From: Promicromonospora sp. MEB111
GTDB taxonomy: Bacteria > Actinomycetota > Actinomycetes > Actinomycetales > Cellulomonadaceae
Length of the DNA stretch: 64,000 bases
Assembly (NCBI RefSeq): GCF_030209445.1
Contig: NZ_JARVSD010000001.1
Span: 62,001-126,000, forward strand
Direction: 5' to 3'
Shown here: one piece after another, positions 1-64,000 of the stretch
Layout: every line of letters starts with the position of its first letter
Position numbering within the stretch: the stretch's first letter is position 1
The notes under the pieces: generated by a model
Told to the model about the DNA's origin: nothing
The model's input: only the letters and a program-made list of their open reading frames with translations
Databases searched by the model: none
Made by a program: the position numbers and the translations under genes

Positions 1-513
1 GGCCTGGACGCGGGCCGCTTCGACACCATCGCGAACCAGGTGACCATCACCCCGGAGCGCGAGGCCGACTACGTCTTCTCGACGCCGTACACCGTGTCGA
101 CCGGTGTGCTCGTGGTGGCCGCGGACAACAACGACATCACCAGCTTCGCCGACCTGGACGGCAAGACCAGCGCCCAGTCGCTCACGAGCAACTGGAACGA
201 CCTCGCCAAGGAGAGCGGCGCCACGGTCGAGGCCGTCGAGGGCTGGGCGCAGGCCGTGGCACTGCTGGAGCAGGGCCGCGTGGACGCCACGATCAACGAC
301 AGCCTCACCTACCTCGACTACGCGAACACCGAGGACGCCTCCGGCATCAAGGTCGCCGCGGAGACGGACGAGGAGTCGCAGTCCGCGTTCGTCGTGACGC
401 CGGAGAACGAGGCGCTGGCCACGGCGATCGACGGTGCCCTGGAGGATCTGCGCGCCGACGGTACGCTCGCCGAGCTGGGCGAGAAGTACTTCGGCGAGGA
501 CGTCTCGGAGTGA
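1..513 (+). CDS. Polar amino-acid ABC transporter substrate-binding protein, 3' part
   Basis: The reading frame is open from base 1, so the start lies outside the window and only the last 170 residues are present. They match the second half of a SBP_bac_3 (periplasmic amino-acid binding) domain: a GRFD...NQVTIT-x-ER stretch followed by FSTPY near the beginning, then a DLDGK motif and a terminal LGEKYFGED of the kind seen in polar amino-acid binding proteins. It captures an amino acid outside the membrane and delivers it to the permease encoded next, 53 bases downstream, and the ATPase after that. The exact substrate cannot be read from the sequence; cystine or another polar amino acid is likely. 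Confidence 0.9.
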   Translation, partial: GLDAGRFDTIANQVTITPEREADYVFSTPYTVSTGVLVVAADNNDITSFADLDGKTSAQSLTSNWNDLAKESGATVEAVEGWAQAVALLEQGRVDATINDSLTYLDYANTEDASGIKVAAETDEESQSAFVVTPENEALATAIDGALEDLRADGTLAELGEKYFGEDVSE

Positions 514-566
514 CGCACCGCGTGACGCTCCCCGCCGGGCACCGCTGACGGCGCCGAGAGGGAGAC

Positions 567-1226
567 ATGGACTGGCAGCTCGTCGCCGACTCGTTCTGGC
601 CGCTCCTGCAGGGCGGCCTCACCGGCACCATCCCGCTCGCCCTGGCGTCGTTCGCGATCGGGCTGGTGCTCGCCCTGCTCGTGGCGCTCCTGCGGCTCTC
701 GCCGAACCCGGTGCTGTCGTGGATCGGCCGGGCGTACGTCTCGGTGATCCGCGGCACCCCGCTGCTGGTGCAGCTGTTCGTGATCTTCTACGGCATGCCG
801 GAGATCGGCATCCGCCTGGACCCGTGGCCGAGCGCCATCATCGCGTTCTCCCTGAACGTGGGCGGCTACGCGGCCGAGGTGGTGCGTGCGGCGATCCTGT
901 CCGTGCCCAAGGGCCAGTGGGAGGCAGCCTGGACCGTGGGCATGTCGCCGGTCCGGTCGCTGGGCCGGATCATCCTGCCCCAGGCCGCGCGGGTGTCGGT
1001 GCCGCCGCTGTCGAACACCTTCATCTCGCTGGTCAAGGACACGTCGCTCGCGTCGCTCATCCTGGTGACCGAGATGTTCCGCAAGGCGCAGGAGATCGCG
1101 GCGTTCTCGAGCGAGTTCCTGACCATCTACATCGAGGCGGCCTTCATCTACTGGTTGTTCTGCACGGTGTTGTCCACGGGGCAGAACGCACTCGAGAAGA
1201 GGCTGGACCGGTATGTCGCACACTGA
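567..1226 (+). CDS. Amino-acid ABC transporter permease
   Basis: This 219-residue integral membrane protein is a HisM/GlnP-type permease that forms the channel for the amino-acid importer. It has about five hydrophobic segments and the conserved cytoplasmic EAA loop ([20 protein letters not shown]) near residues 120-140 that docks on the ATPase. The ATG follows a GAGAGGGAGAC ribosome binding site. Its last 14 bases overlap the start of the ATPase gene, so the two are translationally coupled. Length is normal for the family. Confidence 0.93.
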
Positions 1227-2166
1227 GGACCGCCCCACCGGCAACCTGCTGACCGCCCGGGGCATCGAGAAGTCGTTCGGCACCAACCACGTGCTGCGCG
1301 GCGTCGACCTGGACGTGCGGCGCGGCGAGGTGGTCGCGCTGATCGGCGCCTCCGGCAGCGGCAAGACGACGGTGCTCCGCTCGCTCAACGGCCTGGAGAC
1401 GCCCGACGCCGGGCTGCTGGAGTTCGACGGCGGCCCCGCCGTCGACTTCGGCGCCCGGTCCGTGGCCCTCGGACGCCGGACCGGCGCCGACGGCGCGCCG
1501 GACGAGGAGACGGCGGCCGCGGACGCCCCGATCGACGACGCGCCGGCGGACGACGTGTCGGCCGACGACGTCCCGGCCGAGGAGGCCGCCGCCCGGTCCG
1601 GGTGGCTCGGGCGCCGCGCCGCGCGCCGTCAGGCCAAGACCGACCGGGCCGCCCTGCGCGACCGGTCCGCGATGGTGTTCCAGCACCACAACCTGTTCCC
1701 GCACCGTACGGTGCTGGAGAACGTGATCGAGGGCCCCACCCAGGTCCAGCGGGTCCCGCGGGAGACGGCGGTCGCCCGCGCCGAGGAACTGTTGGCCCGC
1801 GTCGGGCTGGCCGAGAAGCGCGACGCGTACCCGCACGAGCTGTCCGGCGGCCAGCAGCAGCGCGTCGGGATCGTGCGCGCGCTCGCGCTCCAGCCCGACC
1901 TGCTGCTGTTCGACGAGCCGACGTCGGCCCTCGACCCCGAGCTGGTGGGCGAGGTGCTGACCGTGATGAAGGAGCTCGCCGAGGAGGGCTGGACCATGGT
2001 GGTGGTCACCCACGAGCTGCAGTTCGCGCGCCAGGTCGCGTCCCAGGTGCTGTTCCTCGACGGCGGCGTGGTGGTCGAGCGCGGCGCCCCCGCGCAGATC
2101 TTCACGAATCCGGCCGAGGAGCGCACCCGCCAGTTCCTCAACCGGGTCCTCCACCCCCTCGACTGA
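1213..2166 (+). CDS. Amino-acid ABC transporter ATP-binding protein with acidic insert
   Basis: This 317-residue GlnQ/TcyC-type ATPase powers the importer of the two preceding genes. Walker A (GASGSGKTT) is at about 45-53, the Q-loop glutamine at 157, followed by the signature [10 protein letters not shown] and the Walker [13 protein letters not shown]. Family members are usually 240-260 residues; the excess is an Ala/Asp/Glu-rich, low-complexity insert at about 80-148, between the strand after Walker A and the Q-loop. The insert ends in a basic patch (RRAARRQAK). The catalytic motifs around it are intact, so the protein is probably active. The start overlaps the permease gene by 14 bases. 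A long palindrome follows the stop codon by 10 bases. Confidence 0.92.
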
Positions 2167-2176
2167 CCCATCCCCG

Positions 2177-2234
2177 TCGAGGCCTGAGTTTCTTCGCTTT
2201 GAGGCTGCTCAAAGCGAAGAAACTCAGGCCTCGA
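2177..2234. terminator. Perfect 27-bp palindrome between convergent genes (family GAGTTTCTTCGCTTT)
   Basis: Arms 2177-2203 and 2208-2234 are exact inverted repeats around a GCTG loop. It lies between the stop codons of the ABC ATPase and the convergent MFS gene and can terminate both. No U-run follows, as is common in actinobacteria. The core GAGTTTCTTCGCTTT and the GCTG loop recur at 7073-7140, so this is a repeated element and not only a local hairpin. Confidence 0.8.
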
Positions 2235-2270
2235 AAGGGAGCGGAGTACCGGTCGCGCCCTGTGCGCCGT

Positions 2271-3458
2271 CTAGGCGAGGGCGACCCGGCGAGGCAGCGC
2301 GTAGCCCAGCGCGAAGACGGCGAGCGCGGCCGCGGCCGCCCCGGCGCCGAGCAGGTCCAGCCACGCCGCGCCGAACGGCAGCACCGACGCGCCGACGACG
2401 GGCGCGACCGCGATCCCGATGTACATCGCCGTCGAGTACCAGGACAGGGACACCCCGGCGACGGCGGGGTCGACGTCGACCAGGCGGTGCTGGATGGGCA
2501 CGAGGGCCGTGGCGGTGCCCAGGCCCCAGACCCCGAACAGCACGGCGGTGCCCAGGTACGAGTCCTCCGCCGCGAACAGCGCGCCGAGGGAGACGACGAC
2601 CACGGCGAGGGCGCCGACCGCGGTGGGCCGCGCCCCGATCCGGTCGGTGAGGGAACCGCCCAACCAGTTGCCGACGAGCCCGGCGGCGCCGAAGACCAGC
2701 AGCAGCGTCGCGAGCGCCGTCCCGCTGCCGCCGGTCACGCCGCGCGTCACGGCCGAGCTGAAGATGTAGACCATGTTGAACGCGGCGGTGAAGAGCAGGG
2801 CCGTCATCAGGGCCAGGCCGATCCGGACGTCGCGCAGCACCGCGAACCGGGCGGCGAGGCCGGGTACCGACCCGGTCGGCACGGTGCGGGTGAGCAGCGC
2901 GACGACGACGGCGAGCACCGCCGCGAGCGCCGCCAGGATGCCGAGGGCGAGCCGCCAGCTCCCGAGGGCCGCCAGCGCGGTGCCCAGCGGAGAGCCGACG
3001 GCGGTCGCGAGCATGAACCCGAGGCCGACGACGCCGAGCGCGCGCCCCCGCTGCTCCGGGGGCACGAGCGTGGGAGCGGCCGCCATCGCGGCGGGCATGA
3101 GCGCAGCCCCGCCGAACGCGGCGACGACGCGCCCGGCGGTGAAGACGGTGAGGTCACCGGCAATGGCCGAGAGGGCGATGCCCGCGGCGATGAGGCCCAT
3201 GCCCGCACCCATCAGCGCGGCGCGGGACGCACGGGCGAACAGCACGGAGACCACCGGCGCGACGACCGCGACGATGATCGCGTACCAGGAGATGGAGTAG
3301 CTGACGGAGCTGGTGCTCGCACCGATCCCGTCGGCGATCTGCGGGAGCACGCCCGCGATGACGAAGGCGTTCGTGCCGACCACGAACAGCGCCGCCGCGA
3401 TCGCCGAGATCCGGAGATAGGCGCCCCGCAGCGAGTATGATTGTTCGATGAACGTCAT
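2271..3458 (-). CDS. MFS transporter, drug-efflux (AraJ/YdhP-like) type
   Basis: This 395-residue protein has about 12 hydrophobic segments and is almost free of long loops. It is typical of drug:H+ antiporter family 1 proteins such as AraJ/YdhP: an N-terminal FVVGTNAFVIAGVLP segment, an ALMGAG/GLI segment, and a central GSPLGTAL motif. It probably exports a small toxic compound across the cytoplasmic membrane. It is divergent from the ArsR-type regulator at 3530 with 71 bases between them; an operator-like palindrome there suggests that the regulator represses it. Substrate unknown. Confidence 0.88.
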   Translation of the reverse strand: MTFIEQSYSLRGAYLRISAIAAALFVVGTNAFVIAGVLPQIADGIGASTSSVSYSISWYAIIVAVVAPVVSVLFARASRAALMGAGMGLIAAGIALSAIAGDLTVFTAGRVVAAFGGAALMPAAMAAAPTLVPPEQRGRALGVVGLGFMLATAVGSPLGTALAALGSWRLALGILAALAAVLAVVVALLTRTVPTGSVPGLAARFAVLRDVRIGLALMTALLFTAAFNMVYIFSSAVTRGVTGGSGTALATLLLVFGAAGLVGNWLGGSLTDRIGARPTAVGALAVVVVSLGALFAAEDSYLGTAVLFGVWGLGTATALVPIQHRLVDVDPAVAGVSLSWYSTAMYIGIAVAPVVGASVLPFGAAWLDLLGAGAAAAALAVFALGYALPRRVALA

Positions 3459-3477
3459 ACCATCGAGCCTACGTGAC

Positions 3478-3497
3478 AGTTCGATGGTTGTCGAACT
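3478..3497. promoter_or_regulatory. Probable ArsR-type operator between MFS gene and its regulator
   Basis: AGTTCGA-N6-TCGAACT is a perfect inverted repeat centred in the 71-base divergent region. A second related palindrome, GTTCGATGAAC, begins at about 3443 and overlaps the first codons of the MFS gene. Two sites of the same half-sequence (GTTCGA) are what a dimeric winged-helix repressor controlling both promoters would need. Binding is inferred. Confidence 0.55.
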
Positions 3498-3529
3498 ATT
3501 TGCCCGGACCGATGTCGTCGAGGTGAGTC

Positions 3530-3835
3530 ATGGGTGACTATCCCAGCCCGGACATGGCCGAGGTCGAGCTCGTCGACGTGCTCAAGGCCCTCGGCGATCC
3601 CGTGCGCCTGCAGATCGTGCACAAGCTGGCCGACGGCGAGCCCAAGCCCAAGACCCTCGACGGCTGGGGCCTGGACCTCACCAAGTCGACCATGTCGCAC
3701 CACTTCCGCACGCTGCGCGAGGCCGGCCTCACGCGCACGATCGTGCACGGCCGCACGCACGCCATCCAGCTGCGCCGCGACGAGCTCGACGACAAGTTCC
3801 CGGGCCTGATCGCCGCCGTGCTCGCCGAGCGGTGA
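3530..3835 (+). CDS. ArsR-family winged-helix transcriptional regulator
   Basis: This 101-residue protein is a single ArsR/SmtB winged helix: an ALGDPVRLQIVHKLADGE helix pair near 21-38, then a recognition helix region with KSTMSHHFRTLREAGL at about 52-67 and a wing with RTHAIQLRRDEL. No CxC metal-binding motif is visible, so it probably senses an organic ligand or redox state and not arsenic. It sits head-to-head with the MFS exporter and is its likely repressor. The ATG follows GAGGTGAGTC. Confidence 0.9.
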   Translation: MGDYPSPDMAEVELVDVLKALGDPVRLQIVHKLADGEPKPKTLDGWGLDLTKSTMSHHFRTLREAGLTRTIVHGRTHAIQLRRDELDDKFPGLIAAVLAER

Positions 3836-3854
3836 CCACCACGCCCGGGCCTGG

Positions 3855-4622
3855 TCACCGCTGGCGCGGCCGGGGCGGGCGCGGCCGGCCCGGCAGCGGT
3901 TCGAGCGCGGCCAGCACCTCGTCCCGGCTCGGGGCGGCGGCGTCCAGCACCACCCGGCCCGGCCGGGCGCCGAGCACCACCACGCGGTCGGCCAGGGCGA
4001 GGGCCTCGTCCACGTCGTGCGTCACGAGCACCACGGCTCGCTGCCCGACGCCGGCGGCCCGCTCGCTCTGACGGCCGGCGTCGGCGAGCCCGACCCCCGC
4101 CAGCCACTCGTTCATCCGCCGCCGCGTGATCGGGTCCAGGGCGCCGAACGGCTCGTCGAGCAACAGCACGGGCCGTCCGGCCAGGCAGGTGCGGAGCAGC
4201 GCGAGCCGCTGCCGCATCCCGCCCGACAGCTCGTGGGGCCAGGCCCGCTCGAAGCCCGCCAGGCCGAACGTCTCGAACAGCTCGGCGGCGCGCGCCTCGG
4301 CGTCGGCCCGCGGCACCCGCGCGATCCGGGCGCCGAGCAGCGCGTTGGACCACGCCCGGCGCCACGGCAGCAGCCCGTCCCGCTGCGGCATCCAGGCCGT
4401 CGCGGCTCCGCCGTCCGGCAATGTGGGGAGCGTGAGCTCCCCCGAGACCGTCGCGGCCGGCGGCAGCATGCCGCCGAGCGCGCGCAGCAGCGTCGACTTG
4501 CCGCACCCCGAGGGCCCGACGACGGCGACGAACTCGCCGTCGGCCACCGCGAGATCCACGCCGTCCAGGGCCAGGACGTCGCCGAACCGGACGCTCAGCC
4601 CGGACGCCGAGAGCACGCTCAC
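3855..4622 (-). CDS. thiZ: Thiamine/HMP ABC transporter ATP-binding protein
   Basis: This 255-residue ATPase is of the nitrate/sulfonate/taurine type. Walker A GPSGCGKST is at 36-44, the signature LSGGMRQRLAL in the middle, and Walker B PVLLLDEPFGALD follows. It energises uptake of thiamine or its pyrimidine precursor HMP with the permease and binding protein encoded upstream. The GTG start at 4622 overlaps the stop of the binding-protein gene (GTGA), so it is translationally coupled. A second in-frame GTG two codons later is possible. The substrate assignment rests on the operon: a TPP riboswitch heads it. A short poorly conserved insert follows the D-loop region. Confidence 0.88.
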   Translation of the reverse strand: MSVLSASGLSVRFGDVLALDGVDLAVADGEFVAVVGPSGCGKSTLLRALGGMLPPAATVSGELTLPTLPDGGAATAWMPQRDGLLPWRRAWSNALLGARIARVPRADAEARAAELFETFGLAGFERAWPHELSGGMRQRLALLRTCLAGRPVLLLDEPFGALDPITRRRMNEWLAGVGLADAGRQSERAAGVGQRAVVLVTHDVDEALALADRVVVLGARPGRVVLDAAAPSRDEVLAALEPLPGRPRPPRPRQR

Positions 4623-5716
4623 GGCTGGCCGTCGGCGTCGGCGTCGTCCGCGTCGGTGTCGCCCGCGCTGGCGTCGCCCGCGGTGCCGGCCGCGTCGTCG
4701 GAACCGGCCGCGCCCGGCAGGTAGTCGTCGGTCCAGGCGGCGTCCGTGTCGAACCCGGGTTCGGTCAGCCCCTCCTCCTCGAGGAACCCGACGAACCCGT
4801 CCCACACGTCGGCGCGCTGCACGCCCCACTCGCCGGACGCGTACTGCGGGGCGAGCCACCGCGCGCTCGCCCCGACCAGCTCCGGGTCGAGCTCCGGCGC
4901 GGCCTCCAGCAGCACCTGCGCCGCCCGGTCGGGGTCGGCGGCCGCTTTGTCGTACCCGCGCGCGAGCGCGGCCAGGAACCCGCGGGCGACGTCCGGCTCC
5001 TCGTCGAGCAGCGACCGGGACGTCGCCACGAGCGGCGTGTACCAGTCGGGGATGCAGTCGAGGCGGTCCCGGAACGCGATGGTGTCGACGTCGAGCCCGT
5101 CCACCTCGCCCAGCCGGATCGTGTCCCAGGCGTCGAACACCCAGGCGGTGTCGAACTGGTCCTCGGTGAGGCCGATGCGGAAGTCGTCGCTGACGAGCGG
5201 CGTGAACTCGACCTGCGCGGGATCGCCGCCGTCGCACTCCACGAGCTTGCTGATCAGGGCCTTCTCGAGGTCGGACTCGTAGGACCCGTACCGCTTGCCC
5301 TCCAGGTCCTTGGGCCGCGTGATCCCGTCGTCCGCGAGGCTGATCAGCGACGACGTGTTGTGCTCGATCACGGTCGCGACGGAGACGACGTCGGCGCCCG
5401 CCGCCCGCGCGGGGACCAGACCCTCCGCCACGGAGTAGGCGAAGTCGGCCTGGCCCGCCGCGACGAGCTGCAGACCCGACGTCTCGCCGGGCTCGACGAT
5501 CTCGACGTCGAGCCCCTCCTCCTCGAACCAGCCCTCGGCCCGGGCCAGGTACAGGCCGGAGTGGTTGGTGTTGGGCGTCCAGTCGAGCACGACGGTGACC
5601 TCGCGCAGGCCGCCGTCGGACGCCGTGTCGGCGGTGCCCGCGGCGGCGCCGCAGCCTGCGAGCGCCAGCGGCGCGATCGCAGCGAGGGCCAGGGCGGGGG
5701 TACGGGACAGGTTCAT
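4619..5716 (-). CDS. thiY: Thiamine-pyrimidine (HMP) precursor binding lipoprotein, NMT1/THI5-like
   Basis: This 365-residue protein has a lipoprotein signal with lipobox ALAGC (Cys22) and an NMT1/THI5-like domain. The LDWTPNTNHSGLYLA stretch near residue 50 is characteristic of ThiY-type HMP-binding proteins, followed by GWFEEEGLDVEIVEPG. It should be anchored outside the membrane and pass formylaminopyrimidine/HMP to the permease. The C-terminal 35 residues are an Ala/Asp/Gly-rich tail not typical of the family. The ATG overlaps the permease stop (ATGA). The family also contains riboflavin and other binders, but the upstream TPP riboswitch favours a thiamine precursor. Confidence 0.88.
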   Translation of the reverse strand: MNLSRTPALALAAIAPLALAGCGAAAGTADTASDGGLREVTVVLDWTPNTNHSGLYLARAEGWFEEEGLDVEIVEPGETSGLQLVAAGQADFAYSVAEGLVPARAAGADVVSVATVIEHNTSSLISLADDGITRPKDLEGKRYGSYESDLEKALISKLVECDGGDPAQVEFTPLVSDDFRIGLTEDQFDTAWVFDAWDTIRLGEVDGLDVDTIAFRDRLDCIPDWYTPLVATSRSLLDEEPDVARGFLAALARGYDKAAADPDRAAQVLLEAAPELDPELVGASARWLAPQYASGEWGVQRADVWDGFVGFLEEEGLTEPGFDTDAAWTDDYLPGAAGSDDAAGTAGDASAGDTDADDADADGQP

Positions 5717-6522
5717 GATTTTCCTCTCTGCCACGGCGTCGCGACGCGTGTGAGCGCGGCGACGAGGGCGAAGAACAGGCCGGACAGGAAAGCGATCAGG
5801 ACGACGCCCACGAAGATCTGGTCCACGGCGTACGCCTTGCGGGACCGCTGCACGAACACGCCGAGGCCGGACTGCCCGGCGAGGTACTCGGCGACCACGG
5901 CCGCGCCCACCGCGTAGGTCGCGGCGACCCGCAGGCCTGCGAGCGCACCGGGGACCGACGCCGGCAGGCGGACCAGCAGGAACTGGTCCAAGCGGGTACC
6001 GCCCAGGCCGGCGACCATGTCGGAGTGCTCGGCGTCGACGGCGCGCATCGCCCCCACCGCCGAGACCAGGACGGGGAAGAAGACGGTGAGCGACACCAGG
6101 ATCACCTTGGGCAGCAGGCCGAAGCCCGCCCAGAGGATCATCAGCGGCGCGAGCACGACGACCGGCACCGTCTGCGTGAGCACGACGAGCGGGTACACCG
6201 CGTCGCCGGTCACGCGGGAGGCCGTGACCACGATGCCGAGCAGCAGGCCGGCGACCGCGCCGAGCGCGAGCCCGGCGGCGGCCTCGGTGAGCGTGGTCGC
6301 GACGTGCGGGCCGAGCAACGGCGCCACCTCGACGGCGGTCCGGGCCACCTGCGACGGCGCGGGCAGCACGAACTCGGGTACGGCCGCGAGGCGGACCCAC
6401 CCCTCCCAGACCGCGAGCAGCAGGACGACGGTGAGGAGCGGGGCGACGACGCGTCCCGCCCGCCGCCGTCCGACGGCGGTCCGCGACTCAGCCGCGGACC
6501 GTCGTCGAACGACCTGGCTCAC
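5713..6522 (-). CDS. thiX: Thiamine/HMP ABC transporter permease
   Basis: This 269-residue SsuC/TauC-type permease has about six membrane segments and a conserved GG-x-RLDQFLLVRLPASVPGALAG-type EAA loop. It begins with a basic cytoplasmic N-terminus (SQVVRRRSAAESR). I chose the GTG at 6522, since it overlaps the stop of the thiamine-binding gene in a GTGA and the longer open frame upstream runs into the riboswitch leader. It forms the membrane channel for the thiamine-precursor importer. Confidence 0.88.
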   Translation of the reverse strand: MSQVVRRRSAAESRTAVGRRRAGRVVAPLLTVVLLLAVWEGWVRLAAVPEFVLPAPSQVARTAVEVAPLLGPHVATTLTEAAAGLALGAVAGLLLGIVVTASRVTGDAVYPLVVLTQTVPVVVLAPLMILWAGFGLLPKVILVSLTVFFPVLVSAVGAMRAVDAEHSDMVAGLGGTRLDQFLLVRLPASVPGALAGLRVAATYAVGAAVVAEYLAGQSGLGVFVQRSRKAYAVDQIFVGVVLIAFLSGLFFALVAALTRVATPWQRGKS

Positions 6523-6812
6523 GCGCGGAACTTGGTGACGAGGTCCGCGATGGTGGGGCCGGCGTCGTCGGCGCCCTGGCTGACCTTGATGTTGGACTGG
6601 ACGCCGTCCGCGCCGGCGACGAGCGTCGCCTCGTGGACGGCGCGCAGCAGCGCCCACACCTCGTCGGGGCTGCCCTGGACGAACGTGCCCATGGCGCCCA
6701 CCTCGTAGGTGAGCCCGGACGCCTGGATGACGGCGATGGCGGCGTCCACGTGCGCGTACTTCGCGTCGGGCGTGCCGCTGGGGCGGGGAGAGACCTGGAT
6801 CTCGGCGAGCAT
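6519..6812 (-). CDS. Thiamine-binding protein, MTH1187/YkoF (DUF77) family
   Basis: This 97-residue protein belongs to the small ferredoxin-fold family in which B. subtilis YkoF binds thiamine. It starts MLAEIQVSPRP and contains a GAMGTFVQG segment and a C-terminal VSQGADDAGPT typical of the family. It has no signal peptide, so it acts in the cytosol, probably binding or sensing the imported vitamin. It is the first gene of the operon. The start ATG is fixed by GGAGGTCGCAC directly upstream, and this ribosome site is part of a hairpin (6815-6847) under riboswitch control. Confidence 0.88.
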   Translation of the reverse strand: MLAEIQVSPRPSGTPDAKYAHVDAAIAVIQASGLTYEVGAMGTFVQGSPDEVWALLRAVHEATLVAGADGVQSNIKVSQGADDAGPTIADLVTKFRA

Positions 6813-6814
6813 GT

Positions 6815-6847
6815 GCGACCTCCGTGCACGGGCATGCCGGAGGTCGC
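6815..6847 (-). promoter_or_regulatory. Shine-Dalgarno-sequestering hairpin (riboswitch expression platform)
   Basis: On the minus strand GCGACCTCC (6847-6839) is exactly complementary to GGAGGTCGC (6823-6815), which contains the ribosome binding site of the thiamine-binding gene three bases before its ATG. The 9-bp stem would hide that site. It lies about 70 bases downstream of the TPP aptamer, so ligand-dependent switching of translation is the natural reading; the alternative pairing was not modelled. Confidence 0.7.
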
Positions 6848-6914
6848 CGGTTCCCGACAGGGGGCGCGCGACCACGCCCCCGCGCAGGGGACGGCCTCGA
6901 CCGAACGCCCGTGC

Positions 6915-7024
6915 CGTCAGGCACGTCCTTCCGCTGGCATTACCCAGTTCAAGTGATCGGGTCGACGGCGTCGGGCGTGCTGCCCAGGCCTTCCTCTCAG
7001 CCCGGCTACCCCGAGCTCCCCGCG
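6915..7024 (-). ncRNA. TPP riboswitch (THI element)
   Basis: Read on the minus strand this has the conserved parts in order: GCGGGGAGCTCGGGGTAGCC, then CTGAGAGG (7000-6993), an extra stem-loop of about 30 bases, then GACCCGATCACTTGAACTGG and TAATGCCAGCGGAAGGA (6942-6926). These are the TPP aptamer signatures. It sits upstream of the four-gene thiamine uptake operon and should shut it down when thiamine pyrophosphate is plentiful. Confidence 0.94.
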
Positions 7025-7072
7025 TTGGCGGGGCCACGGTACCGCTGGTCGCGGGAGGTGCGGAAGCCTGCT

Positions 7073-7140
7073 CACCTTCGAGGCCCGAGTTTCTTCGCTT
7101 TCAGGCTGCTGAAAGCGAAGAAACTCGGGCCTCGAAGGTG
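7073..7140. terminator. Perfect 32-bp palindrome (family GAGTTTCTTCGCTTT), second copy
   Basis: Arms 7073-7104 and 7109-7140 are exact inverted repeats around GCTG. It lies 20 bases beyond the stop of the oxidoreductase gene and upstream of the riboswitch leader, so it should terminate the oxidoreductase transcript. The inner arm and loop match 2177-2234 except for single paired changes (e.g. TTTGAG/CTCAAA here TTTCAG/CTGAAA), which keep the stem intact. Confidence 0.8.
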
Positions 7141-7159
7141 ACCGGGAGGGAGGGTCAGG

Positions 7160-8140
7160 TCACTCCCCCGGGTACTTGAGGCCGATCTGCTCGCGGATCG
7201 TGTCCAGGGTGGCCATGATCGCCACCGTCTCCTCGCGCGGGAGCAGCGGGCTGTCCAGCTCGCCGGCCGCCACCAGACGCTCGGCCTCGGCGGCCTGGAA
7301 GTGCATGCCGCGGCCCGTCACCTCGGCGCGGAAGGTCTCGGTCTCGGTGCCCGAGGCGTCGTAGACGTGCACGGTCGACGGGTTGTACCAGGTCGCGTCG
7401 ATCTCGATGCGGCCCTCAGTACCCAGGATCGAGGCCCGGTTGGGCCCGCGGGTGTCCGACGCCGAGACGGTCGTGGCGACCCGGGCGCCGTCGTACCCGA
7501 AGATCGTGGCAACGGTGGCGTCCGCACCCGTCTCCTTGAACGTCGCGTGCGACTGCACCGTGAGCGGCTCGCCGAACAGGTCCCAGGCGAACGAGACCGG
7601 GTAGATGCCCAGGTCCAGCAGGGAGCCGCCGCCCAGGGCGAGGTCGTTGATGCGGTGGGCCGGGTCGTCGGGCAGGTCCTGGGTGTGGTCCACCAGCAGG
7701 GTGCGCACCTCGCCGAGCGCGCCCGACGCGATGATCTCGCGCACGCGCGCCATGTGCGGCAGGAACCGGGTCCACATGGCCTCCAGGACCACGAGCCCCT
7801 TCGACTCCGCCAGGTCCACGACCTCGCGCGCCTCGGCGGCGTTGAGCGTGAACGGCTTCTCGACCAGCACGTGCTTGCCGGCCTCCAGCACGAGCTTGGC
7901 GGCCTCCGCGTGCATGGGGTGCGGCGTGGCCACGTAGACGATGTCGACCTCGGGGTCGTTCACGAGGTTCTCGTAGGAGCCGTGCGCCGTCGGGATGCCG
8001 AACCGGTCGGCGAACTCGCGGGCCTTCTCCAGGGATCGTGACCCCACCGCCTGCACGGTGAAGCCGTTGTCGTTCAGGTCTGATGTGAAGCTCGCGGCGA
8101 TCCCGCCGGCCGCCAGGATGCCCCATCGCAGGTGTGTCAT
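7160..8140 (-). CDS. Gfo/Idh/MocA-family NAD(P)-dependent oxidoreductase
   Basis: This 326-residue protein has an N-terminal Rossmann fold (WGILAAGGIAASFTSDL, residues 5-21) and the family EKPF motif (HVLVEKPFTLNA) near 94, with the catalytic lysine. The C-terminal half is the usual alpha/beta substrate domain (GGGSLLDLGIYPV). Relatives oxidise sugars, inositols or trans-dihydrodiols; the substrate cannot be read here. It is cytosolic and monocistronic, flanked by a palindromic hairpin on each side. Confidence 0.9.
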   Translation of the reverse strand: MTHLRWGILAAGGIAASFTSDLNDNGFTVQAVGSRSLEKAREFADRFGIPTAHGSYENLVNDPEVDIVYVATPHPMHAEAAKLVLEAGKHVLVEKPFTLNAAEAREVVDLAESKGLVVLEAMWTRFLPHMARVREIIASGALGEVRTLLVDHTQDLPDDPAHRINDLALGGGSLLDLGIYPVSFAWDLFGEPLTVQSHATFKETGADATVATIFGYDGARVATTVSASDTRGPNRASILGTEGRIEIDATWYNPSTVHVYDASGTETETFRAEVTGRGMHFQAAEAERLVAAGELDSPLLPREETVAIMATLDTIREQIGLKYPGE

Positions 8141-8164
8141 GCGTTCGAGCGTAGTGCCCGCAGA

Positions 8165-8212
8165 ACGTGTCAGACGCTCAGGTCACCCGAGGGACCTGAG
8201 CGTCTGACACGT
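8165..8212. terminator. 20-bp palindrome (family GTGTCAGA..GGTC), copy 1
   Basis: Arms 8165-8184 and 8193-8212 are exact inverted repeats with loop ACCCGAGG. It lies 16 bases beyond the stop of the M6 protease gene, where it can end that transcript, and just upstream of the oxidoreductase start. The outer arm GTGTCAGACG and inner CAGGTC match the copies at 34341, 36518 and 51425. Confidence 0.75.
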
Positions 8213-8228
8213 CAGTGGCGGGAGGGGG

Positions 8229-10535
8229 TCAGTTGACCTGGATGGTCATGTGACCGTTCCTGCTGTCCTCCGTGAGCACCTTGATGGTGGTGCCGGTGCC
8301 GCCGACCTTGACCGACTGGCCGGGGTTGGCCGTGTCGTAGTAGGCGAGCGGGTTGGTGTCGTCGAACGTCGACACGGCCTTCTGCTTGCCCAGCCGCAGC
8401 GTGGTCAGCGACGTGGCCGACACCTCACGGTGCAGCGACAGCGCGTCCGTCTTCTGCAGGCCGAACGTGGCGTCGAAGGACTGGATGCGGTTGCGGGCGA
8501 TCGTGCCGTCCGACCACTTCAGCGCCTTGGCACGGGCGTCGACCGGCAGGGCCTGGCCGCCACCCGGGTGCTGCGACACGTTGTTGTCGCCGTACAGGCT
8601 GTTCACGTACCAGACCAGCAGGCCGTCCTGGTACGGGTAGTGCTCCACCTTGTTGCTGTTGGTGAAGTTCCAGCCGAAGTTGTACGGGCCCGTCTTCAGC
8701 GTGGCGTCGTACCCGCCGTACACGCGGTTCTCGGCCACATAGTAGTGCTGGTAGGTGACCTCGTACGTGCCGTCGGCGCCCACCGTGGTGAAGCCGTCGG
8801 CCGACCAGTCGGCCGCGTCCGAGAAGTCCTCGGTCAGCGCGTCGCCCACGGCGACGTCGTCGACCAGGATGCCGGTCTCGTTGGTGCCGCCGTCGCTGGA
8901 GTAGCGGAACCGGACCTGCGCCGTCTGGCCGGCGTAGTCCGCCAGGTCGGCGGTCAGGTCCACCCAGGCGCCGTCCGAGCTGCCGGTGATGCCGGAGCCC
9001 GGGTTGGTGCCGTTCGGGTCCTCGTCCGTCGACAGGTTGTTCGGCAGGGCGGTCCAGGTGGTGCCGCCGTCCGTCGAGACCTCGGCGAACGCGTAGTCGA
9101 AGTCCACCTCGATGTCGTACTGGACCTTGGCGGTCAGCGAGGCACCGGCCGGCACGGTGAACGACGGCGACGCGATCGTGTTGTTCAGGTCGTTGCCGGT
9201 ACCGGAGTAGACGAACTCGCCGTCGAACGGCGCGATGCCGAGGTCGACCTGCTCAACACCGTCCGGCAGGTTCACGATCGCCGCCTGGGCGCGCGTGGTG
9301 GCGTGGAACGACGGGCCGAGCTTGATGCGCTCGGTCTCGCCCGGCTCCACCGTCTCGTAGTCGAGCCAGCCCAGGAACAGCTTCTCGGTGGCACCCATGT
9401 GGTTCGGCGTGGTGCCGATGGTGCCGTCGCCGTGGCCCATCCACGAGCCGGAGCTCATGAGGTTCCAGTAGCCGGTGCCGTTCTCGCCACCGGCGGTGTC
9501 GTAGTAGTCCGGCAGGCCGAGGTCGTGGCCGAACTCGTGCGCGAACACGCCGAGGCCGCCGTTCTCCGGCTCCGTGGTGTAGTCGCGGATCCAGAGGTCG
9601 GAGTCACCGATCTTGATACCGCCGACCTTCGGGTAGCCGGCCGGGCCGTCCGTGCCGAGACCGCCCTGGTTGACCGACCAGCGGTGCGACCAGATGGCTG
9701 ACTCGGGCGCGCCGGCCTCCTCGCCCTCCCCGGCGTGGATCGCCTGGAAGTGGTCGATGTAGCCGTCAGGTTCGGCCGTGATGCCGTCGCCGTCCAGGTC
9801 GTAGCGGTCCCAGACGTCGAACGACTGGAGGTACGCCTCGATCTCCTCGGCGGACTTGCCCGCCGCGACCTGCTGCTCGTACCAGGCGTCCGCGGTGTCC
9901 TGGATGAACCGCGTCATGTCCGTGCCGGACTCCGTGGTGCCGTAGGAGGCCGTGCTGTACGGCACGGTCACCCAGTCGGACACGTCGCCCTGGAGGTCGA
10001 ACCGACCCGACGACATCTCGTCGTAGACCCCGGCGAACGACTCGCCGTCCTGGTCCTCCAGGCCGGTGAAGAACATCTCCTGGTAGTGCTCGCGCGAGAA
10101 GTCGGACTCCCAGTAGGTGGAGTTGTCGCTCCGCACGGGCTCCGGGATCTCGTTGTGCGCGGGGCCCGCGGCCGCGTCCGGGTAGCGCTCGTCGGTCTGG
10201 TCGCCGAAGTCGACCAGGATGCTGAAGAGCTGAGCCGTCTCCTCGACGCCGTACTCGACGTACTCCCGCGGAGAGATCTCCACGACCTTGGACTTGTGCT
10301 TGCCCGACCCGCGCGTCTCGACCTTCGCCTGGCCGGTCGCGACCATGTCGACGGCGATCTGCCGCTTCTCGGTCTGCTTCTCCGCGAGGGCGTCCGGACG
10401 GTTGTCCTCCTTGGCGGGCGCCGCCTGCTGCGGCGGCTCCTCGACCGGCGGAGCCGCGGAAGCGGTGATCGGCACGACGGCCGCCGAGAGCAGCAGCGCT
10501 GCTCCCGCACCGACCGCACAGAGACGTGAGTTCAT
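8229..10535 (-). CDS. Secreted M6-family metalloprotease (immune inhibitor A-like)
   Basis: This 768-residue protein starts with a Sec signal peptide (about 1-28, cleavage after SASA). An acidic propeptide-like region follows, then the M6 peptidase domain with the zinc motif HEFGHDLGLPD at about 331-341 and a downstream SSGSWMG segment; a DLDGDG calcium-binding-type loop precedes it. The C-terminal half resembles a jelly-roll/MAM-like region (VDFDYAFAEVSTDGGTTWTA). It should be an extracellular protease. The ATG at 10535 follows GGAGGAAAC; the longer open frame upstream lacks a site. The gene stands alone. Confidence 0.92.
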   Translation of the reverse strand: MNSRLCAVGAGAALLLSAAVVPITASAAPPVEEPPQQAAPAKEDNRPDALAEKQTEKRQIAVDMVATGQAKVETRGSGKHKSKVVEISPREYVEYGVEETAQLFSILVDFGDQTDERYPDAAAGPAHNEIPEPVRSDNSTYWESDFSREHYQEMFFTGLEDQDGESFAGVYDEMSSGRFDLQGDVSDWVTVPYSTASYGTTESGTDMTRFIQDTADAWYEQQVAAGKSAEEIEAYLQSFDVWDRYDLDGDGITAEPDGYIDHFQAIHAGEGEEAGAPESAIWSHRWSVNQGGLGTDGPAGYPKVGGIKIGDSDLWIRDYTTEPENGGLGVFAHEFGHDLGLPDYYDTAGGENGTGYWNLMSSGSWMGHGDGTIGTTPNHMGATEKLFLGWLDYETVEPGETERIKLGPSFHATTRAQAAIVNLPDGVEQVDLGIAPFDGEFVYSGTGNDLNNTIASPSFTVPAGASLTAKVQYDIEVDFDYAFAEVSTDGGTTWTALPNNLSTDEDPNGTNPGSGITGSSDGAWVDLTADLADYAGQTAQVRFRYSSDGGTNETGILVDDVAVGDALTEDFSDAADWSADGFTTVGADGTYEVTYQHYYVAENRVYGGYDATLKTGPYNFGWNFTNSNKVEHYPYQDGLLVWYVNSLYGDNNVSQHPGGGQALPVDARAKALKWSDGTIARNRIQSFDATFGLQKTDALSLHREVSATSLTTLRLGKQKAVSTFDDTNPLAYYDTANPGQSVKVGGTGTTIKVLTEDSRNGHMTIQVN

Positions 10536-10698
10536 GTTTCCTCCGTGAAGAGAGCTGCGTCCGGGACGAGGAGGTGGTGCGTACGGGCCCCGGACCTGCT
10601 GGACACCTTTGTCCACGGAGGAGGAAACCAGGGAAATATTACGACAATGTTGCCTAGGACACAGTTCTGGTACACGACGTATGCCGGGAATGGGCTCG

Positions 10699-10704
10699 TA
10701 GAAT
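10699..10704 (+). promoter_or_regulatory. Candidate -10 element (TAGAAT) for the downstream MFS gene
   Basis: TAGAAT matches the bacterial -10 consensus in the 257-base region between the divergent protease and MFS genes; no clear -35 is seen 17 bases upstream. A possible -10 for the protease, TAATAT on the minus strand, is at 10641-10636. Otherwise I see nothing specific in 10536-10792. Confidence 0.35.
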
Positions 10705-10792
10705 CGGTTCGAGGCCGCGTACTTTGGTCGATGTCCGCCGGGCCGGCTCGTCGTCCGGGTGAGCCCACGCCCGTCGACCCGCCGGAGACCAC

Positions 10793-12040
10793 ATGACCGC
10801 GAACAGTCCTGCCGCCGCAGCGGCCTTTGCCGCACCTCCGGTGGACCAGCGCCGCGCGGTCGTCGCGCTGATCGCGCTCTCGGTGAGCGCCTTCACCTTC
10901 GTGACGGCGGAGAACCTGCCGGGCGGGCTGCTCACCCTCATCGCCCCCGACCTGGGCCGCAGCACGTCCGAGGTCGGGCTGCTGGTCACGGCGTACGCCG
11001 CCGTCGTCGTGCTCGCGTCGCTGCCGCTCTCGCGCCTGACCCGCCGGTTCCCGCGCCGCTGGGTGCTGGCGGCGACCACCGCGGTGTGCACCGTCGGGAC
11101 ACTGTGGTCGGCGGTCGCCGCCGGCTACGTGGACCTGATGGCCGCGCGCATGGTCACGGCGCTGGGCCAGGCGCTGTTCTGGTCGGTCGTCACGCCGGCC
11201 GCCGCGAGCCTGTTCGCGCCCGCAGTCCGCGGCAAGATGATCGCGCGCCTCGCCATCGGCAACTCGCTCGCTCCGCTGCTCGGCGTGCCGCTCGGTACCT
11301 GGGTGGGCCAGCAGGCGGGCTGGCGCACCGCGTTCCTCGTGTTCTCCGTGGTGAGCCTGCTGGCGTGCCTCGCGATGGCGATCGCCATGCCGGACGTCGA
11401 CGCCGAGCAGAGCGGCACGGCCACCGGCACGCACCCCAGCATGCGCCGCTTCGTGGTGCTCATGGTGGTCACGGTGCTGCTCGTGACGGGCGGGTTCATG
11501 ATGATCACGTTCGTCACCCAGTTCCTGCTGGAGACGGCAGGGTTCCCCGACCGGTACCTCAGCGCGCTGCTGCTGGGCCAGGGCGCCGCGGGCCTGGCGG
11601 GGACGCTGCTGATCGGCCAGGTGCTCGACAAGCGGCCGTGGCAGACGGTGCTCGTGGCGCTCGGCCTGCTCACCGGCGCGCTGGTGCTGCTGTGGTCGCT
11701 GGGCCACGTCCCGGCCGTCGCCCTGGCGGGCCTGGCCCTGTTCGGCCTCGCGTTCAGCGCGATCCCGCCGGCCCTGTCGTTCCTGTCCATGCAGGTCGCC
11801 CCGGGCGCCACCGAGTCGGCGACCGCGATCTCGAGCTCGGTGTTCAACATCGGGATCGGCGGCGGGGCAGCGCTCGGGGCGCTGGTGGTGGCCACGGTCG
11901 GCATCGACACGGTGCCCCTGGTCGGGGCGTTCTTCGTGCTCGCCGCGCTCGTGGTCGTCGCGGTCGACGTGCGGATCGCGGCCCGGCGGACCGCGATGCC
12001 GCACGCCGACGTGCCAGGAATTACTCCGCGGCGCCCTTGA
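10793..12040 (+). CDS. MFS transporter, sugar/drug efflux type
   Basis: This 415-residue protein has about 12 membrane segments. The first (SVSAFTFVTAENLPGGLLTLIAPDLG) and the LGVPLGTWVGQQAGWR motif in the middle are typical of the arabinose-efflux/AraJ and chloramphenicol-resistance-like MFS branch. It is likely a proton-driven exporter in the cytoplasmic membrane with unknown substrate. The ATG follows CGGAGACCAC. Its last 20 bases overlap the convergent lipoprotein gene, and no hairpin is visible there. Confidence 0.88.
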   Translation: MTANSPAAAAAFAAPPVDQRRAVVALIALSVSAFTFVTAENLPGGLLTLIAPDLGRSTSEVGLLVTAYAAVVVLASLPLSRLTRRFPRRWVLAATTAVCTVGTLWSAVAAGYVDLMAARMVTALGQALFWSVVTPAAASLFAPAVRGKMIARLAIGNSLAPLLGVPLGTWVGQQAGWRTAFLVFSVVSLLACLAMAIAMPDVDAEQSGTATGTHPSMRRFVVLMVVTVLLVTGGFMMITFVTQFLLETAGFPDRYLSALLLGQGAAGLAGTLLIGQVLDKRPWQTVLVALGLLTGALVLLWSLGHVPAVALAGLALFGLAFSAIPPALSFLSMQVAPGATESATAISSSVFNIGIGGGAALGALVVATVGIDTVPLVGAFFVLAALVVVAVDVRIAARRTAMPHADVPGITPRRP

Positions 12041-12578
12041 GGCTGCCCGTGAACGGCTCCTCGGAGCTGACGATGCACTGCAGGGAGCGGTCGTTCAGCT
12101 GCTCCCAGGTGGCCTGGGTCGGGTAGAAGCCGGTGTAGCCGTAGACGGACTCGTCGTATGAGATGCCCACGAACTTCTCGAACTCGTCGTAGCACCACTC
12201 GTCGAACTTCTTCGACATGGCGTCGTCGCCCGGGTACTCGTCGCCCTCCATGATGAGCTCGGCGTAGACCTCGCCGGTGTGCTCCTCGGCGCACGGCACC
12301 ACAGGCACCGACTCGACCTCGAAGTCCTCACCCTCCGCGGACTCGCCGTAACCGTCGAGGGCCTCCAGGTCGATGCAGTCGCCCTTCAGGATCTCGAACG
12401 CGTCCGCGTCGGCGGAGGCGGTGATCTCGCCGCCCGGCTCGTCACGCGGGGCCTCGCCGCTCGACAGGATCCCGTCGAGGACCGAGCAGCCGGAGAGCAG
12501 GGTCAGCGAGACGGTCGCTGCGGCCGCGGCGGCCAGCAGCCGGGCCGGACGGCGGGCGGGACGGAGGGTGCGGATCAT
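12021..12578 (-). CDS. Septum-formation-family-like lipoprotein
   Basis: This 185-residue protein begins with a basic signal peptide and a lipobox LLSGC (Cys31). The mature part is acidic and contains paired cysteines in a CIDLE...VPCAEEHTGEVYAE...WCYDEFEKFVG...QCIVSS pattern. That matches the actinobacterial Septum_form-type extracytoplasmic domain, whose role is poorly known. The start at 12578 gives the complete lipoprotein signal; longer frames upstream lack one. The 3' end overlaps the MFS gene tail-to-tail by 20 bases. Confidence 0.75.
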   Translation of the reverse strand: MIRTLRPARRPARLLAAAAAATVSLTLLSGCSVLDGILSSGEAPRDEPGGEITASADADAFEILKGDCIDLEALDGYGESAEGEDFEVESVPVVPCAEEHTGEVYAELIMEGDEYPGDDAMSKKFDEWCYDEFEKFVGISYDESVYGYTGFYPTQATWEQLNDRSLQCIVSSEEPFTGSLKGAAE

Positions 12579-12751
12579 CAAGTTCTTCCTTTGGGTTCGG
12601 CACGACGGCGGACGCCCTCGCCGCGGCCACCTCCGGCCGCCCCGGAAAACTACCGTCTCGAACGTCCGTACTGGTGGCGAGCGCACAACGATTCGATCAC
12701 GGCCCGCCGAGCCACCTCCGCCACGGCACGCGGCGCCGCGCCGGCGGGGCT

Positions 12752-12773
12752 GTTCACGCACCGTTCACCCGCA
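12752..12773 (+). promoter_or_regulatory. PHO-box-like direct repeat
   Basis: GTTCACGCACC and GTTCACCCGCA are two adjacent 11-base units, the spacing and sequence of PhoP binding sites described in Streptomyces. A possible -10 (TACGGT) begins at 12790, so the repeat would overlap the -35 region, where PhoP activates. The downstream gene encodes a secreted phosphatase-superfamily protein, which fits. The rest of 12579-12842 shows no other clear element. Confidence 0.5.
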
Positions 12774-12842
12774 CGAGCGGGCGCCGTCCTACGGTGTCTG
12801 ACGCGGACCACCCGCGCACGACACCCCGACGAAGGAGCAGTC

Positions 12843-14165
12843 ATGCGAGCCAGCACCCCCTCGCGCCTGACCGGCGCGGCCGCGGCAGCGGCCCTGCTGG
12901 CCGGGGCTTTCCTCGCCTCGGCGAGCACGGCCTCGGCAGACACCGGCACGGGCCCGACGGCGGACGGAGCGGCGTCGACCGCGACGTCGGCCAAGCACGA
13001 CCGGAAGCACCCCAAGCCCCGGACCCTGCGCGCCGCGACCTACAACCTGTCGCTCAACCGCGCGACCGAGGGCGAGCTCGTCGCCGACCTGTCCACGGGC
13101 GACGACGTCCAGGCGGCAACGGTGGCCGAGGTGATCCAGCACGCGAACCCGGACATCGTGCTGCTCAACGAGTTCGACTACTCGGGCGACGCCGACCCGT
13201 ACGCCGCGGCCGACCTGTTCCGCGAGAACTACCTGGAGGTGCCGCAGGGCACGGGCCGCCCGGTGGAGTACCCGTACGCGTTCGTCGCGCCGTCCAACAC
13301 GGGGATCCCGAGCGGGTTCGACCTGAACAACGACGGGACCGTCGGGGGCGGCGACGACGCGCTGGGCTTCGGCCTCTTCCCGGGGCAGTACGGCATGGTC
13401 GTGCTGTCCAAGTACCCGATCCAGCACCGCGACGTCCGCACGTTCCAGAACTTCAGGTGGCAGGACATGCCGGGCGCGCTCCTGCCGGACGACCCCGCCA
13501 CCGTTGCCCCGGCCGACTGGTACTCGGCCGAGGAGCTGGCGGTGCTGCCCCTGTCGTCCAAGTCGCATTGGGACGTGCCGGTGCGCGTGGGCCACGAGAC
13601 GGTGCACGTGCTCGCGGCGCACCCGACCCCGCCGTCGTTCGACGGCGCGGAGGACCGCAACGGCCTGCGCAACCACGACGAGATCCGGTTCTGGGCCGAC
13701 TACGTACGCGGCGGCCGCGCGGCGCGCTACGTGTACGACGACGAGGGCCGGCGCGGCGGGCTGCGGCCCGGCTCGTCGTTCGTGATCGTGGGCGACTACA
13801 ACGCCGACCCGCTCGACGGCGACTCCGCCACGGGCAGCGACGGCGTCCCGGCGATCGACCAGCTGCTGCGCCACCCCCGCGTCACCGACCCGCGGCCGAC
13901 GTCGGCGGGCGCCCCGGAGGCCTCGGCGCTGCAGGCCGGCGCGAACCTGACCCACGAGGGCGACCCGGCGTTCGACACGGCCGACTTCGCCGACACGACG
14001 CCGGGCAACCTCCGCGTCGACTACGTGCTCCCGTCGCGCGACCTGCGCGTCCGGGGCGCGGGCGTCTTCTGGCCGGCCGCGGCCGACCCGCTGTCCCGGC
14101 TCACGGGCGTCTACCCGTTCCCGAGCAGCGACCACCGCCTCACCTGGACCGACGTCAAGCTCTGA
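12843..14165 (+). CDS. Secreted endonuclease/exonuclease/phosphatase-family protein
   Basis: This 440-residue protein has a Sec signal peptide (about 1-34, ending ASTASA) followed by the EEP fold. It shows the metal-binding LRAATYNLSLN start, a catalytic-type NEFDYSGD with glutamate, FVIVGDYNADPLDG, and the terminal SSDHRLTW histidine motif. Relatives cleave nucleic acids or phosphoesters (including phytase-like activities) outside the cell. The start follows GAAGGAGCAGTC. A PHO-box-like repeat 70-90 bases upstream suggests phosphate control. Exact substrate unknown. Confidence 0.88.
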   Translation: MRASTPSRLTGAAAAAALLAGAFLASASTASADTGTGPTADGAASTATSAKHDRKHPKPRTLRAATYNLSLNRATEGELVADLSTGDDVQAATVAEVIQHANPDIVLLNEFDYSGDADPYAAADLFRENYLEVPQGTGRPVEYPYAFVAPSNTGIPSGFDLNNDGTVGGGDDALGFGLFPGQYGMVVLSKYPIQHRDVRTFQNFRWQDMPGALLPDDPATVAPADWYSAEELAVLPLSSKSHWDVPVRVGHETVHVLAAHPTPPSFDGAEDRNGLRNHDEIRFWADYVRGGRAARYVYDDEGRRGGLRPGSSFVIVGDYNADPLDGDSATGSDGVPAIDQLLRHPRVTDPRPTSAGAPEASALQAGANLTHEGDPAFDTADFADTTPGNLRVDYVLPSRDLRVRGAGVFWPAAADPLSRLTGVYPFPSSDHRLTWTDVKL

Positions 14166-14253
14166 AAGACAGCACGCTCCAGTCGACAGTTCCCCACCAC
14201 CGAACGGCTCACCCCCCGCCACCCCACCCCGGGCACGGTGACCCAAAGGAAGA

Positions 14254-14352
14254 GCCGGAGGGGCGGGAGACGTGCGGCCGGCCGTCAAGCCGTAGGCAGG
14301 GCCCCCTGGGGCCCGTGAGCGAGGCCGGCCGCACGTCTCCCGCCCCTCCGGC
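14254..14352. repeat. 30-bp-arm palindrome with GGGCCCC inner hairpin, intergenic copy
   Basis: Arms 14254-14283 and 14323-14352 are perfect inverted repeats; the 39-base loop holds a second hairpin, GGGCCCCCTGGGGCCCGTGA at 14299-14318. The inner sequence matches the element inside the helicase gene (28663-28682) at 19 of 20 bases, whereas the arms are unrelated. It lies between the convergent phosphatase-like gene and livF, where it can terminate both. Confidence 0.8.
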
Positions 14353-14369
14353 GGGCGGAACCACAACGA

Positions 14370-15134
14370 TCAGGACGCCTTGTCGACGTCCTCCGCCAAC
14401 GTGCCCAGGTACAACGAGATCACCTTCGGGTCCGACTGCAGCTCCTTGCCCGTCCCCGTGTAAGCGTCCTTGCCCTGGTCCAGCACGTACCCCCGGTCGC
14501 AGATCTGCAGGCAGCGCCGGGCGTTCTGCTCGACCATCACCACGGACACACCCGCCTTGTTGATCATCCGGGTGCGCAGGAACGTCTCGTCCTGACGCAC
14601 CGGCGACAGCCCGGCGGACGGCTCGTCGAGGAGCAGCACCGACGGGTTCATCATCAGTGCGCGGGCCATGGCGACCATCTGCCGCTCACCGCCCGACATG
14701 GCGCCCGCACGCTGCGCGCGCCGCTCGCCCAGGGTGGGGAACAGGTCGGTGATGAACTCGAACCGCTCGGCGAACACCTTGGGCCGCAGGTACACGCCCA
14801 TCCGCATGTTCTCCTCGACGGTGAGCGAGGGGAACACGTTGTTGTTCTGCGGCACGAACCCGACACCCTGCGACACGAGGCTGTTCGCCTTGTGGTTGGT
14901 GATGTCCTCGCCGCCCAGGGTCACGCTGCCGGAGCGGACGTGGACCAGGCCGAACAGGGACTTCAGCAGCGTGGACTTGCCGGCGCCGTTGGGGCCGATG
15001 ATGCCCACGAGCTCGCCCTTGGCGACCTCCAGGTTGCACCCGTTCAGGATGTTCACACCCGGCAGGTACCCGGCCACGATGTCGGTCGCCTTGAGCAGGA
15101 TCTCCCGCTTCTCGGTCTTGGCCGCGTCGTTCAT
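14370..15134 (-). CDS. livF: Branched-chain amino-acid ABC transporter ATP-binding protein LivF
   Basis: This 254-residue ATPase has Walker A GPNGAGKST at about 48-56, signature MSGGERQMVAMARAL, Walker B VLLLDEPSAGLSP and the H-loop region MVEQNARRCL (glutamine replaces the usual histidine, as in many LivF). With LivG it drives uptake of leucine, isoleucine and valine through LivH/LivM. The ATG overlaps the livG stop (ATGA). It is last in the livHMGF operon. Confidence 0.93.
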   Translation of the reverse strand: MNDAAKTEKREILLKATDIVAGYLPGVNILNGCNLEVAKGELVGIIGPNGAGKSTLLKSLFGLVHVRSGSVTLGGEDITNHKANSLVSQGVGFVPQNNNVFPSLTVEENMRMGVYLRPKVFAERFEFITDLFPTLGERRAQRAGAMSGGERQMVAMARALMMNPSVLLLDEPSAGLSPVRQDETFLRTRMINKAGVSVVMVEQNARRCLQICDRGYVLDQGKDAYTGTGKELQSDPKVISLYLGTLAEDVDKAS

Positions 15135-16153
15135 CGCTTCTCCTCCTCGGCCTCGAGCCGGGCCAGCACTGCGGGGTCGAGCAGCGAGTCGTCCCCGAGG
15201 TCGGTGTCGTGGTGCGCACCCAGGTAGGCGTCGACGACGGCCTGGTCCTGCATGACGGACTTGGGCGGACCCTCGGCGACGATCCTGCCCTCCGCCATGA
15301 CCACCACCCAGTCGGAGATGTGCCGCACGGCGTGCATGTCGTGCTCCACGAACAGCACGGTCATGCCGTCGTCGCGCAGGGCCTGGATGTGGTGCAGCAG
15401 CGACTGCACCAGGGCCGGGTTCACGCCGGCCATGGGCTCGTCGAGCATGATCATGGTCGGGTCCGTCATCAGGGCCCGCGCCATCTCCAGGAGCTTGCGC
15501 TGACCGCCGGACAGCGAGCCGGCGAAGTCGTCCTTCTTGGTGTCGAGCTTGAACCGCGCCAGGATCTCGAGCGCCTTCTCGGTGTTGCGCTTCTCGGTGC
15601 CCGCCCACAGCGGCTTCACCAGGGAGCCGAAGAGGTTCTCGCCCGGGTTGTCCATCGCGGCGAGCAGCATGTTCTGCAGCACCGTCAGGCGCGACAGCGC
15701 CTTGGTGAGCTGGAACGTGCGGACCATGCCGTTGCGCGCCACCTTGGCGGCGTTGACGCCGCCCAGCGACCTGCCCTCGAAGGACCACGAGCCCTGGTTG
15801 GGCTTGTCGAAGCCTGTGAGCAGGTTGAAGAAGGTCGTCTTGCCGGCGCCGTTCGGGCCGATGAGGGCCGTGATGACGCCGCGCTGGACCTCCAGGTGGT
15901 CGACGTCGACGGCGGTCATGCCACCGAACCGGCGCTGCACGTCGTCGACGAGCAGGATCGGGTCCGGCTTGCTCACGCCGACCTTCGGCTCGACCGCGGC
16001 CAGGACGTGCTCCGCGGCCTTGGCGGCCTCGGTGTCGCTGCGCTCGACGGTCTCGAGCGCCTCGACGGTGCTCGCGGGCACGTCCGTCGCCTCGGCCGCC
16101 TCGGGCACGTCGGTCACCTCGGCCACCTTGTTCTCTGTCGTCTCATCGGACAT
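15131..16153 (-). CDS. livG: Branched-chain amino-acid ABC transporter ATP-binding protein LivG
   Basis: This 340-residue ATPase has Walker A GPNGAGKTT, LSGGQRKLLEMARAL and MIMLDEPMAGVNP followed by FVEHDMHAV. LivG is normally about 250-260 residues; the excess is an acidic, Ala/Glu/Thr-rich N-terminal extension of about 60 residues and an acidic C-terminal tail (LARLEAEEEKR). The start overlaps livM by 11 bases. The extension is low complexity and no function is evident. Confidence 0.92.
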   Translation of the reverse strand: MSDETTENKVAEVTDVPEAAEATDVPASTVEALETVERSDTEAAKAAEHVLAAVEPKVGVSKPDPILLVDDVQRRFGGMTAVDVDHLEVQRGVITALIGPNGAGKTTFFNLLTGFDKPNQGSWSFEGRSLGGVNAAKVARNGMVRTFQLTKALSRLTVLQNMLLAAMDNPGENLFGSLVKPLWAGTEKRNTEKALEILARFKLDTKKDDFAGSLSGGQRKLLEMARALMTDPTMIMLDEPMAGVNPALVQSLLHHIQALRDDGMTVLFVEHDMHAVRHISDWVVVMAEGRIVAEGPPKSVMQDQAVVDAYLGAHHDTDLGDDSLLDPAVLARLEAEEEKR

Positions 16154-17132
16154 CGAAGGCGAGCTCCTTCTTGTTCCCCAGGATTCCTTGTGGGCGGAAG
16201 ATGACGAGCAGCATGAGGGTCACGCCGACGAGCAGACCACCGATCTGCTCCACCATCGTGGCCGTCACCACGCCTTCCAGACCCTCGCGCATACCCGCGC
16301 GGAGCAACATGTAGACCGCATAAAAGAGCATGGACCCCAGGACCGGGCCGAACAAGGTGGCGGCGCCGCCGAGCAGCAGGACCGTCCACGCGAAGAACGT
16401 CAGCGAACGGCCCATGGCGTCGGGCGCGACCGACCTGGGCAGCACGTACAGCATGCCCGCGAGCGATCCGCACATGCCGCCGAGCACCAGCGCCTGCATC
16501 TTGTAGGAGAAGACGTTCTTGCCCAGTGCGCGGACGGCGTCCTCGTCCTCGCGGATGCCCTTGAGCACGCGGCCCCATGGGCTGCGCGTGAGGAGCCACA
16601 CGAAGAGGACGGCGATGAGCACCACGGCCCACGAGAACAGGCGGGTCCACCACGAGTCGGATCCGGTGAACACGTACTCGAGCGGGCCGAACGCACCACG
16701 CTCGGGCGCCGCCGGCAGGAACGAGAGCTCCTGGAACGTCGCCTTGAACGAACCACCCGTGAGCCCCGCCGCGCCGCCGGTCCATTCCTGGAAGACGGTG
16801 GCACGGCCGAGCATTCGGATGATCTCCGCGGCCGAGATGGTCACGATCGCGAGGTAGTCGCCACGCAGCTGCAGCGTGGGTGCGCCGAGGATGAGCGCGA
16901 ACAGCGCGCCCGCCGCGAGCGAGATGAGCAGGGCCAGCCAGAACGGCGCGCCCGAGATCGTGGCGATGCCGAAGCCGTAGGCGCCCAGCAGCATGAAGCC
17001 TGCCTGCCCCATGTTGAGGAGGCCGGTGAACCCGAAGTGCAGGTTGAGGCCGATGGCGGCCAGCGCGATGGCGGCCGTGGTCGGAGCGATGAGCTCGGCG
17101 AGCGCCTGGGTGAGGATGCGGCTCAGTTCCAT
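16143..17132 (-). CDS. livM: Branched-chain amino-acid ABC transporter permease LivM
   Basis: This 329-residue permease has about nine membrane segments. It begins in the LivM manner (AIALAAIGLNLHFGFTGLLNMGQAGFM) and carries the EAA-like cytoplasmic loop SPWGRVLKGIREDEDAVRALGKN near 190. It forms the heterodimeric channel with LivH, whose gene ends 13 bases upstream; an AGGAGA site precedes the ATG. Normal length. Confidence 0.93.
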   Translation of the reverse strand: MELSRILTQALAELIAPTTAAIALAAIGLNLHFGFTGLLNMGQAGFMLLGAYGFGIATISGAPFWLALLISLAAGALFALILGAPTLQLRGDYLAIVTISAAEIIRMLGRATVFQEWTGGAAGLTGGSFKATFQELSFLPAAPERGAFGPLEYVFTGSDSWWTRLFSWAVVLIAVLFVWLLTRSPWGRVLKGIREDEDAVRALGKNVFSYKMQALVLGGMCGSLAGMLYVLPRSVAPDAMGRSLTFFAWTVLLLGGAATLFGPVLGSMLFYAVYMLLRAGMREGLEGVVTATMVEQIGGLLVGVTLMLLVIFRPQGILGNKKELAFDVR

Positions 17133-17145
17133 GATGGTTCTCCTT

Positions 17146-18582
17146 TCAGCCGATCCGCTCGGCGCGGCCGAGCAGGCCCTGCGGCCTGAACAGCAGCACG
17201 AGGATGAGGATCACGAGTGCCGAGGCGTAGCGCAGGTCGCTCGGCATTCCGGGGATGAGGGTGGACATCTCGACGACGAGGCCGATCACGAGGGAGCCGA
17301 GCAGGGCGCCGTAGGCCGTGCCCAGGCCACCGAGGGTGACGGCGGCGAACATCAGGAGCAGCAGCAGCATGCCGAGCGACCAGTTGAACGAGCCGAACGA
17401 GATGGCCAGCAGCATGCCCGCCAGGCCGGCGAAGCCCGTGGACATGGTCCAGACGACGCGGATGATGCGGTCCGGGTTGATGCCGGTGGCCGCCGCGAGC
17501 GCCGTGTTGTCCGAGACGGCGCGGGTGGCGCGGCCGGTCCGGGTGCGGGTGAGGAACCACGCGATGAAGAAGATCACGACGACCGCGACCAGCATCGAGA
17601 TCCACGAGGCGGTGCTCAGCGTGATGCCCGCGATCTCCAGCGGCTTCGGGTTCTGCGGCAGCACGCGGTGCGACCGGCCGCCGATGACCATCTGGATGGC
17701 GTACTGCAGCGCGAGCGACAGGCCGATGGTCACGATCATCATCTGCGTGACGGGGGTACCGCGCCGGCGCAACGGGCCCCAGATGGCGGCGTCCTGCAGC
17801 CAGCCTGTGGCTGCGCAGACCACGATCACGCCGATCACGGTGAGCCAGACCGGCATGTGCAGCCAGTTGATGCCGATGAAGCCGAACATGGCGCCCAGCG
17901 TCACCTGCTCGCCGTGCGAGAAGCTCGACAGGCCGGTCGTGCCGTAGATGAGGCTGATGCCCACCGAGGCCAGGGCGAGCAGCAGGCCGAACCGGATGCC
18001 GGAGCCGAACTGTTGCCAGATCTGCGCGAGAGAGGGGCCGCCGCCCTCGGTGGTGGTGGTGCCGGCTCCGCCGAGGCCCTCGTCCCCGGCTGCGGGGCCG
18101 GAGGCCGCGTCCGTGGGCTCGCCCTCGCTCGGGGCGGTGGTGGCGCCCCCGCTGGGCTCGGTGCTCTCGGGGGGCGTGGTGCCCAGCCGGAACGCCGCGC
18201 GCGCGGAGCTACCGGTCTGTGCCGTGACCTGCAGCTCGGTGGCGTCCGGGAAGAGCCCGTCGGGGACGGTCTCCTCGTCGAGGGTGAGCGTGTAGGTACC
18301 GACCTGCGGCACCTCCACGGACGCCGGCCCCTCCTGGGTGCTGGTCACGTCTGTCTCGAACCCCGCGCCGGAGATGGTCACGCCCACGTCGGGGACGGGG
18401 TTGTTCTCCGCGTCCAGGACGATCGCCACGACGCAGGCCGTCGTGTCGTCGGGTGTGCAGTCGGCGGGCGCAGTGGCAGCCATCGCTGGTGCCGCAGCGA
18501 TCGCGGCAGGGATGGCCGCGGCCGCGAGCGTGGCCAGCAGCCTGCGCGCGGCCGTCGCGAGGTTCGGTCGGTCGGCTGTCAT
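17146..18582 (-). CDS. livH: LivH permease fused to an N-terminal extracytoplasmic domain
   Basis: This 478-residue protein is far longer than typical LivH (about 290). Residues 1-37 look like a signal peptide ending AAPAMAAT, 38-134 form an Ig-like/carboxypeptidase-regulatory-type beta domain (NPVPDVGVTISGAGFETDV, VGTYTLTLDEE), and 135-183 are a Ser/Thr/Pro/Gly linker. The LivH membrane domain begins at about 184 (GLLLALASVGISLIYGTTGL) with the loop TRTGRATRAVSDNTALAAATG. The first gene of livHMGF, its start follows GGAGGACCCGGCAG. The extra domain would sit outside the membrane and might dock a binding protein; that is inference. Confidence 0.9.
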   Translation of the reverse strand: MTADRPNLATAARRLLATLAAAAIPAAIAAAPAMAATAPADCTPDDTTACVVAIVLDAENNPVPDVGVTISGAGFETDVTSTQEGPASVEVPQVGTYTLTLDEETVPDGLFPDATELQVTAQTGSSARAAFRLGTTPPESTEPSGGATTAPSEGEPTDAASGPAAGDEGLGGAGTTTTEGGGPSLAQIWQQFGSGIRFGLLLALASVGISLIYGTTGLSSFSHGEQVTLGAMFGFIGINWLHMPVWLTVIGVIVVCAATGWLQDAAIWGPLRRRGTPVTQMMIVTIGLSLALQYAIQMVIGGRSHRVLPQNPKPLEIAGITLSTASWISMLVAVVVIFFIAWFLTRTRTGRATRAVSDNTALAAATGINPDRIIRVVWTMSTGFAGLAGMLLAISFGSFNWSLGMLLLLLMFAAVTLGGLGTAYGALLGSLVIGLVVEMSTLIPGMPSDLRYASALVILILVLLFRPQGLLGRAERIG

Positions 18583-18743
18583 CTGCCGGGTCCTCCGTCG
18601 GTTCTGGTGTGTGATGCTCCGAGGTCTCGGTGCCGATACGACACCAGCATGATTCAGTCCTGCTTAACCAGGCCTGCATCAAACTGATGCCATCGGCGTG
18701 CGGCGAGTGTAGCCGTGCCATGTGTCACTCGTTACACCCGTTG

Positions 18744-18759
18744 GTCACACCAAGGTCAC
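18744..18759. promoter_or_regulatory. Motif shared by the two liv promoters, copy upstream of livH
   Basis: GTCACACCAAGGTCAC lies 162-177 bases upstream of livH. A near copy, GTCACACAAGGTGAC, is upstream of the branched-chain amino-acid binding-protein gene (24200-24214). A neighbouring TGTGTCACTCGTTACAC adds further GTCAC-type half-sites. Shared control of the separated liv genes is inferred. Confidence 0.35.
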
Positions 18760-18824
18760 GGAGTGCCATCGTCGAGGGCAGGGAGAGGGCGTGGGATGCC
18801 CCGTCGCGGGGGCGTCGGCACGGT

Positions 18825-18830
18825 TAGGCT
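18825..18830 (+). promoter_or_regulatory. Leaderless-type -10 (TAGGCT) six bases before a GTG start
   Basis: TTAGGCT-GACGCG-GTG places a TANNNT -10 so close to the oligopeptidase start that transcription should begin at or next to the GTG. No Shine-Dalgarno sequence is present. The same heptamer and spacing precede the MFS gene at 63646. Confidence 0.6.
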
Positions 18831-18836
18831 GACGCG

Positions 18837-21107
18837 GTGTCCGACGACGCCATGACTCCCCCAGCGGCCGCCCCGGCGGCCGATCGACCGAACGGTTCCG
18901 TGCGGGTCCTCCCGCCGTCCGAGCCACCCTTCACCGTGCGCCGCCCCCGTGAGCGCACCTTCCACGGCGACACCTTCACCGACGACTACGAGTGGCTCCG
19001 CGACAAGGAGGATCCCGAGGTCGTGGCGCACCTGGAGGCGCAGAACGCCTGGACCCTCGACCGTCAGGAGCACCTGGCGCCGCTGCGGCAGACCCTGTTC
19101 GACGAGATCAAGGGGCGCACCCTCGAGACCGACCTCTCGGTCCCCGCGCGCGACGGCGACTGGTGGTACTACGCCCGCACGGTCGAGGGCCAGCAGTACC
19201 CGATCCACGCGCGGTACCCGGTCGCCGGCCCGGACGACTGGACGCCCCGCGTGCTCGAGCCCGGGCAGCCCGTGCCGGGCGAGCAGGTCATGCTGGACCA
19301 GAACGCCGAGGCCGAGGGGCACGAGTTCTTCGCCCTGGGCTCGCTCGACGTCTCCGACGACGGCACCCGGCTGCTGTACGCGACCGACACGGCGGGCGAC
19401 GAGCGCTACACGCTGCGCGTCCGCGACCTGGCCACCGGCGAGGACCTCCGCGACGAGGTGCGCGACACCGCTCCCGGCGCCATGTTCACCCCCGACGGCG
19501 AGCACGTCTTCTACCTGACCGTGGACGACGCCTGGCGGCCCTGGCGGGTCTGGCGGCACCGGCTCGGTGCCACCGGGTCCGACGACGTGCTGGTGTTCGA
19601 GGAGCCCGACGAGCGGTACTGGGTGGGCGTGGGCCTGTCCCGGTCCAAGAAGTACCTGCAGATCGAGCTCGGCTCGAAGGTGACGAGCGAGTCGTGGCTG
19701 CTGGAGGCCGACGACCCGACGGGCGAGTTCCGCGTCGTCTGGCCGCGCCGTGAGGGCGTCGAGTACTCGGTGGAGCACGCGGTGCTGCCTGGGTCGACCG
19801 GCGAGCCCGAGGACGCCCTGCTGATCCTGCACAACCAGGACGCGCTGAACTTCGAGCTGGTCGCGTCGCCCGTCCCGGCACGCGGCGAGAACATCACCCC
19901 GGAGGCCGCGGCCGTCGTCGTGCCGCACGACCCCGAGGTGCGCCTGGAGGGCGTGAGCGCGAGCGAGCGCTACGCGGTGCTCTACTACCGCCGCGGTGCG
20001 ATCTCCCGCTCGGCCGTGCTCCAGCTCCCGGCGAGCGGCCCGGTCACCTGGGACTTCCAGGAGATCTCCTTCGGTCAGCCGCTGGAGTCGGTCGGCGCGG
20101 GCGTGGGTGTGTGGGAGCAGCCCAACCTCAAGGTGGGCTACACGTCGTTCGTCACGCCGTCGTCGCTCTACCTGTACGACGTCGCCTCCGGCGAGCGCAC
20201 GCTGCTCAAGCAGCAGCCGGTGCTCGGCGGGTACGACGCCGGTGACTACGACCAGCGCCGGGAGTGGGCCGTCGCCGAGGACGGGACGCGCGTGCCGGTC
20301 TCGCTCGTCTGGCGCAAGGACAAGGTGCAGTTCGCCGACCCGGCCGGCTCGGCCGACCCGGCCGGCTCGGCCGACCCGGCTCCCGCCGAACCCGCACCCC
20401 TGCTCCTGTACGGGTACGGCGCGTACGAGTACTCGATCGACCCGTACTTCTCGATCGCCCGCCTGAGCCTGCTCGACCGCGGGGTCGTCTTCGCCGTCGC
20501 GCACGTCCGGGGCGGCGGCGAGATGGGCCGCTCCTGGTACGACGACGGCAAGCTGGCCGCCAAGCGCAACACGTTCACCGACTTCGTGGCCTGCGGCCGC
20601 CACCTGGTGGCCACCGGCTGGACGGCGTCCGACCGCATGGTGGCCGACGGCGGCAGCGCCGGCGGGCTGCTCGTCGGCGCGGCCACCAACCTGGCGCCCG
20701 AGCTGTTCGCAGGGGTGCTGGCCGGGGTGCCGTTCGTCGACGCGCTGACGTCGATGCTCGACCCGACGCTGCCCCTGACCGTCACGGAGCGCGACGAGTG
20801 GGGCGACCCGCTGAACGACCCCGAGGTGTACGCGTACATGCGCTCGTACACGCCGTACGAGAACGTGGCCGACGACGCCTCGCGCTACCCCCGCGTGCTC
20901 GCGACCACGAGCTTCAACGACACCCGCGTGCTGTACGTGGAGCCGGCCAAGTGGGTGGCCCGGCTGCAGGCCGCGGGGGCGCCGGCGATGCTCAAGATCG
21001 AGATGTCGGCCGGGCACGGCGGCGTCTCGGGGCGCTACTCCGCCTGGGAGCAGGTGGCGTTCGAGCACGCCTGGACGCTGGACGTGCTGGGCCTGGCCGG
21101 CCTCTGA
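18837..21107 (+). CDS. ptrB: S9-family serine peptidase, oligopeptidase B type
   Basis: This 756-residue protein has an N-terminal beta-propeller (starting RTFHGDTFTDDYEWLRDKEDPEV, typical of oligopeptidase B) and a C-terminal alpha/beta-hydrolase. The catalytic serine is in GGSAGG at about 607, the aspartate in SFNDTR near 695 and the histidine in SAGHGG near 725. It cleaves short peptides after basic residues, in the cytosol; there is no signal peptide. Near residue 500 an 18-base unit repeats (20334-20381), giving tandem ADPAGS. The GTG start appears leaderless. Confidence 0.93.
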   Translation: MSDDAMTPPAAAPAADRPNGSVRVLPPSEPPFTVRRPRERTFHGDTFTDDYEWLRDKEDPEVVAHLEAQNAWTLDRQEHLAPLRQTLFDEIKGRTLETDLSVPARDGDWWYYARTVEGQQYPIHARYPVAGPDDWTPRVLEPGQPVPGEQVMLDQNAEAEGHEFFALGSLDVSDDGTRLLYATDTAGDERYTLRVRDLATGEDLRDEVRDTAPGAMFTPDGEHVFYLTVDDAWRPWRVWRHRLGATGSDDVLVFEEPDERYWVGVGLSRSKKYLQIELGSKVTSESWLLEADDPTGEFRVVWPRREGVEYSVEHAVLPGSTGEPEDALLILHNQDALNFELVASPVPARGENITPEAAAVVVPHDPEVRLEGVSASERYAVLYYRRGAISRSAVLQLPASGPVTWDFQEISFGQPLESVGAGVGVWEQPNLKVGYTSFVTPSSLYLYDVASGERTLLKQQPVLGGYDAGDYDQRREWAVAEDGTRVPVSLVWRKDKVQFADPAGSADPAGSADPAPAEPAPLLLYGYGAYEYSIDPYFSIARLSLLDRGVVFAVAHVRGGGEMGRSWYDDGKLAAKRNTFTDFVACGRHLVATGWTASDRMVADGGSAGGLLVGAATNLAPELFAGVLAGVPFVDALTSMLDPTLPLTVTERDEWGDPLNDPEVYAYMRSYTPYENVADDASRYPRVLATTSFNDTRVLYVEPAKWVARLQAAGAPAMLKIEMSAGHGGVSGRYSAWEQVAFEHAWTLDVLGLAGL

Positions 21108-21124
21108 GACCTCAGAGGCCGGCC
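21095..21124. terminator. Bidirectional terminator built from two convergent gene ends
   Basis: Arms 21095-21108 and 21111-21124 are a perfect 14-bp inverted repeat (GGCCGGCCTCTGAG / CTCAGAGGCCGGCC). It spans the stop codons of both the oligopeptidase and the convergent GH3 gene and includes their last codons; both proteins end AGL. Only 4 bases separate the genes, so the coding ends themselves form the hairpin. Confidence 0.75.
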
Positions 21125-22401
21125 TTGGCCGCGACCACCCGGGCCGCGGCCGCGTCGATCCTGGCGGCGAAGGCCGGGTCGTCCTTCGCGGCCTGGACCA
21201 GCGCGTCCACCATCGCCGGGGCCACGGACGGCCGCGCGGACGCGAGCACCACGTCCACCCCGGCGGCGACGGCACGGACCGCCCGCTCCCCCGGGGGCAC
21301 GCTCTCGACCTGCACCGCCGCCGACAGGTCGTCGGTGATGATCACGCCGTCGAACCCGTGCTCGCGGACCAGGCCCACCACGGTGGGGCTGAACACCGCA
21401 GGCGCGTCCGGGTCGATCCGGGCGTAGATCGCGGACGACATCATCACCAGGCCCGAGCCGTCCTTGATGCCGGCGTCGAACACCGCCACCGACGGGTCGT
21501 CGGGCCCGGTCACCGTGTCGGTCACGCCGGCGGTCGTGTCCGTGTTCCCGGTGACCCGGCCCAGCCCCGGGAAGTGCTTGATCGACGTCTGCACGCCCGC
21601 GTCCCGCTGCCCCTCGGCGAACGCGTTGCCGTGGGCGATCACGGACTCCGGCGTGTACCCGTAGTTGCGCCCAAAGACGCCGATCGGCGCATTCGACGCC
21701 GCGCTCTGCTGCGGGACCAGGTCCATCACCGGCGCGAGATTGAGGTTCACGCCCGCGGCGGCCAGCTCCTGGCCCCAGGTCAGGGACCGGACACGCAGAT
21801 CCGGTGCGGACAGCTCGGCCTGGTCGAGCGCGCTGGGCATGTCGCTGAAGCCCTGCCCCCGCAGGACCTGTACCTCGCCGCCCTCCTGGTCTGTGGCGAC
21901 GAAGAGGGGTACCGGCGAGGTGGACGCCGCCACCGCGGCGTCCACCAGGTTCTTCACCGGCTGCCGGCCGGCGTGGGTACGACCGTGCAGGAAGACGCCG
22001 CCGATCTGCCGGCTCTCGAGCATGTCGAACGTCGGCTGGAACGGGCCCTTGACGGGCAGGCCGACCATCACGACCTGGCCCACCTTCTGCTCCAGGCTCC
22101 AGCCGGCCACGAGCGACAGGTCGGGCTCGCCGGGCGTCGGCTCCGGGGTGGGCCGCGTGGACGGCGTCGCGCCGGGCGCCGGCGACACCGCACCGTCCGA
22201 CGGCGACGGGACGCCGGACGGCGAGCCGCTCGGCGGCGGGCTGCTCGGCGACGGGCTCGGCCGCGCGCTCGGCTGGGAGGGTCCGGGGAGGGAGGTCGGT
22301 CCGGGTTCACCGGCCGGAGCGGAACAACCCGCGGCCAGCGCGGCGACCGTGAGCACGGTCGCGGCGAGCAGGCCGGCAGGGCGAAAGCGGGTCATGACCA
22401 T
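21112..22401 (-). CDS. GH3 beta-N-acetylhexosaminidase (NagZ-like) lipoprotein
   Basis: This 429-residue protein has a lipobox ALAAGC (Cys26), a Pro/Ser-rich linker of about 80 residues, and a GH3 catalytic domain. Landmarks are KHFPGLGRVTGNTDTTAG (NagZ-type motif with the catalytic histidine position changed relative to the classic KHFPGHG...DSH) and the nucleophile region VIITDDLSAAVQV. It should remove N-acetylglucosamine from muropeptides or other polymers at the cell surface. I chose the ATG at 22401, spaced best from GGGGTGAG; one six bases later is possible. Confidence 0.85.
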   Translation of the reverse strand: MVMTRFRPAGLLAATVLTVAALAAGCSAPAGEPGPTSLPGPSQPSARPSPSPSSPPPSGSPSGVPSPSDGAVSPAPGATPSTRPTPEPTPGEPDLSLVAGWSLEQKVGQVVMVGLPVKGPFQPTFDMLESRQIGGVFLHGRTHAGRQPVKNLVDAAVAASTSPVPLFVATDQEGGEVQVLRGQGFSDMPSALDQAELSAPDLRVRSLTWGQELAAAGVNLNLAPVMDLVPQQSAASNAPIGVFGRNYGYTPESVIAHGNAFAEGQRDAGVQTSIKHFPGLGRVTGNTDTTAGVTDTVTGPDDPSVAVFDAGIKDGSGLVMMSSAIYARIDPDAPAVFSPTVVGLVREHGFDGVIITDDLSAAVQVESVPPGERAVRAVAAGVDVVLASARPSVAPAMVDALVQAAKDDPAFAARIDAAAARVVAAKAGL

Positions 22402-22443
22402 CAGTCTCACCCCGTCGTGGTCCCGACGTGCAATCGGGTCGGG

Positions 22444-23589
22444 TCAGAGCGCCGCGCCGACCACCCGCACGAACGCGTCGACGTCCGCCTCCGTGGTGTC
22501 CCACGCGCACATCCAGCGCACCTCGACCCGGTCGGCGGTCTCCCCCGGCGCCCAGTCGTAGAAGCGGGCGTGCTCGCGCACGCGGTCCGCTGCCACGCGG
22601 GGCAGCGTCGCGAACACGACGTTCGCCTCGGTCGGGTACCGCAGGTCGACCCCCACCCCGGGCTCCAGCAGACCCGCCGCCTCGATGCCCGCGCGCAGGC
22701 GCGCGGCCATCGCGTTGGAGTGCGCCGCGTTGCGCAGCCACAGCGGCCCGCCCTCGGCGCTGCCGGACGGCGTCGCGGCGGACGCCGGCGTGCCGGACGT
22801 CGGCGTGCCCGGCTCGCCGAGCAGCGCGAGGAGCTGGGCCGACACGAACCGGGTCTTCGACGCGAGCTGCATCGTCGCCTTGCGCAGGTACGGCACTGCC
22901 TCGGACGGTGCCGCCCCCGCCGGACCGGCCGCGGCGCCGTCGTCGGACAGGACCACCACGGCCTCGCCGAGCATGCCGCCGTTCTTCGCCGCGCCGAGCG
23001 ACACGATGTCCACGCCGACGTCGGTGGTGATCTCCCGCAGCCCGACGCCGAGGGTCGCCGCGGCGTTCGCGAGGCGCGAGCCGTCGACGTGCACGCGCAG
23101 GCCCGCCGCGTGGGCGGTGTCGGCGAGCAGCTTGAGGTCGGCCACGGAGTAGACCGTGCCGAGCTCGGTCACCTGGGTGAGGCTCAGCACCGCGGGCTGC
23201 GCGCGGTGCACGTCGCCGAGGTCGCCGGCGTAGCGGTCCACGGCGTCGGGCCCGATGCGACCGTGCCTGCTCGGTACGGCGAGGATCTTGAGGCCGCCCA
23301 CCCGCTCGGGCGCCCCGTTCTCGTCGGTGTGGACGTGCGCGACGTCGCTGGTGATCACCGCGCCCCAGCGCGGGGCGGCGGCCATGAGGCTGATGACGTT
23401 CGCGCCCGTGCCGTTCAGGACGGGGAAGATGCGGGCCCGCTCGCCGAACACCTCCTCGGCGCGGTGCTGCAGGCGGGCGGAGACGGGGTCGTCGCCGTAC
23501 GCGACGGCCGCGCCGTCGTTCGCCGCGGCGACCGCGGCCATGACCTCGGGGTGGACGGGGGCGTAGTTGTCGGAGGCGAAGTGCTGCAC
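22444..23589 (-). CDS. Low-specificity L-threonine aldolase
   Basis: This 381-residue PLP enzyme cleaves L-threonine/allo-threonine to glycine and acetaldehyde. It begins with QHFASDNYAPVHPEVMAAV, has SDVAHVHTDENGAPE in the active-site region, and VDIVSLGAAKNGGMLG with the PLP lysine. The GTG at 23589 gives the family N-terminus; the longer frame upstream runs through a terminator hairpin. It is cytosolic and appears monocistronic. Confidence 0.92.
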   Translation of the reverse strand: MQHFASDNYAPVHPEVMAAVAAANDGAAVAYGDDPVSARLQHRAEEVFGERARIFPVLNGTGANVISLMAAAPRWGAVITSDVAHVHTDENGAPERVGGLKILAVPSRHGRIGPDAVDRYAGDLGDVHRAQPAVLSLTQVTELGTVYSVADLKLLADTAHAAGLRVHVDGSRLANAAATLGVGLREITTDVGVDIVSLGAAKNGGMLGEAVVVLSDDGAAAGPAGAAPSEAVPYLRKATMQLASKTRFVSAQLLALLGEPGTPTSGTPASAATPSGSAEGGPLWLRNAAHSNAMAARLRAGIEAAGLLEPGVGVDLRYPTEANVVFATLPRVAADRVREHARFYDWAPGETADRVEVRWMCAWDTTEADVDAFVRVVGAAL

Positions 23590-23658
23590 CCGCCCATTCT
23601 CCCGCCCGAGCAGCCGGCGACGGTCTCGGCCTCGACGCTCCCCGGGAGCGGGCAGGCC

Positions 23659-23694
23659 GAAGGCCCGGTCACCTCGAAAGGTGACCGGGCCTTC
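23659..23694. terminator. 16-bp hairpin after cspA (family GAAGGCCCGGTCACC)
   Basis: Arms 23659-23674 and 23679-23694 are exact inverted repeats around CGAA. It lies 50 bases beyond the cold-shock gene stop and should terminate it. The arm is nearly identical to that at 25582-25617. Confidence 0.8.
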
Positions 23695-23743
23695 GTAGTA
23701 CAACCGGGCGGGCTCACGAGCCCGCCGTGTCGGCTGTCAGAGA

Positions 23744-23947
23744 TCAGATCGGGCGGATGTTCTCCGCCTGGAGGCCCTTCGGGCCCTGCTTCACGTCGAA
23801 CTCGACGCGCTGGTTCTCCTCCAGCGAGCGGTAGCCGCTCGACTGGATCGCGCTGAAGTGGGCGAACACGTCCTGCCCACCGTCCTCGGGTGCGATGAAC
23901 CCGAAGCCCTTCTCGGCGTTGAACCACTTGACGGTTCCGAATGCCAT
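23744..23947 (-). CDS. cspA: Cold-shock protein (CspA family)
   Basis: This 67-residue single cold-shock domain has RNP1 KGFGFI and RNP2 VFAHFSAI, the nucleic-acid-binding motifs. It acts as an RNA chaperone and is usually among the most abundant cytosolic proteins. The ATG at 23947 follows AAGGAGCAGTAC and gives the exact family start ([10 protein letters not shown]). A long untranslated leader probably lies upstream. Confidence 0.96.
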
Positions 23948-24284
23948 GTACTGCTCCTTGCAAGATGCGACGACCCCGGCCTTCGGGATCGCTGTAATCA
24001 CGGTGTCGTCGTCATCTCTTGGAAGAACGATCGAGGCACTGCAACACGCCAAGCGTACCTGCCCGTGCCCAGGAAAGCCCGATCAATCTCCGTGAGGTGC
24101 GCCCGGCGGGCGACTGGATGAACTTTCCTTGGGTCTAGGGTGATGTGGGTCACGTCCTCGTAACAATCTTGGTCGGGGTGGGGGATTCGTGACACAGGCG
24201 TCACACAAGGTGACTACTTTCAGCGACCACGACGGAGCAAAGTGCGCCGTCAGATCCACTCCCGCTTGAAGGGGAACAGCAGAC
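23948..24284. other. Divergent intergenic region, cspA / branched-chain binding protein
   Basis: This 337-base stretch has no gene. Its left part is a relatively AT-rich cspA leader. The right part holds GTGAC/GTCAC repeats at 24189-24214, including the liv-shared motif 24200-24214, and a possible -10 TACTTT at 24215-24220 for the binding-protein gene. I see no RNA gene or riboswitch. Confidence 0.6.
24200..24214. promoter_or_regulatory. Motif shared by the two liv promoters, copy upstream of the binding protein
   Basis: GTCACACAAGGTGAC directly abuts the candidate -10 TACTTT and is preceded by GTGACACAGGC, forming GTGAC...GTCAC inverted half-sites. It resembles 18744-18759 upstream of livH. 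A regulator of branched-chain amino-acid uptake could bind here; the position against the -10 would suit a repressor. Confidence 0.35.
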
Positions 24285-25562
24285 ATGATTCGACGTTCCA
24301 CGGCTGCGCGCGGGCTCGCGCTAGCGGCAGTCCTCAGCGTGGGCTTGGCAGCCTGCTCCACCTCGGGTTCTGGCGATGGAGAGGGCGGGGGCTCCACCGA
24401 GCCGCTCGTCGTCGGCACCATCCTCCCGATCACCGGCTCTCTTGCCTACCTCGGTCCGCCCGAGGTCGCGGGCGTCGGACTTGCCGTCGACGACATCAAC
24501 GCCGCCGGGGGTGTGCTGGGCGAGGACGTGACCCTCGAGGGCGGTGACTCCGGTGACTCGACCGACATGAGCGTGTCGACGAACACGGCCACCGACCTCA
24601 TCGGCAAGGGCGTCCAGGTCGCCATCGGCGCGGCGTCCTCGTCCGTGTCCCAGAACGTGGTGGACCAGTTCACCGAGGCCGGGGTTCTCCAGATCTCGCC
24701 CGCGAACACCGCCACGGAGCTCTCCGGCGTGAGCGACCTGTTCACCCGTACCGCTCCGCCGGACACCGTGCAGGGTGCGGCGCTCGGCTCGCTCGTGCTC
24801 GACGGCGGCCACCAGAAGGTCGCCTTCCTCGTGCAGAACGAGACCTACGGCACCGGTCTGCGCGACAACGTGCAGAAGTCCATCGAGGCCGGAGGCGCCG
24901 AGGCCGTCTACGGCGCCACGGGTTCCGGCGAGGAGTTCGCCCCGGGCGAGACCAACTTCTCGTCGATCGTCACCGACGCTCTGGCCGCCAAGCCGGACGC
25001 CATCGTCATCCTCGCGTTCGAGGAGACCAAGGCAGCCATCGCCGAGCTCGTCTCCCAGGGCTGGGACTTCGACGGCACCACGTACCTCTGCGACGGCAAC
25101 ACCGCCGACTACTCCAAGGACTTCGACCCGGGGACGCTCAAGGGCGTCGTCGGCACCATCCCCGGCGCCGACCCCGCGCAGGAGTTCAAGGACGCGGCGA
25201 GCGGCTGGTACGAGGAGAACGAGGGCGAGCCGCTGACCGACTACGCCTACGCCGCTGAGTCGTACGACGCCGTGATCCTCGCCGCGCTGGCCGCGGTGAA
25301 GGCCGAGTCGACCACCGGTACCGACATCGCCGCCCAGATCCGTTCCGTGTCCGGTGCGGACGGCGGCACCGAGGTGTCCACCTTCGAGGAGGGCGTCGCG
25401 GCGCTCGAGGCCGGCGACGACATCCACTACACGGGCGTCTCCGGCATCGGCCCGATCAACGAGGACAACGACCCGTCGTCCGCGTTCATCGGTGTCTACA
25501 GCTACGCCGACGACAACACGCTCGTGTTCGACCGTGCGATCGAGGGCTCGGTCGAGGGCTGA
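24285..25562 (+). CDS. Branched-chain amino-acid ABC transporter substrate-binding lipoprotein
   Basis: This 425-residue protein has lipobox GLAAC (Cys24), a Gly/Ser linker and a Peripla_BP_6 (LivJ/LivK type) domain. The domain starts LVVGTILPITGSLAYLGPPEVAGV and includes ASSSVSQNVVDQFTEAGV for the bound amino acid backbone. It is anchored outside the membrane and probably serves LivHMGF encoded 5.7 kb away, since neither cluster has another such component here. The start follows GAACAGCAGAC, a weak site. Confidence 0.92.
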   Translation: MIRRSTAARGLALAAVLSVGLAACSTSGSGDGEGGGSTEPLVVGTILPITGSLAYLGPPEVAGVGLAVDDINAAGGVLGEDVTLEGGDSGDSTDMSVSTNTATDLIGKGVQVAIGAASSSVSQNVVDQFTEAGVLQISPANTATELSGVSDLFTRTAPPDTVQGAALGSLVLDGGHQKVAFLVQNETYGTGLRDNVQKSIEAGGAEAVYGATGSGEEFAPGETNFSSIVTDALAAKPDAIVILAFEETKAAIAELVSQGWDFDGTTYLCDGNTADYSKDFDPGTLKGVVGTIPGADPAQEFKDAASGWYEENEGEPLTDYAYAAESYDAVILAALAAVKAESTTGTDIAAQIRSVSGADGGTEVSTFEEGVAALEAGDDIHYTGVSGIGPINEDNDPSSAFIGVYSYADDNTLVFDRAIEGSVEG

Positions 25563-25581
25563 CGCTCCCGGCTGACACAGC

Positions 25582-25617
25582 ACGAAGGCCCGGTCACCTC
25601 GGTGGCCGGGCCTTCGT
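25582..25617. terminator. 17-bp hairpin after the binding-protein gene (family GAAGGCCCGGTCACC)
   Basis: Arms 25582-25598 and 25601-25617 pair with one mismatch, 19 bases beyond the stop codon. The arm ACGAAGGCCCGGTCACC shares 15 bases with the cspA terminator 2 kb away. Confidence 0.8.
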
Positions 25618-25725
25618 CATGTCCTGTTCGTGTCGCGGAGGGACGATGACCGGGAACCCTGGGCCACGGCACGCCGTTGACCGGGGTGGACCGTCAGGAC
25701 CGAACCTCACGAAGGACTGAGATCA

Positions 25726-26481
25726 ATGGGCTTCCTCGACCGACTGCTCGGCCGCGAGCCGCGCGAGCAGACACCCGGCATGTACCAGGGCGGCGGCACG
25801 CCGCGGCCCCAGTACCAGCAGACCCCGGGTCAGACCCCGGCCTACGGCACGGCCCCCGTCTACGGGTCCGCCGCGAGCACGGGACGCAGCGAGGACGAGG
25901 TGGCGATCGAGCGCTACCGCTACCTGCTGCGCACGGCTCCGCCGGACCGGGTCGAGGAGGCGCACGCCGAGGCGTTCGCGCAGCTCACGCCCGAGCAGCG
26001 CAACCAGGTGCTGGCCCAGCTCAGCGAGACCGTGCCGCCCAACGAGCGCGCGACGTCGGACGATCCGCGCGACCTGGCCCGCATGGCCACCCGCGCCGAG
26101 ATGCGCAACCCCGGCACCCTCGAGCGGAACTTCGGCGCAAGCCGCGGCCCGGGCTTCGGCTCGATGCTCGGCGCGAGCATGCTCGGCACCATCGGTGGCA
26201 TGGTCATCGGCTCGGCCGTGGCGGACATGATGTTCGGCAGCTCCTTCGGCGACCCGGCGCAGGACTTCGCCGGTGAGGAGGGCGGCGGCGAGGAGGCCGG
26301 CGGCGAGGAGGCCGGCGGCGAGCCCGTCGAGGCGGCCGGCGCCGAGGGCGGCGACGCGGGAGCCGATGCCGGGGCAGACGCCGGTGGGGACGGCGGCGGC
26401 GGGTTCTTCGGCGACATGTTCGGCGGCGGGGATGCCGGTGGCGACTTCGGCGGCGGTGACTTCGGCGGCGGCGAGTTCTGA
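25726..26481 (+). CDS. Hypothetical protein with Gly-rich C-terminus
   Basis: I do not recognise a named function for this 251-residue protein. It has a short N-terminal MGFLDRLLGRE amphipathic helix, a Gln/Pro/Gly-rich stretch (about 18-50), a conserved-looking helical core (ERYRYLLRTAPPDRVEEAHAEAF) with a hydrophobic MLGASMLGTIGGMVIGSAVADMMFG segment at about 146-170, and a Gly/Glu/Ala/Asp-rich tail ending in GGDFGGG repeats. Similar proteins occur in actinobacteria. The single hydrophobic segment may associate with the membrane. The start has a GGACTGAGATCA site. Confidence 0.75.
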   Translation: MGFLDRLLGREPREQTPGMYQGGGTPRPQYQQTPGQTPAYGTAPVYGSAASTGRSEDEVAIERYRYLLRTAPPDRVEEAHAEAFAQLTPEQRNQVLAQLSETVPPNERATSDDPRDLARMATRAEMRNPGTLERNFGASRGPGFGSMLGASMLGTIGGMVIGSAVADMMFGSSFGDPAQDFAGEEGGGEEAGGEEAGGEPVEAAGAEGGDAGADAGADAGGDGGGGFFGDMFGGGDAGGDFGGGDFGGGEF

Positions 26482-26505
26482 CCCGTCCCGCCCGGACCGG
26501 GTGCG

Positions 26506-29500
26506 TCAGGCGCCGATGAGGCGGAGGAAGCCGCCCAGCTCCATGAGGTGGCGTACGCCGTCGGCCTCCAGGTCGCCGGGCAGGTAGTCGGTGAGGCGGG
26601 GAGACGAGACCACGACGGCCCGCCACTGCGCGCGCGACACCGCCACGTTGATGCGGTTGCGCGCGAGCAGGAAGCCCATCCCGCGGGAGACGTTCTCGGG
26701 GGCCGAGGCGGCGAGCGTCAGGATCGCCACCGGCGCCTCCCGGCCCTGGAACATGTCGACGGTGCCGACGGGCACCCCACCGAGGCCTGCGGCGCGCAGG
26801 GCGTGGCGCACCGTGTGCACCTGCGCGTTGTAGGCCGCGACCACCACGACGTCGTCGGGGCCCAGCGGCCGGGCCGGGCGCCCGGCTCCTGGGTCCCACG
26901 TGCGGCCGACGAAACCCTGCACCTGGCGCACCACCTCGTCGGCCTCCTCCCGGGACGACGTCGAGCGCCCCTCGTGGACCACCGGGACGTGCACCACGCC
27001 GGGGACCACGCCGTCGAGCGAGCGCTCCGTCGTGACGGGGTGCGCCGAGAGCCGGCCGGCGTAGGAGAGCTGGGACACGGCCGCGCAGACCTCGGGGTGC
27101 ATCCGCCAGGACTCGGGCAGCAGGTACCCGAGGCCGTCGGGCAGCACGGAGCTGCCGGCCGCGAGCCACGCGAGCGCCGACTCGTCCACCGGCTCGGGGT
27201 GCCGGCCCTGGCTGACCTGCGGAAGCTGCTGCGGATCGCCGAGCAGCAGGAGGCGCTGGGCGGCCCGGCCGACGGCGACGGTGTCGGCCAGCGAGAACTG
27301 CCCGGCCTCGTCGATCACGAGCAGGTCCAGCCCCTCGTCGGGCCAGCGCTCGTGCGCGAAGTCCCAGGCGGTGCCGCCCACCACGCAGCCGCCGGCGCTG
27401 CCGGCGGCGAAGTCCGCGAGCTGGCTGCCCGTCAGCTCCTGCCACGGGCCGGCCGGCTCCCTCTCGACACCCTTCGCCCGCTGCTTCTTGGCGACGACGT
27501 CGACGGATACGCCCGCCTTGTCGACGAGGCAGCTCAGCAGGTTCTCGACCGCCGAGTGCGACTGCGCGACGACACCCACCCGCCAGCCGGCGTCGACCAG
27601 CCGGGCGACCACGTGCGAGCCGACATGCGTCTTGCCGGTCCCAGGCGGGCCCTGCACCGCGAGGTACGAGTGGTCGAGCCGCTCGACGGCGGCGAGCACC
27701 GTGGCCTCGAGGTGGAGCCCGCCGACGTCTCCCCCACCGGTCGCGCCGGTGAGCTCCGGCAGGTCCCCGCCGCGCCGCCCCGTCGACGGGTCGATCAGCC
27801 GTGGCGGGCGGCGGCACAACAGGTCGACGGCGGCGCCGTCGGGCAGGGTGCGGTCCGCGTCCCACGCGGCGAGCGCCGCACGGGCGGCGTCCTCGGTCGC
27901 CCGCTCCTGCGCGTCGTGCGCGGGCCCGCGCTGCGGGGCGAGGGCGACGGGCGCCTGGTCGTGCGGTTCCGCTCCCCCGGAGAGCCGCTCGCGCAGGACC
28001 ACAATGTCGCGGCCCCGGAGCGCGTTGTCGCTCTCGGGCTCCTCGCGGACCGCCAGGATCGCGCCGCCGGAGTGCTCGCCGCGCACGGCCCGTGCCTCCA
28101 GCTCGCCGACCACCGGTGGCACCGGCTGGTCGTACAGGAGGTGCACCGCGTCGCCGACACCCAGGTCGGACCCGTCGATGCGGGACCCGTCGAGCATGCG
28201 GCCCACCAGCTCGACCTCGCGCGAGGGAAGCCGGTCCCGACCCACGACGCTCCAGTCCCGCAGCATGCGCGAACGTTCCACGTGGAACGTCGACCGTCGG
28301 CCGGGCCACTCGTCCAGCGGCAGCTCGAGCCGCGCGAAGTGCTCCTGCCAGAACGGCTTCTCCTCCCGCTGGTAGTACCCGACGGCCGCGCCCAGCAGCG
28401 CGAGCGCTTGCACCTCCAGTGACCGCTCCCCCCGGTTCTCCCCGACCCGCTCCGCGATCTCCCCCGCCAGAGCCAGCCGCCGCTCCCGCCCCTCCCGCCG
28501 AGCCAACCCCCGCCCGGCCGCCGCTTCCCCGTTCCCCCCGCCCCCGGGCTCAGGCGCCCCACCCCCGCCAGACGAGGACTCACCACCCCCGGAAGGCGAC
28601 CCGACCGCGAAGGCCGTGGGAAGCGAGACCCCGCGCGCGGATGTATCGGTTCCCGAAGTGGAGGGCCCCTTGGGGCCCGTGAACGCATCCGCGCGCGGGG
28701 TCTCGCTTCCCACGGCCGCCCCGACCACACCACCCGAAACAGGCCCGACCACCCCCCGCGCGAACCGCAACCAATCCAACAACCGCAACGTCGACCGACA
28801 GTCGTACTCGTTGTAGTCCAAGATCCGCTGCCGCAGCTCCGCCGCCCGCGAGTCCCCCTCAGCTGCCAGCTTCGCGTACTCCGCGTACTCCGTGACCGAT
28901 GCCGTGGCGCTCGTGACACCTTCGCGCGCCGGATCGTCCTGCATGTAGAGCGGTTCGAGCTTCTTGATCGACTTCGACCGGTGGGAGATGCGCAGGGACG
29001 ACCGGACCACGGCGTAGAGGTCGACGAGCACGCCGTCGCGCAGGAGCTGGTCCACCTCGTCCTCGTAGACGCCGTGCCGCGCCGCGATCGAGAGCAGATG
29101 CGTCCGCTCGTAGGCGGCGTAGTGGTAGACGTGCAGGTCCGGGTGCTCCGCGAGCCGGGCGTGGAGATGGTCCACGAACCGCACGAGCGCGTCGCGCTCA
29201 CCCGCCAGGTCGTCGGCCCACAGCCCGTGGAAGGGCGGGTTGCCGCCGTCCGGACCGGGACGCTCGACCCAGCCGAAGAGGTAGTCGAGGCCCATGGCCG
29301 GCGCCTGGTCGTCGCCGGGCAGCCGCGCCTCCTCCCACAGGGGGTCCCCCTCGAAGTCGAAGAACACGTCGCCCGGGCTCGGTGGCGGGAGGCGATCGAT
29401 CGCCTCGGTCGCCACGAGCTGCCAGCGAAGCCGTGCGTCGGGCCCCTCCGGGTCGACGCCGTCGGGCAGGTGGTCGAGCGCGACCGAGCCGTCGCCGTCG

Positions 29501-30492
29501 TCCAGCCCGAGCTGGAGGCGCGCCTGGGCGCGCAGGCCCTCGAAGCGGCCCGCGGCCATGCCGTCCGGCGGGTCCTCGGCGGTCGCGAGCGCGTCGATCG
29601 TGGTGATGCCGGACGCGGACAGCCTGGCCCGCTGCGCCCCGTACACCCCACCGACGAGCAGCACGTCGCGGCTCTCGTGGGCCGCCTCGGCGCAGTCCGG
29701 GCAGTCGCGCAGCCGGCCGCAGGCCAGGTAGCGCTCGTCGTGCCAGCGCACGGGACCCGTGTCGGCGACGTGCTCGTCCAGGACCTCGATCAGCCGGGCG
29801 CGCCGCTTGCGGAAGACCGGCAGCAGGTCGGCGAGCCGGTGCGACGTGGTCTCGCCGGTGCCGAGCACGAGGTGCACCTCGTCGGTCGGGTCGATCCGCG
29901 CCGCCATCAGCTGGTCCGCGTACGCGGCGAGCTGCAGCAGGGCACGCACCTTGGTGCGGCGGGCGAGCTTGGAGTCGTGCACGGCGTACCGCGGCCGGGA
30001 GACGTGCGCCTCGGCGTGCCGGGGCCACTGCTCGGGCGGCACGACCCCGCCCGAGCCACCGAGGCGGACCGTCTCCCCCAGCAGGTCGCGCACCAGGAAG
30101 TCGGCCCGGCCGTGGAACCGCCCGTCGAAGAACGAGGCCTGGTAGACGACGTCCGCGCCCCGCTCCAGGGCGGCCAGGGTGCGGTCGTGCGCGTCGACCA
30201 GCTCGTCCCGTGCCATGCGGCGGGCGGGCGCGACCTCGAGCACCCCGCCGGGGCCGTCGCCGTCGGCCGGACCGAAGGTACGCAGGTGCCCGGCGAGGAC
30301 GCGGCGTTCGTGATCCTCACCGAGGGCCGCCGTGCGCGCGAGCATCTCGTCCTCCTCCCGCGCCCGGCGCGGGCTGCGGCCCAGGAGCTCGTCGAGGCGG
30401 CGCAGCAGGCGGAACTCGCACTCGCCCGCGACCACGAGGTCGCTGGCCGAGTGCACGAGCGTGCTGGCGTCGTCGCGCTCCAGGAGGAACAT
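26506..30492 (-). CDS. TM0106-type RecB-like nuclease / RNase H-like / SF1 helicase fusion
   Basis: This 1328-residue cytosolic protein combines three activities. The N-terminus (MFLLERDDASTLVHSASDL) is the TM0106-family RecB-like nuclease, ending in a cysteine cluster CGRLRDCPDC near 257-267 that may hold an iron-sulfur cluster. An RNase H-like domain begins VFFDFEGDP at about 374. The C-terminal half is an SF1 (UPF1/DNA2-like) helicase: Walker A GPPGTGKTH near 947, LLVIDEAGQFS near 1059, GDPQQLPQ, and RINVAVSRAQWR. A low-complexity insert at about 585-660 contains an in-frame palindromic element. The start is the first ATG after CTGGGGGC. Its role is probably DNA or RNA processing/repair; it has no partner genes. 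Confidence 0.88.
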   Translation of the reverse strand: MFLLERDDASTLVHSASDLVVAGECEFRLLRRLDELLGRSPRRAREEDEMLARTAALGEDHERRVLAGHLRTFGPADGDGPGGVLEVAPARRMARDELVDAHDRTLAALERGADVVYQASFFDGRFHGRADFLVRDLLGETVRLGGSGGVVPPEQWPRHAEAHVSRPRYAVHDSKLARRTKVRALLQLAAYADQLMAARIDPTDEVHLVLGTGETTSHRLADLLPVFRKRRARLIEVLDEHVADTGPVRWHDERYLACGRLRDCPDCAEAAHESRDVLLVGGVYGAQRARLSASGITTIDALATAEDPPDGMAAGRFEGLRAQARLQLGLDDGDGSVALDHLPDGVDPEGPDARLRWQLVATEAIDRLPPPSPGDVFFDFEGDPLWEEARLPGDDQAPAMGLDYLFGWVERPGPDGGNPPFHGLWADDLAGERDALVRFVDHLHARLAEHPDLHVYHYAAYERTHLLSIAARHGVYEDEVDQLLRDGVLVDLYAVVRSSLRISHRSKSIKKLEPLYMQDDPAREGVTSATASVTEYAEYAKLAAEGDSRAAELRQRILDYNEYDCRSTLRLLDWLRFARGVVGPVSGGVVGAAVGSETPRADAFTGPKGPSTSGTDTSARGVSLPTAFAVGSPSGGGESSSGGGGAPEPGGGGNGEAAAGRGLARREGRERRLALAGEIAERVGENRGERSLEVQALALLGAAVGYYQREEKPFWQEHFARLELPLDEWPGRRSTFHVERSRMLRDWSVVGRDRLPSREVELVGRMLDGSRIDGSDLGVGDAVHLLYDQPVPPVVGELEARAVRGEHSGGAILAVREEPESDNALRGRDIVVLRERLSGGAEPHDQAPVALAPQRGPAHDAQERATEDAARAALAAWDADRTLPDGAAVDLLCRRPPRLIDPSTGRRGGDLPELTGATGGGDVGGLHLEATVLAAVERLDHSYLAVQGPPGTGKTHVGSHVVARLVDAGWRVGVVAQSHSAVENLLSCLVDKAGVSVDVVAKKQRAKGVEREPAGPWQELTGSQLADFAAGSAGGCVVGGTAWDFAHERWPDEGLDLLVIDEAGQFSLADTVAVGRAAQRLLLLGDPQQLPQVSQGRHPEPVDESALAWLAAGSSVLPDGLGYLLPESWRMHPEVCAAVSQLSYAGRLSAHPVTTERSLDGVVPGVVHVPVVHEGRSTSSREEADEVVRQVQGFVGRTWDPGAGRPARPLGPDDVVVVAAYNAQVHTVRHALRAAGLGGVPVGTVDMFQGREAPVAILTLAASAPENVSRGMGFLLARNRINVAVSRAQWRAVVVSSPRLTDYLPGDLEADGVRHLMELGGFLRLIGA
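28527..28567 (-). other. Potential G-quadruplex sequence in the helicase coding strand
   Basis: On the coding (minus) strand there are runs GGGGGTGGGG, CCCGGGGGCGGGGGG and GGGG within about 40 bases, enough for an intramolecular quadruplex in DNA or mRNA. It encodes Gly-rich linker and lies 45 bases from the palindromic element. Confidence 0.4.
28612..28717 (-). repeat. In-frame palindromic element A inside the nuclease-helicase gene
   Basis: Arms 28612-28643 and 28686-28717 are perfect 32-bp inverted repeats around a 42-base loop that holds an inner hairpin (GGGCCCC-TT-GGGGCCC at 28663-28678). In gene sense it encodes PRADAFTGPKGPSTSGTDTS followed by ARG. The loop matches that of 55053-55094 at 40 of 42 bases. 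It lies in the linker between the RNase H-like and helicase parts and keeps the frame open. Confidence 0.9.
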
Positions 30493-30636
30493 GCCCCCAG
30501 GTCTACCAGTGACCTCTGACACGAGCGCGCTACTGTCGCTCCCACACGCGGGAGAAATGTCCGGCATGGCCAGTGGTTCTGGCGCCGACCCGCCTGCATG
30601 GCCGATAGTGGGGCCGACCGTATCGAAGGAGCAACC

Positions 30637-31818
30637 ATGCCCGTGCGCTTCAACCCGCCTCCGGGTTGGCAGGTGCCCCCGGGATTCCGACCCGACTCCA
30701 CCTGGGCTCCCGACCCGTCGTGGCCTCCGGCCCCGCCCGGTTGGGACTACTGGGTCGACCGCCCCGACGCCCCCCAGCCCGATTCCGGACCCACGGGTGC
30801 CGCACCGCCGGCGCCCCTCGCACCACCAGCTCCCCCGGCACCGCCGGCTCCCGTCGGCGGCCCGGACGGGGGTGCCGACACGAGGACCGTCGCGATCCAG
30901 GTGATCGACGCTCCCGCCCGCCATCCGGCGCCCGCGCCCTCGGCGCCGCCCGCCATGGCCCCCGCGGACGCGATGGGCTCGACCATGACGATGGCGCCCA
31001 TCGGCGCCCCGCCCGCCGCGGGACCGCCCCGGCCGGGCTCCGGGCCGCAGCCCGTCTACCCACCGCAGTCCGGGATGGCGCCACCGCCCCCGCCGCCCGA
31101 GGCCAAGAGCCCGGCGTCAGGCGTGCTCGCCGCCCTCAAGGGGCTCGGCGGCCGGAAGGCGACGACGCCTGCCGCCGCAGGCCCCGAACCACGGCCGGGC
31201 GCCGCCGGTCCCGGCCCGCTGAGCATCGACGACGCGCACCGCCGACCGGGCGGCTCCGTCCCCCTCGGCACCGTGGCGCCCGGGCCCATGGGCGCCGGCC
31301 GGCGCCCCGGCGGCCCGTCGCGCCAGAGCGGCTCGCGCCCGCCGGGCGCCGGGCTCATGGTCGCCATCGGCATAGCCGGGCTCGCGCTGGGTGTGATCAT
31401 CGGCGTGGTCGTCACGGCCGGTCAGCAGGCCGACGCGAACCAGGCCATCTCCGACGCCCAGAACATCAGGTCGCAGATGGACGAGGCGCGCGCCGAGATC
31501 GAGGCCGACCAGGCGCAGGTCGACAAGCGCCGCGACGAGGTGGCCGAGCGCGAGAAGGCGCTGGGCGACCGCGAGGCGCAGGTCAAGGAGCAGGAGGCCG
31601 CGCTCAAGCAGCAGCAGGAACAACAGCAACAGCAGCAGGAACAGCAGGAGCAGGAACAGGAGGAGAACGGGAACGGAAACGGCAACGGGACCGTCTTCTA
31701 CTGGAACTGTGACGCCGTACGCGCCGCGGGCGCGGCGCCCCTGCCCAACACGGCGCCCGGCTACCTGCCGCACCTCGACCGGAACGGCAACGGCATCGCC
31801 TGCGAGGACGGCGAGTAG
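30637..31818 (+). CDS. Membrane protein with coiled coil and C-terminal Excalibur domain
   Basis: This 393-residue protein begins with a Pro/Trp-rich cytosolic region (PPPGWQVPPGFRPD, PPGWDYW) and a long Pro/Ala/Gly-rich tract. One membrane segment (GLMVAIGIAGLALGVIIGVV) lies near 245-265, followed by a Glu/Gln-rich coiled coil that becomes poly-Gln and an Asn/Gly run. The C-terminus is an Excalibur calcium-binding domain (YWNCDAVRAAGAAPL, DRNGNGIACEDGE). Start at 30637 follows GAAGGAG; an upstream ATG at 30598 has no site. It is probably exposed at the cell surface; function unknown. Confidence 0.85.
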   Translation: MPVRFNPPPGWQVPPGFRPDSTWAPDPSWPPAPPGWDYWVDRPDAPQPDSGPTGAAPPAPLAPPAPPAPPAPVGGPDGGADTRTVAIQVIDAPARHPAPAPSAPPAMAPADAMGSTMTMAPIGAPPAAGPPRPGSGPQPVYPPQSGMAPPPPPPEAKSPASGVLAALKGLGGRKATTPAAAGPEPRPGAAGPGPLSIDDAHRRPGGSVPLGTVAPGPMGAGRRPGGPSRQSGSRPPGAGLMVAIGIAGLALGVIIGVVVTAGQQADANQAISDAQNIRSQMDEARAEIEADQAQVDKRRDEVAEREKALGDREAQVKEQEAALKQQQEQQQQQQEQQEQEQEENGNGNGNGTVFYWNCDAVRAAGAAPLPNTAPGYLPHLDRNGNGIACEDGE

Positions 31819-31850
31819 CCCGAACAGCTCGGTCAGATCAGGACGAGAAT

Positions 31851-31893
31851 GAGCGGGCCGAGGCAGATCCCCAGATTCTGCCTCGGCCCGCTC
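31851..31893. terminator. 16-bp bidirectional hairpin
   Basis: GAGCGGGCCGAGGCAG (31851-31866) pairs exactly with 31878-31893. It lies between the convergent Excalibur gene and the sigma-module membrane protein and can serve both. Confidence 0.8.
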
Positions 31894-31945
31894 GGTTGTT
31901 CCCGGCCCGCGCCATCTCCCCAGACGAGACACGGACCGGGAAGTC

Positions 31946-33286
31946 TTATCCCCCGAAGAGTCCCTCCAGGAGTTCACCGAGACCGAGGGGATCCTCGTTC
32001 TCGGGAGCTTGGGTCGGCTCCTCGCTCGGAGCCGGGCTGGGCGACACACCGCCGTCGGGCAGGATCTCGCCCGTCGCGGCGAGCTGCGACGCCTCGCTGA
32101 TGTCGATCAGGCACAGCCGCCAGACATCGGCGTCCACGCCCTTCGGCGCCTGCCAGAACGCCTTGCCGGTGAGTCCCGGCGGGGCGGTCCAGCTCGTGCC
32201 CGTGCGCTGCGCCACGCAGGCCTCCATCGCGGGCACCTCGTTCGCCTGCGGGTCCTCGACCAGCAGCGGCGCGAGCTCCGCGACGAGCGGCGTGGGTTCC
32301 GCGGCCTGCGGCGTCGCCACGGTCTTGCCCGCGACGTCGTGGATGACCGCGCACTCGGGCGACGTGCTGCGGCACCAGGACGCGCTCCAGGTGTCCTGGC
32401 TCGCGTAGACGAAGCCGCGCGGCTCCGCCGTCGAGCGGTCCACCTGCAGCACGCGCATCCACACGCTGCCGTCGCCGAGCACGTCGAACGGCGTGACCGG
32501 GAGCGACGCGCCCGCCTGGGGCGCACCGGCCTCGGACCCCGGTGACGCGGACGCCCCCTGCGCGTCCGCGGCACCATCGGTCTGCGGGTCGTCGAAGACC
32601 AGGAACTGGTCTCCCTCCTCCGCACCGGAGGAGAAGCCGAACACGAGGGCCGGGCCGCCGTCGGACGGCAGGACCATCGCGTCGGACGTGACGCCGCGCC
32701 AGAGCAGGGTTCCACCGAGGTTCCCCGCGCGGAGGTTCTGCAGGGCGGTGTCGCCGCCCGCCAGGACCTCCAGGTCTGTGGCGCTGTGCCGGCCGTCGAT
32801 CTTCGCCAGGGTCACGACCGCCAGGTAGCGGTCGCCCCCTCCGGCGGGGAGGCCGAGGTCGAGCACAGCGGTGTCCGCGTCGACGCGGTACGCCGCGGGC
32901 TGCGCCACGGAGGTCACTCCGGGCGCGAGCTTCGCGAGCTCCGTCGCCAGGTCCGGCGTCGGGATCGCGGTGGCCGACGGCGGCGGGGGGTCGACCTCGA
33001 CCGTCGCCATCGGTTCCGCCGACTCGAGGGGTGACACCTCTACCGGGGCGCTGCTCCAGAGCCCCGGGATCCCCGGGAGCGCGCCCGCCGCACCGGCGCC
33101 GGCCGTGGCCAGCACGAGCGTCGAGGCCAGCGAGACGCCGGCCCGGCGCACGGCGTGCTTGCGCCGGCTCGACCGCAGGACGCCGTCCAGGTCGAGCGTC
33201 GACGCGGGCACCGACGCGTGCGCCGACTCGCGGAGCCGGGCGACGAAGTCGTCGTCGGGCGCGCCGTGGGAGAGGTTCATGTTCAT
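31946..33286 (-). CDS. Single-span membrane protein of sigma module 1 (putative anti-sigma partner)
   Basis: This 446-residue protein has a cytosolic N-terminus (DDDFVARLRESAHASVPAST), a basic patch (SSRRKHAVRR) and one membrane segment (VSLASTLVLATAGAGAAGAL, about 50-70), then a large outer domain with paired cysteines (WCRSTSPECAVI, ACVAQRTGTSW) and a C-terminal EDPLGLGELLEGLFGG. Its ATG overlaps the sigma gene stop (ATGA). Topology and gene order resemble anti-sigma factors of the ECF/SigE group and the module at 34409-36384, but no canonical zinc anti-sigma motif is visible, so this role is inferred. Confidence 0.75.
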   Translation of the reverse strand: MNMNLSHGAPDDDFVARLRESAHASVPASTLDLDGVLRSSRRKHAVRRAGVSLASTLVLATAGAGAAGALPGIPGLWSSAPVEVSPLESAEPMATVEVDPPPPSATAIPTPDLATELAKLAPGVTSVAQPAAYRVDADTAVLDLGLPAGGGDRYLAVVTLAKIDGRHSATDLEVLAGGDTALQNLRAGNLGGTLLWRGVTSDAMVLPSDGGPALVFGFSSGAEEGDQFLVFDDPQTDGAADAQGASASPGSEAGAPQAGASLPVTPFDVLGDGSVWMRVLQVDRSTAEPRGFVYASQDTWSASWCRSTSPECAVIHDVAGKTVATPQAAEPTPLVAELAPLLVEDPQANEVPAMEACVAQRTGTSWTAPPGLTGKAFWQAPKGVDADVWRLCLIDISEASQLAATGEILPDGGVSPSPAPSEEPTQAPENEDPLGLGELLEGLFGG

Positions 33287-34239
33287 CGCGTTCCGCCCAG
33301 CGAGTCGAGATCGAGGATCGCGCGCAGGTGGGCGAGGCCGCGCGAGGCCGTGGACTTCACGGTGCCGAGGGGGATTCCGAGCTCGGTCGAGACCTCGGAC
33401 TCCGAGAGATCCAGGAGATGGCGCAGCACCACGACGCGGCGCTGCTTGATCGGGAGGCGCAGGAGGGCGCGCACGACGGTGTCGCGGTCGTCCACGGTGC
33501 GCGTGGGCATCCGGCTCGACGCACGGGCCACGCGGACGTCGTCCTGCGGCAGCTCGTCGGGTCCGGTCAGCACCTCGCGCCGCGTACGGCGCCAGGCATC
33601 GATACGCAGGTTCGCCAGGACACGGCGCGCGTACACCAGCGGGTCGCCCTGGCGGGCCTTGTGCCAGTGCCGGTAGCAGCGCTCGAAGGTCTGCTGCGTG
33701 AGCTCCTCCGCACGGTGGGCGTCACCGCTCAGGAGGAAGGCCATCCGGTGCAGTGGATCCTTGGCCTCTCGCATGAACGCGGTGAACTCTTCGTTCTTCG
33801 AGACCTGTGCGTTCCTGCGCGCGTGAGTGGCCCTCGGCCGGTCTGTACGCACGGGGAGCGAGGGTACGTCATCCGGCTCCCCCGACCCACCTCGAACCAC
33901 CGTGAGCGGTCGGGTGGCGGGGACCGGTTCGGCCGTTCCCCTGCGAGGTCTGTCCTTGGTCCTGCCGAGGGTGCCGTTCGACGCGGCCGCGGGCCCGGGC
34001 TCCGGGTCACGCTCGGTCGTGGCTGCCGGGTCGGCGTCTCCGTCGTCCGCGACCGGCACGATCGCGAGCTCCGCCGCCGACCTCGGCGTCGAGGTGGATG
34101 AGGAATCTGGGGTGTTCTGCTGGGTGGTCACGTTCTCCAGGTCGTCCGCAGAGCTGGAGTCGGCGCGCACGACGCGCAGGACCACGGGCTTGGGGGCCCG
34201 GGACTCTGGCGCTCGAACACGCGGACTCGTGACTGTCAC
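33283..34239 (-). CDS. SigE-family RNA polymerase sigma factor with long N-terminal extension
   Basis: This 318-residue protein carries sigma region 2 (EFTAFMREAKDPLHRMAFLLSG...AEELTQQTFERCYRHW, about 150-195) and region 4 (LPIKQRRVVVLRHLLDLSESE...GIPLGTVKSTASRGLAHL, about 258-305). Group members are usually about 170 residues; here some 145 disordered, charged residues precede region 2. The GTG at 34239 gives the full frame; another GTG at 34131 with GGAGAAC just before it is an equally good start and shortens the extension by 36 residues. It should direct RNA polymerase to a stress regulon controlled with the coupled membrane protein. Confidence 0.85.
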   Translation of the reverse strand: MTVTSPRVRAPESRAPKPVVLRVVRADSSSADDLENVTTQQNTPDSSSTSTPRSAAELAIVPVADDGDADPAATTERDPEPGPAAASNGTLGRTKDRPRRGTAEPVPATRPLTVVRGGSGEPDDVPSLPVRTDRPRATHARRNAQVSKNEEFTAFMREAKDPLHRMAFLLSGDAHRAEELTQQTFERCYRHWHKARQGDPLVYARRVLANLRIDAWRRTRREVLTGPDELPQDDVRVARASSRMPTRTVDDRDTVVRALLRLPIKQRRVVVLRHLLDLSESEVSTELGIPLGTVKSTASRGLAHLRAILDLDSLGGTR

Positions 34240-34340
34240 GAACGGAACACGGCCTCACCGGGACGAAGGTTCCATTTTGGTTCAGAGAAATTTTCCGGGC
34301 TGTGCGTGGCCGGGGCGGCCGCGCCGTCCGCCCCACGACG

Positions 34341-34396
34341 AAGCACGTGTCAGACGTACAGGTCACAGGGGTGACCTGTACGTCTGACACGTGCTT
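34341..34396. terminator. 26-bp palindrome (family GTGTCAGA..GGTCAC), copy 2
   Basis: Arms 34341-34366 and 34371-34396 are exact inverted repeats around AGGG, 12 bases beyond the stop of the module-2 membrane protein. The core GTGTCAGACGTACAGGTCAC is identical to copy 4 at 51426-51445. Confidence 0.8.
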
Positions 34397-34408
34397 GTCC
34401 GGGGTGGG

Positions 34409-35812
34409 TCAGCGGCGGAAGTCCAGCGTCCCCAGGAAGGTGTGGAGATCCCGCAGGCCCTGCTCGCCGCCGTCGAACTCCACCACGAGGAACAGGTTCT
34501 CGCCCTGGTCCTCCTGGTGGATGTAGATGTCGACCCAGTAGTAGTCGGTCTCTCCGTCGACGTTGTGCGCGGTCGGGATCACCTCGGCGTAGTCGGCGCC
34601 GGGGACGTCGATCATCTGGGACCCCGGGTTTCCGGACGGCGTCCACCAGTTGCCTCCGGGCTTGCCGCCCTGGACGTACACCCGCTCGAGCACGTCCTTG
34701 TCCTCGGCGGCCCGCGCCTTCTCCTCGGCTGTGGCGTCGGTCCACAGCTTCAGCGTCTCCTGGTCGATGCCGGGATCCACGTGCATGACCGTCTGCCCGG
34801 TCCACTCCACGCCCGGCGAGAACTCACCCTCGGTCTCCGTCGAGGTCCAGCCCTCCGGCACCGCGAACGTCAGGCCGTTGTGCTCGGTCCGGACCCAGTC
34901 GGCCGGGATCCCGCGCTCGATGGCGTCGAGCACCGGGGCCGAGAACTCCGGCAGGTACCAGTCGGGCTCGCCCGCCTCCTTGAGCCAGAGGTTCCCGACG
35001 AAGTTCCGCAGCATCTCGTCACCCTCGGCGTTCGCCGTGAACCGGGTGTCGATGATCCAGCCCTCGTCGCCGCTGCGGATGGTGATGGTCGCGGGCCGCA
35101 CCTTGCCCTCGCGGGCGTGCTGCTCGATGACCACGAGGTCGGCGCCCTCGATGTCGAGCGTCGTCGCGCCCGAGTCCTTCGGCGGCGCGGTCCAGTCCGC
35201 GACGTCGAACACGTTGCGCAGCTCGATCGTGGCATCCATGTCGTCGATGGTGCCGGACTCGGCCATGCCGTAGGCCCCCGGGAGATCCGGGGCCAGCCAG
35301 CCGGCCACGCCGCCCGCGTTGACGTCGCCGACGGCGATCCAGCCGCCCGGCGGGACCTCGTACCAGAGCCCGCCGAGGATGTAGGGGGCTGCGCCCGCAC
35401 CCTCGACCACGCCGCGCTCGACGCCCGGGAGCACGGGCAGCGTCCCGCCACCGGTCTCCAGGTAGGTGGTGGGCACGTCGCTCGGTTCCGGCGTCGGCTC
35501 GGCCGTCGGGTCCGCCGACGGCGACTGGGTGGACGGGGCCGACTCGGTGGTCGTCTTGACCGTGCCGGGCAGGGGCCCCTGCCGGTCGGCGTAGATCGCC
35601 CCGGCCACGCCGATGCCGGCGCCCGTCAGCACCACCGCGGCGACACCGGCCGTCACCGTCGTCACGACCCGGCGCCTGCGCACGGTCCGCACGGCCCGGG
35701 TCGCCATGGCCACCGGGTCGAGACCCTCGGGCGGCTCGACGGTCGAGCTGGCGGCCCGCAGGTCGGCGAGCACCGCGGCGTCCTTCTTGGCGTGGATGTC
35801 GTGCACGTTCAC
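34409..35812 (-). CDS. Single-span membrane protein of sigma module 2 (putative anti-sigma partner)
   Basis: This 467-residue protein has a short cytosolic part (VLADLRAASSTVEPPEGLDPVAMA), a basic patch (RTVRRRR), one membrane segment (VVTTVTAGVAAVVLTGAGIGVAGAI, about 46-70), a Pro/Ser/Thr/Glu linker and a large outer domain rich in Trp/Gly (PPGGWIAVGDVNAGGVAGWL; LTFAVPEGWTSTETEGEF). The GTG start overlaps the sigma gene stop (GTGA). N-terminal layout matches the protein at 31946, so the two modules are probably duplicates. I do not recognise the outer domain. Confidence 0.75.
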   Translation of the reverse strand: MNVHDIHAKKDAAVLADLRAASSTVEPPEGLDPVAMATRAVRTVRRRRVVTTVTAGVAAVVLTGAGIGVAGAIYADRQGPLPGTVKTTTESAPSTQSPSADPTAEPTPEPSDVPTTYLETGGGTLPVLPGVERGVVEGAGAAPYILGGLWYEVPPGGWIAVGDVNAGGVAGWLAPDLPGAYGMAESGTIDDMDATIELRNVFDVADWTAPPKDSGATTLDIEGADLVVIEQHAREGKVRPATITIRSGDEGWIIDTRFTANAEGDEMLRNFVGNLWLKEAGEPDWYLPEFSAPVLDAIERGIPADWVRTEHNGLTFAVPEGWTSTETEGEFSPGVEWTGQTVMHVDPGIDQETLKLWTDATAEEKARAAEDKDVLERVYVQGGKPGGNWWTPSGNPGSQMIDVPGADYAEVIPTAHNVDGETDYYWVDIYIHQEDQGENLFLVVEFDGGEQGLRDLHTFLGTLDFRR

Positions 35813-36384
35813 GATCGGCTCCCTTCGCGGCCGGGCACCACGAGGGTGCGGAGGCGCTCCAGAGCGCGTGAGGCGGTGGACTTGACCGTCCCGGTGGAGA
35901 TGCCGAGCTCCGCGGCGGTCTCGGCCTCGGACCGATCGAGCAGGTAGCGCAGCACCACCACCCGGCGCTGCTTGACGGAGAGCGCCAGGAGGGCGCGGAC
36001 CAGGCGGTCGCGGTCGGCCAGCCCGGCGTCCGACGCCGGGGCGCTCGTCTCGCGCAGGCCGAGCGCCGGCTCGTCGGTGAGCACCTCGCGGCGGGTGCGG
36101 CGCCACGTGTCGATGCGGGCCGTCGCCAGCACGCGGCGCGCGTAGGCGAACGGGTCGCCGTCGCCCACCTTCCTCCAGGCCTTGAACGTGCGCTCGAGGG
36201 CGAGCTGCACCAGGTCCTTGGCCCGGTGCTCGTCGCCGCTCAGCAGGTACGCGATGCGGTACAGCGCGGGGGTGTTCGCCTGCGCGAACGCCGTGAAGTC
36301 GGCGACCGGGTCGAGGCTGGTCCGGACGACGGGGATCTCGCCGGTGCCCTGCTCGGGTTCCAGGGTCACCGCCACCTCGCTCAT
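35809..36384 (-). CDS. SigE-family RNA polymerase sigma factor
   Basis: This 191-residue protein has region 2 (DFTAFAQANTPALYRIAYLLSGDEHRAKDLVQ) and region 4 (LSVKQRRVVVLRYLLDRSEAETAAELGISTGTVKSTASRALERL). Both regions are close to those of 33283-34239, and both share the WRRTRREVLT segment after region 2. It lacks the long N-terminal extension. The ATG at 36384 is preceded by GGTGG; a GTG 12 bases upstream is possible. It is translationally coupled to the downstream membrane protein. Confidence 0.88.
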   Translation of the reverse strand: MSEVAVTLEPEQGTGEIPVVRTSLDPVADFTAFAQANTPALYRIAYLLSGDEHRAKDLVQLALERTFKAWRKVGDGDPFAYARRVLATARIDTWRRTRREVLTDEPALGLRETSAPASDAGLADRDRLVRALLALSVKQRRVVVLRYLLDRSEAETAAELGISTGTVKSTASRALERLRTLVVPGREGSRS

Positions 36385-36517
36385 CCGGTACACCACCGGG
36401 TGGTGTGGCCGGCGTGCCCCGGCGTTCGTTCACGGCGCACTGCGCGCCGCATCGTGTGCGTCATGCACCTTAGACGCAGCCGGGGCCCGTCGGGGTTCCG
36501 TCCTTTCCGAACGGAAA

Positions 36518-36563
36518 CGTGTCAGATGTACAGGTCACCCAGGTGACCTGTACATCTGACACG
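36518..36563. terminator. 22-bp palindrome (family GTGTCAGA..GGTCAC), copy 3
   Basis: Arms 36518-36539 and 36542-36563 are exact inverted repeats with a 2-base loop, ending 2 bases before the stop codon of the ATPase gene. Compared with copies 2 and 4 it has GATGTAC for GACGTAC with the matching change in the other arm. Confidence 0.8.
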
Positions 36564-36565
36564 GG

Positions 36566-37381
36566 TCAGAGCACGTGCGCCAGGAAGTCCCGGGTGCGCT
36601 GCTCCTGCGGGTCGTCCAGGACCTTGCTCGGCGGCCCCGACTCGACGATGACGCCGTCGTCCATGAACACGACGTGGTCGGCGACCTCCCGGGCGAACCC
36701 GATCTCGTGCGTCACCACGATCATCGTCATGCCGGACCGCGCCAGGTCCTGCATCACCGACAGCACCTCGCCCACGAGCTCGGGGTCGAGGGCCGACGTC
36801 GGCTCGTCGAACAGCATGAGCTCGGGGTCCATGGCGAGCGCGCGGGCGATCGCCACGCGCTGCTGCTGGCCGCCGGAGAGCTGTGCCGGGTAGTGGTCGA
36901 CCCGGTCGGACAGCCCCACCCGCTCGATGAGCTCCTGCGCGCGCTGCCGGGCCGCCTTCTTCGAGAGTCCCCGCACCTGCACGGGCGCCTCCATGATGTT
37001 CTCGAGCGCCGTCATGTGCGGGAACAGGTGGAACCGCTGGAAGACCATGCCGATGCGCGAGCGCTGCTTCGCGACCACCTTGGGGTGCAGCCGGTGCAGC
37101 ACACCCTTGGCGTCCTCGCGGTAGCCCATGAGGTCGCCGCCCACGACGACGGAGCCGCCGGTGATCTCCTCCAGCTCGTTGATGCAGCGCAGGAGGGTGG
37201 ACTTGCCGGAACCGGACGGCCCGAGGATCACGGTGACCTCGCCGCGCGCGACGTCGAGGTCCACGCCCTTGAGCACGTGCACGGCGTCGTGCCCGTGGCC
37301 GAAGACCTTGTGCACGGCGCGGACGGACACCATGTCCCTGGAGCCGGCCGGGGCGGCCGCTGCGTCGGAGATGGCGCTCAT
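36566..37381 (-). CDS. Polar amino-acid ABC transporter ATP-binding protein
   Basis: This 271-residue GlnQ-type ATPase has Walker [10 protein letters not shown] near 53-61, the Q-loop [34 protein letters not shown] and Walker [15 protein letters not shown], then [14 protein letters not shown]. It drives the importer formed with the permease and binding protein upstream. The ATG overlaps the permease stop (ATGA). Normal length, unlike the ATPase at 1213. Confidence 0.93.
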
Positions 37382-38352
37382 GGTGTCACGTCCTTGTTCA
37401 CGTCTTCCTGCACGGTCCCGGCGGCGGCGATCGCCGCCTGCCTGCCGCCGGCCGGACCCTTGCCCCGGCCCCGCCGGCGGGTGGTCGTCCCGAACCCGCG
37501 CCCGTAGTACTGCTCCAGGTAGTGCTGGCCCACCATCAGGATCGAGGTGATGAGCAGGTACCAGAGCGCAGCGATGACCAGCAGCGGGATGGGCAGGAAG
37601 TTGCGGTTGCCGATCGCGCTGGTGGCGTAGGTCAGCTCGAGCGTGAACGGCACGGCGACCACCAGCGAGGTGGTCTTGAGCATCGAGATGGTCTCGTTGC
37701 CCGTCGGCGGCACGATCACGCGCATGGCCTGCGGCAGCACGACGCGCCGCATGATCTTGCCGTCCTTCATGCCGAGGGCCTTCGCCGCCTCGGTCTGCCC
37801 CGGGTCCACGGAGGTCAGCCCGGCGCGCACGATCTCGGCGAGGTAGGCCGCCTCGTTGAGCGCCAGGCCGAGAAGAGCCGCCCAGAAGGCGGTGATCACG
37901 TCGTCGGTGCGGAACGAGAAGAACTCCGGCCCGAAGGGGATGCCCAGCGACAGCCGCGGGTACAGCACCGCGATGAGGCCCCAGAAGATGAGCTGCGTGT
38001 AGATCGGCGTGCCGCGGAAGAACCAGATGTAGACCCAGCTCACCCAGCGCATCACCGGGTTGTCCGAGCGGCGCATCATCGCGAGCACGACCGCCAGGAC
38101 CACGGCGATCGCCATGGAGGCGAACGTGAGCACCAGGGTCCACATCACGCCCCGGATCACGACGATGTCACGCAGGTAGAGCCAGACCACGTCCCAGCGG
38201 AAGTTCTCGTTCGTGATCAGCGCGTTGGCCGCCATCGCGGCCAGGATCAGCACGACCACCGCTGCGACGAGGCGGCCGGGGCGCGGCACGGGCCGCGCGT
38301 GGATGCGGTTGGGCACAGGGTCGCTGCCCGACGCGGGTGTCTGCGTCGTCAC
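37378..38352 (-). CDS. Polar amino-acid ABC transporter permease
   Basis: This 324-residue HisM-type permease has a cytosolic N-terminus, about five to six membrane segments and the EAA loop ([20 protein letters not shown]). The C-terminus is a basic tail ([16 protein letters not shown]) followed by an acidic end, longer than usual. The GTG at 38352 follows GGAAGGAAGGGTGAC; the longer frame upstream runs through the hairpin at 38381-38431. Co-transcribed with the ATPase. Confidence 0.9.
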
Positions 38353-38380
38353 GTCACCCTTCCTTCCCTCGAAAAGTTGA

Positions 38381-38431
38381 GTGCACGGTACCTGTGGTCC
38401 GCGCCGGGCGCGGACCACAGGTGCCGTGCAC
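38381..38431. terminator. 25-bp hairpin between binding-protein and permease genes
   Basis: Arms 38381-38405 and 38407-38431 pair with one mismatch around a single G. It lies 11 bases beyond the binding-protein stop and 28 bases before the permease start. A partial terminator or 3'-stabilising hairpin here would leave more mRNA for the binding protein than for the membrane parts, a common arrangement in ABC operons. Confidence 0.7.
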
Positions 38432-38442
38432 CGGCGGACGGG

Positions 38443-39372
38443 TCACTCGGCGGGGTTGAGCTCCGCCTCGTCCACCACGGCGTCCGCGCTGCCCCAGGCG
38501 GTGAAGACCTCGCCCAGGGTGCCGTCGTCGATGAGCTTCTGCACCGCGGCCTGCACGGCCTCGGTCAGGTCCTCGTCGTCCTGCGAGACGACGATGCCGT
38601 AGGGCGCCGCGTCCAGGACGTCGCCGATGGTCTCGATCTCGCCGGAGGTCTGCTCCACGGCGTACGCGGTGATCGGCGAGTCGGCGTACATGGCCTGGAG
38701 CTTGCCGCCCACGAGGTTGGTCGTGACGTCGGCCTGCGACTCGTAGCGCACGACGTCGATCGGCTCCTCGCCGTCCTTCTCGCACTGCTCGGTGGCCGCG
38801 GTGAGCTCGTCGTCCTGGATGGTCGAGGTCTGCACGCCGATGGTGGTGCCGCACAGGGCCTCGGGGTCGAACTCCTCGGGGTTGCCCGCGGCCACGCCGT
38901 ACTGCGAGCCGGCCATGGCGTAGCTGATCATGTTCGCCTCGGCGGTGCGCTCGTCCGTGATGGTGAACGCCGAGATGCCCACGTCGTACTTGGAGCCGAT
39001 GGCGGGGATGATCCCGTCGAACGCGGCCGACTGGACCTCGGCCTCCAGGCCGAGCACGGCGGCCACGGCGCTGATCGTGTCGACGTCGAAGCCGACCGGC
39101 GTCTTGCCGTCGACGTCGATGAACTCCGCGGGCGCGTACGCGGTGTCGGAGCCCACGGTCAGGGTGCCCTTGTCCGCGATCTCCTTCGGGAGCAGCGCGG
39201 CGATCTCCTCGTCGACCTCGACGGACGACGGGTCGAACGACGCCGCGGCGCTGGCCTCGTCGGAGGCTCCGTCGGAGCCGGCGGGCTGCTGCGAGGCGTC
39301 GGTGCATGCAGTCAGCACGAGGGTGGCGGCGGCAAGTGCGGCCGCGGCGGTCAGGGCGGGAAGCCTGCGCAT
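38443..39372 (-). CDS. Polar amino-acid ABC transporter substrate-binding lipoprotein
   Basis: This 309-residue protein has lipobox VLTAC (Cys23), an Ala/Ser linker and a SBP_bac_3 domain (GTLTVGSDTAYAPAEFID, GFDVDTISAVAAVLG, FDGIIPAIGSKYDVGISAFTIT). The pattern of an Asp-type binding pocket suits a polar amino acid; the specific one is unclear. First gene of its operon, with AGGAGACCCCTG before the ATG. The upstream 39373-39664 (292 bases) shows no clear gene or promoter. Confidence 0.92.
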   Translation of the reverse strand: MRRLPALTAAAALAAATLVLTACTDASQQPAGSDGASDEASAAASFDPSSVEVDEEIAALLPKEIADKGTLTVGSDTAYAPAEFIDVDGKTPVGFDVDTISAVAAVLGLEAEVQSAAFDGIIPAIGSKYDVGISAFTITDERTAEANMISYAMAGSQYGVAAGNPEEFDPEALCGTTIGVQTSTIQDDELTAATEQCEKDGEEPIDVVRYESQADVTTNLVGGKLQAMYADSPITAYAVEQTSGEIETIGDVLDAAPYGIVVSQDDEDLTEAVQAAVQKLIDDGTLGEVFTAWGSADAVVDEAELNPAE

Positions 39373-39664
39373 CAGGGGTCTCCTGGTCGGGTTTTTTGAT
39401 CGTCTCGCGAGGCCCCCGGCGACCCGACAGATCTCTGTCATCAGGGGAGCAGAGAACCCGACGGCGCACGTGGCGCCTCGACTCGAGTCTCACCCAACCG
39501 TGACTGGTCCCTGGCGTAAACCCGCAAGTTAGAGACCATTGTCACACTGTGATGAAGGGCATGTTTCTGCTACATTTCGCCCAGCTCACAGCGCCTGACC
39601 TGCAAAGACGCCGATCCGACGCCGTTCGCGATCCTGACCGTCCGCCCGTGCGGGAATCGGCCCG

Positions 39665-39841
39665 TCAGGTGTCGTGCTCGACGGGCTTGTCCGGGCGACC
39701 CCCGGGGCCGCCGTCGTCCTCCCAGCCCTCCGGCCAGTCCGTCCGGTCGGGCCGCCGCACGATCGCGACGATGCTGGCCGCGAGCCCGCCCCAGAGCACC
39801 ACGATCGAGATGACCATCAGGATGATGGCTGCGCCGCTCAT
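39665..39841 (-). CDS. metS: MetS-like small subunit of NSS-type methionine/alanine importer
   Basis: This 58-residue protein has one membrane segment (AAIILMVISIVVLWGGLAASIVAIV) and a short polar tail (RRPDRTDWPEGWEDDGG). It matches the small MetS subunit described with MetP in Corynebacterium glutamicum. The ATG overlaps the metP stop (ATGA), so the two are coupled, as expected for a two-subunit transporter. Easily missed because of its size. Confidence 0.85.
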   Translation of the reverse strand: MSGAAIILMVISIVVLWGGLAASIVAIVRRPDRTDWPEGWEDDGGPGGRPDKPVEHDT

Positions 39842-41400
39842 GACCGACCTCCGTAGCTCGGCCAGACGTCGTACACGTCCGGCTCGACCCGCCACCGCAT
39901 CCGGGTGAGCACGAAGGCCGCCACGAACAGCACCACCACCGTGCCCCAGCCCACGGCCAGCAGGTACCACCCGGCATAACCCTCGTAGCCGTCCTGGACC
40001 AGGCTGACGATCCGGTTGACCAGCATCGCCGCGAGCACCACGGGGCCGAGGACCACGACGCAGAAGGACCACCAGCGACCCACCGCGATGGTGGAGACCG
40101 CGTTCAGGTGGAACCGCATCTCCTCCGTGCGGCGCAGCACCCAGCCCAGCAGCACGCACATCGCGATGGCGGAGAGCACGATGCCGATGTTGTTCGCCCA
40201 CTGGTCGACCGTGTCGAGCGCGATCAGGCCGGTGGTGGTCGAGAAGGCCACCACCGACAGCACCCCCGACACCAGGCCGATGCGCACCGAGGCCTGACGG
40301 CGGGACCAGCCGAACTTCTCCTGGAACGACGCCAGGACGACCTGGACGATGGAGAGCAGCGACATGAAACCTGCCATGACCAGCGAACCGAAGAACAGCG
40401 CCCCGAAGAGCGGGCCCGCCGGCATCTGGGAGACCAGGGCGGGGAACGTCATGAACGCGAGGGTCGGCCCGCTGATCCCCTCGAGCTCCGCCAGCCCCAC
40501 CCCCTCCTGGTGCGCGAGAAAGCCGAGCCCGGCGAACACGCCGATACCGGCGAAGATCTCGAAGGCCGAGTTGGAGAACGCGACGACCAGGCCGGGCGAC
40601 GTCAGGTTGGCGCGGCGCCTGCGGTAGGACGCGTAGGTGATCATGATGCCGAACCCGACCGACAGCGTGAAGAAGGTCTGGCTGTAGGCCGCGATCCACA
40701 CGTTCGGGTCGGCCATCACCGCCCAGTCGGGCGTGAACAGCGCGTTCAGCCCGTCGGTCGCACCGGGCAGGAACAGCGCGCGCACCACGAGCGTCCCGAA
40801 CGCCAGGATCAGCAGGGGCATGAAGACGAGGTTGATCTTCTCCAGCCCCTTGGCCACCCCCGCGGCCAGGACCACGATGGTCGCCGCCCAGACGAGCGCC
40901 AGCGGGATCAGCACCGCGGGCACGAAGTCGAGCGTGAACCACGGGTCCGCGCCCCCGACGTCGGCCAGCCGGAGGTAGTCACCGGTGAAGAAGGCCACCG
41001 TGTCGTCACCCCAGCGCAGGTCGAAGGAGTACACGAAGAAGCTGAGCGCCCACGCGATGATCACCGCGTAGTAGACGGCGATGACGAAGCAGATGGCCAC
41101 CTGGAACCAGCCGAGCCCCTCCAGCCAGTGCTTCACCCGCCGGAAGGCCAGCGGTGCCCCGCCGCGGAACCGGTGCCCGATCGCGTAGTCCAGGAAGAGG
41201 ATCGGGATGCCCGCCGTGAGCAGCGCGACGAGGTAGGGCACGATGAACGCGCCCCCGCCGTTCTCGTAGGCCACCCCCGGGAACCGCCAGATGTTCCCCA
41301 GCCCGACGGCGGACCCGACGGCGGACAGGATGAACCCCAGCTGCCCGCTGAACTCCTCGCGCTTCTCGGGCGCCGCTGCCGTGCTCTGCGCGTCGCTCAT
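39838..41400 (-). CDS. metP: Neurotransmitter:sodium symporter-family transporter (MetP-like)
   Basis: This 520-residue protein has about 12 membrane segments and the NSS sodium-site motif SAVGSAVGLGNIWRFPGVAY near 27-46, followed by ENGGGAF. It is a sodium-coupled amino-acid importer; the partner MetS next to it points to methionine/alanine uptake as in C. glutamicum MetPS. The ATG at 41400 follows AGGATCGGGGT. Length and motif are normal. Confidence 0.9.
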   Translation of the reverse strand: MSDAQSTAAAPEKREEFSGQLGFILSAVGSAVGLGNIWRFPGVAYENGGGAFIVPYLVALLTAGIPILFLDYAIGHRFRGGAPLAFRRVKHWLEGLGWFQVAICFVIAVYYAVIIAWALSFFVYSFDLRWGDDTVAFFTGDYLRLADVGGADPWFTLDFVPAVLIPLALVWAATIVVLAAGVAKGLEKINLVFMPLLILAFGTLVVRALFLPGATDGLNALFTPDWAVMADPNVWIAAYSQTFFTLSVGFGIMITYASYRRRRANLTSPGLVVAFSNSAFEIFAGIGVFAGLGFLAHQEGVGLAELEGISGPTLAFMTFPALVSQMPAGPLFGALFFGSLVMAGFMSLLSIVQVVLASFQEKFGWSRRQASVRIGLVSGVLSVVAFSTTTGLIALDTVDQWANNIGIVLSAIAMCVLLGWVLRRTEEMRFHLNAVSTIAVGRWWSFCVVVLGPVVLAAMLVNRIVSLVQDGYEGYAGWYLLAVGWGTVVVLFVAAFVLTRMRWRVEPDVYDVWPSYGGRS

Positions 41401-41510
41401 ACCCCGATCCTGCGAGACAAACGCCGCGAGCGCGAAAGCAGACGCCCTGGGCAACATTTCACCCGGCCCGGGTTGCCGGCGCGCTCACCGACGGAGCGCA
41501 CCGGCCGGGC

Positions 41511-42779
41511 TCACCGGCCGAGCAGCTCCTCCACGTAGCCGCCGCGGAACTTCCCGGCCGGGTCGAGGCGCGCGGCCAGCGCGGCGAAGTCGTCGAACCG
41601 CGGGTACAGGGCCGGCAGGTCCGCCACCGGCACGGTGAACAGCTTGCCCCAGTGCGGCCGGGCGCCGAGCGGCAGCAGGACCGCCTCCAGCTCGGGCAGC
41701 GCGGCACGCACGGCGGGCCAGTCCTGCCGCCACGTGAAGTGGAGCGCCAGGCTGTCCCCGGGCGCAGTGCTCAGCCACAGGTCGTCGCCCGCGACGGTAC
41801 GGATCTCGGACGTGAGCAGCAGCGGGCCCAGCCGGTCCCCGAGCGCCCGCACGGCGCGGACGGCGTCGGGCCCCGCCGCGCGCGGCAGCAGGTACTCGGA
41901 CTGGAGCTCCTCGCCCAGCGACGGCGTGAAGTCCAGGCGGAAGTGCGGCAGCCGCTCGAACCACGGCCCAGGCACCCCGCCCTGCTCGGTGCAGGCGACG
42001 GCGGCGACGCCGGGCAGGGGGTGCATCGCGCCGGCGACGGGCGCGGCGCCCAGGCCGGTCAGCAGGTCTGCCGCCGGGGCGGGCCCGGCGGCGCCGGCGT
42101 CGTCCACCCGGGACTTGCACCAGACCAGGCGGACGTCGGGCTCGAACCAGCTCGTGAAGACGCTGACGGAGTACGCGCCGCCCAGCACCGCGTCGAGGTT
42201 CTCGGTGAGCGCGTCCCAGGGCAGCCCGGTGAAGACGTCCTGGCGCACGTCGAAGGTGGGCACGGTCGCGAGCTCCACCCGGGTCACGACGCCGAGGGCG
42301 CCGAGCGCCACCACGGACCCGGGGAAGTCCGCGTCGCCGCGGCGCAGGGTCAGTGCCTCCCCGGAGGCGGTCACGAGCTCCAGCCCGACGACGTCGCCGG
42401 AGAGCGAGCGCGTCCCGTCACCGGAGCCGTGGGTGCCCGTGGCGACCGCGCCGGCGACCGAGATGTGCGGGAGGGAGGCCATGGCGGTGAGGGCACGGCC
42501 GCTCGCGTGCAGGTCGGCGACGACGTCGCCGTAGCGCAGGCCGGCGCGCACGGACGCCACGCCCGTGGCGGGGTCGACCTCGAGGGCCGGGCGGCCGTCG
42601 TCGAGCTGGTCGAGCTGGACGTGCACGCCCGTGGTGTCGGCGACGTCCGAGAACGAGTGGCGGGATCCGAGGGCCCGGACGCGGGGCTCGCCGGCGACGA
42701 TGCCGGCAAGCTCCGCGAGGGTCCGGGGGCGCTCGGTGCGCGCGGAGGAGTACGTGAGGTTCGCTGCCCAGTTCTTCAC
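41511..42779 (-). CDS. FAD-dependent alditol (xylitol/sorbitol) oxidase
   Basis: This 422-residue flavoprotein resembles the alditol oxidase AldO of Streptomyces along its length: NWAANLTYSS at the start, LGSRHSFSDVAD with the probable FAD-linking His41, MASLPHISVAGAVATGTHGSG for FAD binding, and PHWGKLFTVP in the C-terminal ALO-type domain. It oxidises sugar alcohols with oxygen, giving hydrogen peroxide. It is cytosolic with no signal peptide. Related enzymes act on arabinono-lactone, so substrate is inferred. Confidence 0.88.
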   Translation of the reverse strand: MKNWAANLTYSSARTERPRTLAELAGIVAGEPRVRALGSRHSFSDVADTTGVHVQLDQLDDGRPALEVDPATGVASVRAGLRYGDVVADLHASGRALTAMASLPHISVAGAVATGTHGSGDGTRSLSGDVVGLELVTASGEALTLRRGDADFPGSVVALGALGVVTRVELATVPTFDVRQDVFTGLPWDALTENLDAVLGGAYSVSVFTSWFEPDVRLVWCKSRVDDAGAAGPAPAADLLTGLGAAPVAGAMHPLPGVAAVACTEQGGVPGPWFERLPHFRLDFTPSLGEELQSEYLLPRAAGPDAVRAVRALGDRLGPLLLTSEIRTVAGDDLWLSTAPGDSLALHFTWRQDWPAVRAALPELEAVLLPLGARPHWGKLFTVPVADLPALYPRFDDFAALAARLDPAGKFRGGYVEELLGR

Positions 42780-42856
42780 CGGACCAGGGTGCCACCCCCG
42801 CGTCCGATCGGACGCGGTCGTTCACATGGCGTTCGGTTCAGGGTTCGGCGCAGGAC

Positions 42857-43261
42857 TCAGGCGCTTGCGCCGGCGTTGCGTACCACCGGGATCCGCTGGC
42901 TGATACCGACCATGTCCAGGACCTCCATCACCACCGACGACGGCTCGCGGAGCTGGACGGGCGAACCCGTCTCCTCGCCGAGCACGAACACCTGGAGGAT
43001 GAAGGCGACCCCGGAGGAGTCGATGAACGTGACGTCCCGGGCGTCGACGATGACGGGATCGGGATCGGGTCGTGCGGCGAGCATGGCCATGGCCTCGCTC
43101 GCGTTCTCGCGCAGCAGCGCGTCGATGTCACCCCAGAGGGTCAGCACCGTGCCCTCGTAGGTGTTCCGGCAGGCGATACCGGATCCCAGGCGTCCGGGAA
43201 CCACGTCCTGCGCTGAGTCTGACGGGAGAGGGTCCATGGGGTCATTCGCTCCGTCCTGCAT
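42857..43261 (-). CDS. STAS-domain protein (anti-sigma factor antagonist-like)
   Basis: This 134-residue protein is a single STAS domain with a 30-residue N-terminal lead. The phosphorylation-site region VTFIDSSGVAFILQ is at 78-91 with Ser82/Ser83 as candidates. SpoIIAA-type proteins release sigma factors from anti-sigma kinases in partner switching. No kinase or sigma-B gene is adjacent. The ATG at 43261 follows GAGGCCCGACC; another at 43237 is possible. The 239 bases upstream (43262-43500) show nothing specific. Confidence 0.85.
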   Translation of the reverse strand: MQDGANDPMDPLPSDSAQDVVPGRLGSGIACRNTYEGTVLTLWGDIDALLRENASEAMAMLAARPDPDPVIVDARDVTFIDSSGVAFILQVFVLGEETGSPVQLREPSSVVMEVLDMVGISQRIPVVRNAGASA

Positions 43262-43500
43262 TGGTCGGGCCTCGACTTCGTTGACACTTGCTTCGGTACT
43301 ACTGACGCGGACGTCAACTTGGACACTTCTTGGTGCTGTCTGACCGCTCCTTGCCCCGGCAGGGCAAGAATTGCCTAGGGCGAGTGTTCACCCGACACCA
43401 GGCTTCCGTCCACCCCCCAGGCGTTACGGTCACGTTGCACGGAGGAGAATTACCGTGCTTCCGCGTGCTGCGGTCCGGTTCGGCGCCCGCCGAACGTGGC

Positions 43501-43968
43501 TCAGGCGGGGTCGGTCACGTCCGCAACCGTGGCGTCGAGCGCCGACGTGAGATCGACGGAATCGACCGTGGCACCCACACCGTGGGCACCTCCGCCGATC
43601 GACACAGGCCCCGGCTCTCCGAGCCGTGAGTCCGCGACGACGGGCCACCTGTGCAACGACCCGAACGGGGTGATGGTTCCCCGCTCATAGCCCGTGACCT
43701 CGAAAGCCACGTCCTTGTTCGGCATCGACAGCCGCGAGACGCCGAGGAGCGCGCGGAGCTTTGGCCAGGAGATCTGCCGGTCGCCCGGGACGAGCACGAA
43801 GAGGAAGTCGTCGTCGGCACGACGCACGACGATCGTCTTGATCAGCTTCGCGGGCTCCACCCCGCGCGCGGCCGCGGCCTCGGCGAGGCTCGCCACCTGT
43901 CCGTGCCGGGTGATCTCGAACGGGATACCCGCCGCCTCGAGCGCGGTGACAGCGCGTTCTTCGCTCAT
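43501..43968 (-). CDS. YbaK/EbsC-family aminoacyl-tRNA deacylase
   Basis: This 155-residue protein is a YbaK domain: the conserved lysine stretch AKLIKTIVVRRADDDFLFVLVPGD is near 40-63 and the GSLHRWPVVADSRL region near 110 matches the family. Such proteins hydrolyse mischarged Cys-tRNA(Pro) or similar tRNAs in trans. Cytosolic, apparently monocistronic. The start ATG follows GGATAGGAAATTTC. Confidence 0.88.
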   Translation of the reverse strand: MSEERAVTALEAAGIPFEITRHGQVASLAEAAAARGVEPAKLIKTIVVRRADDDFLFVLVPGDRQISWPKLRALLGVSRLSMPNKDVAFEVTGYERGTITPFGSLHRWPVVADSRLGEPGPVSIGGGAHGVGATVDSVDLTSALDATVADVTDPA

Positions 43969-44042
43969 GAAATTTCCTATCCTGAAAACGCGAGTCTTCG
44001 TTGTCTCGCAATATGGTCAAGACTCTGCTGCGAGATGCCTGC

Positions 44043-44363
44043 TCAGGCGTCGTACTCGGTGCGCTCGGTGCGCCAGTACTCGGCCCCGTCCCGCGTGCGC
44101 TGCACGAGGCCGTGGTCAACCATCGCACGCCGTACCCCCGCGGGGTCGTACGACAGCTCCCGCAGGCGGTCCGTCAGCTCACGCTCGGTCACCGGCTCCA
44201 GGAGCGTGGGCAGCGCCTGGACCGCCAGGTACCGCGTCACCGCGATCTTGTCCCGCCAGCGCCGCGGCATGGTCTCCAGTCGACCCGAGCGCAGGAAGCG
44301 CCGCGGGTCGCCGGCCGCCTCCGCGCCCGGTGTCGCCCCCCGCTCCGTCGGCTCAGCCGCCAT
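44043..44363 (-). CDS. DUF2087-family winged-helix protein
   Basis: This 106-residue protein has the DUF2087 pattern: RRFLRSGRLETMPRRWRDK, a hydrophobic AVTRYLAVQALPTLL helix, and a final RRAMVDHGLVQRTRDGAEYWR winged-helix signature. Such proteins are thought to bind nucleic acid, sometimes as regulator modules. Its ATG lies 3 bases beyond the stop of the carboxypeptidase gene, so the two are co-transcribed. Confidence 0.82.
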   Translation of the reverse strand: MAAEPTERGATPGAEAAGDPRRFLRSGRLETMPRRWRDKIAVTRYLAVQALPTLLEPVTERELTDRLRELSYDPAGVRRAMVDHGLVQRTRDGAEYWRTERTEYDA

Positions 44364-44366
44364 CCG

Positions 44367-46199
44367 TCAGCTCAGCTCCGGCCGGCGGGGCCGGCGGCTC
44401 GACCGGACCACGGTCGCCTTCGAGAGGGTCCCGAGCAGGCTGGACGACGTCGTGGTGCCCGTGCCGTCGTCCGGGTCCTCGTCCGGCGTCGCGCACGGGT
44501 CCTCCTCGCCGGTGGTGCCGCCGTCCGTGCCGTCGTCGGCGGCGGTGCCGTCCGTGGCCGTCGTGTCGGAGCTCGGAGCGGCCGACTCGGCCGTCCCGGG
44601 CTCGGTCTCCGGGCACTCCTCGGACGGGTCCGGGTCCTCCCCCGTCGGGGTGGACGGCGACGGGCTCGGCGAGGGGTCCGGGGTCGGCTCCTCGCTCGGC
44701 TCCTCCGACGGCTCCTCGCTCGGCTGCTCCGACGGCTCCTCGCTCGGCTCCGTCGGGTCCGGGCTCGGCGTGGGCTTCGTCGTCGGGGTCGTCGGCTTGG
44801 GCGTCGGCTCGTCCGGCGTGGGCTTCGGGGTCGGCTTCGGCGGCTTCTGCGACGGCGGGTTGTCGCTCGGGTCGTCCGACGGCTTGGTGGACGGCTTGTC
44901 CTTGCCGTCGCTCGGCTTCGGGTCGAGCGAGGGCTTGTAGCGCGGGCTCGTGGAGTCGGTGGGCGTCCAGGTACCGACGTCGGACGCGTCGATGGCGCGG
45001 TTCGGGATGGAGCCCGCCGCGAAGAACTCGAAGTGCCACGGCTCCGGCTTGGCGCCGCCGAGCTGCGCCCAGGACGGGTTGTCCCAGCCGTAGTCGGGGC
45101 CGTGCAGGCGCAGCCAGACGTACTCGGGGGAGCCGCCGCCGGCGATCGGGTTGCCCAGGTCGACGGCGAGACCCCAGCCGTGGTTCGACGTGCCCGGGAT
45201 CGCCGCGAGGTGCGGCTTGGTGTGCGCCACCGCGACCTGGAGCTCGTAGGACCGGTAGGAGTCCGTGATCGGGATCGGGTAGCCGAACTCCTTCTCGAAC
45301 TCCACGTTCAGCGCCGTGAACCGCTCGGCGGCGTCGCAGCGCAGCATGTGGCCGGGCGCGAACTCCAGCGGGCACAGCACGTCGGCGGGGATGCGCCCGT
45401 TGGCGTAGCCCAGGGTGGAACCGCCGAACATGGTCACGACGTCGAGCAGGCTCTCCCGGAGCGAGACCCCGGCGCGCTCGCCGAGCCCCTCGACCTCCAC
45501 CAGCGCGTTGGGCACCGACGGGTCCAGCATGTTCGCCAGCCGGACGGCGGCGATGACCACCTGGTCGTAGGTGACATAACCGGACTGCGGGTCGGCGGCG
45601 TCCGGCTCGATCACGGAGGTGCGGTCGTTCGATACCTGCACGGCGGGCGGGGTGTCCTCGTCGGACGGCGTCCGGGTGTCGTCCTGGTCGGTGTCGCCGC
45701 TCTTGTCGGCGTCGTCGTCCGCGCCGTCCTGCCCGGTACCCGACGGCGGGACGTCGGCGTCCTGCGACCCCCGGGCGACCGGGGCGTCCTCGACGCGGAG
45801 GCCCTCGTTGTTCTCGCCGAAGGCGAGCTGCTGCATCTGGTAGGTCGTGTAGAGCATGCCGAGCTCGGCCGCGGCCTGGGCGACCGTCGGGCTGAAGTCC
45901 GGGCCCTGCTCGCGCGCCTCCTGCTCGGCGCGCTCGAGGACCGCGACGATCTGGCTCAGCGTCACGCCCTCCGGGGCGGTCTCGGTCTCGCCGACGGTCA
46001 CGCTCTGGAGCAGCCCGTAGAGCCGGATCGGCAGGTCGCCGCCGTCGCGGGAACCCTGCGAACCGGGGACGCTCGCCGCTGCCGTGACCAGCACGCCCGC
46101 GGCGATCACGGTCGCGACTGCGCCGGTCCACGCGGTGCGGAGGTACTTGCGCAGTGCCGCACGGGGAATGTGCGGAACGAGCGTCTTCGCTGGGTTCAC
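44367..46199 (-). CDS. VanY-type D-alanyl-D-alanine carboxypeptidase with Pro/Ser/Glu-rich tail
   Basis: This 610-residue protein has one N-terminal membrane segment or signal (TAWTGAVATVIAAGVLVTAAAS), a helical region, an acidic linker, and an M15B peptidase domain. Zinc and catalytic motifs are TDSYRSYELQ, SNHGWGLAVDLG (about 335) and PWHFEF (about 388). The last 200 residues are a disordered tail of PSEEPSEQ and PKPTP repeats, probably wall-spanning. It trims the terminal D-alanine of cell-wall peptides. The GTG at 46199 follows GGGGGAGACGC and beats the upstream ATG. Confidence 0.88.
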   Translation of the reverse strand: MNPAKTLVPHIPRAALRKYLRTAWTGAVATVIAAGVLVTAAASVPGSQGSRDGGDLPIRLYGLLQSVTVGETETAPEGVTLSQIVAVLERAEQEAREQGPDFSPTVAQAAAELGMLYTTYQMQQLAFGENNEGLRVEDAPVARGSQDADVPPSGTGQDGADDDADKSGDTDQDDTRTPSDEDTPPAVQVSNDRTSVIEPDAADPQSGYVTYDQVVIAAVRLANMLDPSVPNALVEVEGLGERAGVSLRESLLDVVTMFGGSTLGYANGRIPADVLCPLEFAPGHMLRCDAAERFTALNVEFEKEFGYPIPITDSYRSYELQVAVAHTKPHLAAIPGTSNHGWGLAVDLGNPIAGGGSPEYVWLRLHGPDYGWDNPSWAQLGGAKPEPWHFEFFAAGSIPNRAIDASDVGTWTPTDSTSPRYKPSLDPKPSDGKDKPSTKPSDDPSDNPPSQKPPKPTPKPTPDEPTPKPTTPTTKPTPSPDPTEPSEEPSEQPSEEPSEEPSEEPTPDPSPSPSPSTPTGEDPDPSEECPETEPGTAESAAPSSDTTATDGTAADDGTDGGTTGEEDPCATPDEDPDDGTGTTTSSSLLGTLSKATVVRSSRRPRRPELS

Positions 46200-46516
46200 G
46201 CGTCTCCCCCTCGGTCGGTGCGCTGCCTCATCGTGCACAGTGCATGCCGTTCGGATCCTTACACAGCAGTATCACGATCTGGTGAACTCAGGTGGAGTAA
46301 TTATCGGCGCGCAGGTGAACCACCCTCTCGGAGGGAAGACGCTCTACGCGGCAGCCGGTGACGACCCCACGATCGACAAGAGTAACGATTCGGGCGTACA
46401 ACGCAATGAAGTCTTCCTGGTACATCTCCGGATGCTTCACACTGACCCGGGTCCGTACGGGCGCAGTCGCGCCCGCAACCGAGCGGCCGGAAGTGTGGCC
46501 GTGAAAGGAAGTCCCC
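46200..46516. other. Divergent intergenic region, carboxypeptidase / DUF4190-like gene
   Basis: This 317-base, relatively AT-rich stretch has no gene. On the minus strand GTTCACCTGCGCG (46320-46308) and GTTCACCAGAT (46287-46277) are two same-direction GTTCACC units upstream of the carboxypeptidase; the first 13-mer recurs at 63592-63580. A GAAAGGAAG ribosome site precedes the gene at 46517. I see no riboswitch; I looked for a c-di-AMP (ydaO) type and did not find one. Confidence 0.5.
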
Positions 46517-46795
46517 ATGACCGAGACTCCCAACGCACCCGCAGTCCAGGGCACCGTCGAGGACCCGCAGTCGAACGTCCTCGCGATCGTCGGCTTCGTG
46601 CTCGCGTTCGTCGCGCCCCCGATCGGGATCATCCTCTCGGCGATCGCCGTGTCGAAGGCCGGCAAGACGGGTATCGACAGCAAGCTCGCGAAGTGGGGTC
46701 TGGCCCTCTCGATCATCTTCACCGTGCTCTACCTGGTCTTCGTCACGCTCGGCGTCGTCGCGGCCCTGTCGCTCCCGGCCGGCGCGTCCATGTGA
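46517..46795 (+). CDS. Small DUF4190-like two-span membrane protein
   Basis: This 92-residue protein has two membrane segments (VLAIVGFVLAFVAPPIGIILSAIAVSKA and LALSIIFTVLYLVFVTLG) separated by a short polar loop (KTGIDSKLAKWG). This is the arrangement of DUF4190-type actinobacterial proteins of unknown role. It is paralogous to the C-terminal part of the protein at 46991. The ATG follows GAAAGGAAGTCCCC. Confidence 0.8.
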   Translation: MTETPNAPAVQGTVEDPQSNVLAIVGFVLAFVAPPIGIILSAIAVSKAGKTGIDSKLAKWGLALSIIFTVLYLVFVTLGVVAALSLPAGASM

Positions 46796-46851
46796 CCTGA
46801 GGTCGCACGCCTCCGGCGCCCGCGTGCGCGCCCGGCAGCACCGTCCACAGC

Positions 46852-46890
46852 ACAGAGGCTGTCGCTCCCCCGCGGGGCGGCGGCCTCTGT
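46852..46890. terminator. Possible terminator after 46795
   Basis: ACAGAGGC (46852-46859) pairs with GCCTCTGT (46883-46890), enclosing a CCCCGCGGGG inner stem. It is 57 bases beyond the stop codon. Confidence 0.45.
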
Positions 46891-46990
46891 CGCTCCTGAG
46901 GCCTGATATCGGTCTATCCAAGACCATTGGGATACTCCACAATATGGCCTGACATTTCCGAAAACCTGCAACCAGGGGAGCACTTCCACC

Positions 46991-47509
46991 ATGACCACGC
47001 CCGACACCACGACCCCCGAGGCCACGACCGAAGAGAGCGCGGCCGCGGCTGCCACGGAGGTCGTGGAGACCGAGCCTGCCGAGCCGGCGGCGACGTCCGA
47101 GGCGAAGGCAGAGACCACGGCCCCCGCCGGCGAGCCGGCCACCGAGGCGCCCGCCGCCGAGGCCGCCGTCGCCGAGACCGCTCCCGCAGCCCTCGCCGCC
47201 GAGGCTCCCGTGGCCACCGCGACCGAGGTCGCCGCCCCGGCCGCCGCCGGCGCCGTCGCCGCGCCCGCCGTCGAGGAGGAAGAGGACCCGCAGACCACCG
47301 TCTTCAGCCTGGTCACCTTCTTCCTCGCGGCCCTGCCGATCATCGGCGTCATCCTGAACGCCATCGCGGTCGCCCGTGCCGGCAAGGAGGGCTTCGACCT
47401 GTGGCTCGCCCGCTGGGGCCTCGCGCTCGCCATCGTCGAGACCGTCGGCGCCCTGATCCTGGTCGGCATCGGCTACTACTTCGGCCTGCTCACCGCCGGC
47501 GCCGTCTGA
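46991..47509 (+). CDS. DUF4190-like membrane protein with Ala/Glu/Thr-rich N-terminal extension
   Basis: This 172-residue protein has about 95 residues of low-complexity Ala/Glu/Thr/Pro followed by two membrane segments (VFSLVTFFLAALPIIGVILNAIAVARA and ALAIVETVGALILVGIGYYFG) with loop GKEGFDLWLARWG. The C-terminal part aligns by eye with 46517-46795 (IxxIxxAIAVxxAGKxGxDxxLAxWGLAL). The two are neighbouring duplicates, one of which gained the extension. The start follows AGGGGAGCACTTCC. Function unknown. Confidence 0.78.
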   Translation: MTTPDTTTPEATTEESAAAAATEVVETEPAEPAATSEAKAETTAPAGEPATEAPAAEAAVAETAPAALAAEAPVATATEVAAPAAAGAVAAPAVEEEEDPQTTVFSLVTFFLAALPIIGVILNAIAVARAGKEGFDLWLARWGLALAIVETVGALILVGIGYYFGLLTAGAV

Positions 47510-47526
47510 GCAGCTCGCGGCCCCTC

Positions 47527-47608
47527 CGAGGTCCGCTCCCACCGAGCCTCCCCCGCGCGGCTTCTCCCCAGACGCCGCGCCGGGCCGCCTCGGCAGGAGC
47601 GGACCTCG
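47527..47608. terminator. 13-bp inverted repeat after the second DUF4190-like gene
   Basis: CGAGGTCCGCTCC (47527-47539) pairs exactly with 47596-47608; the GC-rich spacer may fold further. It begins 18 bases beyond the stop codon. Confidence 0.6.
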
Positions 47609-47748
47609 TGCCGTACGCCGGACCTGACTGCCCCGTAACCCACCAGACCGGGTGAAATTTCGCTAACCTACACATGGTGGTCATTTGGCTGTCATCGGAC
47701 GCCTCGACCATGAACGGGCCCAGGTCGGTCTCGAGGAAGGTCTGTCCC

Positions 47749-48426
47749 ATGTCGCAGCTCGTCGTCCACCCGGACCCCCGCCGCGGGTCTCGCGTCCGTC
47801 ATCTGATCGCATGGGTCACGACCCTGGCGCTCGTCGCGCTCCTCGTGACGGTGCAGCCCCAGGCCGCGAGCGCCTACCCGCCCGGCCTCCCGTCCAAGGC
47901 GGTGGCGCAGTCGGAGCTCGATGCGCTGACGGTGCGCGCCGAGAGCGCGTCCGCACCGTACGACCGGGATCTCTTCCCGCACTGGATCACGGTGAACGGG
48001 TGCACCACCCGCGAGACGGTGCTGAAGCGGGACGGCGACGGCGTGGTGGTGGGCAGCGACTGCTACCCGACGTCGGGCAGCTGGTACAGCGAGTACGACG
48101 GCCAGACCCGGACCGCACCGGCCGACATCTCGATCGACCACGTCGTGGCGCTGGCCGAGGCCTGGTACTCGGGCGCGAGCACATGGACGACGGCCCAGCG
48201 GCAGGACTTCGCGAACGACCTCACCGGCCCGCAGCTCATCGCGGTCACGGCCGAGGTGAACAGCTCGAAGAGCGACAAGGACCCTGCCGAGTGGGTCCCG
48301 CCGCTCGCGAACAAGCGCTGCGCGTACTCGAAGATGTGGATCCACACGAAGTCGCGGTGGGGCCTGAGCGTGGACGCGGCCGAGAAGGCCGCGCTCCAGC
48401 CGCTCCTGAACTCCTGCTCGTACTGA
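47749..48426 (+). CDS. Secreted HNH-type nuclease (DUF1524 family)
   Basis: This 225-residue protein has a signal peptide (about 20-45, ending ASAYP) and a DUF1524/GmrSD-C-like HNH nuclease domain: DISIDHVVALAEAWYSGAS gives the central His, and QLIAVTAEVNSSKSDKDPAEWVPP the Asn/Asp-Pro-Trp end. Cysteine pairs suit an exported fold. It probably degrades extracellular DNA. I chose the ATG at 47749 after GAGGAAGG; the longer frame has no site. Confidence 0.88.
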   Translation: MSQLVVHPDPRRGSRVRHLIAWVTTLALVALLVTVQPQAASAYPPGLPSKAVAQSELDALTVRAESASAPYDRDLFPHWITVNGCTTRETVLKRDGDGVVVGSDCYPTSGSWYSEYDGQTRTAPADISIDHVVALAEAWYSGASTWTTAQRQDFANDLTGPQLIAVTAEVNSSKSDKDPAEWVPPLANKRCAYSKMWIHTKSRWGLSVDAAEKAALQPLLNSCSY

Positions 48427-48462
48427 GTCTCCTGCTCGTACCGACCCGCCTTCCCGCGCCGT

Positions 48463-48497
48463 CGGGCGCCCAGGTCACCGTGTGACCTGGGCGCCCG
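48463..48497. terminator. 16-bp bidirectional hairpin
   Basis: Arms 48463-48478 and 48482-48497 are exact inverted repeats around CGT. It overlaps the last codons and stop of the minus-strand gene at 48475 and lies 36 bases beyond the HNH nuclease stop. Confidence 0.75.
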
Positions 48498-49062
48498 GCA
48501 GGTGGGCGAGGGCGCGGCGCAGCACCTCCTCGGCGTCGAGCACGGCCTGGTAGGCGTCCCGGCACGCGGCGTACCCGGCGCAGGCGGCGTCGACGACGGC
48601 GATGGCCGACCGGGACAGCGCGTCGACCTCGTCGGGTTCGGCGCTCCCGCCGACCGAGGAGAGCCCGGCGGCCAGGTGCCGGGCGACCCGCAGGCGGGCG
48701 ACACCGGTGGTGTGGAGCGTCCGGCCGGACTCCAGGGCCGCCGCGTACCCGTCGAAGGTGTCGGCCACGGCGTCGAGGCCGCGCGTCCCGGAGACCGTGC
48801 CGGCGCGACCGCGCAGGGCGGTGCCCATGGTCCGCAGGCTCGTCGCGGCGTCGCGGACGGCCCGCGCGCGGCCGCGGACCTCCGCGGGGCTCCCGCCGGG
48901 CAGGTGGCCGACGGCCGGCTCCCAGTCGGACGCCGCGACGCGCAGGTCGCCGACCAGGATCTCGACGTACTCCGGGACGTCCAGGTGCTCGAAGCCCTGG
49001 CGCCGGCGACTCAGCTCGTCGATCCGGTGCTCGCACAGGTCGACGAGCTCGCCGAGGCTCAC
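48475..49062 (-). CDS. Hypothetical helical protein, partner of 49059-49517
   Basis: I do not recognise this 195-residue protein. It is mainly helical (LVDLCEHRIDELSRRRQGFEHL, DALSRSAIAVVDAACAGYAACRDAYQAVLDAEEVLRRAL), with no signal or membrane segment. The GTG start at 49062 overlaps the stop of the preceding gene (GTGA), which sets the reading frame; other long frames here are not coding. Sharing an operon with the next protein suggests a joint role. Confidence 0.7.
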   Translation of the reverse strand: MSLGELVDLCEHRIDELSRRRQGFEHLDVPEYVEILVGDLRVAASDWEPAVGHLPGGSPAEVRGRARAVRDAATSLRTMGTALRGRAGTVSGTRGLDAVADTFDGYAAALESGRTLHTTGVARLRVARHLAAGLSSVGGSAEPDEVDALSRSAIAVVDAACAGYAACRDAYQAVLDAEEVLRRALAHLPGAQVTR

Positions 49063-49517
49063 GCCGGGCCTTCGGCCGCGGACCGGGCCTGGCCGGTCGC
49101 GTCGGACGTGCGCACCGGGCGGACCGGCAGGGGGCGTGGCCCCGTCGGCCGGTCGGGGCCGGAGGGCTCGACCGGTTCCTCGGTGCCGGCTCCCGCCTCG
49201 GACCGCACCGGCGCGGGGCCTGGCGCCCGCTCCCCGGTTCCGGCCGGCACGAGCGGCCCCATCACCGACAGGACCCGCTGGATCTTGGCGATCTCGCGGA
49301 GCGCGGCGGCCGGGTCGGCCTCCTGGCCCGCCGTACGCAGCACGTGCCCGACCGCGGCACGGGCCGCCGTCGGGCCCTTCACCACCGCCTCGCCGAGCGC
49401 TATGACGTCGGCGAGCCCGGCCAGCCGCACGGTGATGGCGACGCGCCGCGTCGTGGGCCAGCCGACGCCGGCGGCGTTCAGCCGCTGGACCGAGCGGGCG
49501 ATGGCCTCCGGGCTCAC
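49059..49517 (-). CDS. Hypothetical protein with Pro/Arg-rich tail
   Basis: This 152-residue protein is unrecognised. Residues 1-90 are helical (PEAIARSVQRLNAAGVGW, AGLADVIALGEAVVKG, ALREIAKIQRVLSVMG); the rest is a disordered Pro/Glu/Arg/Thr tail. No export signal. It starts with GTG in a GTGA overlap with a 16-codon ORF and ends in a GTGA overlap with the next gene. Confidence 0.65.
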   Translation of the reverse strand: MSPEAIARSVQRLNAAGVGWPTTRRVAITVRLAGLADVIALGEAVVKGPTAARAAVGHVLRTAGQEADPAAALREIAKIQRVLSVMGPLVPAGTGERAPGPAPVRSEAGAGTEEPVEPSGPDRPTGPRPLPVRPVRTSDATGQARSAAEGPA

Positions 49518-49564
49518 CGGGTGCCCTCCGCCGTGCCGTCGTCGACCCCGCGCTGCTCTGCCAT
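49514..49564 (-). CDS. Possible 16-residue leader ORF
   Basis: An ATG at 49564 is preceded by GGAGAGGAAGCTGG and opens a 16-codon frame (MAEQRGVDDGTAEGTR) ending in a TGA that overlaps the GTG of the next gene. The strong ribosome site belongs to this ORF, not to the next gene, which has none of its own. It may deliver ribosomes to the downstream gene by coupling. Too short for any family call. Confidence 0.4.
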   Translation of the reverse strand: MAEQRGVDDGTAEGTR

Positions 49565-49637
49565 CCAGCTTCCTCTCCGGCGTCCCCGCACGTCACAGGG
49601 ATTTTCGGCAGCCTAGGCGGCGGGCGACCGGGGCGAC

Positions 49638-49690
49638 ATGGGGAGCGATCCCCATCGGACGCCGGATGCCCGCGGCACCGGACCGGTGCC
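49638..49690. repeat. Two inverted repeats upstream of the GH76 gene
   Basis: ATGGGGA-GCGA-TCCCCAT (49638-49655) and GGCACCGG-A-CCGGTGCC (49674-49690) are perfect inverted repeats in the 254-base divergent region 49565-49818. Either could be an operator for the mannanase gene or the start of the opposite transcript. No clear -10 was found near them. Confidence 0.4.
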
Positions 49691-49818
49691 ATCGGCGGCC
49701 CGGGGGCTGTTGACGGATCATCCCCTTGCCGTGAGTCTGGTCGGGCCGCGGCCCGCGGGCCGCGTTCGCACTGCTCCACTCTCCATCGACGGACGAAGTA
49801 CGAGCACAGGGAGAACCG

Positions 49819-51420
49819 ATGACAACGCTGTCAGAGACGCCCTCGAACCGCACGCACCGACGCATCAGGAGAAACCCCGGCGTACCGCCCGGGCGGCGGG
49901 CCAACAGCCTCGCCGCGGCCCTCGCCGCGGCCTGCCTGCTGGCAGTGCCGCTCGCCCCCGCTCCCCCCGCCGAGGCCGACGCCGCGACGACGTCCGCACC
50001 CGTGACCGCACAGGCCGCGACCACCCGGCCGGCGACCACCCGGGCCGCGCAGCTCGCCGAGATCTGCGACATCTACTGCGACGCCAGGGACCCCGCGTCC
50101 GCGACCGGCGACCGCGTGCCCGTGACCGCCACGATCCACGGCCGGACTCTCCGGCTGCACGTCTCGGACCCGGACGTCATGGGCTGGGGCTCGATCGAGG
50201 GCGGCCAGCCCGGCGACGAGGTGTGGCTGGACCGGTCGTTCGACGGCGGAAAGACCTGGGCGTCCGGCAGCCGGCTCGGCGCCACGACTGTCCCGGGCGG
50301 CTCGACGGGCTGGCGCACGCAGATGTACAACGTCGACGACTGGAACAACACCGGCGTCGGCGCGCTGCGTGCCTGCGGCAAGGCGGGCGACCGCGCCGAG
50401 ATCGCCTGCACGGCCTGGGCCCGCAACGACCGCAACGCGTGGAGCCGGTCCACGCAGGCCGCCACCGCGCTGATGATGCTCTGGGACCGGAACACGGGCC
50501 TGTTCGAGACCAACGGCTGGTGGACGGGTGCCACCGCGCTGACCGCCGTCATCGACAACGCCCGGATCAGCGGGATGAACAGCTACCGGTACGCGATCGC
50601 GCAGACCTACGACAAGAACGTGAACGCGCGCGACGGCCAGTTCCGCAACGAGTACCTGGACGACACCGGCTGGTGGGGCCTCGCCTGGGTCGCCGCCTAC
50701 GACCTCACGGGCGACAGCCGGTACCTGAGCACCGCTCGCGCCGACGCCGACCACATGCGGGCGTACTGGACGAGCACGTGCGGGGGCGGCGTCCAGTGGA
50801 ACACGGGCATCGCGTACAAGAACGCCATCACCAACGAGCTGTACGTGCAGCTCAACGCGGCGCTGCACAACCGCATCCCCGGCGACACCGCCTACCTGCA
50901 GCGGGCGCAGGAGGGCTGGGACTGGTTCGAGGCCAGCGGCATGATCAACTCCGGCAACCTGGTCAACGACGGGCTGAACGACTCCTGCGTGAACAACGGC
51001 GAACCCACGTGGACCTACAACCAGGGCGTGATCCTCGGGGCCCTGGCCGAGCTGCACCGGGCCACCGGCGACGCGGCGCTGCTGGAGACCGCCCGCGACC
51101 TGGCCGACGCCTCGACCACGTCCTCGTACCTCAACCCCGGCGGGATCCTCCGGGAGGTGAACGAGGGCGACGACTGTCACAGCGACGGCGCCTCCTTCAA
51201 GGGCGCCTACGTGCGCGGCCTGGGCAAGCTCAACGCCTACCTGGCCGACCGTCCGTACGGCGCGTACCTCGACCGGCAGGCCGACGCCGCGTACGGCAAC
51301 GACCGCGACGCGCTCGGCATGTACGGCCCGCACTGGGCCGGGCCGCTCGTCCGGCCCGCGTCGGGGCACGGCTGCCAGCACGGGGCGCTGGACCTGCTGA
51401 ACGCGGCGGAGGCCGGCTAG
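49819..51420 (+). CDS. Secreted GH76 alpha-1,6-mannanase
   Basis: This 533-residue protein has a long signal peptide (about 1-52, ending PAEADA), a region with beta-strand character (70-150, IHGRTLRLHVSDPDVMGWGS), and a GH76 catalytic domain. The paired catalytic aspartates of the family lie in YLDDTGWWGLAW at 281-282. TWTYNQGVILGAL is also conserved. Such enzymes cleave alpha-1,6-mannan of yeast or bacterial mannans. The start follows AGGGAGAACCG. A family palindrome follows the stop by 7 bases. Confidence 0.9.
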   Translation: MTTLSETPSNRTHRRIRRNPGVPPGRRANSLAAALAAACLLAVPLAPAPPAEADAATTSAPVTAQAATTRPATTRAAQLAEICDIYCDARDPASATGDRVPVTATIHGRTLRLHVSDPDVMGWGSIEGGQPGDEVWLDRSFDGGKTWASGSRLGATTVPGGSTGWRTQMYNVDDWNNTGVGALRACGKAGDRAEIACTAWARNDRNAWSRSTQAATALMMLWDRNTGLFETNGWWTGATALTAVIDNARISGMNSYRYAIAQTYDKNVNARDGQFRNEYLDDTGWWGLAWVAAYDLTGDSRYLSTARADADHMRAYWTSTCGGGVQWNTGIAYKNAITNELYVQLNAALHNRIPGDTAYLQRAQEGWDWFEASGMINSGNLVNDGLNDSCVNNGEPTWTYNQGVILGALAELHRATGDAALLETARDLADASTTSSYLNPGGILREVNEGDDCHSDGASFKGAYVRGLGKLNAYLADRPYGAYLDRQADAAYGNDRDALGMYGPHWAGPLVRPASGHGCQHGALDLLNAAEAG

Positions 51421-51427
51421 ACCTCGT

Positions 51428-51467
51428 GTCAGACGTACAGGTCACCCCTGTGACCTGTACGTCTGAC
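51428..51467. terminator. 18-bp palindrome (family GTGTCAGA..GGTCAC), copy 4
   Basis: Arms 51428-51445 and 51450-51467 are exact inverted repeats around CCCT, directly after the GH76 stop. The outer end CGTGTC/GACGTG is slightly degraded compared with copies 2 and 3. Confidence 0.78.
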
Positions 51468-51532
51468 GTGGCAGGGACTCCGGCGGGAGCGCGCGGCAAA
51501 TCATCTTGCCGTTCCTGGGAGAATGGGGCGTT

Positions 51533-54500
51533 GTGAGTACCGAGCCCTCCTCCACCCCCGTGTCCGACGGCGATCACGGTCGCCCGGGCGGAGGCCGGAA
51601 CCGTCGGCGCGGCCCGGGCAGGCGGACGGACAACCAGAACCGCCGACCGCGCCGCGCCGGGCCGCAGCGCGTCACCGCCGCGCAGCTCGAGGCAGCGGCC
51701 GCCAAGCGCGCCGCCGTCGAGATGCCGCCCATCACCTACCCGGCACAGCTGCCCGTCTCGGCCCGGCGCGAGGACATCGCCGCGGCGATCCGGGACAACC
51801 AGGTCGTGATCGTCGCGGGCGAGACCGGCTCGGGCAAGACCACGCAGATCCCCAAGATCGCGCTGGAGCTGGGGCGCGGCCGGACGGGCCAGATCGGCCA
51901 CACCCAGCCCCGCCGCCTGGCCGCGCGCACCGTCGCGGAGCGCATCGCCGAGGAGCTCGGCACGCAGCTCGGCGGCGTCGTGGGCTACCAGGTGCGGTTC
52001 ACCGACCAGTCCAGCGACGAGACGCTGGTCAAGGTCATGACCGACGGCATCCTGCTCGCCCAGATCCAGCGCGACCCGCAGCTGCTCGCCTACGACACGA
52101 TCATCATCGACGAGGCGCACGAGCGGTCCCTCAACATCGACTTCCTGCTCGGCTACCTCTCGCGGCTCCTGCCCCAGCGGCCCGACCTCAAGCTGATCAT
52201 CACGTCGGCCACCATCGACTCCGAGCGGTTCGCCGGCCACTTCTCCCCCGCGGCCCTGGCCGCGCGGGGCGGCGCGCCCGAGTACGTCACCGACGTGCTG
52301 CCGGACCTCGCCCCGATCGTCGAGGTGTCCGGCCGCACGTTCCCGGTCGAGATCCGGTACCGGCCGCTCTCGCCGGACGAGGGTGAGCCGGGTACGGACG
52401 GCGACCGGCCGTCGTCGGCCCGCGACTCGGGCGGCCCCAGGAAGAAGGGCAAGGCGCGCGGTGAGGACGAGAAGGACCTCGTCACCGGCATCATCGAGGC
52501 CTGCGACGAGCTGATGCGGGAGGGCAGCGGCGACATCCTCGTGTTCCTCTCCGGCGAACGCGAGATCCACGACGCCGCCGACGGCCTCGCCGGCCACCTC
52601 AAGGAACGCGCGCGCGACCCGAAGCACCCGCAGCACGTCGAGATCCTGCCGCTGTACGCGCGGCTGTCGAGCGCGGAGCAGCACCGGGTCTTCCAGCAGC
52701 ACGCCTCGCGGCGCATCGTGCTGGCCACCAACGTCGCGGAGACGTCGCTGACCGTCCCGGGCATCCACTACGTCGTGGACCCCGGCACCGCGCGCATCAG
52801 CCGCTACTCCAAGCAGACCAAGGTGCAGCGGCTGCCCATCGAGCCAGTGTCGCAGGCGTCCGCCAACCAGCGCAGCGGCCGCTCCGGCCGTGTCGCCGAC
52901 GGCATCGCGATCCGCCTCTACTCCGAGGAGGACTTCGACGGGCGGCCGGAGTTCACCGAGCCCGAGATCCTGCGCACCTCCCTGGCGTCCGTGCTGCTGC
53001 AGATGATCTCGGTCGGCGTGGTCAGCACGCCCGACGACGTCGCCCGGTTCCCCTTCGTCGAGCCGCCGGACACGCGCGCGATCCGCGACGGCGTGCAGCT
53101 CCTCACCGAGCTGGGCGCGCTGGAAGTGATCGCCGACGGCGGCCCTGGCGGCAGCAGCATCACACAGCTCACCGAGGTGGGCCGCACGCTCGCGCAGCTC
53201 CCGATGGACCCGCGCCTGGCGCGCATGGTCATCGAGGGATCGCGGCACGGCGTCGCCCGCGAGGTCGCGATCGTCGCGGCCGCGCTCTCGATCCAGGACC
53301 CCCGCGAGCGCCCCGCCGAGCAGCGCGCGCAGGCGGACCAGCTGCACGCCCGGTTCGCCGACCCGCGCTCCGACTTCCTCACCTATCTCAACCTCTGGGA
53401 GTACGTGCGGGAGCAGCAGCACCTGCTGTCCAGCTCCGCGTTCCGGCGGCAGTGCAAGGCCGAGTACCTGAACTTCCTGCGCATCCGCGAGTGGCAGGAC
53501 GTCGTGGCGCAGCTCCGCGAGATGGCCAAGCCGCTGGGCATCGAGATGTCGTTCCAGCCCCGGCACCGGCGTCCGACCGATGCCGCGCCACCGGAATCGG
53601 CGGAGGATGCGGTCGAGCCCGCGCCGGCGTCGTACCGGCAGACCTGGGACGACGACACCATCCATCGGTCGCTGCTGGCCGGGCTCCTGTCGCAGCTCGG
53701 CATGCAGGACACCGGGGAGGTCAAGGCCTCCGCCGTCGCGCACCTGCGGGGAGCCCAGCGCGAGATCGCGCTGAAGCGGGCGAAGAAGCAGGCGCGCAAC
53801 GAGTACATCGGCGCCCGCGGGGCGCGGTTCGCGATCTTCCCCGGGTCGCCGCTGTCCAAGAAGCCGCCGGTGTGGATCATGGCGGGCGAGCTGGTGGAGA
53901 CCAGCCGCCTGTGGGCGCGTGACGTCGCACGGATCCAGCCGGAGTGGGCCGAGGAGCTCGCCGGGCCGCTGGCGAGGCGCACCTACTCCGACCCGCACTG
54001 GTCCACCAAGCAGGGCGCCGCGATGTGCACCGAGAAGGTGCTGCTGTACGGGGTGCCCATCGTGTCCGACCGTCGCGTGCTCTACGCGAAGGTCGACCCC
54101 GAGGCGGCACGCGAGATGTTCGTGCGGCACGCGCTCGTGCAGGGCGAGTGGACCACGCACCACCGGTTCTTCCACGACAACCGCGCCCTCCTGGAGGAGG
54201 CGGGCGAGCTCGAGGCCCGCTCCCGGCAGCGCGGCCTGGTCGCGGACGAGGACGACCTCTTCGCCTTCTATGACGAGCGCGTCCCCGACTCGGTCGTATC
54301 CGCCGCGCACTTCGACCGCTGGTGGTCGCGGGCGCGCAAGGAGACGCCGGACCTGCTCACCTTCACCATGGAGCAGCTCGTCGGCGACGCCTCCGTCGAC
54401 ACCGCGCAGTTCCCGGAGACCTGGCCGCAGGGCGAGCTCTCCCTGCCGCTCACCTACCAGTTCCAGCCCGGGTCCGACGCCGACGGCGTCACCGTGCACA

Positions 54501-56176
54501 TCCCCGTGGCCGTGCTCGCCCGCGTGGTGCCGGACGGGTTCGACTGGATGGTGCCGGGGCTCCTCGAGGAGCTGACGGTCGCCACCATCAAGTCGCTGCC
54601 CAAGACCGTGCGGCGCGAGCTGGTGCCGGCGCCCGACGTGGCGCGCGACGTCGTCGCCTGGCTGCGCGCCGAGACCCCTGCCTGGGAGGACATCGCGCGG
54701 GCCGGCGACATGGCGGAGCCGTACACCGTCGCGTTCACGCGGGCCGTGCGCGCGCTGCGGGACGTCGTGGTGCCCCCCGAGGTGTGGGACGACGAGCGGG
54801 TCTCACGGCTGCCGCGGCACCTCCGGGTCACGTTCCGCGTGGTTGAGGAGCGCGGGCGGGGGCGGTCGGCGTCTGCTGTGGTGCTGGACGAGTCGAAGGA
54901 TCTGGTGCTGCTGCAGCGCAAGCTGGCGTCTCGGGCGGAGGCTGCTGTGCGGTCGGCGGTGCGGGGTGCGGTCGGTGCGGCGTTGGCGGAGGCTCGGGCT
55001 GCTTCGGCCAGGGCTGGAGCGGGCGCGGACGACGCAGACCCTCGCGCGGACGCGTTCACGGGCCCCAGGGGGCCCTCCACTTCGGGAACAGATACGTCCG
55101 CGCAAGGATCTTCTTCCTCTCCGGGCTCCGTTGGTGCGTCGCCCTCTGTGGTGGGGGCTCGGGGCTCCCGCGGTGGAGTGGGTGGCGGGGGTGTCGACGG
55201 GGTTGTTGTCGGGGAGCAGGGTGGGCTGACCTCGTGGCCCTCAGGGCTGCCCGACGGCGGGGTGTTGCCCGGGTCGGTGGCTACCGATGTGGGGGCCGGG
55301 GTGGTGGTGCGGGGGTTCCCGGCGCTCGTCGAGGAGGTCGCGCCCAAGGTGAAGGGGCAGGCGCGGACCGTCGGTGTCGCGTTGCGGATCCTGGCCGACG
55401 AGAACGCTCAGGCCTCCGCGCATGCCGCCGGTGTGCGCAGGCTTCTGGTGTCGGAAGCAGCGCTCGGGACCGGGCGGATCACGTCGCGCTGGACAGGGAC
55501 GCAGTCGCTGACGCTCGCGGCGTCGCCGTATCCGAGCACCGAGGCGCTCGTGGCGGACCTGCAGCTCGCGGCCGTCGTCTCGCTGACGTCGCCGGCGGAC
55601 GAGGCGCGGTACGACACGCCCACGGGCGGGCCGGACGCCGCCTCGGTGCGGTCGGCGGCGCAGTACGCGGACGCGCTCGCGTTCGTGCGGCGGCACCTGG
55701 AGGACGAGGTGCACCGCGTCGTCGGGCACGTGGTCGCCGCGCTGTCGGCGAGCCGGACGCTCGAGGCGGAAGTCCGCGCGTCGGGCAGCCTCGCCCTGCT
55801 CAACACGCTGCAGGACATCCGCGAGCACCACGCGAGCCTGATCCACGACGGGTTCGTATCGGCGACGCCGCCGCGGCGGCTGCCGCACCTGGCGCGCTAC
55901 CTGCGGGCGGACTCGCACCGGCTGACCAAGGCGACGGAGAGCCCGGCGCGCGACTCGGACCTCGCCTGGCGGATCGGCGACGTGACCTCCGCCTACGAGA
56001 AGGCGCAGGCCACGTACGCCGCGGGCGCCCCCGACGCCGCCCGCGCCGCCGAGCTCGCCGAGGTGCGCTGGATGCTGGAGGAGCTGCGCGTCTCGCTGTT
56101 CGCGCAGCAGCTCGGCACGGACGGCCCGGTCAGCGAGAAGCGGATCCGGAAGGTGCTGGCGCCGGGCGGGTGGTGA
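51533..56176 (+). CDS. hrpA: HrpA-type DEAH-box ATP-dependent RNA helicase
   Basis: This 1547-residue protein has an N-terminal basic tail, a DEAH helicase core with GETGSGKTT near 97, TQPRRLAARTVAERIAEEL, IIDEAHERSLNIDFLLGYL near 190, ITSATID, ATNVAETSLTVPGIHYVVDPG and QRSGRSGRVADG, then the helicase-associated and C-terminal DUF3418 regions. It unwinds RNA or ribosome-bound mRNA in the cytosol. The C-terminal part carries a low-complexity insert at about 1155-1250 with an in-frame palindromic element and altered codon use. Start: GTG at 51533 with GGGAG upstream; TTG at 51506 is less likely. Confidence 0.93.
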   Translation: MSTEPSSTPVSDGDHGRPGGGRNRRRGPGRRTDNQNRRPRRAGPQRVTAAQLEAAAAKRAAVEMPPITYPAQLPVSARREDIAAAIRDNQVVIVAGETGSGKTTQIPKIALELGRGRTGQIGHTQPRRLAARTVAERIAEELGTQLGGVVGYQVRFTDQSSDETLVKVMTDGILLAQIQRDPQLLAYDTIIIDEAHERSLNIDFLLGYLSRLLPQRPDLKLIITSATIDSERFAGHFSPAALAARGGAPEYVTDVLPDLAPIVEVSGRTFPVEIRYRPLSPDEGEPGTDGDRPSSARDSGGPRKKGKARGEDEKDLVTGIIEACDELMREGSGDILVFLSGEREIHDAADGLAGHLKERARDPKHPQHVEILPLYARLSSAEQHRVFQQHASRRIVLATNVAETSLTVPGIHYVVDPGTARISRYSKQTKVQRLPIEPVSQASANQRSGRSGRVADGIAIRLYSEEDFDGRPEFTEPEILRTSLASVLLQMISVGVVSTPDDVARFPFVEPPDTRAIRDGVQLLTELGALEVIADGGPGGSSITQLTEVGRTLAQLPMDPRLARMVIEGSRHGVAREVAIVAAALSIQDPRERPAEQRAQADQLHARFADPRSDFLTYLNLWEYVREQQHLLSSSAFRRQCKAEYLNFLRIREWQDVVAQLREMAKPLGIEMSFQPRHRRPTDAAPPESAEDAVEPAPASYRQTWDDDTIHRSLLAGLLSQLGMQDTGEVKASAVAHLRGAQREIALKRAKKQARNEYIGARGARFAIFPGSPLSKKPPVWIMAGELVETSRLWARDVARIQPEWAEELAGPLARRTYSDPHWSTKQGAAMCTEKVLLYGVPIVSDRRVLYAKVDPEAAREMFVRHALVQGEWTTHHRFFHDNRALLEEAGELEARSRQRGLVADEDDLFAFYDERVPDSVVSAAHFDRWWSRARKETPDLLTFTMEQLVGDASVDTAQFPETWPQGELSLPLTYQFQPGSDADGVTVHIPVAVLARVVPDGFDWMVPGLLEELTVATIKSLPKTVRRELVPAPDVARDVVAWLRAETPAWEDIARAGDMAEPYTVAFTRAVRALRDVVVPPEVWDDERVSRLPRHLRVTFRVVEERGRGRSASAVVLDESKDLVLLQRKLASRAEAAVRSAVRGAVGAALAEARAASARAGAGADDADPRADAFTGPRGPSTSGTDTSAQGSSSSPGSVGASPSVVGARGSRGGVGGGGVDGVVVGEQGGLTSWPSGLPDGGVLPGSVATDVGAGVVVRGFPALVEEVAPKVKGQARTVGVALRILADENAQASAHAAGVRRLLVSEAALGTGRITSRWTGTQSLTLAASPYPSTEALVADLQLAAVVSLTSPADEARYDTPTGGPDAASVRSAAQYADALAFVRRHLEDEVHRVVGHVVAALSASRTLEAEVRASGSLALLNTLQDIREHHASLIHDGFVSATPPRRLPHLARYLRADSHRLTKATESPARDSDLAWRIGDVTSAYEKAQATYAAGAPDAARAAELAEVRWMLEELRVSLFAQQLGTDGPVSEKRIRKVLAPGGW
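55037..55110 (+). repeat. In-frame palindromic element B inside hrpA
   Basis: Arms 55037-55052 and 55095-55110 pair over 16 bases with 2 mismatches; the 42-base loop holds the inner hairpin GGGCCCC-AG-GGGGCCC-type core. It encodes PRADAFTGPRGPSTSGTDTS then AQG, 21 of 23 residues identical to element A in the nuclease-helicase gene and in the same frame and orientation. Base changes in the arm (GGATG/CATCC in A, GGACG/CGTCC in B) compensate. Confidence 0.9.
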
Positions 56177-56181
56177 GGCTC

Positions 56182-56229
56182 CACGACGGAGGGGCGGGGT
56201 GCGGATGTCCGCACCCCGCCCCTCCGTCG
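56182..56229. terminator. 23-bp bidirectional terminator hairpin
   Basis: Arms 56182-56204 and 56207-56229 are exact inverted repeats with a 2-base loop, between convergent hrpA and the ChW-repeat gene, 5 and 8 bases from their stops. Confidence 0.85.
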
Positions 56230-56237
56230 TCCGGCGC

Positions 56238-58628
56238 TCAGCGCTTGTAGGCCGCCCGGCCGTAGGCGCTCATCAGCGGGCGCTCGCCCTTCTTGACGAG
56301 CACCACCTGCACCGCCGTGTTGCGGTACTTGTACGACTCGGTGCCGGCGCCCGCGCCGTTCTTCGCCCAGCCGAGCCATCCGGTGCCGGCCACGTGGACG
56401 CGGTAGTAGATGTCGTACTGCTTGGCCATCTCGCCGGTGAGCCGCATCTTGTACGCGGACGTGCGGTCGGTCCGGTGGTACGTGCCCGCGACCTTGGTGT
56501 CACCCACCCAGGACCGCCAGCCGTCGCCCTCGACCTTCGCCGACACCTGGACACCGCCCGAGTACCGCTGGCCGTTCACGTCGACGCGCACGGCGTTCAG
56601 GCGCTGCGAGGTGCTGGTGAGCCCGGCGGTCGAGCCGCCGTGAACAGTCGTCTTCCAGCCCGCGGGCCGCAGGTAGGGCTGGACGGTCACCTGGTTCTGG
56701 GTCGCCTTGTCGTAGAAGGGCGCGTTCCCCGTGCCCGACGTCGCGGGTGCCTTGCCCTTGGGCAGGACCCGGACCTGGACGGCCTCGAGCCGGTAGTCGA
56801 AGCCCGTCGTCCCCGAGTTCTCACCGTTCTTCGCCCAGCCGAGCCAGCCGTACTTCGGCACGTAGGCGCGGTACCAGACGTCGTAGTACGGGGCCAGCGG
56901 ACCACCATCGTTGATGCGGAATGCCTCAAGGCGACGGTTCTGCCCGACGCTGCCGACGTAGTAGACGTCGTCCTTCTTCTTGAGCCCCTCCCAGCCGCGG
57001 CCCTGGACGTAGCCCTCCTGGTCGAACCAGTAGGCGACGTTGGGGTCGTCGGTCTCACCGAACGTGGAGTAGACGTACCCCGGGCCGGGCCACGGCTCGG
57101 CGACCAGCATCTCGAGGGCACGGCCGCTTCCCGGGTCACCGACCAGGCCGTCCCCGCTGGTGGTGCAGTACCGGTAGTCGCCCAGCCACGTCGCCCCGAT
57201 GCGCTTGCCACCGGCACAGACGTCGGCATCGGGCCGGTCGCCGATCTTGACCGAGACCGTGACCGTCTTGTCTGTCATCCGCGGACCGTGGGCGGTCACC
57301 CGGGCGGTCAAGGTGTGTCCTTCGTCGGGCGGCAGGCTGCGGTAGTGCGCGTCCTCGTCACTCCCGCCGGACGAGATCACCTTGCCGGCCCGGAGCCACT
57401 CATACGTGTAACTCGTCGGCCTCGGCGAGAACCCCGACACCTCAGCAAGGAGGTTCGGGTCCAGACGCACGTCCCCAAGTGCGGTGATCGCCACCTTGCC
57501 GCCGGTGAAGGCGCAGTCCTTCGCGCAGATCCGGGCCGTCGTGACGGACCTCAGGGCGCCCGCGAACTGCCGGTAGTCGGCGGTCACCTCCTGGAACCCC
57601 GTACCCAGCAGGGACTGCTCCACGAGGACGATCTCGGACTGGGCGTCGAACGTCGCGCGGCCCACCTCCTGGGCACCGTGACGGAGCACCACCTCCCCCA
57701 TCGGCCAGGTCGCCAGGTCGTTCGTCAATGTGACGCGCAGCGGGACGCGACCGTCGACCGACTCCTCCGCGGACACGACGACCGCCGGCGGTACCGGCTT
57801 CGAGGTGCCGGCCGTGCCCACCAGGATGTTCTTCCGCAGAATCGGACCGGGTACGCCGTACCGGTCGACCCCCCTCAGGTGCAGGTACTGGCTGCCCGAC
57901 GTCGTCGGGACCACGGGGACGGTCGTCGGACCGGTGTCCGGCACGGTGACGGTCTCCCAGGTCGTGGGACCGCTCGAGGTAGCCGTCAGGGCATACTCGT
58001 AGGCGACTGCCCCGCCCTGGAGCGTGGCGGCGATCAGGTACTGCCCGGCCACACCCACACCACCGCGGGCCTCGCCGGGGACGTACACGGCGTCAGCCCC
58101 GAGAACGGGCACCGCCCGCGTGATGACCGGCGGCTGACGGACGCCGAAGACGCACGACGCCACCGGCTCCTCCGCCCAGGCCCCGTCCGCCCCGCGGAGT
58201 CGCGTCTCCAGGGTGTAGACCGTGTCGTTGACCAGACGCAGAATGCGATCCCTGCCGGTGGCCACACCGTCGTCCACCGGCGCGGGGAAGCGGTCCAGGT
58301 CGGTGTCGTCCGGGCGCACGACCGTGTAGAGCACGGACGTCGCCGTCGTGGGCGCGTCGAACGTGGAGGTGAACCGGACCACGAGGTACGTACCGTCGCC
58401 GTAGTGCCAGACCGGTTCGTCGCCGCAGGCCTCGCCGTTGACCGTGGTCGACAGTGACGGAGCCGGCTCCGACGCGACGGGTGACGGTTCCGTGGCGGAG
58501 GGTGACGGCTCGGCCGTCGCGGCAGCTCCCGGGATCGCGGGAGCGGTGATCAATCCGGCGAGGAGCGCGCCTCCCGTCAGGAGTGCCAGTGCCCGGCTCG
58601 CGACTGCCGTGGCTCGAAGGGGGTTCAA
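56238..58628 (-). CDS. Secreted protein with ChW (Clostridial hydrophobic W) repeats
   Basis: This 796-residue protein has a signal peptide (about 1-36, GGALLAGLITAPAIPGAAA), a Ser/Pro linker, several beta-rich regions and at least two C-terminal repeats with GW-L-GWAKNG cores (YVPKYGWLGWAKNGENSG; HVAGTGWLGWAKNGAGAG). These match ChW repeats found in clostridial surface proteins, which bind surfaces or substrates. No catalytic domain is recognised. The start is TTG at 58628, set by GGGAGGACTACGAC before it; no ATG upstream gives a signal peptide. Confidence 0.82.
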   Translation of the reverse strand: MNPLRATAVASRALALLTGGALLAGLITAPAIPGAAATAEPSPSATEPSPVASEPAPSLSTTVNGEACGDEPVWHYGDGTYLVVRFTSTFDAPTTATSVLYTVVRPDDTDLDRFPAPVDDGVATGRDRILRLVNDTVYTLETRLRGADGAWAEEPVASCVFGVRQPPVITRAVPVLGADAVYVPGEARGGVGVAGQYLIAATLQGGAVAYEYALTATSSGPTTWETVTVPDTGPTTVPVVPTTSGSQYLHLRGVDRYGVPGPILRKNILVGTAGTSKPVPPAVVVSAEESVDGRVPLRVTLTNDLATWPMGEVVLRHGAQEVGRATFDAQSEIVLVEQSLLGTGFQEVTADYRQFAGALRSVTTARICAKDCAFTGGKVAITALGDVRLDPNLLAEVSGFSPRPTSYTYEWLRAGKVISSGGSDEDAHYRSLPPDEGHTLTARVTAHGPRMTDKTVTVSVKIGDRPDADVCAGGKRIGATWLGDYRYCTTSGDGLVGDPGSGRALEMLVAEPWPGPGYVYSTFGETDDPNVAYWFDQEGYVQGRGWEGLKKKDDVYYVGSVGQNRRLEAFRINDGGPLAPYYDVWYRAYVPKYGWLGWAKNGENSGTTGFDYRLEAVQVRVLPKGKAPATSGTGNAPFYDKATQNQVTVQPYLRPAGWKTTVHGGSTAGLTSTSQRLNAVRVDVNGQRYSGGVQVSAKVEGDGWRSWVGDTKVAGTYHRTDRTSAYKMRLTGEMAKQYDIYYRVHVAGTGWLGWAKNGAGAGTESYKYRNTAVQVVLVKKGERPLMSAYGRAAYKR

Positions 58629-58829
58629 GTCGTAGTCCTCCCAAGGACCGCTCAGGGGTCGCCAAGGCCCCGCACAGATGGATGGGGGCCTCGCCGAGAC
58701 TAGGACCAGCGCGAACGCCACAACAACGAAGTTCCGGGAAGTTCACCCTGAAGCGACCAGCGGGGATCTCCGCCGGCACTCAGGGCAAGATCCGGGTGAG
58801 CCCGGATGTCGCCGTGCCCGCGGCGCACG

Positions 58830-58835
58830 TACCGT
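58830..58835 (+). promoter_or_regulatory. Leaderless-type -10 (TACCGT) for the first PspC gene
   Basis: TACCGT lies 7 bases before the ATG with no ribosome site. An identical CACGTACCGTCGA-type sequence precedes the second PspC gene at 59165 with the same spacing, so the promoter was duplicated with the gene. Confidence 0.6.
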
Positions 58836-58842
58836 CGAGAAC

Positions 58843-59040
58843 ATGAGCACACAGACCATCTACCGTCCCCGCCAGGGCCGCATGATCGGCGGCGTCTGCG
58901 CCGGCATCGCCCGCCGATTCGACTGGAACCCCACCGTGGTGCGGGTCGTCGCCGTCGCCTCGATCCTCATCCCGGGCCCGCAGTTCCTGGCCTACCTCAT
59001 CTGCTGGGCCGTCATCCCGAACGAGCGCCAGGCCGCTTGA
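58843..59040 (+). CDS. PspC-domain mini-protein, copy 1
   Basis: This 65-residue protein is a bare PspC domain: IYRPRQGRMIGGVCAGIARRF, then NPTVVRVVAVASILIPGPQF and a final membrane-inserting LAYLICWAVIPNE. PspC proteins sit in the membrane and take part in phage-shock-type envelope stress responses. It lacks other domains. The second copy lies 137 bases downstream. Translation is probably leaderless. Confidence 0.9.
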   Translation: MSTQTIYRPRQGRMIGGVCAGIARRFDWNPTVVRVVAVASILIPGPQFLAYLICWAVIPNERQAA

Positions 59041-59164
59041 CGGCCGTGGGCACAGCCAGGCTCCGCGGGTCACGCGACGGCCCTCAGCCCACCCCGACGA
59101 TTCCCAGGGCCGGTTCAGGGACGGTCCGGGGGATCACCGGATACCCGGCGGCCGAGCCCCCACG

Positions 59165-59170
59165 TACCGT
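59165..59170 (+). promoter_or_regulatory. Leaderless-type -10 (TACCGT) for the second PspC gene
   Basis: TACCGT is 7 bases before the ATG at 59178 and within CACGTACCGTCGAAGACATG, almost identical to 58828-58845. Confidence 0.6.
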
Positions 59171-59177
59171 CGAAGAC

Positions 59178-59366
59178 ATGACCACACAGACACTCTCCCG
59201 TCCGCGCCAGGGGCGCATGATCGCCGGTGTCTGCGCCGGCATCGCCCGCCGGTTCGGCTGGGACCCGACGCTCGTCCGGGTCCTCGCCGTCGCCTCGATC
59301 TTCATCCCCGGGCCGCAGTTCCTCGCGTACATCGCGTTCTGGATCCTCATGCCCAACGAGGACTGA
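59178..59366 (+). CDS. PspC-domain mini-protein, copy 2
   Basis: This 62-residue protein is a tandem duplicate of copy 1 (LSRPRQGRMIAGVCAGIARR, VASIFIPGPQFLAYIAFWIL). Differences are mostly in the membrane end. It carries its own copy of the promoter and should be expressed independently. Role as for copy 1. Confidence 0.9.
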   Translation: MTTQTLSRPRQGRMIAGVCAGIARRFGWDPTLVRVLAVASIFIPGPQFLAYIAFWILMPNED

Positions 59367-59381
59367 CCCCGCTCAGACCCC

Positions 59382-59423
59382 GACACGCCCGGCCCGGGTT
59401 TTCACCCGGGCCTCTGGCGTGTC
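59382..59423. terminator. Terminator after the second PspC gene
   Basis: GACACGCC (59382-59389) pairs with 59416-59423, enclosing GGCCCGGGT/ACCCGGGCC (59391-59399 with 59404-59412). It separates PspC from the amylase promoter. Confidence 0.75.
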
Positions 59424-59434
59424 GTCGTACGTTT

Positions 59435-59449
59435 CTGCAAGGCTTGCAG
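59435..59449. promoter_or_regulatory. MalR-type operator upstream of alpha-amylase
   Basis: CTGCAAG-G-CTTGCAG is a perfect inverted repeat, followed by CAAG. The heptamer CTTGCAG is the recognition sequence reported for LacI-type MalR/amylase control in Streptomyces. It lies 68-82 bases before the amylase start, with no LacI-type gene in the window. Confidence 0.6.
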
Positions 59450-59516
59450 CAAGATCCGGAAACGGCCGTGCAACGCCGCATGCGCCTCAGCCGGGACGAC
59501 GCCGCAAGGAGCCGCC

Positions 59517-60956
59517 ATGACGCGCCATCCGAACGTGCCCCGCCGCCTGCTAGCCACCCTGACGACGTTCGCCACCGCACTCACGCTGGGCCTGGTCGCG
59601 ACCGCCGCCACGCCCGCCGCCGAACCGGCCCGGGCAGCGACCCCGGAGCACGGCGACGGGGACGTCATCCTCAACCTGTTCCAGTGGACCTGGGACTCGG
59701 TCGCCACGGAGTGCAGGGACGTGATCGGCCCGGCCGGGTTCGGCTACGTGCAGGTCTCCCCGCCGATGGAGCACATCCGCGGCTCGCAGTGGTGGACGTC
59801 GTACCAGCCGGTGAGCTACCGGATCGAGTCGAAGCTGGGGACGCGCGCCGAGTTCGCGAGCATGGTCGCCGCGTGCGACGCCGCCGGGGTGGGCGTGATC
59901 GCGGACGCCGTCGTGAACCACATGGCGGGTGCCGGCCAGTCCGGCACCGGCGTGGCGGGCACGCAGTTCTCGGACGACAACTTCGCCGGAACGTACGGCG
60001 CGGCCGACTTCAACGACTGCCGCAGCAACATCTCGGACTACACCGACCGCTACCAGGTGCAGAACTGCCGCCTGGTCTCGCTCCAGGACCTGCGCACCGG
60101 CTCCGACTACGTGCGGGGCCGGCTCGCCGCCTACTTCGACGACCTCGTGTCCCTCGGCGTCGACGGGTTCCGGATCGACGCCGCGAAGCACATCCCGGCG
60201 TCGGACCTCGCGGCGATCAAGGCGCGGATGGGCAACCCGAACGTGTTCTGGGTGCACGAGGTGATCGGCGCGGCCGGCGAGCCGGTTCAACCGTCCGAGT
60301 ACCTGGGCAGCGGCGACTCGCACGAGTTCGACTACGCCCGGCAGCTCAAGCGTGACTTCGACGGGCAGATCAAGAACCTGCGGTTCATCGGCGACGGCAA
60401 GCTGCCGTACGACCGGGCGGGCGTGTTCGTGGACAACCACGACACCGAGCGCAACGGCGAGTCGATGAACTACAAGTGGGGCGCCAAGTACGTGCTGGCC
60501 AACACGTTCCTGCTGTCGTGGCCGTACGGCTCGCCCACGGTCTACTCGGGCTACGAGTTCTCGAACAACGACGCCGGGGCGCCCGGCGCCACCGACACCA
60601 CGGTGCCCGACGCGACCTGCGGCTCCGGGCGGTGGACCTGCACGCAGCGCTGGACGGAGGTGCGCGGCATGGTCGGCTTCCACAACGAGGTGTCCGGCAC
60701 CGAGGTCACGAACTGGTGGGACGACGGCGGCAACCTCGTCTCCTACGGCCGCGGCGCCAAGGGCTACGTGGTGCTGAACAACACCGCGTCGGCCGTGCAG
60801 CGCTCGTTCCAGACGTCGCTGCCCGCCGGCACGTACTGCGACGTCGTCGCCGCGTCGGACTGCTCGGTGAAGCGGACCGTCGACTCGGGCGGCTGGTTCA
60901 CGGCCTCGGTCCCCGCGTACGGGGCGCTGGCGATCCACGTGGGCGCGCGCGGCTGA
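59517..60956 (+). CDS. Secreted alpha-amylase (GH13)
   Basis: This 479-residue protein has a signal peptide (about 1-41, ending PARAA) and a GH13 barrel with GVIADAVVNHMAG, GFRIDAAKHI (nucleophile Asp220), VFWVHEVIG (acid Glu248) and FVDNHDTERN (Asp308), then a beta domain with a cysteine pair. It cleaves internal alpha-1,4 links of starch or maltodextrin outside the cell. Unlike many Streptomyces amylases it has no starch-binding module. Start follows AAGGAGCCGCC. Confidence 0.93.
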   Translation: MTRHPNVPRRLLATLTTFATALTLGLVATAATPAAEPARAATPEHGDGDVILNLFQWTWDSVATECRDVIGPAGFGYVQVSPPMEHIRGSQWWTSYQPVSYRIESKLGTRAEFASMVAACDAAGVGVIADAVVNHMAGAGQSGTGVAGTQFSDDNFAGTYGAADFNDCRSNISDYTDRYQVQNCRLVSLQDLRTGSDYVRGRLAAYFDDLVSLGVDGFRIDAAKHIPASDLAAIKARMGNPNVFWVHEVIGAAGEPVQPSEYLGSGDSHEFDYARQLKRDFDGQIKNLRFIGDGKLPYDRAGVFVDNHDTERNGESMNYKWGAKYVLANTFLLSWPYGSPTVYSGYEFSNNDAGAPGATDTTVPDATCGSGRWTCTQRWTEVRGMVGFHNEVSGTEVTNWWDDGGNLVSYGRGAKGYVVLNNTASAVQRSFQTSLPAGTYCDVVAASDCSVKRTVDSGGWFTASVPAYGALAIHVGARG

Positions 60957-60973
60957 CCCCCACACCCCACGAC

Positions 60974-61042
60974 GATCGCTGAGTGCTGGATATTCGCCCT
61001 TTTTCGTGTGCCAGAAGGGCGAAAACCCAGCACTCAGCGATC
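60974..61042. terminator. Two-part bidirectional hairpin between amylase and phytase-like genes
   Basis: GATCGCTGAGTGCTGG (60974-60989) pairs exactly with 61027-61042, and inside it TTCGCCCTT (60993-61001) pairs with AAGGGCGAA (61015-61023). A T-run follows the inner left arm. It separates convergent genes. Confidence 0.8.
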
Positions 61043-61047
61043 ACGGC

Positions 61048-63519
61048 TCAGCGGAAGATCTTGCGGGCGCTGCCCAGGTCGAGGAACACCGTCTCGCCGG
61101 TCGCGTCCTGCACGCCGTCGTTGTCGGTCACCGCGTACACGCGGCCGTCACCGCCGATCGTCAGGCCCTCGAGCTTCTCCTGCGTCCAGCCGTTGGTGGC
61201 GCGGAGCGCGGGCAGGACGTCGATCGCGAGCCTCTTGCGCAGCACCGGGACGGTGCCCGGGCGCGGGTCGCGCTTCGGCAGGTCCACCGTGTACACGGCC
61301 TTGAGCTGCGCCGCAGGGCCGTTGAGCTTGTCCCGCTCGATCACGGCGAGCGTGTCCCGGTCCACGACCGTGACCTCGGACAGGCCCACCCAGTCGCCGT
61401 CGGCCGTCGGCTCGGACAGCTCGTAGCCGAACCAGGTCCACTCCCCCGTCGCGACGTCGTACCGCCCGATGCGGGCGTAGCCGCCCACGCCGTCGTCGCT
61501 GGTCAGGCCCCGCTGCAGCGCGACGAACAGGTGCTCCCCGTCGCGGTCCACGATGCCGGTCACGCCCTCGATGCCCCACTTGCCGAGGCCGGCGGCGACG
61601 TCGTCGGGCAGGCTAACGCGCTCCTGCACGCGGCCCGACGCCGAGACGCGCACCAGCGCGTTCTCCGGCCCTGTCGCTCCCTCGACGCCGAGCCAGAACC
61701 CGCCCGCCTTGCCGCGGATCGTCGGCCGTGCCCAGATGCCCTCGGCGTCCAGGCCCACCGGCTCGCCGTTCTCGGTGACGACGATCTCGCGGTCGATCAC
61801 CGCGGGGCTGCCCTTGGTCCTGACGGAGAGGATCGACGTCGGCGACTTCGCGGCGTCGGTCACGGTCCACAGGCGGTCGCGGGCGGCCGGGTCGGCGGAG
61901 AGAGCACCGAGCGCGGTCCAGCCGATCGGCTTCCTCGTACCCTCGGAGGTCTTCGCGTCGGCGGACACGATCGACGGGAAGCCCGCGGCTGAGGAGTGAG
62001 CTTGCGAGCCCCGCAAAGCCGCGGCATCGAGCAGAGCTGTGCCTGCGGGTCGGGCGTACCGCTGGCCCTTGCCGAACAGCGAGACCGAGGCGCGGACGCC
62101 GTCCTCGGCCGCGTCCTCCTCGGAGGAGACGACGAGCAGGTTCCGCGACGGGACCGGCAGGATCCCCTCCGGGCCGTTCGTCGTGGCCAGCACCTGCACG
62201 AACCGCGGCTTGGCCGGCCGCGACACGTCGTACACGGCCACGAAGTTGGACCGCTCGGAGCCGACGAACGCGTAGCGGACGCCATCGAGCGTCGCGACCG
62301 CGAGGCCCTCGATCTCCACACCCTTCTTGCCGGCGCGGTCCTCGTTGTGCAGGCCGACGCGAACGGCGAGCTCCTCCACGGAGGTCCCCGCGTCCCAGAC
62401 GACGTCGCCGGTCGCAGCCTCGAAGACCGACCAGCCTCGCGTCCCGCCCTTCCAGTCGCCCTCGTTCGCGGTGGCGACGTGCTCGTCGTCGATCCAGCCG
62501 ATCGCGTCAGGCTCGCGCGGTGCCGCCTCGACCGAGCCGGTCTGGTCGATCGCCCCGTCGTCCTCGGAGTCCACGCCCTCGAGGGCGACCTCGCCCGCCG
62601 AGAACACGTTCTCGAGCTCGCCCGACTCGACGTCGAGCACGGCGACGCCGTTGTTCTCCTGCAGCGTCACCGCGACCTTGGTGTCGGACGGGTTGATCGA
62701 GACGTACTCGGGCTCCGGGTCCTGCGGGGTGTCCAGGCCCGCGGCCGCGAGCGCCGCCTGGTCGAGCGTGACCGGCCGGACCTGCCAGGCCGCGGGGTCG
62801 GTGCCCGGCAGGTCGACGAACTGCAGGAACCCGGCGGGGGCCTGCGGCAGGTCGCCCTCCTCGCCCTCGCCCGTGTCGGGCAGGGCGTCCTCGTCGCGCT
62901 GGTTCTCCATCGCGATGACGGCATGGGCGCCGTCGTGCGTCACGGCGATCGAGTCGGGCTGACCGCCCAGGTCGATCGAGCGCACCAGGGTGCGCGTCGC
63001 GAGGTCGACGACGTCGAGGCGGCCGGACGGCGCGGTGAACGACGTCGAGCTGTCGACCACGACGAGCACGTGATCCCCGACGACGGCGACCGACGTCGGC
63101 TCGTCGTGCTCCGAGCCGAGCTCCGCGAGCGACAGGCTGCCGAGCCCTCGCGGCTTCGCGGGGTCGCTGATGTCGACGAACCCGATGCGGCGCGCTGCGG
63201 CGTCGGTGTGGACGAGGGTCCTGCCGTCCTCGCTGACCGCGGAGATCTCGGCGACCGTCGCGGCGGCGGGATCAGTGCCCGCGGGGACGTTCTGGAAGAC
63301 GGGGTAGGTGGCGAGGCGGTGGAAGGTCTCGCGTGCGCCGGTCCGGCCGAATGCGGTCGTGCCGGTCCAGGCCGGGCCGGAGCCGGCGGCGTCGACGCCG
63401 CTCGTTCGGGCGCCCGTCGAGACCTGCTGGCCGGCGGCGAAGGCCGGGAACGTGCTCAGACCGAGCGCGAGGACCGCGCCGGAAGCGATGAAGGCCGCGT
63501 GGCGGCGGTGAAGGGACAC
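61048..63519 (-). CDS. Secreted esterase-like/phytase-domain protein
   Basis: This 823-residue exported protein has a signal peptide if started at the GTG 63519 (SLHRRHAAFIASGAVLALGLSTFPAFA). A beta-propeller-like part follows (DEPTSVAVVGDHVLVVVD, LDVVDLATRTLVRSIDLGGQ), then an esterase-like activity of phytase domain (WLGVEGATGPENALVRVS, GLSEVTVVDRDTLAVIERDKLNG, LEGLTIGGDGRVYAVTDNDG). It probably hydrolyses organic phosphate or phosphoesters extracellularly. An ATG at 63594 with no ribosome site is possible. Confidence 0.82.
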   Translation of the reverse strand: MSLHRRHAAFIASGAVLALGLSTFPAFAAGQQVSTGARTSGVDAAGSGPAWTGTTAFGRTGARETFHRLATYPVFQNVPAGTDPAAATVAEISAVSEDGRTLVHTDAAARRIGFVDISDPAKPRGLGSLSLAELGSEHDEPTSVAVVGDHVLVVVDSSTSFTAPSGRLDVVDLATRTLVRSIDLGGQPDSIAVTHDGAHAVIAMENQRDEDALPDTGEGEEGDLPQAPAGFLQFVDLPGTDPAAWQVRPVTLDQAALAAAGLDTPQDPEPEYVSINPSDTKVAVTLQENNGVAVLDVESGELENVFSAGEVALEGVDSEDDGAIDQTGSVEAAPREPDAIGWIDDEHVATANEGDWKGGTRGWSVFEAATGDVVWDAGTSVEELAVRVGLHNEDRAGKKGVEIEGLAVATLDGVRYAFVGSERSNFVAVYDVSRPAKPRFVQVLATTNGPEGILPVPSRNLLVVSSEEDAAEDGVRASVSLFGKGQRYARPAGTALLDAAALRGSQAHSSAAGFPSIVSADAKTSEGTRKPIGWTALGALSADPAARDRLWTVTDAAKSPTSILSVRTKGSPAVIDREIVVTENGEPVGLDAEGIWARPTIRGKAGGFWLGVEGATGPENALVRVSASGRVQERVSLPDDVAAGLGKWGIEGVTGIVDRDGEHLFVALQRGLTSDDGVGGYARIGRYDVATGEWTWFGYELSEPTADGDWVGLSEVTVVDRDTLAVIERDKLNGPAAQLKAVYTVDLPKRDPRPGTVPVLRKRLAIDVLPALRATNGWTQEKLEGLTIGGDGRVYAVTDNDGVQDATGETVFLDLGSARKIFR

Positions 63520-63632
63520 GCTGGGCACCGTCGCGCGATGCGGTGTCGGTGGGAGGACGCCGGGCTGGCGCGCGGGTGTCGCGCAGGTGAACATCCGGAC
63601 GCCCGGACCAGGTGGTACCCGAGCCCCGCCGT

Positions 63633-63638
63633 TAGGCT
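63633..63638 (+). promoter_or_regulatory. Leaderless-type -10 (TAGGCT) seven bases before a GTG start
   Basis: TTAGGCT-CGACGGC-GTG repeats the arrangement upstream of the oligopeptidase gene at 18837. No Shine-Dalgarno sequence is seen. Confidence 0.6.
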
Positions 63639-63645
63639 CGACGGC

Positions 63646-64000
63646 GTGACCGTCCTTGCCGAGCTACGTGCGCTGCTGCGCCTTCCCGGGTTCCGCAAGC
63701 TGTTCGCGGTGCGCCTGGTGTCCCAGGCCGGCGACGGCATGTTCCAGGTGGGGCTCGCCAACCTCCTGTTCTTCAGCCCGGAGTCACAGGGTTCGGCGTC
63801 CTCGATCGCCGGAGCGTTCGCGGTGATGCTGGCGCCGTTCACGATCGTGGGCCCGTTCGCCGGCGTGTTCCTGGACCGGTGGCAGCGACGCCAGGTCCTC
63901 GTGTACGGCAACGCGGTGCGTGTGCTGATCACCGGCACGATGGCGGTGCTCATGCTCACGCAGGGCGTCACGCCGGCGATCTACGTGCTGGGCCTCGCCG
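63646..64000 (+). CDS. MFS transporter, 5' part
   Basis: Only the first 118 codons are in the window; the frame is open to the end. It begins with a short cytosolic helix (VLAELRALLRLPGFRKLFAV) and then RLVSQAGDGMFQVGLANLLFF, IVGPFAGVFLDRWQRRQVLVYGN, the first-segment and loop motifs of MFS proteins of the DHA3/MefA-like branch. It should be an exporter. Divergent from the phytase-like gene. Confidence 0.85.
   Translation, partial: MTVLAELRALLRLPGFRKLFAVRLVSQAGDGMFQVGLANLLFFSPESQGSASSIAGAFAVMLAPFTIVGPFAGVFLDRWQRRQVLVYGNAVRVLITGTMAVLMLTQGVTPAIYVLGLA

Follow-up and report, generated by a model that had tools for sequence, protein, structure and literature searches.

The window analysed here is a stretch of 64,000 nt from Promicromonospora sp. 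MEB111 (genome of 6.23 Mb; the genus is represented by 13 genomes). Three copies of a long palindromic unit lie in it and a fourth was found on another contig. The features concerned are:

26506..30924, minus strand: RecB-like nuclease (TIGR03491, residues 237-719) joined to a helicase; host gene of copy 1
28612..28717, minus strand: copy 1, with arms 28612-28643 and 28686-28717 and loop 28644-28685 (42 nt, type a)
51506..56176, plus strand: HrpA RNA helicase (TIGR01967); host gene of copy 2
55037..55110, plus strand: copy 2, with a 42-nt type-a loop and partly decayed arms, in frame in hrpA
56183..56230, no strand assigned: loop-less hairpin with 23-bp arms, 6 nt 3' of the hrpA stop codon; a comparison case and not a member
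14370..15788, minus strand: ABC-transporter ATPase ORF upstream of copy 3, missed by one gene-calling run
14254..14352, minus strand: copy 3, with 30-bp perfect arms and a 39-nt variant of the type-b loop
G000:C20:20503-20607, another contig of the same genome: copy 4

Copy 1 is a palindrome of 106 nt (32+42+32) with perfect 32-bp arms, whose predicted RNA fold has -94.4 kcal/mol (z -11.7). It is in frame in the nuclease-helicase gene and makes up residues ~736-771, between the nuclease and helicase parts. Copy 2 accounts for residues ~1178-1202 of HrpA; this part of the protein is a variable linker that falls within the DUF3418 match. It retains a 17-bp arm with 2 mismatches, and its outer pairing is mostly gone. 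In five other Promicromonospora genomes, 31 or 32 of the 32 positions of the hrpA copy are paired (derived from scores of 29 and 32); judged from its hrpA homologues, copy 2 would in its complete form extend over ~55021-55126. The sequence-only reading had set out from the likeness of these two inserts, and its figures were reproduced: the 69-base core is identical at 61 positions, the 23-residue peptide at 21 and the loops at 40 of 42. The shared frame and orientation, the compensating arm change between the two copies and the location of both in linkers hold as well.

Copy 3 is located 17 nt 3' of the stop codon of the minus-strand ORF 14370-15788 and is co-directional with it. Stems with a score of at least 16 occur 15 times in the window, versus 0 in three first-order Markov controls of it. 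Our RNA-model search scored 150 of 15332 candidates, so the four copies of this genome are a lower bound.

Extent and anatomy of the family

Further copies were collected with a degenerate pattern of the loop, which favours conserved loops. We obtained 119 distinct loop matches, of which 113 have arms and 6 do not (4 of the latter outside the host's genome-taxonomy family). All 113 arm-bearing copies fall in this family; after repeats of one copy had been removed by comparing inner arm and loop, 105 distinct copies remained. The proposal of a dispersed palindromic repeat that is tolerated in linkers stands.

The pattern matches 35 of the 221 genomes and 6 of the 25 genera of the family, with 0 to 29 copies per genome as counted by this one pattern, while the reversed pattern, used as a control, matches none of the 221. 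A scan of one genome per species (84,980 species) gave 106 matching stretches, 102 in six genera and 4 elsewhere, without arms; no record named Rickettsia was among them. These six genera are Promicromonospora, Isoptericola, Krasilnikoviella, Myceligenerans, Puerhibacterium and Xylanimonas, all listed under Promicromonosporaceae. When up to 2 mismatches were allowed in 297 genomes of the order, matches outside the family numbered 35, versus 48 for the reversed control, and a wider spread was rejected within the reach of this pattern, which, having a fixed spacing, missed copies of other spacing, including the two of the own genome.

The unit has a median length of 102 nt (5-95% range 89-106, 105 copies). 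Its loop measures 37-43 nt in 104 of the 105 copies; the arms have a median of 30 bp, are 28-34 nt long in 92 of 105 and show 0, 1 or 2 mismatches in 96 of 105. Two loop types can be distinguished, type a (CGTTCAC..CTCCACTTCGGGA) and type b (TCGCTCAC..CTCCGCTACGG). A third variant, TCACGGGCGCTGCGCGCCCTGCACTTCGC, was seen at four places in two genomes (G152 and G153). Both within and between genes, the base before the unit is C in 73% of copies and the base after it T in 68-73%, and the unit is often flanked by C on the left and TC on the right (+1,+2). These boundaries were set where pairing stops, hence the two bases cannot form a pair. Position-specific arm bases occur close to the loop and again about 24 nt away from it. 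Together with the boundary bases, they indicate that the unit comprises both arms.

Six loci were searched against Rfam, and no family scored above its threshold; the hits below it were miRNA-type models and one viral model, on the long hairpins. The number of viral contigs was zero, and a phage origin was rejected on this ground.

Placement behind stop codons and inside linkers

Genes were called by GC phase for this analysis. By these calls, 75 of the 105 distinct copies are intergenic and 30 lie in genes; 27 of the latter are credible, L055, L084 and L092 having been dropped because of weak ORFs. A co-directional gene precedes 62 of 78 intergenic copies, and 55 of them lie within 60 nt of its stop codon; for the 75 distinct intergenic copies the latter number is 54. 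In convergent gaps, 33 of 39 copies are nearer to the co-directional stop (p 1.4e-5). The upstream genes form 28 families, several of which recur in different genera. Among those checked with profiles are glycerol kinase, SdhB, a Crp-like regulator, dTDP-glucose dehydratase, UppS, a YjgF-like protein and a hibernation factor; one further upstream gene is presumably rpoC.

Being a stable hairpin that closely follows the stop codon of a co-directional gene (55 of 78 intergenic copies), the unit resembles an intrinsic terminator. Copies with at least three T within 8 nt after the stem number 35 of 54 (co-directional), 10 of 21 (other intergenic) and 10 of 30 (in genes). The loop of about 40 nt differs from the optimum of 4 to 8 given for Escherichia coli terminators (PMC8269248, the portion available to us). 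From this observed placement, the unit is probably a hairpin terminator of the upstream gene.

The loop is one of several occupants of these seats. It was found behind glpK in 11 of 33 readable regions (36 in total), behind sdhB in 7 of 30 (35 genomes), behind rpoC in 4 of 16 (35 genomes) and behind crp in 9 of 27 that are clear, with 3 more variant or reversed (28 in total). Many of the other glpK, sdhB, crp and rpoC regions carry a hairpin without the loop. Hairpins of other families at the same gene ends show that hairpin turnover is general here.

The 27 in-gene copies are distributed over HrpA (11), GcvP (7), the nuclease-helicase (5) and a hydrolase/acyl-ligase fusion (4). These names were given by likeness to profile-checked members (one GcvP, one ligase member and the window genes). 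In the GcvP with copy L139, the element constitutes residues 493-527, at the junction of the profile matches 51-481 and 524-946; in the ligase with copy L164 it constitutes residues 365-394, between the matches 98-352 and 428-804. With the conserved TCACG as reference, the reading phase of the loop is 1 (11 copies) or 0 (7) forwards and 0 (8) or 1 (a single copy) backwards. In the HrpA linker, Promicromonospora has type a and Isoptericola type b, in a different phase.

The sequence-only reading had described a conserved peptide, and a linker peptide under protein-level selection would explain why 21 of 23 residues are common to the two window genes. This claim is contradicted by the four combinations of orientation and phase in the linkers of four proteins, by the intergenic location of 75 of 105 copies and by orthologues that lack the element. 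A selected peptide motif was therefore rejected and is hardly credible as an explanation. As far as can be judged from the sequences, the peptide is incidental and not what is conserved, and the in-frame copies are tolerated passengers.

Some details of these linkers may be added. In hrpA of G005 (L179), the site is that of the relatives and the outer arms are similar to theirs, but the loop is diverged, type-b-like and read in another frame. A further short in-frame repeat, VEPVET, occurs in the nuclease-helicase linker of L194, L198, L200 and L203, a linker that thus collects repeats. The assembly of G004 shows runs of N in both linkers (L186, L201), perhaps since long hairpins broke the assembly.

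Changes in arms and loop, and signs of copying

The arms mostly differ between loci, yet they remain paired. In an alignment of 52 copies, 98.7% of arm cells pair, compared with 41-48% for slid arms and 63.8% for shuffles. Cells changed on both sides number 632, all 30 arm pairs show some of them, and G-U cells number 7. In 12 orthologue groups with 65 copies (the sdhB copy L239 was not used for the divergence figures), arm divergence is 0.338 versus 0.131 for the whole loop. Two-sided differences outnumber one-sided ones by 1408 to 198 in these groups; these are pairwise comparisons and not events, and orthologues within a group are not independent. The hrpA group alone, which includes the decayed window copy, has 21 two-sided versus 25 one-sided differences.

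If a stem were selected at the RNA level, mismatched cells should be G-U more often than A-C, because a G-U pair still forms in RNA. The stems of all 105 copies (2520 cells) contain 47 A-C, 22 G-U and 42 other mismatched cells (p 0.0035). The missing G-U excess points to DNA copying between the arms rather than to selection in the transcript, and together with the two-sided changes it leads us to infer DNA-level copying of one arm onto the other. Template switching is the most likely route, a proposal that rests on these statistics and not on events seen. At the hydrolase/acyl-ligase linker, the loop of L156 is inverted relative to L044, L152 and L164. This may be a footprint of template switching; independent insertion would also explain it. 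On the element strand, A-C cells are about twice as frequent as G-U cells, a strand asymmetry.

The 30-position core of the loop, chosen by the pattern, has a divergence of 0.061 (two glpK copies, L265 and L276, were left out) and changes more slowly than the arms, with the caveat that the loop pattern was what found the copies. The closest group, three glpK copies, behaves oppositely (loop 0.071 versus arms 0.056). The 3' part of the loop is free to vary, and a 6-bp hairpin inside the loop covaries in 2 of its 6 pairs, with 37 cells changed on both sides. It is likely that the loop is constrained, but the ascertainment and the contrary glpK group keep this short of proven. Given the slower core, something may read the loop or copy it between loci.

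We could also observe orthologous hairpins that keep the outer arms and lack the loop: glpK of G220 (compared with G196), sdhB of G002 (compared with G003), crp of G163 and the nuclease-helicase of G005. Three of these four tips consist of a self-complementary word that is present in both arms, which fits a slippage deletion in a palindrome; in G163, two bases replace the loop. In the nuclease-helicase of G002, a single arm remains. The absence of the loop is thus probably a loss, with the direction inferred, since the HrpA tree (13 rows) has weak deep forks.

The clearest sign of movement is L031, an intergenic copy of G007. It matches the gcvP copy L033 at 93.6% over 94 nt and the gcvP copy L036 of the same genome at 90.5% over 95 nt, and the flanks are unrelated in both cases. 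These matches show, at the level of sequence comparison, that the whole unit was copied between unrelated places at least once. The L031 place was compared in 13 genomes (L329-L341). In G005 and G007 the element is present, enclosed in a longer palindrome; the hairpin of G012 shares the outer arms and has no loop, and the other ten genomes have other hairpins, as if terminators of different kinds replaced one another there. An ordinary hairpin type, GAACRCCGGCGGG..CCCGCCGGYGTTC, occupies this place in most genomes. Similar arms were seen in 18 further pairs, and in 12 of them the match is confined to 61-108 nt. A multi-copy repeat of about 330 bp in Isoptericola (L048, L053, L076, L078, L086, L093, L174) has the unit at its centre, surrounded by concentric CGAGGTAGT words on the left and ACTACCTCG words on the right. 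The L031 and Isoptericola cases suggest copying into hairpin tips. Like words (CGAGGTAGT/ACTACCTCG) were also noticed in the hairpins behind rpoC of G150 and sdhB of G001.

Mobility, which the sequence-only reading had considered, is thus supported as whole-unit copying, in one clear case and weaker ones, and not by any target duplication or mobilising enzyme. At the L031 place, element-free genomes carry other hairpins, and we found no target duplication. Orthologues without the element do exist; clean empty sites were absent from hrpA, the nuclease-helicase, glpK, sdhB, crp, rpoC and the L031 place, where the linkers are too divergent or another hairpin is present. The arm ends vary in sequence, which bears on any comparison with the conserved terminal inverted repeats of MITEs. 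The Y1 transposase (PF01797), the one transposase family searched, is found in 2 of 220 family genomes (G139 and G086), both with 0 copies by the loop pattern, and in 5 of 14 control genomes. Mobilisation of the REP/RAYT kind was rejected for this reason.

Possible explanations and related systems

With slightly more confidence than doubt, we favour a terminator-like, self-correcting palindrome that is tolerated in linkers like the palindromic elements of Rickettsia. The unit of about 100 nt is built from two complementary arms of about 30 nt on either side of a loop of about 40 nt, commonly with C before and TC after. Its usual seat is the 3' end of genes, in co-directional orientation, where it is probably the hairpin terminator of the gene. 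The arms would be kept near-perfect by renewal of one from the other in the DNA, with template switching during replication as the most likely route, and a putative factor would read the loop or copy it between loci. The in-frame copies in the linkers of HrpA, GcvP, the nuclease-helicase and the hydrolase/acyl-ligase fusion would be passengers. Orthologous hairpins can lack the loop and keep their outer arms, probably through loss, and the whole unit has at least once reached an unrelated place by copying. A bolder version, which we put forward tentatively and consider unlikely, is a palindrome that rewrites itself: template switching re-copies the arms, a putative family-specific factor binds the loop, and the unit persists at gene ends and inside genes, is copied to new places and is even flipped in place.

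It is quite possible, if doubtful, that the unit instead functions as RNA, as a terminator or a signal at 3' ends, with a loop bound by protein or RNA and a stem selected in the transcript. Its placement and orientation at 3' ends, the slow loop core, the covarying inner hairpin and the enrichment of T directly behind the stem all speak for this. Against it stand stems that have no G-U excess, in-gene copies in both orientations, orthologous hairpins that lack the loop and the Rfam result for six loci. We regard as rather unlikely a presently or recently mobile non-autonomous element, akin to a Rickettsia palindromic element or a MITE, that jumps whole by means of a putative enzyme. The variable copy number (0 to 29 per genome), the defined ends, the restriction of the L031 matches and of 12 of the 18 further pairs to the element, the L031 place with its element in G005 and G007 and other hairpins elsewhere, and the repeat of about 330 bp are what one would expect of it. 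On the other hand, positions are common to different genera, ectopic conversion could also account for the shared units, and neither target duplications, nor a Y1 transposase in any carrier, nor viral contigs were found. Mobility of the loop alone, by insertion into the tips of pre-existing hairpins, would explain why arms are locus-specific and why loop-less orthologues have the same outer arms (the four cases above and G012 at the L031 place). It is improbable, because arms are 28-34 nt long in 92 of 105 copies and have position-specific bases, the stretch shared by gcvP and the intergenic copy includes the arms, and three of the first four loop-less tips fit slippage deletion.

Palindromic elements of Rickettsia and Wolbachia are described as stem-loops of 105-146 bp that occur between genes and in frame in conserved genes, at sites common to orthologues, with different families at one site (PMC2229807, PMC3767692; this and the following comparisons refer to the portions of the cited papers available to us). 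The family described here resembles them in all these respects: its median of 102 nt is at the short end of their range of ~100-150 bp, and it has 27 in-gene copies in 4 protein families and 75 intergenic ones. This supports the parallel that the sequence-only reading had drawn. By description, not sequence, our family differs in that its loop is better conserved than its arms, which change in concert, and in its strong placement behind stop codons in a high-GC actinobacterial host family. A kept loop with rewritten arms does not appear in the descriptions examined (PMC2229807, PMC3767692). As that reading had supposed, no actinobacterial case was found in the literature, mostly outside subscription journals, on the host genera and palindromes, coding palindromes or concerted arms.

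Concerted arms have been reported for the long, perfect coding inverted repeats of Nematomorpha mitochondria, for which template switching was proposed (PMC6649704). The likeness extends to coding inverted repeats and concerted arms; in our case, members of a single loop family are spread through the genome, and a shared loop is unmentioned in that account. Template switching was also proposed for the stems of RNA hairpins, with two-sided changes and inverted loops as footprints (PMC8794818). Both are seen here, the latter in L156, but the helices in those RNA genes have 2 to 10 bases, whereas our stems of about 30 bp lie in and between protein genes. REP elements are likewise dispersed palindromes, some within genes, with a size of 20-40 bp, and CGTC REPs have no dedicated transposase (PMC3733652). 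Our units are longer and have no GTAG or CGTC end tag (they are flanked by C at -1 and TC at +1,+2), and unlike REP/RAYT systems, the carriers searched have no Y1 transposase.

With these repeats, protein-coding palindromes are now known from a free-living actinobacterial family as well, and the several phases and orientations show that the nucleic acid persists and not the peptide. As one loop sits on dozens of arm pairs, coding and non-coding, with orthologues at many distances, it becomes directly testable how long palindromes stay perfect, which is an old question. If the arms are re-copied by template switching, covariation, which commonly passes for proof of RNA function, would mislead here. 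Should the self-rewriting version be true, bacteria would have in this family a natural recorder of template switching.

Other hairpins were noticed in the window as well. A second dispersed family (GTGTCAGACGYNCAGGTCAC) with tiny loops is present at 8165-8212, 34341-34396, 36518-36563 and 51428-51467, and also behind glpK in several relatives. Two similar long intergenic hairpins, at 2177-2234 and 7072-7141, have arms of 27 and 33 bp and the loop GCTG.
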